DNA from: Maricaulis sp.
GTDB taxonomy: Bacteria > Pseudomonadota > Alphaproteobacteria > Caulobacterales > Maricaulaceae
Direction: 5' to 3'
Length of the DNA stretch: 34,092 nt
NCBI RefSeq assembly: GCF_030149235.1
Contig: NZ_JASBRW010000006.1
Span: 1 to 34,092, forward strand
In this document: one piece after another, positions 1 to 34,092 of the stretch
Layout: every line of letters starts with the position of its first letter
Numbering within the stretch: position 1 is the first letter of the stretch
The notes under the pieces: generated by a model
The model's input: only the letters and a program-made list of their open reading frames with translations
Database searches by the model: none
What the model was told of the DNA's origin: nothing
Position numbers and translations under genes: made by a program

Positions 1-1
1 C

Positions 2-112
2 AGGCCCGAAAAATCCAGTACGCGTTCGTTCGCATCCGTTGCGATCAACCTGGTGCTGCTGATTTCCGTCGCCGCCGGTGCGTTCTACGCTATTGCTCCG
101 GTTGCAGCGTGA
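2..112 (+). CDS. C-terminal end of a membrane protein (partial)
   Basis: An open frame enters from the left edge and ends in TGA at 110-112, giving the last 36 residues of a protein. The fragment has a polar stretch (RPEKSSTRS) followed by one hydrophobic segment of about 20 residues (starting AINLVLLISVAAG), and it stops a few residues later. That looks like a final transmembrane helix with a very short tail. Nothing in the fragment identifies a family. Codon use matches the neighbours, so I think it is a real gene end, but no function can be given. Confidence 0.5.
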   Translation, partial: RPEKSSTRSFASVAINLVLLISVAAGAFYAIAPVAA

Positions 113-197
113 TTTGGAATACCCGGTAGGGCTGGCCTCAAAAGCGCGCTAGACGCTAAATAGGCCGGCCTTATCGATGGAATGGGAAGGGAAGGGA

Positions 198-746
198 ATG
201 AAAGCACTGGGACATGCGTCCGTTGTTTCGGCCATCAAGGTCGCACTGGACGTGATCTGGGTTCTCCTCTGGATAGCCCTCGCCATCGCTGCCCTCGTTC
301 TGCTCGCTGTCGCGGGTGCCTTCCTGATGGATTTCATGGGCTATGAGCCCAATGCGTTCTCAGCCCTGCTGCAGACGCTGCGTGAAAAAGGGATATGGTT
401 TCCGCTGCTGATCGCCGAGATCGCCGCGGTGATGATTGTCGTCCACCGGCTGCGCCGGATCTTCCTGACCTTGATCAATGGAGATCCCTTCGTGCCGGAA
501 AATGCCGGGCATCTGCGCATTATCGCTCTTGCGATTGCGGCTTATCAGATCCTGGCGCAGGTCACCCAAGGCGTTGTCGCCATGTTATTGACCCTGATGG
601 ACCGGTCGGTCGCCGGGGGCTCGAATATCGGGATTACGCCGGATATAGCCTTGGGGCCGTGGATCGCCGTAGGCGCCCTGCTCCTGTTCGCGGAGATTTT
701 CCGCGAAGGTGCGAAAATGCGCCAAGAACAGAAACTGACGATCTAG
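198..746 (+). CDS. DUF2975 family membrane protein
   Basis: This is a 182-residue integral membrane protein with four hydrophobic segments, roughly at residues 15-45, 70-85, 110-135 and 150-168. A loop containing RLRRIFLTLINGDPFVPEN, followed by LRIIALAIAAYQIL, is typical of the DUF2975 family. The ATG at 198 is chosen over the in-frame ATG at 177 because a purine-rich GGGAAGGGA lies just before it. The stop at 744-746 touches the ribosome binding site of the HTH gene that follows. DUF2975 proteins are often encoded next to a small Cro/C1-type regulator of this kind, and the pair is thought to act together. The molecular function is unknown. Confidence 0.8.
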   Translation: MKALGHASVVSAIKVALDVIWVLLWIALAIAALVLLAVAGAFLMDFMGYEPNAFSALLQTLREKGIWFPLLIAEIAAVMIVVHRLRRIFLTLINGDPFVPENAGHLRIIALAIAAYQILAQVTQGVVAMLLTLMDRSVAGGSNIGITPDIALGPWIAVGALLLFAEIFREGAKMRQEQKLTI

Positions 747-756
747 GAGACGCCTC

Positions 757-990
757 ATGCCTATTCGCGTCACCCTGGACCGTATGCTCCTCGAGCGCCG
801 CATGTCGCTGACTGAATTGTGCGACCGTGTCGGCATCACCATGGCGAACCTGTCAATCCTGAAGACAGGCAAGGCCAAAGCCGTACGCTTCTCCACCCTG
901 GAAGCGTTGTGCAAGGAACTCGATTGTCAGCCGGGAGATCTGCTCTCGTTTGACGAAGATGAGGAAGAAGGCCGGGACGCCGCCGAATAG
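757..990 (+). CDS. Small Cro/C1-type HTH regulator (YozG-like)
   Basis: This 77-residue protein is almost entirely a helix-turn-helix domain of the Cro/C1 (XRE, COG3655/YozG) type. The order is RVTLDRMLLERRMSLTELCDRVGIT, then the recognition helix region MANLSILKTGKAKAVRFSTLEALC, then KELDCQPGDLLSF. The acidic tail (DEDEEEGRD) is variable. The ATG is preceded by AGGAGA at 745-750, and the gap to the DUF2975 gene is 10 bases, so the two are very probably co-transcribed. It probably binds DNA as a dimer and may regulate its own operon, though no operator is evident. Confidence 0.85.
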   Translation: MPIRVTLDRMLLERRMSLTELCDRVGITMANLSILKTGKAKAVRFSTLEALCKELDCQPGDLLSFDEDEEEGRDAAE

Positions 991-1033
991 GCGCGCAAGG
1001 CTAAAGGATTTGCCCGCAGGAATGTGGGCAGAA

Positions 1034-1124
1034 CAGACGGCGGGAGTGGGCCTGCGCGGAACGCCCCTTCCCTAGAGAGTCCGGGCAGGCCATTTTCAGC
1101 CCCCCAGCGCACTCCCGCCGTCTG
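1034..1124. other. Long nested inverted repeat: terminator or structured RNA
   Basis: The gap between two convergent genes holds a perfect 15-bp inverted repeat, 1034-1048 against 1110-1124. Nested inside it is a second 7-bp stem (1049-1055 with 1085-1091) and an apical GGAA/TTCC pairing (1058-1061 with 1068-1071). One side carries an 18-base bulge at 1092-1109. On the plus strand the stem is followed by CCTTTT, so it could terminate the HTH gene. On the minus strand a possible promoter (TTGCAC, 16 bases, TATGCT; 1187 down to 1160) precedes it, so a separate small RNA of about 120 bases is also possible. I cannot assign a known RNA family. Confidence 0.5.
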
Positions 1125-1199
1125 CCTTTTCTCCGATCGGACGATCAGATCAGCTTCACAGCATAATCAGTTGAGCGGTCAGTGCAATCTTGCGCTGGC

Positions 1200-1919
1200 C
1201 TATTTGCTTTCAAGGGCCGCAAGCTGAGCCGCCGCGAGCTCGGTCACGCCGGCACGGGCCAGATCAAAAAGCTCGCCGAAGGCCGCTTCCGGGATCGGCT
1301 TGTCTTCCGCGGTGGCCTGGATCTCGACAATGCCGCCACCCGGCGTGAGAACGAAATTGGCATCGGCCTCGGCGCGGTGGTCTTCCTCGTATTCAAGATC
1401 GAGACGGGTCTCGCCGTCGATGACGCCGCAGGACACGGCAGCGAGCTGGCCGAAGACCGGGTCAGCCTTGAGCACATCTTCCTCGATCAGATAGTTGGTA
1501 GCCATTTTCAGCGCCACCCAAGCGCCGGTGATCGCCGCGGTGCGAGTCCCGCCGTCGGCCTGGATGACATCGCAATCTATCGTGATCTGACGCTCGCCGA
1601 GCGATTCCATATCGACGACCGCACGCAGGGAGCGGCCGATCAGACGCTGGATTTCCTGGGTCCGGCCGGACTGTTTTCCGGAAGAGGCCTCGCGGCGCAT
1701 GCGCGAATGCGTTGAGCGCGGCAGCATGCCGTATTCCGCCGTGACCCAGCCCTTGCCCTTACCGCGCATCCATGGCGGCACGTTGTCCTCGACCGTCGCC
1801 GTGCAGAGCACATGCGTGCCGCCGAACCGGGCCATGCAGGAGCCCTCCGCATAAACGGAAACACCGGTTTCCAGGCTGATCTCACGCAGGGCGTCACGGG
1901 CACGGCCGAAAGGTCTCAT
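1200..1919 (-). CDS. rph: Ribonuclease PH
   Basis: This 239-residue protein is a phosphate-dependent 3'-5' exoribonuclease that trims tRNA 3' ends and removes nucleotides as nucleoside diphosphates. Family landmarks are [19 protein letters not shown] at the N terminus, [19 protein letters not shown], the [32 protein letters not shown] region that binds phosphate and RNA, and [23 protein letters not shown]. The length matches the family (about 238). The frame extends 19 codons upstream, but the ATG at 1919 has AGGAG eight bases before it and gives the normal N terminus. It is divergent from hrcA, with 117 bases between the starts, a common alphaproteobacterial arrangement. Confidence 0.96.
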
Positions 1920-2036
1920 CAAGGGCTCTCCTGAAGTTTCAGCGCCGCTGGTAACGGTGATTGACCCGCGCTTCAAGCACCAAGCCGAGAGAACGCCGCA
2001 TTGAATGCGCCCGCAGCATTGCGTATCTGGAGATTG

Positions 2037-3104
2037 ATGAGCGTTTCCAACCCGCCTTCCTCCCTCGCGGCACTCGATGACCGCATGCGCACGATCTTTC
2101 GCGAGATCGTGGAAAGCTATCTGGAAACCGGTGAACCGGTGGGCTCACGGACGCTGTCGCAGGCCGGGCGACTGTCACTGTCCCCGGCCTCCATCCGCAA
2201 CACCATGTCGGACCTGGCCCGGCTTGGCCTGTTGACCGCACCGCACTCCAGCGCCGGGCGGTTACCGACCCACTCTGGTCTGCGTCTGTTCGTCGACGGT
2301 CTGCTGCAGATCGGCGAGCTCAGCGCCAATGAGCGGCGCGCCATCGAGGGCCAGGTCGGGGGCACGGGACGCCCGGTAAAGGACCTGCTCGGAGAAGCCT
2401 CAGCCATGCTCAGCGGCCTGGCCGGCGGGGCCGGACTGGTCATGACGCCGAAACAGGAAGCGCCGCTGCGCCATATCGAGTTCGTTTCGATTTCCCCGGT
2501 TGAGACCCTTGCGGTGCTGGTTTTTGCCGATGGTCACGTTGAAAATCGTCTGATGACCACGCCGGACGGCTTGCCGCCGGCGGCGCTGGTTGAGGCCGGG
2601 AATTATCTGTCGACCCGGCTCAAGGGCCGGACACTGGGTGAAGCGCGACGTGCCATCGAGGAAGAAATGGCCGCACACCAGACCCAGCTGGATGAAGCCG
2701 CCCAGTCCCTGGTGACGCGCGGTTTGGCCGATTGGGGCGGTCCGGAGGGTGAACAGTCCCTGATCATCCGGGGCCAGGCGAAATTGCTGGAGAATGTGGA
2801 TGCAGCAGAAGACCTTGAACGCATCCGCCTTCTGTTTGATGACATTGAACGCAAACGCGAGCTGATTGCCCTTATGGACAGGGCTCGCGACGCTGATGGT
2901 GTCCGCCTTTTCATCGGCGCCGAGAATCCCTTGTTCAGCCTGTCGGGTTCAAGTGTGATCGTGGCTCCCTATATGAACAGCGAACAGGAAATTGTTGGGG
3001 CTCTGGGTGTAATTGGACCAACGCGTCTGAACTATGCCCGTGTTATCCCCCTCGTCGACTATACCGCGCGCGTGGTCGGGAAAATCCTCGATGGCGGGCG
3101 TTAG
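2037..3104 (+). CDS. hrcA: Heat-inducible transcription repressor HrcA
   Basis: This 355-residue protein has an N-terminal winged helix ([30 protein letters not shown], then [18 protein letters not shown]) followed by [18 protein letters not shown], the HrcA signature. A central GAF-like dimerisation region and the C-terminal [20 protein letters not shown] complete the family pattern. HrcA normally represses groESL, and sometimes dnaK, at CIRCE operators and is kept active by GroEL. I found no CIRCE inverted repeat upstream of hrcA or dnaK here, so its targets probably lie outside the window. The ATG at 2037 is preferred over the one at 2001 because it gives a family-like N terminus. grpE follows after 21 bases. 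Confidence 0.95.
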
Positions 3105-3125
3105 AGACAGACTGCAGGAAAACAA

Positions 3126-3743
3126 ATGAGCGAAACGGACAACAACCCGGCACCGGAAGCAGACGCTGCAGACGCTGAAGTGGAAACAGAAGCCGCTGAA
3201 GCTGCTCCGGAAGGCAAAACCGTCGAACAGCTGGAAGCCGAGCTGGACGATTTGCGTGACCGCCTTCTGCGCGCCGTCGCAGAAGAACAGAACACGCGCC
3301 GCCGCGCCGACAAGGAAAAGGCCGACACCCGGGCCTATGCCATCACCGGATTTGCCCGCGACATGCTCGATGTCGCCGACAACCTGTCTCGCGCCGTCGC
3401 GGCGGTAGACGAGGCCAGCCTGGCAGAGGCCTCGCAACCGCTGAAAAACCTGGTCGAAGGCGTCGCCATGACCGAGCGGGCCCTGCTGTCGAAAATGGAA
3501 AACCACGGCATCAAGCAAGTGGCCCCCGAGCCAGGCTCGGCATTCGATCCCAACCTGCACCAGGCCGTGGCACAGATCCCGTCGGATCAGCCGGCAGGGA
3601 CAATCGCCGCCGTCATGCAGACCGGTTTCGTGATCTCCAGCCGCACTTTGCGGGCGGCCATGGTTGCCGTTTCCGCCGGAGCTCCGGCTGGCGGCGACAC
3701 ACCATCGGGTGAAACCGGCGGCAATGTCGACCTCAAGGCCTGA
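3126..3743 (+). CDS. grpE: Nucleotide exchange factor GrpE
   Basis: This 205-residue protein is the nucleotide exchange factor that releases ADP from DnaK. The first 35 residues are acidic and low in complexity. A long coiled coil follows (VEQLEAELDDLRDRLLRAVAEEQNTRRRADKE). Then come FARDMLDVADNLSRAV, MTERALLSKMENHGI and the C-terminal beta domain FDPNLHQAVAQIP with ISSRTLRAAMVAVS, which binds the DnaK ATPase domain. It lies 21 bases after hrcA and is probably in the same heat-shock transcript. Its partner dnaK is 3.3 kb downstream in a separate unit. Confidence 0.96.
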   Translation: MSETDNNPAPEADAADAEVETEAAEAAPEGKTVEQLEAELDDLRDRLLRAVAEEQNTRRRADKEKADTRAYAITGFARDMLDVADNLSRAVAAVDEASLAEASQPLKNLVEGVAMTERALLSKMENHGIKQVAPEPGSAFDPNLHQAVAQIPSDQPAGTIAAVMQTGFVISSRTLRAAMVAVSAGAPAGGDTPSGETGGNVDLKA

Positions 3744-3758
3744 CACAAGACTGTGAAA

Positions 3759-3812
3759 CCCCTCGCCATCGCCCAGGCGCTGCGCCAATATGCGCGGCGT
3801 TCCAGCGAGGGG
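3759..3812 (+). promoter_or_regulatory. Leader hairpin that can mask a ribosome binding site
   Basis: CCCCTCGC at 3759-3766 pairs perfectly with GCGAGGGG at 3805-3812. Inside, 3778-3785 pairs with 3792-3799 over 8 bp, with one G-U pair and a CAATAT loop. The 3' arm contains the GAGGGG that is the only good Shine-Dalgarno sequence for the ATG at 3820. No T-tract follows, so this looks less like a terminator than a fold that limits translation of the next gene. A thermometer-like role after a heat-shock operon is only a guess. Confidence 0.45.
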
Positions 3813-3819
3813 TGTTCGC

Positions 3820-5340
3820 ATGTTCAATCTGCCGCAATGGGCTTTTGACGCCCTGTCCATCCTGACCCAGCTCTTCATCCTCGCGATCGGGGTGGCGGCG
3901 CTGGTCGCGCTGTACATGTATGCGCGTGACACGACACAAACGGCCGATGCGGTACGCCGGAACTACCCCGTTGTCGGCCGCTTCCGCGGCCTCTTCACCA
4001 CGCTGGGCGAGTTTTTCCGGCAGTATTTCTTCGCCCTGGACCGCGAGGAGCTGCCCTTCAACCGTGCCGAGCGGGACTGGGTCTATCGCGCTGCCAGGGG
4101 CAAGGGCGGCACCATTCCCTTTGGCTCGACCAAGCCTATGACACCGGTCGGTACGGCCCTGTTCGTCAATTGCCCGTTTCCGGTTCTCGACGATGACGCC
4201 GCAGCGACCCAACCCATGCGTATTGGCCCACACGCGCGCCAACCCTATGACGCCCCGTCCTTTTTCAACATTTCCGGTATGAGCTATGGCGCCCTGTCGA
4301 AGCCGGCAGTCCGGGCCCTGTCGGTCGGGGCGAAAAAGTCCGGTATCTGGCTCAATACAGGCGAGGGGGGTCTGTCCCAGTTTCACCTGGAAGGCGGATG
4401 CGACATCGTCTTCCAGATCGGCACGGCCAAGTTCGGCGTCCGCAATGAAGATGGAAGCCTGAGCGAGAAATCCCTTGGCGATATCGCCGCTCTGCCGCAG
4501 GTTAAAATGTTCGAGCTCAAGCTCTCCCAGGGCGCCAAGCCCGGCAAGGGCGGGATCCTGCCGGCGGCCAAGGTGAACAAGGAAATCGCCAAGATCCGGG
4601 GCATCCCGGTTGGCAAGGCCGCCATTTCGCCCAACCGTCATCCTGATATCGAGAATATCGGCGACCTCCTAGACATGATCGCCCGCATCCGCGAGGTGTC
4701 AGGCAAGCCGGTCGGGATAAAATTCGTTGTTGGCGCCTATGGCTGGCTCGATGAATTGTGCGAGGAAATCCTCAAGCGTGGAGCCGAAAGCGCACCGGAC
4801 TTCTTTACCGTGGACAGTGGTGACGGAGGCACGGGTGCTGCACCCATGGCCTTGATGGACAATGTCGGACTCACGATCCGCGAGAGCCTGCCCATGGTCG
4901 CCGAGATCCTGCGCAAGCACGGGCTGAAACAGCGCATCCGCATTATCGCCTCCGGCAAGCTTTTGATCCCGGGTGCCGTGGCCTGGGCGTTGGCGACCGG
5001 AGCGGATTTCGTGCAGTGCGGGCGCGGTTTCATGTTTTCCCTCGGGTGTATTCAGGCCCTGAAATGTCACGAAAACACCTGTCCTACGGGCGTAACCACG
5101 CACAAGAAACACCTGCAGCGAGGCCTCGTTGTTAGGGAGAAATCCGACATGGTCGCGGAATATGCCAGGACCATCACCGAACATGTCGAGATGATCGCTC
5201 ATTCCTGCGGCGTTGCCGAGCCTCGCAAGCTCAAGCGCAAACATGTACGCATCGTGCAGGAGAACGGGCGCTCGGTTGCGCTGAGCGATCTCAATTTCGT
5301 TTCCGATACGCTGACACGTCAGCCGGACAGCCAGGCCTGA
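3820..5340 (+). CDS. FMN-binding glutamate synthase family protein
   Basis: This 506-residue protein resembles the central FMN and Fe-S part of the large glutamate synthase subunit, without the amidotransferase domain. An N-terminal membrane segment (about residues 10-32) precedes the TIM barrel. Landmarks are FFNISGMSYGALSKPAVRALS, LNTGEGGLSQFH, QGAKPGKGGILPAAKV, FFTVDSGDGGTGAAP and IIASGKLL. The three cluster cysteines typical of GltB are present at residues 410, 416 and 421 (C-x5-C-x4-C). The true substrate of these stand-alone, membrane-anchored versions is not established. The ATG at 3820 has GAGGGG eight bases upstream. A small membrane protein follows after three bases. Confidence 0.88.
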   Translation: MFNLPQWAFDALSILTQLFILAIGVAALVALYMYARDTTQTADAVRRNYPVVGRFRGLFTTLGEFFRQYFFALDREELPFNRAERDWVYRAARGKGGTIPFGSTKPMTPVGTALFVNCPFPVLDDDAAATQPMRIGPHARQPYDAPSFFNISGMSYGALSKPAVRALSVGAKKSGIWLNTGEGGLSQFHLEGGCDIVFQIGTAKFGVRNEDGSLSEKSLGDIAALPQVKMFELKLSQGAKPGKGGILPAAKVNKEIAKIRGIPVGKAAISPNRHPDIENIGDLLDMIARIREVSGKPVGIKFVVGAYGWLDELCEEILKRGAESAPDFFTVDSGDGGTGAAPMALMDNVGLTIRESLPMVAEILRKHGLKQRIRIIASGKLLIPGAVAWALATGADFVQCGRGFMFSLGCIQALKCHENTCPTGVTTHKKHLQRGLVVREKSDMVAEYARTITEHVEMIAHSCGVAEPRKLKRKHVRIVQENGRSVALSDLNFVSDTLTRQPDSQA

Positions 5341-5343
5341 TCC

Positions 5344-5691
5344 ATGAATTCTGCCCTGTTCTGGCTGCGTTTCATCCATACGCTCGTCTTCGCCTATTGC
5401 ATCGCCACCCTGATCCCGATGAGCGCTTATGCCCTGACTGGTGAGGGCGAACGGGTCGCGCTTATAGGCTTGATCGGTCCGGTTCTGGTGTTCCTGGGCC
5501 TCATGCTCAATCGCGGCACCTGCATATTGCAGACCCTGGCCAAACGGCTGACCGGAACCACCGACGGATGGGTGCGCGACATCTTTTTCCTGCCTGAGAG
5601 CTGGGCCTTGCAAGTGGTGAAAGTGATGCTTCCGGTTTTCGTCCTGGTGATCGGCGGTGTGGGACTAAGGTTTGCTACGACGTTGGGCTAG
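5344..5691 (+). CDS. Small membrane protein, function unknown
   Basis: This 115-residue protein has three clear hydrophobic segments, about residues 8-30, 38-55 and 88-110. The middle contains LNRGTCILQTLAKRLTG and GWVRDIFFLPESWA, which look conserved rather than random. I do not recognise the family with confidence. It starts three bases after the glutamate-synthase-like gene, so the two are probably translated from one message, and it could be that enzyme's membrane partner. Its end overlaps the end of the convergent alkB gene by four bases. Confidence 0.7.
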   Translation: MNSALFWLRFIHTLVFAYCIATLIPMSAYALTGEGERVALIGLIGPVLVFLGLMLNRGTCILQTLAKRLTGTTDGWVRDIFFLPESWALQVVKVMLPVFVLVIGGVGLRFATTLG

Positions 5692-6329
5692 GCCGGGATC
5701 GTCACCCGGCGCAGGGTCAGATTGATCCGCCCACCACCGGGGAACTGTTCCTCGCCCAGCAGCGTCGATGTACCCGGGTAGATCCGGTCGACGCCGTGAT
5801 AGCAGCGCCGCGACGCCCCGCCGAGTACGACAACATCGCCGGAACTCAGCACCATGGACGCCGTTTTGCCGCCGCGCTGCGGACCGCCAAGCCGGAATCG
5901 CGCCTTGTCCCCCAGCGACACCGAAATGACCGCTGCGTCAGTCGCCTCTTCATCCCAATCGATATGCATGCCCATCTTGCTGTCGGCAGCATACCAATTG
6001 ACCAGACAGGCTTGGGGGTCAGCTGGATAATCAGAGACTTCGCGCCAGAGTGTCAGGAGCGCGTCAGGCATGGCAGCCCACGGCTGGCCGGTCTGCGGAT
6101 GAAAAGATTCATAGCGATAGCCCTTGGCCTTATCGGTGACCCAGCCCAGCGGGCCGAAATTGGTCATCATCACCGAAAGCGGCTTGCCGGTTCGTGGCAT
6201 GGACGGACGCCAGAAGGGCGCATCCCCGCGCGCCTCGATGACCGTCTCGATCAGGGCCTGCTGAGCGGCCCGGTCGAAATACCCCGGGAGATAGCGGAAG
6301 CCGTCGGGCATGGAATAGGTGTCAGCCAT
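5688..6329 (-). CDS. alkB: AlkB-type Fe(II)/2-oxoglutarate dioxygenase
   Basis: This 213-residue protein belongs to the AlkB family, which removes alkyl groups from damaged DNA bases by oxidative demethylation. The iron ligands are visible as H122 and D124 in MHIDWDEE and H178 in CYHGVDRI. The 2-oxoglutarate-binding arginines are in RINLTLRR (R201, R207). NWYAADSKMGMHIDWDE and ISVSLGDKARFRLGG match the jelly-roll core. The substrate-recognition lid (PRTGKPLSVMMTNFG) is also present. The length is normal. It follows the DUF4157 gene on the same strand after 42 bases. The ribosome binding site is weak. Confidence 0.92.
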   Translation of the reverse strand: MADTYSMPDGFRYLPGYFDRAAQQALIETVIEARGDAPFWRPSMPRTGKPLSVMMTNFGPLGWVTDKAKGYRYESFHPQTGQPWAAMPDALLTLWREVSDYPADPQACLVNWYAADSKMGMHIDWDEEATDAAVISVSLGDKARFRLGGPQRGGKTASMVLSSGDVVVLGGASRRCYHGVDRIYPGTSTLLGEEQFPGGGRINLTLRRVTIPA

Positions 6330-6371
6330 TCAGCCCATATAGCCCCCCACTGAGGTCGGGCCCACCCGTTT

Positions 6372-6818
6372 TCAGTCCGGCTTGCGATCCCGCTGCTCGC
6401 CGCGCCGACGATTACCTCGTCCCTCAGTACGCCGGTCGCTCTCTTCAACCTCTTCGGATGGCTCTTCGCTGCTTCGGGATTGCTGGCCGCCTGGCCCACC
6501 ACCCTGCTGCACCACATGTGTCAACTCGTGAGCCAGGAGCCGGTTTCCGCTTTGGTTGCCACCGCTTTCATTGCGGCCAAAATGAACGTCATTGCCAGAT
6601 GTGTAGGCCTGGGTGTTGAGCTGGTCGCTCATCGTCGCCGCACTGGAATCGGTATGGGCGCGAACATCGCTCATATCCGGACCGATCTGCTGCTCCATCT
6701 CCTGGCGCATATCCGGAGACACAGAGTCACCATTGTTGGACCCGGAGTCGTCCTGTGCGTGAGCCGCGCCAGTTAGAGTCCAAGCCGCTATCGCCGTAAT
6801 CCAGACTTGCATCTTCAT
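6372..6818 (-). CDS. Secreted DUF4157 protein with an HExxH motif
   Basis: This 148-residue protein has a signal peptide (about residues 1-21, cut after AHA). A complete DUF4157 core follows: IGPDMSDVRAHTDSSAA, LNTQAYTSGNDVHFG and NRLLAHELTHVVQQ. HELTH at 97-101 has the HExxH pattern of zinc peptidases. The tail is rich in glycine, glutamate and arginine and looks disordered. DUF4157 is usually part of large proteins, often near extracellular contractile injection loci, but nothing like that is nearby. The ATG at 6818 is chosen because GGGGAGG sits five bases upstream; a GTG at 6824 is also possible. Proteolytic activity is not demonstrated for this small form. Confidence 0.85.
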   Translation of the reverse strand: MKMQVWITAIAAWTLTGAAHAQDDSGSNNGDSVSPDMRQEMEQQIGPDMSDVRAHTDSSAATMSDQLNTQAYTSGNDVHFGRNESGGNQSGNRLLAHELTHVVQQGGGPGGQQSRSSEEPSEEVEESDRRTEGRGNRRRGEQRDRKPD

Positions 6819-6891
6819 TTCCACCTCCCCGCTCTATTGCCTAGAGAATAGCATATGACTGCTCTACAGCTGACGCTTTGATGAACCCGCC

Positions 6892-6923
6892 CTTGCACTC
6901 GTCCCAAGCCCTCCCTAAATCGC
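6892..6923 (+). promoter_or_regulatory. Candidate sigma-32 heat-shock promoter for dnaK
   Basis: CTTG at 6892-6895 is followed after 18 bases by CCTAAATCGC at 6914-6923. The alphaproteobacterial RpoH consensus is CTTG, 17-18 bases, CYTATNTNNG, so eight of the ten -10 positions considered fit. It lies about 165 bases upstream of the dnaK start in a 272-base gap between divergent genes. No other good promoter is seen there. The call rests on pattern only. Confidence 0.4.
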
Positions 6924-7090
6924 CTACCAAGCGCGGGGTCATTCCCGCCTCCTTTGAACCACTTCCGGTGTCGGCATCACCGGATCAGCAATGACGATCC
7001 CGAAGGGGACTGTCCTACCGCATGGCGGGCGCCTGCTTGCAGGGCTTGCGATGTCCGGCAGTCTCGCTGAACGAAACGGAGACGAAAATC

Positions 7091-9007
7091 ATGAGTAAGG
7101 TCATCGGCATCGACCTGGGTACCACCAATTCCTGCGTTGCAGTCATGGACGGCAACCAGCCCAAAGTCATCGAGAATTCCGAAGGCGCCCGGACGACCCC
7201 GTCCGTGGTCGCATTCGCCGAAGATGGCGAGCGCCTGATCGGCCAGCCGGCCAAGCGTCAGGCGGTCACTAATCCGGACCAGACATTCTTCGCCATCAAA
7301 CGTTTGATCGGCCGCAATATGGACGACCCGACCGTCAAAAAAGACGTCGACATGGTCCCCTACAAGATTGTGCCGTCCGACAATAACGCCGCCTGGGTCC
7401 AGGGCCGCGACAAGAAATATGCGCCGTCGGAAATCTCAGCCTTTATCCTGCAGAAAATGAAGGAAACGGCTGAAAGCTATCTCGGTTCCGATGTCACCCA
7501 GGCCGTGATCACGGTTCCCGCCTATTTCGACGACGCCCAACGTCAGGCCACCAAGGACGCCGGCAAGATCGCTGGCCTGGAAGTCCTGCGCATCATCAAC
7601 GAGCCGACCGCTGCAGCCCTGGCTTATGGCCTGGAAAAGAATGACGGCAAGACCATCGCCGTCTTCGACCTCGGTGGCGGTACCTTCGACGTCTCCGTGC
7701 TGGAAATCGGCGATGGCGTGTTCGAGGTGAAGGCCACCAATGGTGACACCTTCCTCGGCGGTGAAGACTTCGACCTGCGGATCGTCGAGTATCTCGCGGA
7801 CGAGTTCAAAAAGGAAAACGGCATTGACCTGCGCCAGGACAAGCTGGCCCTTCAGCGCCTGAAGGAAGAAGCGGAAAAGGCCAAGAAGGAGCTCTCCTCG
7901 GCGAGCGCCTATGAGGTCAACCTGCCCTTCATCACCGCTGACGCGTCCGGTCCGAAACACCTCAATATCAAGCTCTCCCGCGCCAAGCTGGAAGCTCTGG
8001 TAGACGATCTGGTCAAGCGCACGCTCGAGCCTTGCAAGAAAGCGCTCAAGGATGCCGGCCTGTCGCCGTCCGATATCGATGATGTGGTGCTCGTTGGCGG
8101 CATGACCCGTATGCCGAAGGTCCAGGAAGCCGTGAAGTCCTTCTTCGGCAAGGATCCGCACAAGGGCGTGAACCCGGATGAGGTTGTCGCCATGGGCGCG
8201 GCCATCCAGGCCGGCGTTCTGCAGGGCGATGTCAAAGACGTCCTCCTGCTCGACGTGACCCCGCTCTCTCTGGGTATTGAAACCCTCGGCGGTGTCTTCA
8301 CCCGCCTGATCGAGCGCAACACGACGATCCCGACCAAGAAGTCCCAGGTCTTCTCGACCGCCGACGACAACCAGACGGCCGTGACCATCCGTGTCTCGCA
8401 GGGCGAGCGCGAAATGGCGGCGGACAACAAGCTTCTGGGGCAGTTCGACCTGGTCGGCATCCCGCCGGCGCCGCGCGGCATGCCGCAAGTCGAGGTCACC
8501 TTCGACATCGACGCCAACGGTATCGTCAACGTGTCCGCCAAGGACAAGGCGACCGGCAAAGAGCAAGCGATCCGTATCCAGGCCTCTGGCGGCCTGTCCG
8601 ACGAGGACATCGACGCCATGGTCCAGGACGCTGAGAGCCACGCCGACGAAGACAAGAAGAAGCGCGAGCTGGTGGAGGCCCATAACGGTGCGGAAGCCAT
8701 GGTCCACCAGACCGAGAAACAGCTCGAGGAGTTCGGGGACAAGGTTCCGGCGGCTGACAAGGAAGCCATCGAGACCGCCCTGAATGAACTCAAAGAGGTC
8801 AAGGATGGCGAAGACCTCGAAGCCATCCAGCAGAAGACCCAGGCGCTGGTCCAGGCCACCATGAAGCTCGGTGAAGCCATGTACGCCGCACAGCAGGCAG
8901 AAGCCGGCGCGGAAGGCGAGACGAGCGACTCGGCGGCCGATGACGAAGTGGTCGACGCGGAATTCTCCGAAGTCGACGACAAGGACGACGCCAAGAAAGA
9001 CGCTTAA
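7091..9007 (+). CDS. dnaK: Chaperone protein DnaK (Hsp70)
   Basis: This 638-residue protein is the cytosolic Hsp70 that binds and releases unfolded chains in an ATP cycle with DnaJ and GrpE. The N terminus [21 protein letters not shown] is the phosphate-binding signature. The other two Hsp70 signatures are [14 protein letters not shown] and [17 protein letters not shown]. The linker [16 protein letters not shown], the substrate domain and an acidic disordered tail ending [10 protein letters not shown] follow. The ATG at 7091 has CGGAG nine bases upstream; the longer frame from 7022 would add 23 non-family residues. A strong hairpin follows the stop and separates it from the FkbM gene. Confidence 0.98.
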
Positions 9008-9018
9008 GGTCTGATCAA

Positions 9019-9044
9019 TCCGGCCGGGTGTATGCCCGGCCGGA
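9019..9044 (+). terminator. Strong hairpin after dnaK (attenuator or mRNA stabiliser)
   Basis: TCCGGCCGGG at 9019-9028 pairs perfectly with CCCGGCCGGA at 9035-9044 around a TGTATG loop, giving a 10-bp GC-rich stem. No run of T follows (CGGACTTTAAG), so it is not a classic intrinsic terminator. It may partly terminate or protect the dnaK message, giving more DnaK than the downstream proteins. Confidence 0.55.
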
Positions 9045-9063
9045 CGGACTTTAAGGGGGCAGT

Positions 9064-9927
9064 ATGAGCAATCTCGATCCGGTCAAGGCACCCTATGGGG
9101 CCTATGCATTGCCACCCTTTCAGGAGTGGTTGCGCCGGGCGGCGATGAAACTGCCCTCTGACCGACTTCGCCGCACGGCTGAATCTGTGGTTCGCCGCCT
9201 ACTGATGTCCGGCGGGCGGGATATCGCGGATGTCGAGGTTTTTCCGGGCCAGCACGCTCGCGTGCACATGCGCGATAACCGCTGCGAGAAACGCGCTTTT
9301 GTGGGTTCCAGGACCTGGGATAGCGGCGAACGCGCGGCGATCCGTGAGGTCATCGCGAACGCCCCGGCCGGGCGTGATGTTGTCTTCGTCGATGCCGGAG
9401 CCAATGCCGGTCTGTACACCCTGTCTGTTCTGGCCGACGCGCTGGCCCTGGGCCGTTCGGTCAAAGTCGTCGCAATCGAACCGGACACGGAAAACCGCCG
9501 CCGGCTCGAATTCAATCTCTCGGCGTCGGGCGCACAGGCCGTCACCGTGGCGCCCTTTGCGCTGGGTGCCGAGGAAGGCCTGGTCGACATGCTCCAGGAT
9601 GAGACGAACCGCGGCGAGGTTCGGATCGACGCAAACAGCACCACCGGCTCCATTCCGATGAAGCCGCTCTCCATGGTGCTGGAAACTGCCGGTGTCGACG
9701 CGGTCGACATCATGAAAATGGATATTGAAGGCTTCGAGGAACCTGTCCTCACCGCCTTCTTCGACATGTGGCCGCGCCAGAAATGGCCGCGAACCATATT
9801 GCTGGAAACGCTGCATGCCGGTGCAGCCATCACCGATGGCGCCCCGGGACTGTGCTTGGAGCGCGGCTATGAAGTCGCCAGCCAGATGCGGCAGAACGCA
9901 GTCCTGGTGCTGCGCGATGGTGAGTAG
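9064..9927 (+). CDS. FkbM family SAM-dependent methyltransferase
   Basis: This 287-residue protein has the FkbM methyltransferase pattern. The SAM-binding loop is VVFVDAGANAGLYTLSVL near residues 109-127. VVAIEPDTENRRRLEFNL is motif II, and VDIMKMDIEGFEEPVLTAF is the D-x-E-G-x-E signature of the family. FkbM enzymes usually methylate sugar or lipid hydroxyls, but the substrate here is unknown. It lies between dnaK and dnaJ with its own ribosome binding site (AAGGGGG at 9053-9059) and ends three bases before dnaJ. It is not a usual member of this chaperone cluster. Confidence 0.88.
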   Translation: MSNLDPVKAPYGAYALPPFQEWLRRAAMKLPSDRLRRTAESVVRRLLMSGGRDIADVEVFPGQHARVHMRDNRCEKRAFVGSRTWDSGERAAIREVIANAPAGRDVVFVDAGANAGLYTLSVLADALALGRSVKVVAIEPDTENRRRLEFNLSASGAQAVTVAPFALGAEEGLVDMLQDETNRGEVRIDANSTTGSIPMKPLSMVLETAGVDAVDIMKMDIEGFEEPVLTAFFDMWPRQKWPRTILLETLHAGAAITDGAPGLCLERGYEVASQMRQNAVLVLRDGE

Positions 9928-9930
9928 ACA

Positions 9931-11094
9931 ATGAGCAAGCGCGATTATTACGAAGTGCTGGGCGTGGACCGCGGCGCGGACGAGAAGACGCTGAAAAGCG
10001 CCTATCGCAAGCTGGCGATGAAATACCACCCCGACCAGAACCCGGACAATCCGGAGGCGGAAGCCAAGTTCAAGGAAGTCGGCGAGGCCTATGCGGTTCT
10101 GTCCGACGGTGACAAGCGCGCAGCCTATGATCGCATGGGTCATGCCGCCTTCGAGCAGGGTGGTATGGGCGGCGGCGGCCAGGGGCCCTTTGGGGGCGCC
10201 GGGGCTGCAGAATTCGCCGATATCTTCGAACAGGTCTTCGGTATGGGCGGCACGGGCGGTCGACGCCGCAATTCCAATGGCCCGGCCCGCGGCGCCGACC
10301 TGCGCTACGATATGGAGATCAATCTGGAGGACGCCTATCACGGCAAGGACACGACGATTGACGTTCCGACCGCAATGGAATGCGAACGCTGTGATGGCCA
10401 AGGCAATGAGCCCGGCACCGAACTGGAAACCTGTCCGACCTGTAGCGGTGCGGGCCGGATCCGCCGCTCCCAGGGTTTCTTCACCATGGAGCAGACCTGC
10501 CCGCAGTGCGGTGGTCGCGGCCAGTATGTGAAAACCCCCTGCCAGGACTGTGATGGGGTCGGCCGGGTGCGCAAGAACCGCACCCTACAGGTCCAGATCC
10601 CCGCTGGTGTGGAAGATGGCACGCGTATCCGTCTTGCCGGTGAAGGCGAAGCCGGCGCCCGTGGCGGGCCGCGCGGCGATCTCTACATCTTTCTCTCCGT
10701 CACGCCGCATGAATTGTTCGAGCGCGACGGACCGAACCTGTATTGCCGTGCACCCTCCTCGATGGTGCAGGCTGCCCTGGGCTGTTCCATCGAAGTCCCG
10801 ACCATTGAAGGCGGCAAGGCCGAGATGAAAATTCCCGAAGGCGCTCAGACCGGCCGGCGCATGCGTCTGCGCGGCAAGGGCATGCCACGACTGCGAGGCG
10901 GTGCCCGCGGCGACATGATCGTCGAGCTCTTCGTGGAAACCCCGCGCAATCTCTCCGATCGCCAGAAAGAGCTTCTGAAAGAGTTCTGCGATCTGTCCGG
11001 CGAAGGCTGCAATCCGGATTCCGACGGCTTCTTCAACAAGGTCCGCCAGTTCTGGGACGACGTCACCACCGATGACGGCCGCCCCAGCGCCTAG
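9931..11094 (+). CDS. dnaJ: Chaperone protein DnaJ (Hsp40)
   Basis: This 387-residue class I J-protein stimulates the DnaK ATPase and delivers substrates to it. The J domain is at residues 1-70 with HPD at 33-35 ([13 protein letters not shown]). A Gly/Phe-rich linker follows (about 76-112). Four CxxCxGxG zinc repeats follow from residue 151: [24 protein letters not shown] and CQDCDGVG. The C-terminal substrate-binding domains include [22 protein letters not shown] and a terminal dimerisation part. It starts three bases after the FkbM stop, so translational coupling is likely. Confidence 0.97.
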
Positions 11095-11153
11095 GCAACC
11101 AGCCTCGCGAAACAGGTGACAAGCCCGCCCGGTCCGGCCTAGTGTCCGGCGGC

Positions 11154-12230
11154 ATGAGCGAGAGCCCGGATAAGACAACAAGCGAAGAGCGCTTCGAGCC
11201 TTTTGAACTGGCGATTTACCGCCTGTCGCCGCTCGGCTTCTGGGGCACGACACTGGCGCTCTTCCTGCTCGCCATCGGATCCTATGCGCTGATCTCGACC
11301 CTGACTCAGCAACCGCCGCTAATTGAGACCCGTAGTGATGGCACCCGAGGCCTGCCTGATGTCGCCTGGATTGCCTTTGTCCTCTCCCTGATCTTCACAG
11401 CCGGACCGGCACTGACCGAAAATGGCCGCCGCTACTGGGCCCGATTTGCGCCCCAGGTGGCAGAGACGGTGGCCACAGACGGGCAGCAACAGGCGCTTGA
11501 TTTCGGTGATGGCCGCTTGCCAGTTTCCGCGCGCGGGATGTACCGGCTGATGGCGTTGTTGGGCATCATTGCCGGACTGGGGCAGAACGCCCTGATCATG
11601 TTGCTCCAGGACGCGCCCATCCATCTCTATCTTAGCTCGGTTGGATTATGGTTCGTCCTGATTTCCCCACCACTTTTCGCTGTGGGATTTCGCGCCGGCT
11701 ATGACGTCGCGCGCGAGGGCGGGGCCCTGAAACGCCTGATCCTTGACCATGTGGAGGTCGACCTTTTCCATCTCGACCGGCTCAGCGTTTACGGATCGAT
11801 CGGTTTGCGCGCCGCCTTGTCCTGGATGGTCATGGCGGCCATTCTTTTGCTCTTCCTGGTCGATGCCAATCAACTCTGGTCAGGCCTGATCGGTGTCGGC
11901 TTCGCCATTGTCGGGGCGGTTTCCGTTTCCACCAGCGCGGTGCGACCGGTGCATGACCGCATCCGGGCTGCAAAAACGGCAGAACTAGACCGCATCCATG
12001 AAGCCATGTCGCAACAGCGAGAACGCGCGCTCGCCGGCGATCCTGACGCGGCCAGCGCACTGGCTGGACTGACCGATTATGAAATCTGGATCGAGCAGCG
12101 ACCGGAATGGCCTCTATCGCCCGGTGTCACAACACGGTTCGCATTTTACATCCTGATCCCGGTCGTCCCGATCGCCGGATCCTATCTGTTTGAAAAAGTC
12201 GCCGATTTCATGATTACAGGGGGAAGCTGA
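11154..12230 (+). CDS. Multi-pass membrane protein, function unknown
   Basis: This 358-residue protein has about seven hydrophobic segments. The approximate positions are residues 25-50, 70-90, 130-155, 160-182, 218-240, 242-262 and 325-345. A charged stretch (VRPVHDRIRAAKTAELDRIHEAMSQQRERAL) looks like a cytoplasmic helix. I do not recognise the family. The start at 11154 (MSESPDK) is preferred over 11142, but neither has a strong ribosome binding site. Its stop TGA shares a base with the dapB start (TGATG at 12228-12232), so the two are almost certainly coupled. This does not imply a shared function. Confidence 0.7.
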   Translation: MSESPDKTTSEERFEPFELAIYRLSPLGFWGTTLALFLLAIGSYALISTLTQQPPLIETRSDGTRGLPDVAWIAFVLSLIFTAGPALTENGRRYWARFAPQVAETVATDGQQQALDFGDGRLPVSARGMYRLMALLGIIAGLGQNALIMLLQDAPIHLYLSSVGLWFVLISPPLFAVGFRAGYDVAREGGALKRLILDHVEVDLFHLDRLSVYGSIGLRAALSWMVMAAILLLFLVDANQLWSGLIGVGFAIVGAVSVSTSAVRPVHDRIRAAKTAELDRIHEAMSQQRERALAGDPDAASALAGLTDYEIWIEQRPEWPLSPGVTTRFAFYILIPVVPIAGSYLFEKVADFMITGGS

Positions 12231-13054
12231 TGACTGACGGGGTGAATATCACCGTACTTGGGCCAACCGGACGGTTGGGCCAGGCCATCTGCAAAGCGAT
12301 CCTGGATAGCGAGGATTGCGCCCTGGTCGGCGCCGTTGTGCGTGCGGAATCCCCCCGAGCGGGACAGGATCTGGGTGAATTGCTCGATCGTGCGCGGCTT
12401 GGCGTTGTCGCCGAGACTGAGCTTGAAGCGGCGATTGCCGATGCAGACCTTGTCGTCGACGCCAGCCTGCCCTCGATGACGGTTGCCGCGGCACAAAGAC
12501 TGGCCGCGCTCAAAGGTCCGGCCCTGATCACCGGTGTGACCGGGCTGACCGCCGACCAGGATGAACGCCTGGAAGCAGCCGCGAAACAGATCCCGCTCCT
12601 CAAGGCGGGGAATTTCTCGCTTGGTGTCGCCGTTGCCGAATCCCTGGTCGCCCAGGCAGCGGCACTGTCGGCGCGCGACTGGGATATCGAGATCAACGAA
12701 ACCCATCACCGTATGAAGACCGACGCACCCTCCGGTACGGCCCTGATGCTGGGTCGCGCTGCCGCGAAAAAGCGCGGTGTCACGCTGGAAGAAGCCGGGG
12801 TCTGGTCACGGCGCGGCTCAACCGGTCCGCGTGAACTGGGCACCATCGGATTCTCCGTCAATCGCGGCGGGTCCATCGTCGGCGAGCATGCCGTCCGCTT
12901 CATCGCCGAGCTGGAAGAACTGACCATTTCCCACAAGGCCTATGACCGCGCCATTTTCGCCAAGGGTGCGCTGGAAGCCGCGCGCTGGATGGCCAATGGC
13001 GGAAAGGGGCGGCCGATCGGCGCTTACTCCATGCAGAATGTGATTGGCGGCTGA
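12230..13054 (+). CDS. dapB: 4-hydroxy-tetrahydrodipicolinate reductase
   Basis: This 274-residue enzyme reduces 4-hydroxy-tetrahydrodipicolinate with NAD(P)H in the diaminopimelate/lysine pathway, which also feeds peptidoglycan synthesis. The nucleotide-binding loop is GPTGRLGQ from residue 11. VDASLPS and TGVTGLT follow in the Rossmann fold. GNFSLGVAVAESL leads to the catalytic segment NETHHRMKTDAPSGTAL, with H159, H160 and K163. The end (FIAELEELTISHKAYDRAIFAKGALEAARWM) is also typical. Length and motifs are normal. Confidence 0.96.
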   Translation: MTDGVNITVLGPTGRLGQAICKAILDSEDCALVGAVVRAESPRAGQDLGELLDRARLGVVAETELEAAIADADLVVDASLPSMTVAAAQRLAALKGPALITGVTGLTADQDERLEAAAKQIPLLKAGNFSLGVAVAESLVAQAAALSARDWDIEINETHHRMKTDAPSGTALMLGRAAAKKRGVTLEEAGVWSRRGSTGPRELGTIGFSVNRGGSIVGEHAVRFIAELEELTISHKAYDRAIFAKGALEAARWMANGGKGRPIGAYSMQNVIGG

Positions 13055-13085
13055 AGCCGGCTCAACTTGCCCGCCCAGGCAAATA

Positions 13086-13103
13086 CTGACATATCCTTGT
13101 CAG
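13086..13103. promoter_or_regulatory. Inverted repeat, probable operator of the WYL regulator
   Basis: CTGACA at 13086-13091 and TGTCAG at 13098-13103 form a perfect inverted repeat with a six-base spacer (TATCCT). It is 21 bases before the regulator's start codon and next to its ribosome binding site. This is where an autoregulatory dimeric HTH protein would bind. The assignment is inference from position and symmetry. Confidence 0.5.
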
Positions 13104-13124
13104 GACCAAAGGGCAGGAGATGTC

Positions 13125-13814
13125 ATGAGGCGTGCGGAACGTTTGATCCGGATCGTGCAGGCGCTGCGGGAAGCCGCACCTGGCGCAGTCACGGCCCAGG
13201 AAATGGGCGAGAAGTTCGATGTTTCCGAACGCACTATCTATCGCGATATCGCCCATCTGGTGGACTCCGGAGCGCCGATCGATGGCGAGGCTGGCGTCGG
13301 TTATGTTCTGCGTCCGGGCTTTGACCTGCCGCCACTGAACTTCTCCTTTGAACAGCTCGATGCCCTGGCGCTCGGCGCCCGCTTCGTGCGGGCCACCGCC
13401 GATCGCGACCTTGCGGCCGCAGCCGGCGAAGCCCTAGCCAAGATTGAGCACGCCCTGCCGGATACCCACAAGGAACGCCTGCGCTCGGCGCCACTATTTG
13501 CCTCACTGCTGGATGAAAGCGTGCGCCCGGAAGCCTTTGCTCCCGTGCGCAATTCCATTACCGACAAGCGCAAGCTGCGGATCCGCTACAATTCGCTGCA
13601 GCACGAGCAGACGACCCGTATCATCCGCCCACTGGCGCTGACCTGTTTCGGCCGCGTCTGGCTGCTTACCGCCTGGTGTGAACTGCGCGATGATTTCCGC
13701 TATTTTCGCGCCGACCGCATCGAGCGCCTGACCGTGCTGGCGGAAAGCTTCGAGGATGAGCCGGGCAAACGCTTTGCTGATCTGCAGGCGCGCGATGAGG
13801 GCGCGGCGGGCTAA
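13125..13814 (+). CDS. YafY-type HTH/WYL-domain transcriptional regulator
   Basis: This 229-residue protein has an N-terminal HTH_11 winged helix (MRRAERLIRIVQALREA, then TAQEMGEKFDVSERTIYRDIAHLVDSG). [17 protein letters not shown] linker leads to a WYL sensor domain (RIRYNSLQHEQTTRIIRPLAL, then RVWLLTAWCELRDDFRYFRADRIERL). WYL domains often sense nucleic acid fragments or other small ligands. The ATG at 13125 has AGGAG five bases upstream; the frame also opens at 13044, but that would overlap dapB and hide the operator. It is convergent with gloA, four bases apart. A target other than its own promoter cannot be read from the sequence. Confidence 0.9.
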   Translation: MRRAERLIRIVQALREAAPGAVTAQEMGEKFDVSERTIYRDIAHLVDSGAPIDGEAGVGYVLRPGFDLPPLNFSFEQLDALALGARFVRATADRDLAAAAGEALAKIEHALPDTHKERLRSAPLFASLLDESVRPEAFAPVRNSITDKRKLRIRYNSLQHEQTTRIIRPLALTCFGRVWLLTAWCELRDDFRYFRADRIERLTVLAESFEDEPGKRFADLQARDEGAAG

Positions 13815-13818
13815 ACCC

Positions 13819-14277
13819 TTACCAGCTGCCGCTATTCTCCATCGACGCCCAGGGCTCAGCCGCTTCCAGGCTGTCACCGCGTTGCAGCAGTTCGACGGAA
13901 ATGCCGTCCGGGGATTTGACGAAAGCCATGCGGCCATCGCGCGGCGGGCGGTGGATGGTGTAGCCCATGCCGTCGAGATGGGCGCAGGTCTCGTAGATAT
14001 TCTCGACCCGATAGGCGAGGTGACCGAAATTACGGCCGCCTGTGTAATCTTCCGGATCCCAGTTATGGGTCAGCTCGACACAGGGCAGACCGTCGGGAAT
14101 CTTACCACCCTCATAGCCAGAGCGGGCGATATCCTCGTCCGTAGCGAGGAAGATCAAGGTGAAGCGGCCCGGCTCGCTGTCGAAACGCGAGATTTCCTTC
14201 AGGCCCAGGCCATCACAGAAAAACCGCAGGCTCGCATCCACATCGCTGACACGGATCATGGTGTGAAGATATTGCAT
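13819..14277 (-). CDS. gloA: Lactoylglutathione lyase (glyoxalase I)
   Basis: This 152-residue VOC-fold protein is glyoxalase I, which converts the methylglyoxal-glutathione hemithioacetal to S-lactoylglutathione. The metal ligands are in place: H5 (YLHTMIRV), E68 (CVELTHNWD), H86 (FGHLAYRV) and E129 (ISVELLQ). SLRFFCDGLGLKEISR and ELTHNWDPEDYTGG are characteristic. The start codon directly follows the stop of the upstream membrane protein gene (14278-14280), so it is probably translated by coupling. It is the last gene of a four-gene minus-strand run. Confidence 0.92.
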   Translation of the reverse strand: MQYLHTMIRVSDVDASLRFFCDGLGLKEISRFDSEPGRFTLIFLATDEDIARSGYEGGKIPDGLPCVELTHNWDPEDYTGGRNFGHLAYRVENIYETCAHLDGMGYTIHRPPRDGRMAFVKSPDGISVELLQRGDSLEAAEPWASMENSGSW

Positions 14278-14841
14278 CTATTCGCTCGACTTCTCGTTTG
14301 ACGGCTTCGGATCAGGCCGGGCCCGCTTGGCCCAGGCCGGTCGTTTACGCGGCAGCTCGACATCATCCAGCGATTCACCGCGGGCGCGGGCCAGAGCGGC
14401 GCGGAAAGGCTCCGGACGCCGGGCATAGAACAGCCGCGACGCGACAAAACCCACGCCAGCCCAGAGCGCGACCATTCCGAAGAACATGTAGAACATCCAC
14501 GGGTAATAGCCGACATCATACCATGGCCCGCCATCGAGCATGGAGGTGAAGGCCGGCCAGGCCCACATCAGAAACACCCCAGCAAGGGGCGATATCAGGA
14601 TGACACCGATCAACGTCCCGGCGGCATAGAGCGACCAGCGCGGCTCGTGGGCCGAGATGAAAATGCGCTCGAACGTCGCCTGGTCGACGCCCTTGATCGT
14701 TGCCAGAGAGCGTTCCTGGCGCGCCTCCCAGTCCTCGCGGGCCTCAGAGGCGATCTGACGGCGGCCGAAGAACCAGCGCGCCAATAGGGCGAGGGCTACG
14801 GCGGAGAGGATGGCAGCGGCATAGTAAAGCGGATCGTACAT
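14278..14841 (-). CDS. Membrane protein, function unknown
   Basis: This 187-residue protein has three hydrophobic segments, about residues 5-24, 70-95 and 115-138. A cytoplasmic-looking loop (EDWEARQERSLATIKGVDQATFERIFISAHEPRW) and a basic proline-rich tail (ELPRKRPAWAKRARPDPKP) flank them. I do not recognise the family. It sits nine bases after the Ada-like gene and abuts gloA, so it is very likely a real gene of that operon. Context does not reveal a role. Confidence 0.75.
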   Translation of the reverse strand: MYDPLYYAAAILSAVALALLARWFFGRRQIASEAREDWEARQERSLATIKGVDQATFERIFISAHEPRWSLYAAGTLIGVILISPLAGVFLMWAWPAFTSMLDGGPWYDVGYYPWMFYMFFGMVALWAGVGFVASRLFYARRPEPFRAALARARGESLDDVELPRKRPAWAKRARPDPKPSNEKSSE

Positions 14842-14850
14842 GACCCCTAT

Positions 14851-15699
14851 TTAGCGCCTGGCCGCCTCATAGGCGAGCATGGCGCGCTTGCGTTCAACAC
14901 CCCAGTGATATCCGGTCAGCTTGCCATTTCCTGCCAGCACGCGGTGACAGGGGATAAGCCAGGAGATCGGATTGGCACCCACGGCCGCACCGACAGCCCG
15001 CGACGCCTTGGGCGTACAGACTTTTTCGGCGATCGATTTATAGGTTGTCGTCGCCCCCGCCGGTATGGCCAGCAAAGCGCGCCAGACCTGTCGCTGCCAG
15101 GGGGTGCCATAGAGCGCCAGGGGGATGGGTTTATCGCCCGGATCAACGAAAATCCGATCCGCCCACTCCCGGGCCAGCGCATCATCCCGGACAAATTCGG
15201 CCGCCGGATAGCGGGCTTCCAGATCGGCAAAGGCGGAGGCTTCGTCAGGGTCCGCGAAAGCCAGTGCGGACAAGCCACGGGGCGCGATCAGGAAGACACC
15301 GGGACCAAATAGGGTCGGTGCCAGGCCCCAGCGGAAGGACAGGCCACGGCCACGGCGGCGGGCATCGCCCGGCGTGACAGCTTCATGGGCGATAAAGAGA
15401 TCATGCAGCCGCCCCGGGCCTGACAATCCGGCTTCGAAACTCGCATCGAGCACGCTGGCCCCATCTGCCATCGCCTCGCGGGCAGTGCCATGGGCGAGGG
15501 CGTTGATATATTTCTTCGGCGACAAACCCACCCAGCGGCTGAAGACCCGCTGGAAGTGATGCGGCGACAAACCGGCCAGCGTCGCCAGCGTGTCGAGATC
15601 AGGATGATCGCGCCAATTGTCACCCACATATTCAAGCACTTCGGTAACGCGCGGATAATCGCGGCTGGCTTCATCAAGAGTATAGGTCGGAGCGTTCAT
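14851..15699 (-). CDS. Ada-like AraC HTH plus O6-alkylguanine methyltransferase
   Basis: This 282-residue fusion has an AraC-type HTH (about residues 20-115, with LAGLSPHHFQRVFSRWVGLSPKKYI). A methylated-DNA cysteine methyltransferase domain follows, with WQRQVWRALLAIPAGATTTYKSIAE and the acceptor cysteine C251 in WLIPCHRVLAGNGKLTGYHWG. It accepts alkyl groups from O6-alkylguanine irreversibly. The N-terminal zinc domain of E. coli Ada, which senses methylphosphotriesters, is absent. The AraC part therefore cannot be switched on in the classical Ada way. It lies 19 bases after the DUF2244 gene and 9 bases before a membrane protein gene. Confidence 0.93.
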   Translation of the reverse strand: MNAPTYTLDEASRDYPRVTEVLEYVGDNWRDHPDLDTLATLAGLSPHHFQRVFSRWVGLSPKKYINALAHGTAREAMADGASVLDASFEAGLSGPGRLHDLFIAHEAVTPGDARRRGRGLSFRWGLAPTLFGPGVFLIAPRGLSALAFADPDEASAFADLEARYPAAEFVRDDALAREWADRIFVDPGDKPIPLALYGTPWQRQVWRALLAIPAGATTTYKSIAEKVCTPKASRAVGAAVGANPISWLIPCHRVLAGNGKLTGYHWGVERKRAMLAYEAARR

Positions 15700-15718
15700 G
15701 GCCTCAGACTAAGCGGGC

Positions 15719-16270
15719 TTAATGCAGTGAACCACCCGGTTCTTGCGCCAGCGGCGTTTGCCGGGCCTGACCGATCGCATCTTTCAGCGCGGCACCAAAC
15801 GCCTCGCGTTCCGGCGGGCTGAGAAAAGAGCCCAGGACCAGTGACTTGCCATGCACGGTCAGGGCGACCTGGGCGTGGTGTTCCTTGGGATTGAGAATGC
15901 GCAGGGCGGCCCAGGCTGTGGGCATGCGGAAGCGGCGCACATGTCCGGTCGCATGGCGGCGCGTCACTTCGATATCCCGCGCATCGACCCTGACCCATTC
16001 GCGCGCCCGGCCATCGCGATAGGAAATCCGGAAAGCCAGCCAGACCAGCAGGGCGTCGAGCCCGAAGAAGGGTGTCACCGGCCAAGCGCCGATAGTGATG
16101 AAAATCACGCCGGCGATGAAGGAAATCACCGCGATCGCAATCATCAGGGCAATGAAGGCCGGATTGCGCAAGGACCGGTTCGGCGCCAGCTCCGCATCCA
16201 TGAAGATCGGACCGCCATGCGGTTCAACAGCCTCTGCTTCCGCCGGCCAGGTTTCCACGATCGTGCGCAT
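15719..16270 (-). CDS. DUF2244 domain membrane protein
   Basis: This 183-residue protein has the DUF2244 pattern. FMDAELAPNRSLRNPAFIALM opens the domain, two adjacent hydrophobic segments follow (about residues 37-80), and then come a DGRAREWVRVDARDIEVTR strand and a C-terminal cytoplasmic part. The role of the family is unknown. The start at 16270 is the best compromise; the frame is open further upstream to 16447 and a shorter start lies at 16201. None has a clear ribosome binding site. It heads the minus-strand run that includes the Ada-like and gloA genes and is divergent from nth. Confidence 0.8.
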   Translation of the reverse strand: MRTIVETWPAEAEAVEPHGGPIFMDAELAPNRSLRNPAFIALMIAIAVISFIAGVIFITIGAWPVTPFFGLDALLVWLAFRISYRDGRAREWVRVDARDIEVTRRHATGHVRRFRMPTAWAALRILNPKEHHAQVALTVHGKSLVLGSFLSPPEREAFGAALKDAIGQARQTPLAQEPGGSLH

Positions 16271-16366
16271 CGCCGGGAAATCTAGAGCGCCGGGCCGGTC
16301 GCGCCAATGACAGAAGGTCGCAGGAAACGGGATGACACTGGTGCGCGGCTCTGCTTTGTCTCTGGC

Positions 16367-17068
16367 ATGACTGATACAGCGAAGAAACCTGCCCCGAAGC
16401 GCAAGAAGAAGCGCGCCACGCCCGGCCTGAACCGGGAAGCTGCGCATGATCTCTACGCCCGGCTAGCCCAGGACCGGCCGGCGCCCAAGACCGAGCTGGA
16501 TTACACCAATCCCTACACGCTCCTGGTCGCCGTCGCCTTGTCCGCTCAGGCCACCGATGTCGGGGTCAACAAGGCGACCAAACTCCTGTTCCAGGAAGCC
16601 GACACGCCTGAGAAAATGCTGGCCCTGGGCGAGGATCATGTGCGCAACCGGATCAAGACGATCGGCCTGTTCCGCAACAAGGCCAAGAATGTGATCGCCC
16701 TGTCCCAACGCCTGATCGACGAGTATGGCGGTGAAGTCCCGGCTGATCGCGAAGCTCTGCAAACCCTGCCGGGTGTCGGGCGCAAGACCGCCAATGTCGT
16801 GCTCAACGAAGCCTTCGGCGTGCCGACGATTGCGGTCGATACGCATATTTTCCGGGTCTCAAACCGGACCAAGCTGGCTCCCGGAAAGAACCCGGATGAA
16901 GTTGAGGCCCGGCTGGAGAAGATCACCCCGGATGAATACAAACAGGGGGCCCATCACTGGCTGATCCTGCACGGCCGCTATCTGTGCAAGGCCCGCAAAC
17001 CGGAATGCTGGCGCTGCCCGGTGGAGGATTTGTGCAGGTTCAAGGACAAGACGCCCGCGCCGAAATAG
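16367..17068 (+). CDS. nth: Endonuclease III
   Basis: This 233-residue bifunctional DNA glycosylase/AP lyase removes oxidised pyrimidines in base excision repair. The helix-hairpin-helix LPGVGRKTANVVLNEAFG carries the catalytic lysine K140, and D158 is in AVDTHIFRVSNR. The [4Fe-4S] cysteines 207, 214, 217 and 223 have the family spacing C-x6-C-x2-C-x5-C. VALSAQATDVGVNKAT is also typical. A lysine-rich N-terminal tail of about 20 residues is an extension. The frame opens at 16307, but the ATG at 16367 gives a normal length. It ends four bases before the convergent ATP-grasp gene. Confidence 0.95.
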   Translation: MTDTAKKPAPKRKKKRATPGLNREAAHDLYARLAQDRPAPKTELDYTNPYTLLVAVALSAQATDVGVNKATKLLFQEADTPEKMLALGEDHVRNRIKTIGLFRNKAKNVIALSQRLIDEYGGEVPADREALQTLPGVGRKTANVVLNEAFGVPTIAVDTHIFRVSNRTKLAPGKNPDEVEARLEKITPDEYKQGAHHWLILHGRYLCKARKPECWRCPVEDLCRFKDKTPAPK

Positions 17069-17072
17069 GCCG

Positions 17073-17957
17073 CTAGCGCCCCAATATGTCCTTCAGTGCC
17101 CGGGCAAACACCTCACCCATCCCCTTGCCCTGTTCGGGATAGAGATACGGCTCGATCAGCTCGACCTCGATGACCGCCAGCTCGCCATCGAGACCCCGCA
17201 GCATGTCGACGCGGGCGTAAAGGAGCTCGCCCTCGATATGGTCCAGCACGGCGCGGGCCCGCGCGATGTCCTCCGGCTGCGGGCTGTGCGTCACCTCGTG
17301 ACCGCCATAGCTCGACTGGATGCGATAATCCCCAGCCTTGGCGCGCTTCAGCGCACAGTGCGAAAACTGGCGATTGAAGAAGAGGAAGGAGTATTCGCCC
17401 TCCTCGATCACGGCCGGCAGGAAGGGCTGGATCATGCATTCGGCCGGCGGCAGTTGGTCAGCCGGCGGTAGAGCCTCGCCGCGCCGCAAGCGCGCCTGGC
17501 GCCAGGCACCGGCACCGAGAACGGGCTTGATCACGATCTGATCAGCCCCGATTTGATCAAAGGCCGCGGCAATCGTGCCGGCATCAGCACGATCGCCCCA
17601 GACGGTCGGAATGGTCCGAGCGCCGGACGCGGCCAAGTCCTGAAGGTAAGTCTTGCGCATGTTCCAGCGCACCGTCTTGAGCGGATTGAGAAGGCGAGAC
17701 TGCGAGGCAAACCGCCCGAGTGCGGCATCAAAGGCCTCCGGCTTTTCCATATAGTCCCAGGTCGTGCCGATAATGATGGCGTCATAAACAGCCGGGTCGA
17801 AAGCCGGGTCATCCCAAATCCAGACGTCCAGCGGAATATCCGCCGCAGCGCAGGCCGGCCCCAGCTCGGCCATTTCCAGATCATGCTCCCAGTAATCAAC
17901 CCGGGCATCGGGGTGGTCTTTGAGCATACAGCTGGCGGTCAGAAACGCGATTTTCAT
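17073..17957 (-). CDS. ATP-grasp domain protein (RimK/glutathione-synthetase-like)
   Basis: This 294-residue protein has an ATP-grasp fold. Residues 1-100 form an N-terminal domain (MKIAFLTASCML, then IIIGTTWDYMEKPEAF). ATP-binding elements follow: DQIVIKPVLGAGAWRQARLR, CMIQPFLPAVIEEGEYSFLFF and the Mg-binding segment LAVIEVELIEPYLYP. ATP-grasp enzymes join a carboxylate to an amine or thiol through an acyl phosphate, but the substrate here is unknown. GGAG lies eight bases before the ATG at 17957; the frame extends 18 codons upstream. It is divergent from the PfkB gene. Confidence 0.82.
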   Translation of the reverse strand: MKIAFLTASCMLKDHPDARVDYWEHDLEMAELGPACAAADIPLDVWIWDDPAFDPAVYDAIIIGTTWDYMEKPEAFDAALGRFASQSRLLNPLKTVRWNMRKTYLQDLAASGARTIPTVWGDRADAGTIAAAFDQIGADQIVIKPVLGAGAWRQARLRRGEALPPADQLPPAECMIQPFLPAVIEEGEYSFLFFNRQFSHCALKRAKAGDYRIQSSYGGHEVTHSPQPEDIARARAVLDHIEGELLYARVDMLRGLDGELAVIEVELIEPYLYPEQGKGMGEVFARALKDILGR

Positions 17958-18084
17958 TTCAGGCACTCCGGATATCGTGCCCTGCCTAATCGGACTGGTT
18001 TCTGGCAGCAAGTCTTGAACTCTTCAGCTTTGCGCTCTAGGTGTCGGCGCGACCCAAACCCGCCTCTTCAAGCAGGATCATCCC

Positions 18085-19089
18085 ATGTCTAACGCTTCCT
18101 ACGACGTGCTGGCCGTCGGTAACGCCATTGTTGACGTTCTTTCCCCGGCGAGCGACGAGTTTCTAGAAGCGCAAGGCATCGCCAAGGCGGCGATGACGCT
18201 GATCGATGAAGATCGCGCCAAGGAGCTCTATGCCGCCATGGAACCGGGCAAGGAAGCCTCCGGTGGGTCCGCAGCCAACACCGTCGCGGGCATCGCCTCC
18301 CTCGGTGGTCGTGCCGCCTATATCGGCAAGGTCGCGGCTGACCAGCTGGGAGAGATCTTCACGCACGACATCCGCGCCATCGGGGTTGATTTCGACACCC
18401 CGCCGCTTGTCGACGGTCCGGCGTCTGCGCGCTGCCTGATCAATGTGACCCCGGATGCCCAGCGCTCCATGTCCACTTTCCTCGGCGCTGCAGCCCTGGT
18501 GACGGAAGACGATGTCGAGCACGGTGCCGACCAGCTTCGGGCCGCCGAGATTGTCTATCTCGAGGGCTATCTGTTCGACCGCGAGGAAGCCAAGCGCGGT
18601 TATGTCCGGGCCGCCGAACTGGCCGCTGCCTCCAATCGCCGCACGGCGCTGACCCTGTCCGACTTGTTCTGTGTCGAGCGTCACCGCCCGGCCTTCCAGC
18701 ACCTGGTCGCCAACCATATCGATATCCTGCTCGCGAATGAGGCAGAGATCTGCGCTCTCTACGAGACCGATTTCGACAGCGCCATTGCGCGTGTCCGCAA
18801 AGAGGTCGAAGTCGCCGCTGTGACCCGCTCCGAGAAGGGCGCGATCATCGTCTCCGGCGATGAAACGGCTGAAGTCCCGGCCGCTCCGGTTGCTCGACTG
18901 GTCGACACTACTGGCGCCGGCGATCTCTTCGCTGCCGGTTTCCTGCTTGGCCTGGCTCAGAAACGCTCGCTCGAAGAGGCCGGCCGCATGGGAGCTATTG
19001 CCGCCGCAGAGGTCATCTCCCACTTCGGCGCCCGTCCGGAAACCGGGCTGAAAGCCCTGGCAGAGCAAGCCGGAATCGAGTTTGAGTAA
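18085..19089 (+). CDS. PfkB family carbohydrate kinase, adenosine kinase-like
   Basis: This 334-residue protein is a ribokinase/PfkB-fold kinase. The first signature is SGGSAANTVAGIASLGGRAAYIGKV (from residue 59) and the second is DTTGAGDLFAAGFLLG (274-289), where the aspartate of GAGD is the catalytic base. The N terminus YDVLAVGNAIVDVL and the region AALTLSDLFCVERHR-like (187-201) resemble alphaproteobacterial proteins annotated as adenosine kinases. That would make it a nucleoside salvage enzyme, but substrate choice within this superfamily is hard to read from sequence. AGGA lies shortly before the ATG. Confidence 0.88.
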   Translation: MSNASYDVLAVGNAIVDVLSPASDEFLEAQGIAKAAMTLIDEDRAKELYAAMEPGKEASGGSAANTVAGIASLGGRAAYIGKVAADQLGEIFTHDIRAIGVDFDTPPLVDGPASARCLINVTPDAQRSMSTFLGAAALVTEDDVEHGADQLRAAEIVYLEGYLFDREEAKRGYVRAAELAAASNRRTALTLSDLFCVERHRPAFQHLVANHIDILLANEAEICALYETDFDSAIARVRKEVEVAAVTRSEKGAIIVSGDETAEVPAAPVARLVDTTGAGDLFAAGFLLGLAQKRSLEEAGRMGAIAAAEVISHFGARPETGLKALAEQAGIEFE

Positions 19090-19138
19090 ACGGCGCCTGA
19101 ACGCCCAAATTCAAATTTGTCGAAAAAAGTCTGCAGCA

Positions 19139-19153
19139 TTAACCACACCTCAA
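19139..19153. promoter_or_regulatory. CtrA-like site upstream of the GGDEF-EAL gene
   Basis: TTAA at 19139-19142, seven bases, then TCAA at 19150-19153 differs from the CtrA consensus TTAA-N7-TTAA by one base. It also contains TTAACCAC, close to the common half-site TTAACCAT. It is 106 bases upstream of the start codon of a c-di-GMP gene, a class often under CtrA control. One such match may be chance. Confidence 0.35.
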
Positions 19154-19182
19154 GTGGTTGATGGCACTTTGCTCCTCGTAAA

Positions 19183-19253
19183 GGGGCAAAAGACGCATGA
19201 GCGCGCCCCGTTCTTGGTGGAATAAACGCAGCTTGGGGGCTGCATAAACGGGG
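19183..19253 (+). promoter_or_regulatory. Leader with mutually exclusive stems at the ribosome binding site
   Basis: CCCCGTT at 19206-19212 can pair with AACGGGG at 19247-19253, which contains the GGGG used as the ribosome binding site of the ATG at 19259. The stem encloses a smaller hairpin (19228-19232 with 19239-19243). The same CCCC can instead pair upstream, GGGGC at 19183-19187 with GCCCC at 19205-19209, which would free the ribosome binding site. This is a switch-like layout. It does not match the known c-di-GMP riboswitch cores as far as I can see. Confidence 0.35.
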
Positions 19254-19258
19254 TAAAG

Positions 19259-21370
19259 ATGGCACCCATCCGCAAAGCGGTGTCGCGGGTCATGCGTTCG
19301 CTGGTGATGAAGTTCACTATTCTCACCGGCATGTTGATTTTCGCGACCACCTCCATGCTGATGACGCTCGAGAGCATGTCTGCGCAAAGGGAAACGCGCA
19401 ATCTCATGATCGAGCGGTCGATAGCGACGCTACAGGCGGCCGCAACGCGACTGGTGAATCCGATCACCGTCCGCGACGATAGCTCTATCGAAACCTATCT
19501 CCAGAACCTCCTCGAGTCCGGCAATTTCACCGAACTCTACGTCATCAATAATCATCGCGAGATGCTGGGCGAGGCCTATGCGGATAATCGCGACCGGGTC
19601 GGACGACGCGCTGCCAATCTGGCGGTGGTCTCCCTCGGCGCTGGCGATCTGCGTTATGACCTCGACGGGATCACGCTCGAAGTCGCGGTACCGGTCTACA
19701 CCGAAGCTCGCCGCCTCGCTGGCATTGTCTACGCCAAGCAGGAACTGCATGAGCTGGTCGCATCGCGCAATGCCATGATCCAGCGCCAGGCCTTGCTGGC
19801 CCTGTTTGCGCTCGGAATTTTCCTGCCCATGGCGGCGCTACTGGTCGGTCGCGCCCTGCGCCCGATCCAGACGCTGACCGACGCCGCCCGCCTGGCTTCC
19901 TCGAAGACGCTGGACATGCGAATCCGCATCGATACCGGCGATGAGCTCGAGGTTCTGGCCAATGCGTTCAACCGCATGTTTGCGCGTCTCGACGGCAATT
20001 TGAAACGTATTCACCGTCTGGCCTATGTCGACATGGTCACCGAGCTGCCGAACCGCGAACGCTTCCGCAAGGAGACCGAACGCGTGGCCCGCCGCTCCCT
20101 TGAGGACGGCGGTTCCGGTGCCGTTTTGTTTATCGACCTGGACCGTTTCAAGCGCGTCAATGACAGCCTGGGCATCGGCGAGGGTGACCGCTTGCTGGAA
20201 ATGGTTGGACGCCGGCTGACCGAAGTCGCACGCGGCTGTGACATGGCGTTAGACAATCTGACCGAACCGTCCATGGTGGCCCGTCTCGGTGGAGATGAAT
20301 TCACCGTGCTGCTGCCGAAGATCGAAGACAGTTCAGATGCGGCACGGGTGGCCAACAAGCTGGTTGATGCGATCCGCCTGCCCTTCGAGATCAGCGGCCA
20401 CCAGGTCTTCCTGGGCGCCTCGATCGGCGTTGCGGTCTTCCCGCAGGATGGTGCTGATCCGGAAACGCTCATGCGTCATGCCGACCTTGCCATGGCGCAT
20501 GCCAAACGGGCCGGCGGCTCCGCGGCGCAATTCTTCGAGCCGACCATGAATCAGTCCGCATTCGAGCGCCTGGTACTGGAAAACGAGCTCCGCGATGCCG
20601 TCCAGAACGACCAGCTGGTGGTCCATTATCAGCCCAAGCTGTTCATGAAGAATGGCGGTGTCGCCGGTGCGGAAGCCCTGGTGCGCTGGCAGCATCCGAC
20701 GGCCGGGCTTTTGTCACCGGGTGCCTTCATCGAGGCCGCCGAGGAATGCGGCCTGATCGGCGAGATCGGCGACTGGGTCCTGCGCCAGGCCTGCCGCGAT
20801 GCAGCCGAATGGCGCGCCCTTGGCCTCAATGTGCCGGTGGCGGTAAATGTCTCCGCCATGCAATTCGAGCGCACCGGCTTCGCGGAATCGGTGAACCAGG
20901 CCCTGGAAGATGCCAACCTGCCGCCGGAATTGCTTGAGCTGGAACTGACTGAATCCATTGCCATGGAAAACCCGGACCGCGTCACCGAACAGGTGCAGCC
21001 GCTGCGGGATCGCGGTGTCAGCTTCGCCATCGATGATTTCGGCACCGGGCATTCCTCGCTGTCCTATCTGACGCGCATGCCGTTCGACGTATTCAAGATC
21101 GACCAGAGCTTTGTTCGCGATATGGCGACCAATGAGCATTCGCGGATCGTCGTTGAGACCATTCTGGCCCTGGCCAATTCGCTGAAGCTGGAAACCGTCG
21201 CTGAAGGTGTTGAAACCGCTGAGCAGATGACCATGCTGCGCGAGCTGGGTGCGACCCTGGCGCAGGGCTTCCTGTTCGGTCGTCCGATGACGATGACGAA
21301 TTTCGTCGAATTCGCTCAAGATGCAGACCGTGATGACGGTGAATTCGGCGATACCGCTGTCGGTATCTAG
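19259..21370 (+). CDS. Membrane-bound GGDEF-EAL protein (c-di-GMP turnover)
   Basis: This 703-residue protein starts with a membrane segment (about 17-37), a periplasmic sensor region (about 38-177) and a second membrane segment (178-198). A HAMP-like linker follows (199-250). The diguanylate cyclase domain has an intact GGDEF at 344-348. The phosphodiesterase domain has EAL at 472-474, NVSAMQF, ELTES, DDFGTG from 592 and FKIDQSF. Both active sites look complete, so it could make or degrade c-di-GMP. A RxxD sequence (RGCD, 325-328) lies 15 residues before GGDEF instead of the usual five because of an insertion. It ends 56 bases before a parS site. Confidence 0.95.
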   Translation: MAPIRKAVSRVMRSLVMKFTILTGMLIFATTSMLMTLESMSAQRETRNLMIERSIATLQAAATRLVNPITVRDDSSIETYLQNLLESGNFTELYVINNHREMLGEAYADNRDRVGRRAANLAVVSLGAGDLRYDLDGITLEVAVPVYTEARRLAGIVYAKQELHELVASRNAMIQRQALLALFALGIFLPMAALLVGRALRPIQTLTDAARLASSKTLDMRIRIDTGDELEVLANAFNRMFARLDGNLKRIHRLAYVDMVTELPNRERFRKETERVARRSLEDGGSGAVLFIDLDRFKRVNDSLGIGEGDRLLEMVGRRLTEVARGCDMALDNLTEPSMVARLGGDEFTVLLPKIEDSSDAARVANKLVDAIRLPFEISGHQVFLGASIGVAVFPQDGADPETLMRHADLAMAHAKRAGGSAAQFFEPTMNQSAFERLVLENELRDAVQNDQLVVHYQPKLFMKNGGVAGAEALVRWQHPTAGLLSPGAFIEAAEECGLIGEIGDWVLRQACRDAAEWRALGLNVPVAVNVSAMQFERTGFAESVNQALEDANLPPELLELELTESIAMENPDRVTEQVQPLRDRGVSFAIDDFGTGHSSLSYLTRMPFDVFKIDQSFVRDMATNEHSRIVVETILALANSLKLETVAEGVETAEQMTMLRELGATLAQGFLFGRPMTMTNFVEFAQDADRDDGEFGDTAVGI

Positions 21371-21426
21371 GCCGACCGCACTGGCGCCCCCCCTTGATTG
21401 ATCCGACCATCACGGCCAAATGCTGG

Positions 21427-21440
21427 GTTTCACGTGAAAC
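21427..21440. other. parS: parS site (ParB-binding palindrome)
   Basis: GTTTCACGTGAAAC is a perfect 14-base palindrome. It matches the inner 14 positions of the widespread 16-base parS sequence, which has T and A at the two ends; here both flanking bases are G. It lies between the GGDEF-EAL gene and hslV, directly before the hslV ribosome binding site (GGAG from 21441). It is about 9.6 kb from the predicted origin, which is where ParB loading sites are expected. Confidence 0.85.
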
Positions 21441-21452
21441 GGAGCCCGGCCC

Positions 21453-22013
21453 ATGACCTCTTCCAGCACCGATGCATCGAACTGGCGCGGTACGACCATT
21501 CTTGCAGTGCGCAAGGGCGGCAAGCTTGTTCTGGCCGGTGACGGACAGGTCTCTATCGGTCCTACCGTTATGAAGGGTAACGCAAAAAAGGTACGCCGCC
21601 TGGCTGGCGGGCATGTCGTTGCCGGCTTTGCCGGAGCGACGGCGGACGCCTTTGCCCTGTTTGAACGGCTGGAAGGCAAGCTGGAACAATATCCGGCCCA
21701 GCTCGCCCGGGCCTGCGTGGAACTGGCCAAGGACTGGCGGACCGATCGCTATCTGCGGCGGCTGGATGCGATGCTGGTCGTGGCCGACAAATCCGCCACC
21801 TTCCTGCTCACCGGGGCTGGCGATGTGCTTGAACCGGAAGACGGAGTCGTCGCCGTGGGTTCCGGCGGCAATTACGCCCTGTCGGCTGCCCGGGCGATTT
21901 ATGACTATGAGGCCGACCCGGAACTGATCGCCAGGAAGGCGATGGAAATCGCCGCCAAGATCTGTGTCTACACCAACGAGAATCTGACCATCGAGATCCT
22001 CGAAGAAGGCTAG
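21453..22013 (+). CDS. hslV: ATP-dependent protease subunit HslV
   Basis: This 186-residue protein is the peptidase of the HslVU (ClpYQ) protease. [26 protein letters not shown] places the catalytic threonine at residue 14, exposed after removal of 13 residues. [31 protein letters not shown] and [16 protein letters not shown] follow the family. It assembles as a double hexameric ring capped by HslU. Expression may be influenced by ParB bound at the adjacent parS. A strong terminator follows, and an opposite-strand gene separates it from its partner hslU, which is usually directly downstream. Confidence 0.96.
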
Positions 22014-22028
22014 ACCGCGCGAAAACCG

Positions 22029-22059
22029 GCGCGGTTTTGCGCAAACCGCGCGGACTTTT
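22029..22059 (+). terminator. Rho-independent terminator of hslV
   Basis: GCGCGGTTT at 22029-22037 pairs perfectly with AAACCGCGC at 22043-22051 around a TGCGC loop, and GGACTTTTC follows. The stem is nine base pairs and the T-tract is short (22056-22059). It begins 15 bases after the hslV stop and faces the end of the convergent VOC gene. Confidence 0.75.
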
Positions 22060-22125
22060 CGTGCGGGGATGGTCGGGTTTCAGCCCCGTTCCGGACCGGT
22101 TTCCATCTGTTCCAGGCGACGCGCG

Positions 22126-22560
22126 CTAGTTCGCGAATAATTGCGTTTCTATATCGCGGAATGTCTTGAACTCGAGCGCATTGCCGGCCGGATCCCGGAC
22201 GAAGAACGTACCCTGCTCTCCGGGCTGGCCGGCGAAACGGATATAGGGGTCGACGACGAATTCCGTGCCGGCTGCCTTGAAGCGCTCACCGAGCTGCTCC
22301 CACTCCTCCCATTCCAGCACCAGGCCGAAATGGCGGACCGGGACGGATTTGCCATCGACCCCGGCGGTCTGACTGTCCGTGCACTCTTCCGGCGAGAGAT
22401 GGGCGACGACTTGGTGGCCGAACATGTCGAAATCGATCCAGCGATCCGAAGAGCGGCCGATGCGGCACCCGACCAGGCCGGTATAGAAGGCGCGGGCAGC
22501 TTCGAGATCATCGACGGGGAAGGCGAGATGGAAGCGCGGCGGGGTCTGGCTCATGAGCAT
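22126..22560 (-). CDS. VOC family (glyoxalase/dioxygenase-like) protein
   Basis: This 144-residue protein has a vicinal-oxygen-chelate fold. [47 protein letters not shown] is the first half, and [18 protein letters not shown] with [16 protein letters not shown] is the second. Likely metal ligands are the first-strand histidine, the H in VRHFGLVL and the E in ALEFK. The substrate cannot be told. ATG codons at 22560 and 22554 are both possible; AAAGG lies just upstream. It is on the minus strand between hslV and hslU. Confidence 0.85.
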
Positions 22561-22634
22561 TCTGCCTTTCAGGTCTGGTCCTTGAGGGTCTGCCTGATTA
22601 CATGACAGGCGAAGCGATACAAACAAGAGCGATC

Positions 22635-23942
22635 ATGACCGATTTTTCTCCGCGCGAAATTGTCTCCGAACTCGACCGTTTCATCGTCGGCCAGGGCGAT
22701 GCCAAGAAGGCCGTGGCCCTGGCGCTGCGCAATCGCTGGCGGCGCAAACAGCTCGAGGCGGACCTCGCCGAGGAAGTGACACCGAAGAATATCCTCATGA
22801 TCGGGCCGACCGGCGTCGGCAAGACCGAAATCTCGCGCCGACTGGCGAAGCTGGCCAAGGCGCCCTTCATCAAGATTGAGGCGACCAAGTTTACCGAGGT
22901 CGGCTATGTCGGCCGCGATGTCGACCAGATCGCCCGTGACCTGGTTGAGGTGGCCATTCATCTCGTGCGCGAGCGCAAGCGCGACGAGGTCAAGGCCCAG
23001 GCCGAGGCCCACGCGGAAGAGCGTGTACTCGATGCCCTCGTCGGCCCCGGCGCGGGCGAATCCACCCGTGACTCGTTCCGCAAACGCCTGCGCACTGGTG
23101 AGCTGAACGACAAGGATGTGGAGATCCAGCTCGCCGAAGCCGGCGGTTCGCCACTGCAAATGCTCGATATTCCGGGCATGCAGGGCGGAGCGGGTGTGCT
23201 CAATCTGGGGGACCTGTTCGGCAAGGGCTTCCCGCAACAGACCAAGACCCGCCGCATGAAGGTCAAGGATGCCTATGAGCCGCTGGTCGCGGAAGAAGCC
23301 GACAAGCTGCTCGACGACAGCCAGATCACCGCTGAGGCGATCAAGCTGGCGGAGAATGAAGGCATTGTCTTCCTCGACGAGATCGACAAGATCGCCGCGC
23401 GCTCCGAAGCCCGCGGTGCCGATGTTTCACGTGAAGGCGTGCAGCGCGACCTGCTGCCGCTGATCGAGGGCACGACGGTCACGACCAAGCACGGAGCGAT
23501 CAAGACCGACCATATCCTCTTCATCGCCTCGGGCGCTTTCCACGTCGCCAAACCGTCGGACATGCTGCCGGAGCTGCAAGGCCGCCTGCCCATCCGGGTC
23601 GAGCTCACAGCCCTGACCAAGGATGACTTCAAACGCATCCTTACCGAGCCGGAAGCCAATCTGGTCAAGCAATATACCGCCCTGATCGGCACTGAGGGCG
23701 TAACCCTCAACTTCACCGATGATGCCATCGACGCGATTGCCGAACTGGCGGCGGAAGTAAACGCCTCGGTGGAGAATATCGGCGCCCGCCGCCTGCAGAC
23801 GATCATGGAGAAACTGGTCGAGGAGATTTCCTTCACCGCGTCCGATCGTGCAGGTGAAGTCATTGAAATCACCGCCGATTATGTCCGCGAGAATGTTGGC
23901 GAACTGGCCAAGAACGCGGATCTGAGCAAGTTTATCCTCTGA
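22635..23942 (+). CDS. hslU: ATP-dependent protease ATPase subunit HslU
   Basis: This 435-residue AAA+ unfoldase feeds substrates to Hsl[34 protein letters not shown] opens the protein. Walker A is GPTGVGKT at 57-64 and Walker B is [11 protein letters not shown]. The intermediate domain lies between, and the C-terminal sensor II region ends in LSKFIL, the tail that docks into HslV. The ATG at 22635 gives the normal N terminus; the frame opens 11 codons earlier at 22602. Its coding sequence contains a parS-like site at 23423-23438. It is convergent with smr. Confidence 0.95.
23423..23438. other. Weaker parS-like site inside hslU
   Basis: The 16 bases here match 13 of 16 positions of the parS consensus. 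The TGTTTCACGTGAA part is intact and only the last three bases differ (GGC). It encodes part of the sequence DVSREG in HslU. It is 2.0 kb from the better parS, and clusters of several parS sites near origins are common. Confidence 0.45.
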
Positions 23943-24056
23943 TTTCTGGCGGCGGATTGGCGGTATTACCCGGTAGGACCGAGGAGCCGCCGCGTCCGGG
24001 CCGGCACCGGCCCAGCGCGGCTCAACAGCCAAGCAAAGCTTCGCAGTCGATCCGCG

Positions 24057-24656
24057 CTACTTCACGCGTAACGTCACGTAAAACGCACCCGCACCGCCAT
24101 GCCGGGTGTGGGCGCTCGAATACCCTGACACATATTGACGCAAATTAGGTTTTCCCAACCATTCCGGTAGCTTCCGCCGAAGTACGCCGGGCAAGTCCGG
24201 GTATTCCCACGGCTCGTGGTCGCGCTCCCTGGTCCGGCTCATCGCGCCCTTGCCGGTGATCACCAGCACATTGCGATAGCCATCCTTCCAGGCCATGGCG
24301 AGGAAATGGGTCAGCGTCGACAGGGCCTGCTCCTGGGTCAGGCCGTGCAGGTCGAGACGCGCATCGATGTCGAGCTTGCCACGACGCACGCGTTTTTCTG
24401 TCGATCGGTCGACAGGGACCGGCGCCTGGAGATGTCGGGTCTGGTGATGCACGTCCACCGAGGCGCGATGCTTGACAGGCTGGGGCTTTTTGGCTGGTGC
24501 GGGATTTGACGGTTTGGCCTTCGCCGGTTTCGCAGCGGACGCGATCGTCTCGTCATTAAGCGAGCGGGCCTTGGCGGCATCGATAGGCTTTACCGAGCGA
24601 GCCACCTTGCGCCAGATGGCCTTTTCTTCCGGCTGGAGATCACGCTTGCGGACCAT
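24057..24656 (-). CDS. Smr domain protein (MutS2 C-terminal-like)
   Basis: This 199-residue protein has a basic, Ala/Pro/Lys-rich N-terminal half and a C-terminal Smr domain. The domain signature is ARLDLHGLTQEQALSTLTHFL, VLVITGKG and TRHGGAGAFYVTLR. Smr domains bind or nick branched DNA or cut RNA. The stand-alone role in alphaproteobacteria is not settled. It starts three bases after the mltA stop, so it is the last gene of a tim44-like/mltA/smr run. The end faces hslU with a 114-base gap in which I see only an imperfect GC-rich stem (about 23982-24022). Confidence 0.9.
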   Translation of the reverse strand: MVRKRDLQPEEKAIWRKVARSVKPIDAAKARSLNDETIASAAKPAKAKPSNPAPAKKPQPVKHRASVDVHHQTRHLQAPVPVDRSTEKRVRRGKLDIDARLDLHGLTQEQALSTLTHFLAMAWKDGYRNVLVITGKGAMSRTRERDHEPWEYPDLPGVLRRKLPEWLGKPNLRQYVSGYSSAHTRHGGAGAFYVTLRVK

Positions 24657-24659
24657 GGG

Positions 24660-25904
24660 TCAAGCCGGCGGAGTAGCATCGATGAGGCGCTGGGCCACGG
24701 CGGTCGGCAGGAAGGCCGTCCACTGGGCCTGGACCCGCGTGGTACCGGCCCGGAGCTCGGCCGTTTCACCCCAGCCCCAGAAGAAATCCCCACGCAAGGG
24801 ACCATTGATGGCTCCGCCGGAGTCCTGGGCGATGACAAGGCCCGACCAGCCTTCCAATTCCGGCAGGTCGGCGCTCATCCAGACCGGCACGCCATGGGCA
24901 TGGTGGCGGGTATCAACGGCGATCGAAGCCATCGGGGTCAAAGCCACGCCCGATGACCCGGCCGGACCGAGATCAGGGTCGGTCAGAGGCTGGGTCTGGA
25001 AGAAGACATAGCGCGGATTGACGCCGAACAGCTCGGCCGTGGCCTCGGGACCGTTTTCCTCCAGCCAGGCTTCGATGCCTTGCTTGGACGCGGCGTGGAT
25101 CTCCAGCTCGCCGCGGCGGATCAGCTCGCGCCCGATGGAGCGATAGGGCTGGCCATTATGGGCTGCAAAAGCCGCGCGTTCCTGCCGTCCATCCGAATAG
25201 ATGATACGGCCAGAGCCCTGAATTTGCAGGAAAAACACCTCGATAGGTTCACCCCAGGCAAACACCTCGCCGGCATCCTGCTGCTCGATCTCGGAGCGTT
25301 CCTTGTAGAGCACGAGACGGCCATCGCGCACTTCACCGACAATGCGCCGGCCGGCCAGGTCCTCCTCGAACAGACCGAGATCGACGGTTATAAGATCGCT
25401 AGGGCGACGGCGCAGAGGTTGGCTGAAACGCGGCGTCGGCGTCTCCGAGACATCGACATAGGGCTCGTAATAGCCTGTCAGCAGGCCGCGCTCCTCACGC
25501 GTCTCGCTATCCGGTTCCAGGGCCGCGAGGCGGATCGGAGTGAATTGCGACTGGAAGAAACCGCGTGCGGCCTCGGCGCCAGGCGCGGTCATCAATGCTG
25601 CAGCACAGGCCGTGCGCCACTCACCGATGCGTCCGGCCCATTGCGCTTGCGGATTGAGCCAGTCGTCGGCCGGGCGGTTATCCCAGCGCGCGCAGGAACG
25701 CACAAAAGCAGCAAGAGCGGCTTGCGGGTCATTACTCGACCAACCGGGCAGGGCATCCCAATGCGCCGGGATAAGATCGAGCGCTGTGGGCATGACTGCT
25801 TCCGGCTCAACCGGCTCCTCGATCGGGTCCGGTTGCGGCGGTGGCTGACAGGCCGCCAGGGTCAGAACCCCTGCGGCAGCAAGAAGTCTAGGCCACAGAG
25901 ACAC
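24660..25904 (-). CDS. mltA: Membrane-bound lytic murein transglycosylase A
   Basis: This 414-residue lipoprotein cleaves glycan strands of peptidoglycan and forms anhydro-muropeptides. A GTG start at 25904 gives a lipoprotein signal (LLAAAGVLTLAAC) with the lipidated cysteine at residue 19. MltA landmarks are LLTGYYEPYVD, FFLQIQGSGRIIYSDG, YRSIGRELIRRGE, NPRYVFF and the 3D domain with IAQDSGGAINGPLRGDFFWGWG, including the catalytic aspartate. An ATG at 25928 is also possible. It overlaps the end of the tim44-like gene by 17 bases. Confidence 0.94.
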   Translation of the reverse strand: MSLWPRLLAAAGVLTLAACQPPPQPDPIEEPVEPEAVMPTALDLIPAHWDALPGWSSNDPQAALAAFVRSCARWDNRPADDWLNPQAQWAGRIGEWRTACAAALMTAPGAEAARGFFQSQFTPIRLAALEPDSETREERGLLTGYYEPYVDVSETPTPRFSQPLRRRPSDLITVDLGLFEEDLAGRRIVGEVRDGRLVLYKERSEIEQQDAGEVFAWGEPIEVFFLQIQGSGRIIYSDGRQERAAFAAHNGQPYRSIGRELIRRGELEIHAASKQGIEAWLEENGPEATAELFGVNPRYVFFQTQPLTDPDLGPAGSSGVALTPMASIAVDTRHHAHGVPVWMSADLPELEGWSGLVIAQDSGGAINGPLRGDFFWGWGETAELRAGTTRVQAQWTAFLPTAVAQRLIDATPPA

Positions 25905-26517
25905 TGGCGAGCACCCAGTTGGGATCATTACTGTCGAGACGACGCTCGAAGGTCCAGTATTCCGACACCCGGGCCAGCTGGCCCAGATCACCGGAAACGG
26001 TCTGGCCGTCAGATCCGGTCACTTCGCTGGCAATATCGGCCTCGAATTTCACCTTCATGCGGGCCACACCACCCTCGGCCGACGCATCGACGATCTCGGT
26101 AGTGACGAGACGATCGATCTCCGTCTTTGCGGTTTCACCCTTGGCGCGGCGCTCATCAATCACCGCGGCATAGCGATCAAACACCTTGTCGGCCAGCAGC
26201 GTGCGGAGCGTGTCCTTGTCCCCGCGGGCAAAGCCCTCGACGATCATGCGATAGGCCTGACCGGCGCCATCGAGAAACCCGTCCGGAGAAAACGAGCGGT
26301 CGGCCTGGGCGATGGCCTCCAGCCCAGCGGCAGCCGGGCCTTCAAAGGCCGGACGAACCGGCGGCAGGCGATCGCCGCCACCGCTTGCATTGGGCTTGGG
26401 ATCCGGTGCCTTGGGCGGCTCCATATGGCCCTCACTACGTCCGAGAACGCCATAGAGTTTGATCGCGAAGAACACCGCTACACCGGCGAAGACGAGAAGG
26501 CTGAAGAGTTCGGTCAT
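25888..26517 (-). CDS. Tim44/TimA domain membrane-anchored protein
   Basis: This 209-residue protein has one N-terminal membrane segment (LFSLLVFAGVAVFFAIKLYGVLGR, residues 4-27). A proline-rich linker leads to a C-terminal Tim44-like domain (AYRMIVEGFARGDKDTLRTLLADKVFDRYAAVI, then VSEYWTFERRLDSNDPNWVLASV). Bacterial relatives are anchored in the inner membrane with the domain in the cytoplasm. The exact role is unclear. It is divergent from secB and overlaps mltA, which suggests co-translation. Confidence 0.88.
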   Translation of the reverse strand: MTELFSLLVFAGVAVFFAIKLYGVLGRSEGHMEPPKAPDPKPNASGGGDRLPPVRPAFEGPAAAGLEAIAQADRSFSPDGFLDGAGQAYRMIVEGFARGDKDTLRTLLADKVFDRYAAVIDERRAKGETAKTEIDRLVTTEIVDASAEGGVARMKVKFEADIASEVTGSDGQTVSGDLGQLARVSEYWTFERRLDSNDPNWVLASVSVA

Positions 26518-26735
26518 ATCAATTCTGCGGCAGCTTGGCGGAGCGCCCTGGGAACGGGCCGCCAGATCGATTCAATGTATTTCCCAGATATAGGCGCAAT
26601 TAGCGCCAACGTCAGCATTTCCAATGACAGGCGGTTATCTTGCCGCAGTCGAGTGCCCATGCTAACGCCACCGCTCGAATTTTACCGGGCGGCCGGGAGC
26701 CGTTTCCGCAGTTAAAGCCCAATCGGGGGACAATT

Positions 26736-27260
26736 ATGACCGACGCACCCGCTACACCGGACCAGCCGCAGGCCCCGCAAGGCCCGGCCCTTCGCATCTT
26801 GACGCAATACATCAAGGATCTTTCATTCGAAAATCCAGGCGCTCCGGAAAGCCTTCGCGCTGGTGGCGCCGCGCCGAATATCGACATGGGGATCGATGTC
26901 CAGGCCCGCACCGTGTCACAGGGCATCTATGAAGTGACCCTGAACTTCTCCGCCAAAGCCGAGCGCGGCGAAGGCGGCGACGTCGTCTTCATCGCCGAGC
27001 TGAGCTATTCCGGCCTGTTCGAGATGGCCAACATCTCCGACGCCGACCGAGAGCCCTTCCTGCTGATTGAGTGCCCGCGCATGATCTTCCCGTTCGCGCG
27101 CCGCATTCTCGGTGATATCACGCGCGATGGCGGCTTCCCGCCGTTGATGCTGGATCCGGTTGATTTTGCTGGCCTCTACCGTGCGCAGCTGGCCAAGCGC
27201 GCTGCGGCGACCGGCGGCAATGAACCGAACGGCAATGGCGATCCGGCTGCTGCCAACTAA
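26736..27260 (+). CDS. secB: Protein-export chaperone SecB
   Basis: This 174-residue protein is the tetrameric chaperone that keeps preproteins unfolded and hands them to SecA. Landmarks are ILTQYIKDLSFENPGAP, VQARTVSQGIYEVTLNFSAKAE, FIAELSYSGLFEMANI and LIECPRMIFPFARRILGDITRDGGFPPLMLDPVDFAGLY. The ATG at 26736 has GGGGGA upstream; the frame opens at 26640 but the extra part is not SecB-like. It ends three bases before the convergent dnaQ stop. Confidence 0.96.
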   Translation: MTDAPATPDQPQAPQGPALRILTQYIKDLSFENPGAPESLRAGGAAPNIDMGIDVQARTVSQGIYEVTLNFSAKAERGEGGDVVFIAELSYSGLFEMANISDADREPFLLIECPRMIFPFARRILGDITRDGGFPPLMLDPVDFAGLYRAQLAKRAAATGGNEPNGNGDPAAAN

Positions 27261-27263
27261 GAC

Positions 27264-27965
27264 TTAGAGCTCTACGCTCAATTGAGACCAGACGGACGCG
27301 TCGCCCAGCTCTTCGATGAAGGCTTTATGGGCGGCGCGTTCTTCGTTCTGGACCCGGCTGTCGAGCGCTTTCGGGCGCGCCGGACGGGCCGGAAACTCGA
27401 CCACATCGCCATTACTGCCCGCTTCACCGCGGCCGGAGAGATCAAGGGCCCGCGTGCGCCCGCCGGTCAGCTCGAGATAGACCTCGGCGAGGAGCAGGGC
27501 ATCGATCAGGGCGCCGTGCTTGTCGCGGGATTCCAGGGAAATATCGAAACGCTTGCACAGCGCGTCGAGCGACACATAGGATCCCGGGAACATGGCCCGC
27601 GCGATCGCGGCCGTGTCCTTGAAACGGTCATCGGGATAGATGGGCTTGCCCAGCCGGGCCAGTTCCATATTGATGAATCCACGGTCAAAGCCGGCATTGT
27701 GAGCCACTAGGACCCCGTCTCCGACAAAGTCCAGGAAAGCGTCGGCATGCTCGGCAAAGATAGGTTTATCCGCCAGGAATTCATCGGTCAGGCCTGTGAT
27801 TTCAACGACTTCCTTCGGCGTTGAGCGCTCCGGGTTGACATAGACGTGATAGGTCCGGCCGGTCGGAATGCAATCGATCACCTCGACACAACCCAGCTCG
27901 GTGATGCGGTCACCGGTATTGGGGTCGAGGCCCGTGGTCTCGGTATCGAAAACGATTTCACGCAT
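27264..27965 (-). CDS. dnaQ: DNA polymerase III epsilon subunit (proofreading exonuclease)
   Basis: This 233-residue 3'-5' exonuclease is the proofreading subunit of the replicative polymerase. ExoI is VFDTETTGLD, ExoII is VLVAHNAGFDRGFINMEL and ExoIII is DKHGALIDALLLAEVYLEL, which together supply the DEDD-type metal ligands. YHVYVNPERSTPKEVVEITGLTDEFL is also typical. It is the last gene of the minus-strand operon that starts with ppsR and lies three bases after coaE. Confidence 0.95.
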   Translation of the reverse strand: MREIVFDTETTGLDPNTGDRITELGCVEVIDCIPTGRTYHVYVNPERSTPKEVVEITGLTDEFLADKPIFAEHADAFLDFVGDGVLVAHNAGFDRGFINMELARLGKPIYPDDRFKDTAAIARAMFPGSYVSLDALCKRFDISLESRDKHGALIDALLLAEVYLELTGGRTRALDLSGRGEAGSNGDVVEFPARPARPKALDSRVQNEERAAHKAFIEELGDASVWSQLSVEL

Positions 27966-27968
27966 GGC

Positions 27969-28565
27969 TCAAGCCTGTTTTTCGCGGATTGCCCGGATCA
28001 CAGAACGCACTTGTTCGCGCGCATCCTCAAGGCCCCGGGAGGTCTCGATCGCATAATCGGCGCGGGCGAGTTTTTCGGTGTCCGGCATCTGCCGGGCGAT
28101 GATGGCATCCAACTTGTCTACGTCCATGCCGGGGCGTTCCAGAACCCGCGCGCGGCGGATCTTGTCCGGAGCATGGACCACGACAATGGCATCGACCAGC
28201 TGGTCCCCGCCGGTCTCGAACAAGAGCGGCACATCATAGACCACAAGGTCCGAGCCTGACCGGGCTGCATCCTGGCTGAACTGCTCGCGCGCCTGCGAGA
28301 CCAGCGGATGCACGATTTTCTCCAGGCGTTCGAAACCGGACGGATCCTCGCGCAAGGCGGCGCTCAGGCGTGCGCGGTCCACGGCGCCGTCGACCACACT
28401 ACCCGGAAAAGCCTCGGCGATCGGAGCGACCGCCGCGCCACCCGGCGCATAGAGTTCATGGACACAGGCATCACTGTCGAAAACCGGTACGCCCTCTTCG
28501 ATGAAGAGTTTGGCGGTGACGGATTTGCCCATGCCGATTGAACCGGTGAGACCGATGATTTTCAT
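27969..28565 (-). CDS. coaE: Dephospho-CoA kinase
   Basis: This 198-residue enzyme phosphorylates dephospho-CoA in the last step of coenzyme A synthesis. The P-loop is GSIGMGKS at residues 8-15. VFDSDACVHELYAPGGAA, IVHPLVSQAREQF, VVYDVPLLFETGGDQLVDAIVVVHAP and the lid region ARQMPDTEKLARADYAIET follow the family. The start overlaps the end of aroE in a four-base ATGA. Confidence 0.96.
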   Translation of the reverse strand: MKIIGLTGSIGMGKSVTAKLFIEEGVPVFDSDACVHELYAPGGAAVAPIAEAFPGSVVDGAVDRARLSAALREDPSGFERLEKIVHPLVSQAREQFSQDAARSGSDLVVYDVPLLFETGGDQLVDAIVVVHAPDKIRRARVLERPGMDVDKLDAIIARQMPDTEKLARADYAIETSRGLEDAREQVRSVIRAIREKQA

Positions 28566-29404
28566 GCGCTTTCGCCCAGCGCCGCCAGAAGCGGCGTGCG
28601 GACATCCACGTTAGGTGCCGGTTGCCCGTAAAAGGCTTCAAAACTCGGCTTGCCCTGCTCGATCAGCATGCCCAGCCCGTCCACCGTCTTGTGGCCCGCT
28701 GCGGCGGCCGTGCGCAGGAAACCCGTGATCAACGGGGAATAAACGCTGTCGGCCACGATCAGCGGTTTCGACGCGTGGGCGAAATCCATATCGAGCACGG
28801 GCTGGCCCGTCAGCCCCAGCGAGGTGGCATTGACGACAATGTCGACATCGCCGACGGCTTCGTCGCGCCCGTCCCAGCCGACAATATCCGCCTTGGGCGC
28901 GATCCGGTCGCGCAGGGCCTCGGCTCGCTGGCGGTTGCGATTGGCGATGACGATGGAAGACGCCCCCGCCTCCACCAGGCCATAGACGATGGATCGCGCC
29001 GCTCCGCCGGCGCCCAGGACCAAGACCCGCTGACCCGCCGGGTCCCCGCCAGAGGCTTTCAGAGATCCGATGAAACCGGGCGCATCGGTATTGTCCGCAT
29101 GCACTTCACCGTCCGAGAATGTCAGTAGGTTGGCAGCACCGATCGCGTCCGCCCGATCTGAAATTCTATGAGCGATGACAAGAGCTTGCTCTTTATGCGG
29201 CAGTGTTACGTTGAGACCCTTTAACCCCGCGCGCTGCAGGGCCAGAGCCACCGGAGCGAACATGTGCGGCGAGGCAATGTAGGGCGTGTAGATCGCATTC
29301 AATCCCGCCGCCTCGACCCAGTGGGCCATCATCAGGGGCGAAAGGGAATGACCGATCGGTTGGCCGATTACGCCAGCGGTCAGGGCAGCTCCGGTCGGCT
29401 TCAT
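28562..29404 (-). CDS. aroE: Shikimate dehydrogenase
   Basis: This 280-residue enzyme reduces 3-dehydroshikimate to shikimate with NADPH in aromatic amino acid synthesis. The substrate site is seen in IGHSLSPLMMAHW, NVTLPHKEQAL with the catalytic lysine, and NTDAPGF. The NADPH domain has LVLGAGGAARSIVYGLVEAG and VIANRNRQRAEAL. The end, LGMLIEQGKPSFEAFYGQPAPNV, is typical. It overlaps maf and coaE by four bases on each side. Confidence 0.96.
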   Translation of the reverse strand: MKPTGAALTAGVIGQPIGHSLSPLMMAHWVEAAGLNAIYTPYIASPHMFAPVALALQRAGLKGLNVTLPHKEQALVIAHRISDRADAIGAANLLTFSDGEVHADNTDAPGFIGSLKASGGDPAGQRVLVLGAGGAARSIVYGLVEAGASSIVIANRNRQRAEALRDRIAPKADIVGWDGRDEAVGDVDIVVNATSLGLTGQPVLDMDFAHASKPLIVADSVYSPLITGFLRTAAAAGHKTVDGLGMLIEQGKPSFEAFYGQPAPNVDVRTPLLAALGESA

Positions 29405-29991
29405 GATACCAGCACCTTCTTATCGCGCAGCACATCCAATAGTGGAATGAGTGGCAGGCCGAGCACGGCGAAATAGTCAGCCTCGACTTTTTCGAATAAT
29501 TGCGCGCCCAAGGCCTCATAGGCATAGGCGCCGACGCTCGCGGTCAGTTCGAACCCCGCTTGATCGAGATAGAAATCCAAGAAGGCATCGGAGAAGTTAC
29601 GCACATGCAGGGTCGAGGTCTGCTGGTGGGTCCAGACTTCGCGGCCATCGCAGCACAGTGACAGGCCGGAATGGAGATAATGTACCTTGCCCCGCATGGC
29701 CATCAGGCGGTCGCGGGCCAGGGAACGCTCGGGCAGTTTGTCGAGCAATTGCCCGTCCAGTTCCATGGTCTGGTCGGCACCCAGAACATAGGCTCCGGCG
29801 ATTTGCGACGAGACGTCTTGCGCCTTGGCGTGGGCGAGGAGGGCGGCCATGTCGCGGGGGGACAGTGCAGCATGCTCACGCTTGAGGATATCTTCGTCGA
29901 CACCGGATTTGTGCACCCGGAAAGGCACGCAGGCCTGTTCGAGCACTTGCCGCCGGATCGCGCTTCCGGAAGCGAGAACGAATTCTGTCAC
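29401..29991 (-). CDS. maf: Maf-family nucleotide pyrophosphatase
   Basis: This 196-residue protein is a Maf/YceF-type nucleoside triphosphate pyrophosphatase, thought to clear modified or non-canonical nucleotides. FVLASGSAIRRQVLEQACVPF is the N-terminal nucleotide-binding motif, ADQTMELDGQLLDKL the metal-binding region, and GKVHYLHSGLSL with YAYEALGAQLFEKVEADYFAVLGLP the C-terminal part. Which base it prefers cannot be told with confidence. It is second in the ppsR operon, with four-base overlaps. Confidence 0.92.
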   Translation of the reverse strand: MTEFVLASGSAIRRQVLEQACVPFRVHKSGVDEDILKREHAALSPRDMAALLAHAKAQDVSSQIAGAYVLGADQTMELDGQLLDKLPERSLARDRLMAMRGKVHYLHSGLSLCCDGREVWTHQQTSTLHVRNFSDAFLDFYLDQAGFELTASVGAYAYEALGAQLFEKVEADYFAVLGLPLIPLLDVLRDKKVLVS

Positions 29992-30830
29992 GCGCCTTTG
30001 CTCCGCTTGTCGTTGAAAAGGTTGATGATCTTGGCCGCGGTCTCTTCCACCGACCGGCGCGTCACATCAATCGACGACCAGCCATGCTTGGCGAAAAGCC
30101 GCTTGGCATGCAGAACTTCCTCACGCACGGAGTAATCGTCGACATAGTCGGTATCGCGTTCCTCATTGAGGCTCAAAAGCCGGTTGCGGCGGATCTGGAC
30201 AATCCGTTCCGGCGAGGCAGTGAGCCCGACCACCAGCGGGTTTTTCAGCGAATAGACCTGTTCCGGCAGCGGCACGCTCTGCACCAGCGGGATATTGGCG
30301 GCGCGATAGCCACGATGCGCCAGATAGATCGAGGTCGGGGTTTTCGAGGTCCGGCTGACACCCAGGAGCAGGATGTCGGCGCTTTCGAAATCCTCACCCT
30401 GACCATCATCATGGGCCATAGTGTAGTTCAGCGCCTCGATGCGGCGGAAATATTCGGCATCGAGCGAACGCTGGGCCCCGGCGCGGCTGGCCACCGGACG
30501 GCCGAGATAGGCGCTCAAGGTCGCCAGCATCGGATCCAGCACCGCGATCGCCGGCGTCCCCAGCTCCATGCAACGCGTCTCCAATTGTCGCCGTAGATCC
30601 GGATTCACGATGGTATACATGACGATACCGGGATAGGCAGCGATCTCGTCGAGAACGTGATTGAGCTGGCGGGTCGAGCGCACCAGGGCGTAAAGATGCT
30701 CGAGCGGGTTGGCGCCTTCGAACTGGGCCACCGAGGCGCGCATCACCTCCATCAAGGTCTCACCGGTCGAGTCAGAGACCATGTGAATGTGGAAATTGGT
30801 CTCGAAGACGGGAGTTTCAGCGTCGGTCAT
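29988..30830 (-). CDS. ppsR: PEP synthase/PPDK regulatory kinase-phosphorylase (DUF299)
   Basis: This 280-residue protein belongs to the DUF299 regulators that phosphorylate, with ADP, and dephosphorylate a threonine of pyruvate phosphate dikinase or PEP synthase. HIHMVSDSTGETLMEVMRA is the N-terminal signature, and ILLGVSRTSKTPTSIYLAHRGYRAANIPLV contains the P-loop-like GVSRTSKT. YVDDYSVREEVLHAKRLFAKHGW and IDVTRRSVEETAAKI close the protein. The gene is the first beside the predicted origin, as in Caulobacter, and a CtrA-like site lies 18 bases upstream of its start codon. It leads a five-gene overlapping operon. Confidence 0.93.
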   Translation of the reverse strand: MTDAETPVFETNFHIHMVSDSTGETLMEVMRASVAQFEGANPLEHLYALVRSTRQLNHVLDEIAAYPGIVMYTIVNPDLRRQLETRCMELGTPAIAVLDPMLATLSAYLGRPVASRAGAQRSLDAEYFRRIEALNYTMAHDDGQGEDFESADILLLGVSRTSKTPTSIYLAHRGYRAANIPLVQSVPLPEQVYSLKNPLVVGLTASPERIVQIRRNRLLSLNEERDTDYVDDYSVREEVLHAKRLFAKHGWSSIDVTRRSVEETAAKIINLFNDKRSKGA

Positions 30831-30848
30831 CGCAGCGGCCTGAGCGTG

Positions 30849-30863
30849 TTTACCATTTGTTAA
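30849..30863. promoter_or_regulatory. CtrA-like binding site beside oriC
   Basis: TTTA at 30849-30852, seven bases (CCATTTG), then TTAA at 30860-30863 differs by one base from TTAA-N7-TTAA. It also reads as TTTACCAT, close to the half-site TTAACCAT. It sits between the ppsR start and the DnaA-box cluster, where CtrA could both silence the origin and control ppsR. Confidence 0.6.
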
Positions 30864-30936
30864 TAAGTTGGGGAGTTTTCCTCAATCTCCGCAAGCGGAA
30901 ATTCCGCCTGTGGGTATGACCCGGTCCTACCCGACC

Positions 30937-30957
30937 TCATCCACAGAGTCTTCCACA
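30937..30957 (+). promoter_or_regulatory. Two tandem DnaA-box-like sites
   Basis: TCATCCACA at 30937-30945 differs by one base from the DnaA box TTATCCACA, and TCTTCCACA at 30949-30957 differs by two. They are 12 bases apart in the same orientation. Further weak boxes on the opposite strand lie at 30909-30917 and 30969-30977, each with two mismatches. A GAGTC methylation site lies between the two tandem boxes. Confidence 0.6.
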
Positions 30958-31016
30958 GTTCGGGCCTGTGTGTACAAGCCTGTGAACAGAAAAACCTGTG
31001 GACGGCACTGTGCGAG

Positions 31017-31036
31017 TTATGCACCGCTTATGCACA
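31017..31036 (+). promoter_or_regulatory. Phased DnaA-box-like repeats
   Basis: TTATGCACC at 31017-31025 and TTATGCACA at 31028-31036 are direct repeats 11 bases apart, with two and one mismatches to the DnaA box. A related TTATAC starts 12 bases later at 31040. One-turn spacing would let DnaA molecules line up on one face of the helix. Confidence 0.55.
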
Positions 31037-31189
31037 AGCTTATACTTCACAGCCCTATGATATTCATAGACGAATCCGGTTATCCGGTTTTTCCTGTCAG
31101 TAGTTGTCCAGAGGCTTTGAGCGCGGCAGGATTATCCGGACCCTGAGGGAAAACAACCTTCCCCCGAGATTCACGGCTCAACGACTCCA

Positions 31190-31224
31190 ACAATTTTTTC
31201 TTTCTTATTTAGAGAGATGAAAAG
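31190..31224. other. AT-rich tract, possible DNA unwinding element
   Basis: The tract from 31190 to 31224 includes a T-rich run (ATTTTTTCTTTCTTATTTAG) and then AGAGATGAAAAG. It is strikingly AT-rich in this GC-rich chromosome. It is next to hemE on the side away from the CtrA site. It could be the duplex unwinding region of the origin, the hemE promoter, or both. Confidence 0.4.
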
Positions 31225-31237
31225 GACGCATTGAATT

Positions 31238-31253
31238 GGGGTGATAACACCCC
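31238..31253 (+). promoter_or_regulatory. Short perfect hairpin at the hemE start
   Basis: GGGGTG and CACCCC pair around ATAA at 31238-31253. It lies 13 bases before the ATG at 31267. If translation instead starts at the TTG at 31231, which has AAAGGA just before it, the hairpin is inside the first codons. It may tune hemE translation. Confidence 0.4.
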
Positions 31254-31266
31254 TAATCAGACGCTC

Positions 31267-32304
31267 ATGAGTGATGCTATCGAAAAGCCGCTTCTTGCGG
31301 TCCTGAGCGGCGAGCGCCGTACCCCGCCTCCGGTCTGGATGATGCGCCAAGCCGGTCGTTACCTGGCCGAATACCGGGAAGTCCGGGCCAAGGCCAAGAA
31401 CTTCATCGATTTCTGCTTTTCGCCTGATCTGGCAGCGGAAGTCACGCTCCAGCCCATTCGCCGGTTCGGCTTTGATGCAGCGATCATATTCGCCGACATC
31501 CTGCTGGTCCCGATCGCCCTGGGCCGCAAAGTCTGGTTTGTCGCCGGTGAAGGACCCAAACTCGATCCCTTCGACGTCTCGCTGGTCGATCAGCTGACGG
31601 AAGGGCAATCGAGAACCGTGTTGGCGCCGATCGCAGAAACCCTTCGCCGTGTGAAGCCGGAGCTACCCGGTCATACCACGCTGATCGGCTTTGCCGGTGC
31701 ACCGTGGACGGTTGCGACCTACATGGTCGAGGGCGGAGGCTCCAAGGACCGGTTCAAGACCCGTGTGGCGGCCTGGGATCAGGCGGATCACTTCGACGCC
31801 ATGCTCGACAAGATCGCCGATGCGACTATCGATTATCTCGTCATGCAGGCTGAGGCCGGTGCGGATGTGCTGAAAATCTTCGACAGCTGGGCTGAAGGTC
31901 TGCCTGAGCCGCTGTTCGAGCGCGTTATCATCCGCCCGACCCGCCGCATTGTCGAAGGCGTCCGTGCGGCCGGGGTGACGGTGCCGATCATCGGTTTCCC
32001 GCGAGGCGCCGGTACGCTGTATCCGCGTTATGCCGCAGAGACTGGCGTCACAGCGCTGGCGCTGGACACGGCGGTACAGCCGGAATGGATGCACAAGGCG
32101 CTTCCCGCGGATCTGCCGGTCCAGGGCCATCTCGACCCGGCCGCCTTGCGCGCTGGTGGCGAGGTCCTGGGTTCGGAGGTGGATCGCTTGCTGGATAGTT
32201 GGGCAGACCGGCCACATATCTTCAATCTGGGACACGGGATCACGCCGGACGTGCCTGTAGCTCATGTTGAAGCCATGCTTGCCCGGATCCGAAGCCGGGC
32301 CTGA
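31267..32304 (+). CDS. hemE: Uroporphyrinogen decarboxylase
   Basis: This 345-residue enzyme removes four carboxyl groups from uroporphyrinogen III to give coproporphyrinogen III in haem synthesis. PPPVWMMRQAGRYLAEYREVR is the N-terminal active-site signature. IIFADILLVPIALG carries the catalytic aspartate, and GFAGAPWTVATYMVEGGGS the active-site tyrosine. FDSWAEGL and the end NLGHGITPDVPVAHVEAML also fit. The ATG at 31267 gives a family-like start but lacks a ribosome binding site. The TTG at 31231 has AAAGGA upstream and would add 12 residues. It is the first gene on the other side of the predicted origin and leads hemE-hemH-hemJ. Confidence 0.96.
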   Translation: MSDAIEKPLLAVLSGERRTPPPVWMMRQAGRYLAEYREVRAKAKNFIDFCFSPDLAAEVTLQPIRRFGFDAAIIFADILLVPIALGRKVWFVAGEGPKLDPFDVSLVDQLTEGQSRTVLAPIAETLRRVKPELPGHTTLIGFAGAPWTVATYMVEGGGSKDRFKTRVAAWDQADHFDAMLDKIADATIDYLVMQAEAGADVLKIFDSWAEGLPEPLFERVIIRPTRRIVEGVRAAGVTVPIIGFPRGAGTLYPRYAAETGVTALALDTAVQPEWMHKALPADLPVQGHLDPAALRAGGEVLGSEVDRLLDSWADRPHIFNLGHGITPDVPVAHVEAMLARIRSRA

Positions 32305-32319
32305 TCGGAGTGCCCTTTC

Positions 32320-33348
32320 GTGGAACAGAAAAAACTCGCTATCGTCCTGTTCAATCTTGGCGGACCGGACAAGCCGGAATCGGTTAAACCCTTCTTGCGC
32401 AACCTGTTTCGCGATCCCGCCATTATCCAGGCGCCGGGCCTTGTGCGCGAGTTTCTGGCCTGGCTGATTTCGACCCTGCGCGACAAGGAAGCGCGCGAGA
32501 ACTACGCCAAGATGGGTGGCGGATCGCCTCTCATGCCGGAAACGCAAAAGCAGATCGCGGCCCTGCAGGCGGAGTTGGAAAAGCGTTCGAGCGATTACGA
32601 GATCAAGATCTGGCCGGCCATGCGCTACTGGCATCCTTTCACTGAGCATGTCGCGCAGGAGGTGAAGGCCTGGGCTCCGGATGAAACCGTGCTGCTGCCG
32701 CTCTACCCGCAGCTTTCCACGACGACGACGGGTTCCTCGCTTGGGGCCTGGCGCAAGGCCGGCGGTCCGGAAACACGAACCGTGTGCTGTTATCCGACTG
32801 AAGCCAGCTTCATTCATGCCCATGCCGAGCTGATCCGTCGCAAATGGCAGGAGAGTGGCTCACCGGAAAACTGCCGGATCCTGTTTTCCGCACACGGCTT
32901 GCCGGAGAAAATCGTCAAGGCCGGAGACCCATATCAATGGCAGGTAGAACAGACGTCCGCTGCCGTTGCCGAATTGCTCCCGGAACTGCCTGATACCCAG
33001 ATCTGCTATCAGAGCCGGGTGGGTCCGCTGAAATGGATCGGACCGTCGACTGAGGAAGCGATCGAGAAAGCTTCCGAGGATGGCAAGAATATCATTCTCA
33101 CACCGATCGCCTTTGTCTCCGAACATATCGAGACTCTGGTCGAGCTGGACGAGGAATATGCCGAGCTGGCCGAAGAGCATGGCATCAAGACCTATCTTCG
33201 GGTTCCGGCCTTGGGTATCGAGCCTGCCTTTATCGAAGCGCTCGCCAATGCGGTTGAAGGGGCCCTGGCGCGCGAGCCGGGCCTGGCTCCGGATACAGGC
33301 GTCCGCATCTGTCCGCTGAAACATACCGCTTGCCCGTGCAAGCCGTGA
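32320..33348 (+). CDS. hemH: Ferrochelatase
   Basis: This 342-residue enzyme inserts Fe(II) into protoporphyrin IX, the last step of haem synthesis. IVLFNLGGPDKPESVKPFLRNLF opens the protein. PAMRYWHPF, LLPLYPQLSTTTTGSSL and LFSAHGLPEKIVKAGDPYQWQ, which carries the metal-binding histidine, follow. CYQSRVGPLKWIGPSTEEAI and ITPIAFVSEHIETLVELDEEY also match; the glutamate there is catalytic. Cysteines cluster at the very C terminus (ICPLKHTACPCKP). The start is GTG with GGAG about ten bases upstream, 15 bases after hemE. Confidence 0.96.
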   Translation: MEQKKLAIVLFNLGGPDKPESVKPFLRNLFRDPAIIQAPGLVREFLAWLISTLRDKEARENYAKMGGGSPLMPETQKQIAALQAELEKRSSDYEIKIWPAMRYWHPFTEHVAQEVKAWAPDETVLLPLYPQLSTTTTGSSLGAWRKAGGPETRTVCCYPTEASFIHAHAELIRRKWQESGSPENCRILFSAHGLPEKIVKAGDPYQWQVEQTSAAVAELLPELPDTQICYQSRVGPLKWIGPSTEEAIEKASEDGKNIILTPIAFVSEHIETLVELDEEYAELAEEHGIKTYLRVPALGIEPAFIEALANAVEGALAREPGLAPDTGVRICPLKHTACPCKP

Positions 33349-33363
33349 TAAGACGCTGATGTG

Positions 33364-33822
33364 ATGCTTCTAGCTGCTGCATATGACTGGCTTCGCGCCC
33401 TGCATATCCTCTCAGTGATCGCTTGGATGGCCGGCCTGCTCTACCTGCCGCGGCTGTATGTCTATCACGCCATGGCGGAACCGGGCGGCGAGTTTGATCG
33501 TACGGTAAAGGACCAGGAGCGGCGCCTTCTCAAGTTGATCATGAACCCGGCGATGATCGCCAGCTGGATCTTCGGCCTGCTTCTGATCTGGTCCAATGCG
33601 GAGCGTGCCGGCGGCTGGTCGATCTTCCTGGACTGGGCCTGGATCGCCAAATTTGTCCTGATTTCGGTCATGACCGGCGTACATCACCTCTACGCCATTC
33701 GCTTCAAGCATTTCCAGGCCGGCACAAATGACTGGCCGCACCGGCGCTATCGTATCCTCAATGAAGTGCCTTTTGTGCTTGCTATCCTGATCGTTCTGAT
33801 CGCGGTTGTGGCCTTGAAATAG
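33364..33822 (+). CDS. hemJ: Protoporphyrinogen oxidase HemJ (CopD-like)
   Basis: This 152-residue protein with four membrane segments is the HemJ/UPF0093 type of protoporphyrinogen IX oxidase, which replaces HemY/HemG in many alphaproteobacteria. DWLRALHILSVIAWMAGLLYLPRLYVYH carries the conserved histidine in the first helix. RRLLKLIMNPAMIASWIFGL, then VHHLYAIRFKHFQAG and RYRILNEVPFVLAILIVLIAVV, complete the pattern. It lies 15 bases after hemH, so the three genes supply the end of the haem pathway. A GTG at 33361 is an alternative start. Confidence 0.93.
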   Translation: MLLAAAYDWLRALHILSVIAWMAGLLYLPRLYVYHAMAEPGGEFDRTVKDQERRLLKLIMNPAMIASWIFGLLLIWSNAERAGGWSIFLDWAWIAKFVLISVMTGVHHLYAIRFKHFQAGTNDWPHRRYRILNEVPFVLAILIVLIAVVALK

Positions 33823-33833
33823 CATGCCGGAGC

Positions 33834-33871
33834 CCTTGCCCGCTTGACGCTGGGCAATGCCCGTGGCAAGG
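33834..33871 (+). terminator. Weak stem-loop after the hem operon
   Basis: CCTTGCC at 33834-33840 pairs with GGCAAGG at 33865-33871 around a 24-base loop, 11 bases after the hemJ stop. No T-tract follows. It could end or stabilise the hem message. The rest of the 221-base gap to 34044 holds no feature I can support, apart from an inverted TTGACG/CGTCAA pair. Confidence 0.25.
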
Positions 33872-34043
33872 CTAAGACAACTCGTTTAGAGACCTCTCTC
33901 TCATTGACGTTGTGACTGGCCGGATCCGCGGCACACGCGTCAATTACTGATACAGATATCGCCGATCCGAACGGCATCATCCTTGCTACACCCCAATGGA
34001 CCTCGTCCGGGGTCGGCCCCGTTTCTCCATGCGTTGATTGATC

Positions 34044-34092
34044 ATGACCGAAGAAACCGCTTCCCTGCCTGCCCTGTTTGAAGGCCTGCAGC
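34044..34092 (+). CDS. Start of a gene running off the window, possibly rho
   Basis: An ATG at 34044 opens a frame of 16 codons (MTEETASLPALFEGLQ) that continues past the right edge. In Caulobacter relatives the gene following the hem genes near the origin is often the transcription terminator rho, whose N-terminal extension varies. The visible residues do not prove this. There is no strong ribosome binding site, so the true start could lie elsewhere. Confidence 0.4.
   Translation, partial: MTEETASLPALFEGLQ

Follow-up and report, generated by a model that had tools for sequence, protein, structure and literature searches.

The chromosomal origin of Caulobacter, Cori, is described as lying between hemE and COG1806 and as carrying CtrA, DnaA and IHF sites (PMC1914354). 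Its DnaA sites are portrayed as a mixture of moderate G-boxes and very weak W-boxes (PMC4468827), which are defined as TGATCCACA and TCCCCA, respectively (PMC4285127). One of these accounts names the exclusion of DnaA by CtrA through steric hindrance as the simplest mechanism and adds that CtrA is also used at the origins of marine Caulobacter, a use that probably evolved independently (PMC4468827). Weak-box, CtrA-controlled origins have already been described for Caulobacter (PMC4468827, PMC4285127).

Here we analysed a stretch of 34,092 bp (the window), which is the whole contig of a draft genome (87 contigs, 2.76 Mb) and in which an earlier note had placed a probable chromosomal origin between ppsR and hemE. 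The 436-bp gap between these two genes is very probably the chromosomal origin of this alphaproteobacterium, which is probably a member of the genus Maricaulis, as judged from DNA sequence. We hold this view because the GC-skew minimum of relatives and an enrichment of DnaA boxes, both of which support the earlier proposal, coincide with the least stable DNA of the window.

Setting of the gap

The gap spans positions 30831-31266, and its flanking genes diverge. On the left is ppsR (DUF299/COG1806; 29988-30830, minus strand), which scored 326.6 bits against NCBIfam NF003742 (cut-off 225), and on the right is hemE (31267-32304, plus strand), which scored 379.3 bits against TIGR01464 over 31231-32304 (cut-off 302.95). 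These profile scores confirm what the earlier note had called the Caulobacter position, with ppsR and hemE transcribed away from each other. Beyond ppsR lie a Maf-like gene, whose score was under its cut-offs, aroE, coaE and dnaQ; beyond hemE lie hemH and a HemJ-like gene, whose score was under its cut-off. The best named HemE matches were in an alphaproteobacterial metagenome-assembled genome (MAG; 77%) and two Oceanicaulis MAGs (62%). The list of open reading frames (ORFs) began hemE at TTG 31231. We rejected this start, which is not conserved, and took the ATG at 31267 instead because in 13 of the 19 genus genomes a stop interrupts the upstream TTG frame before the ATG. In a plasmid search, 23 records matched, but none of them spanned 80% of the query.

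To describe conservation we used a genus set of 19 genomes (G000 to G018, our own and 18 relatives). The ppsR gene was upstream of hemE in all 30 loci examined (our own, 18 from the genus and 11 others), a count that excludes 29 further hemE places that gave no locus. Among wider alphaproteobacterial loci, ppsR was beside hemE in 20 of 25, and five were without ppsR within 2 kb.

GC skew around the gap

The earlier note held that the skew should switch at the gap, and it did so in all four relatives that were finely sampled. Cumulative skew minima were computed over contiguous 120-160 kb around the orthologous gap in four of the 18 relatives: G015 and G009 (chosen as single contigs) and G005 and G001 (chosen for their long contigs). 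The minima fell 0 to 1.8 kb from the gap. In G009, the minimum (3,032,617) was inside the gap (3,032,564-3,033,016). It was about 70 bp off in G005 (243,530; gap 243,028-243,461), about 250 bp off in G001 (569,550; gap 569,802-570,274) and 1.8 kb off in G015 (3,258,810; gap 3,256.6-3,257.1 kb), where the sign changed between the 5-kb bins 3,252-3,257 kb and 3,257-3,262 kb.

At the scale of the chromosome, 20-kb samples of G015 (3,368,780 bases) showed positive skew in 10 of 10 cases from 0 to 1.53 Mb and negative skew in 9 of 10 from 1.68 to 3.21 Mb, with the sample at 2.352 Mb being about zero. The opposite switch was located at 1.53-1.68 Mb in G015 and at 1.33-1.57 Mb in G009, about half a chromosome from the gap. 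The skew is weak: contrary 5-kb bins were found in G015 (3,277-3,282 and 3,337-3,342 kb) and G009 (3,057-3,062 kb), and in G001 it was about zero over the last 20 kb. Our own window has a shallow minimum at 29,114, and the contig ends 2.8 kb beyond the gap.

Many bacteria have their origin beside dnaA, and our own genome is a draft, so the gap could be only a conserved regulatory region while the origin lies elsewhere. However, in both complete genomes of the genus, G015 and G009, dnaA is near base 500, which places it within the positive arm and some 110 kb away from the skew minimum; this led us to reject a dnaA-adjacent origin. Moreover, the dnaA locus of our own genome (3.5 kb, one strand scanned) had one box-like site with one mismatch. 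We regard an origin outside the gap as very improbable.

Sites of the parS type were present 8-13 kb from the gap, on the hemE side, in all four sampled relatives, with a few others elsewhere, in a scan that covered near-origin stretches only.

An array of weak DnaA boxes

All DnaA boxes had been described as degenerate, the best having one mismatch, and this held throughout the genus: the perfect box TTATCCACA was absent from the window gap and from all 19 genus gaps. Weaker sites were abundant. The window gap contains 2 DnaA-like sites at one mismatch (mean of 0.09 in 500 dinucleotide shuffles, reached by 2 of 500) and 10 at up to two mismatches (shuffle mean of 1.3, reached by 0 of 500). 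When the window was scanned in 436-bp stretches (step 50), the densest had 11 sites and started at 30701 and 30751, both overlapping the gap. The 19 genus gaps together held 24 boxes at up to one mismatch (2.5 expected) and 137 at up to two (27.6 expected, about fivefold), as scored by a consensus that comes from other species. The motif TCCACA occurred 56 times in these gaps compared with 5.9 expected, and the W-box TCCCCA showed little excess (9 versus 7.5 expected). The G-box TGATCCACA was absent from the window gap and found once in the 19 genus gaps (0.1 expected).

Box C (TCATCCACA, 30937-30945, plus strand) has one mismatch, and box D (TCTTCCACA, 30949-30957, plus strand) contains a TTTCCACA-like core that starts 102 bp from the start of a CtrA-like site. 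The box scan also gave the weak boxes TTGTACACA (30969, minus strand) and TTATGCACC (31017). Further along are TTATGCACA (31028), a weak box with one mismatch, and two weak box-like sites with two mismatches on the plus strand, TTGTCCAGA (31104) and TTATCCGGA (31132). Close to its end, the DnaA encoded by this genome carries the stretch GGRDHSTV, which we take to resemble the usual DnaA signature. The weakness of the boxes therefore seems to reside in the sites rather than in DnaA.

GANTC sites had likewise been listed as part of the origin. Four are indeed present in the window gap (30946, 31072, 31168 and 31183; 1.8 expected), but they are not conserved: the 19 genus gaps contain 19 where 35 were expected, and only G000 (four), G008 (three) and G010 (three) have three or more. 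Given this depletion, we rejected GANTC as a conserved feature of the origin. CcrM (GANTC) sites are not known to be conserved beyond close freshwater relatives.

A rigid block on the ppsR side

The CtrA-like site proposed earlier is present as TTTACCATTTGTTAA (30849-30863), with one mismatch to TTAA-N7-TTAA. In its 19-bp form, GTTTACCATTTGTTAATAA (30848-30866), it is unique in the genome and overlaps the DnaA-like box A (TTATTAACA, 30858-30866, minus strand). The composite GTTWACNNNNTGTTAAYAA was found exactly once per genome, always in this gap, in 18 of the 19 genus genomes, and with one mismatch in G016. This composite opens a block on the ppsR side of the gap that continues with a palindrome and a DnaA box; in the alignment of the 19 gaps, the conserved parts on this side were GTTWAC-N4-TGTTAAYAA, the palindrome and a TCCACA-type box. 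Boxes A and B read toward ppsR, and boxes C and D, whose starts are 12 bp apart, read toward hemE.

The spacing of these parts is strikingly constant. The distance from the CtrA-like site to the box was 102 bp in all 19 genomes, and a direct scan split it in 18 of them into 66 bp from the first site to the palindrome and a further 36 bp to the box. The other genome, G003, has its exact palindrome shifted by 10 bp (76 + 26) and a two-mismatch copy at the usual place; MAFFT put it out of register at the palindrome, and its spacing is taken from the direct scan. Over 110 columns and 19 sequences, the block had no gap characters, whereas the region from the block to hemE had 107 gap runs (26, 29 and 52 in three successive segments). 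Pairwise identity was 43% in the 41-bp spacer and 41% in the region after the box; outside the block, the median was 44%, with five pairs above 70%. The absence of gaps despite about 43% identity in the spacer thus indicates that length is kept where sequence is not. In an alignment of eight gaps from other genera, little of this layout was shared.

The gap could be the origin and the block nevertheless be the promoter region of ppsR, with box A acting as a -10 element and the palindrome as an upstream operator. The block sits on the ppsR side, TTATTAAC reads toward ppsR, and CtrA, like dimeric factors, usually acts as a transcription factor. Yet the distance from the block to the ppsR-proximal edge of the gap, taken as the aligned PpsR start, ranges from 14 bp, as in G002 and G005, up to 90 bp, and we saw no other conserved -10-like motif by eye. 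The fixed spacing points away from ppsR, to DnaA box D, and an operator found about once per genome suits a local role better than a regulon. We therefore consider this reading of the block unlikely.

A palindrome almost confined to the probable origin

The palindrome and its fixed spacing were absent from the earlier note. The 17-bp palindrome GTATGACCCGGTCCTAC (30914-30930; consensus GTANNACC-S-GGTNNTAC) is conserved in the genus gaps and is a putative operator for an origin-binding dimer. In 15 of the 19 genus genomes there is a single exact copy, always in this gap; the gap copies of G010, G015 and G016 have one mismatch and that of G004 has two. At up to one mismatch, the 19 genomes contain 35 sites; 19 of these fall in gaps, where G010 has two and G004 has none, and the other 16 lie outside them. 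A reversed control pattern had 238 sites at up to one mismatch and 6 exact ones. Away from the gap, the palindrome thus turns up less often than its control, which means that its words are uncommon here and makes the control an unfair yardstick of chance.

The left arm of the palindrome continues into TGTG.GTA, every column of which is conserved in 17 or more of the 19 genomes, and for this reason the weak DnaA-like box B (ATACCCACA, 30909-30917, minus strand) overlaps the palindrome. This overlap could indicate that the palindrome consists of two extended weak DnaA sites in inverted orientation (with a GGTNNTACCCACA-like half site) rather than being a separate operator, and degenerate second copies in some gaps (for example, G003, G009 and G010) fit such a pair. 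By eye, however, the right arm is without a continuation into a box in most genomes, and we know of no DnaA box that includes the GGT of the half site. A pair of DnaA sites is rather unlikely, and we favour a separate operator.

Of the 16 sites outside the gaps, 6 are no more than 12 kb away from the origin, 1 is at 210 kb and 9 are on other contigs. Five of the six near-origin copies seem to be coding: one in hemE of G008 (by position), two in the start region of a ParB-like gene (G005 and G004), one in G002 that its distance probably puts in the same region, and one in a transglycosylase-like frame of G001 (gene names here were assigned by eye). One-mismatch copies in the ParB-like start region are at about 12259 of L228 (G004), about 12003 of L215 (G005) and G002:C11:400812 (G002, by position), and these may merely follow the protein sequence. 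In our own window, a one-mismatch copy, GTATTACCCGGTAGGAC (23963-23979), is 7 kb from the origin and falls immediately past the end of the ORF at 22602-23942 and before the opposing ORF at 24057-24656. At up to two mismatches, we counted 20 sites in 384 kb near the origin and 6 in 560 kb distal to it, a near/distal ratio that ranked third of 180 permuted palindromes. Near-origin regions are orthologous, so these counts are not independent. A parS-like cluster of weaker palindromes around the origin was suggestive but was dropped.

Among 200 genomes of the order, the exact palindrome was found in 10 of 13 genus members and in 4 of 187 others (five sites); in G024, outside the genus, it is on a different contig from hemE. 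Of 31 gaps from outside the genus, six had the palindrome at up to three mismatches: G032 with one mismatch, 69 bp before hemE; G027 with copies at two and three mismatches; and G030, Oceanicaulis PBR18, Brevundimonas C12 and B. halotolerans with three each. We dropped the notion of a wider palindrome family beyond the genus. In three other genera of the family (G027, G030 and G032; loci L120, L116 and L121), we saw by eye a GTAAGACCGGG- or GTATGACCGGG-type sequence on the hemE side of the gap rather than toward ppsR, which could mean that the element has moved.

The AT-rich tract and a promoter-like element before hemE

The AT-rich tract that the earlier note had pointed out is the likely unwinding element (31185-31224) and was borne out by stability: in the whole window, stability is lowest in the 40 bp that begin at 31185 and, for stretches of 60 bp, in the one that begins at 31189. 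The next 40-mers, at 30849 and 31036, are also in the gap; among 60-mers the second (31039) is in the gap and the third (6797) is outside it. In 12 of the 19 gaps, the least stable 40-mer was 82-108 bp before hemE; in the remaining 7 it was in mid-gap, 222-260 bp ahead of that gene. The hemE-side tract is therefore the usual, not the universal, minimum. We omitted gap lengths measured from the side of the AT tract, as the anchor scan was mislocated in some gaps (for example, G006 and G015).

The BUS unwinding element is described as a DnaA box with DnaA-trios, with the box within 16 bp of at least three trios (PMC8287927). By eye, the C-rich spacer and the AAC/CTA run before the AT tract resemble it.

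A promoter-like element, TTGAAT-N17-TAATCA (31231-31259, plus strand), ends 7 bases from the ATG of hemE. The pattern TTGA-N19-TAANCA was found in 15 of the 19 genus gaps, 6-21 bases before the hemE match, and the box ends 6-9 bases before that match in 10 of 19. This proximity suggests a leaderless hemE message, and transcription may consequently start beside the AT tract.

A model for initiation

The location of the skew minimum in relatives, the enrichment of boxes, the conservation of sites, the near-uniqueness of the palindrome and of the CtrA-like site and the fixed spacing were observed directly; from them we infer the binding events, the order in which loading proceeds and whether each of the two regulators acts positively or negatively. 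DnaA would load cooperatively on the weak-box array in the ppsR-proximal half and then extend toward the AT-rich tract beside hemE, which would unwind. CtrA, bound at 30848-30866, would mask box A and so prevent loading in cells that are not replicating. A dimeric protein on the palindrome (30914-30930), overlapping box B, could provide a second input. Origins of the genus may have a lineage-specific dimeric regulator whose strong site, the palindrome, is present about once per genome and keeps a fixed helical position between the CtrA/DnaA composite and a DnaA box; this protein would compete or cooperate with DnaA on box B. We put this forward tentatively, as a possibility somewhat less likely than not. 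If true, two regulators would gate initiation from a single rigid scaffold of 110 bp.

The origin-specific regulators known so far are few, and the genera compared here differ in how their origins are laid out. A 17-bp palindrome that is almost origin-only and kept at fixed spacing from a CtrA-like site and a DnaA box in 18 of 19 genomes, with a 10-bp shift in the other, is a bait for such a regulator. The spacing of the block offers a handle on how an origin made entirely of weak boxes is assembled, and the natural 10-bp shift in G003 hints at a phased complex.

Comparison with known origins

In the origin of the Maricaulis strain MCS10, a single CtrA site reportedly overlaps a DnaA box that is critical, an arrangement that Shaheen et al. 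are reported to have tested by mutation in 2009. This overlap matches the composite site found here. None of the open-licence papers listed had a title on a Maricaulis origin, and we do not claim the block as unpublished.

Two Caulobacter gaps (L020 and L022) resemble ours in having a TGTGGATC-type box beside a TTAA-N7-TTAA site near ppsR, whereas a scan of three Caulobacter gaps for the palindrome, allowing up to three mismatches, gave no match. Cori is described as having five CtrA sites and two G-boxes; the window gap, by contrast, has one CtrA-like site at up to one mismatch and no G-box. The origins of Rickettsia and Wolbachia are similar in their hemE flank and their predicted DnaA and CtrA sites, as outlined in PMC1914354, but they belong to AT-rich genomes, and that of Wolbachia is flanked by COG1253 rather than COG1806 (PMC1914354). 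The gap is alike in layout to Cori of Caulobacter crescentus, for which the published descriptions give the same hemE/COG1806 position, weak DnaA sites, CtrA sites and a 40-bp AT-rich region (PMC1914354, PMC4468827, PMC4285127). The origin itself is of a known kind, and its novel part is the rigid block with an almost origin-only palindrome.
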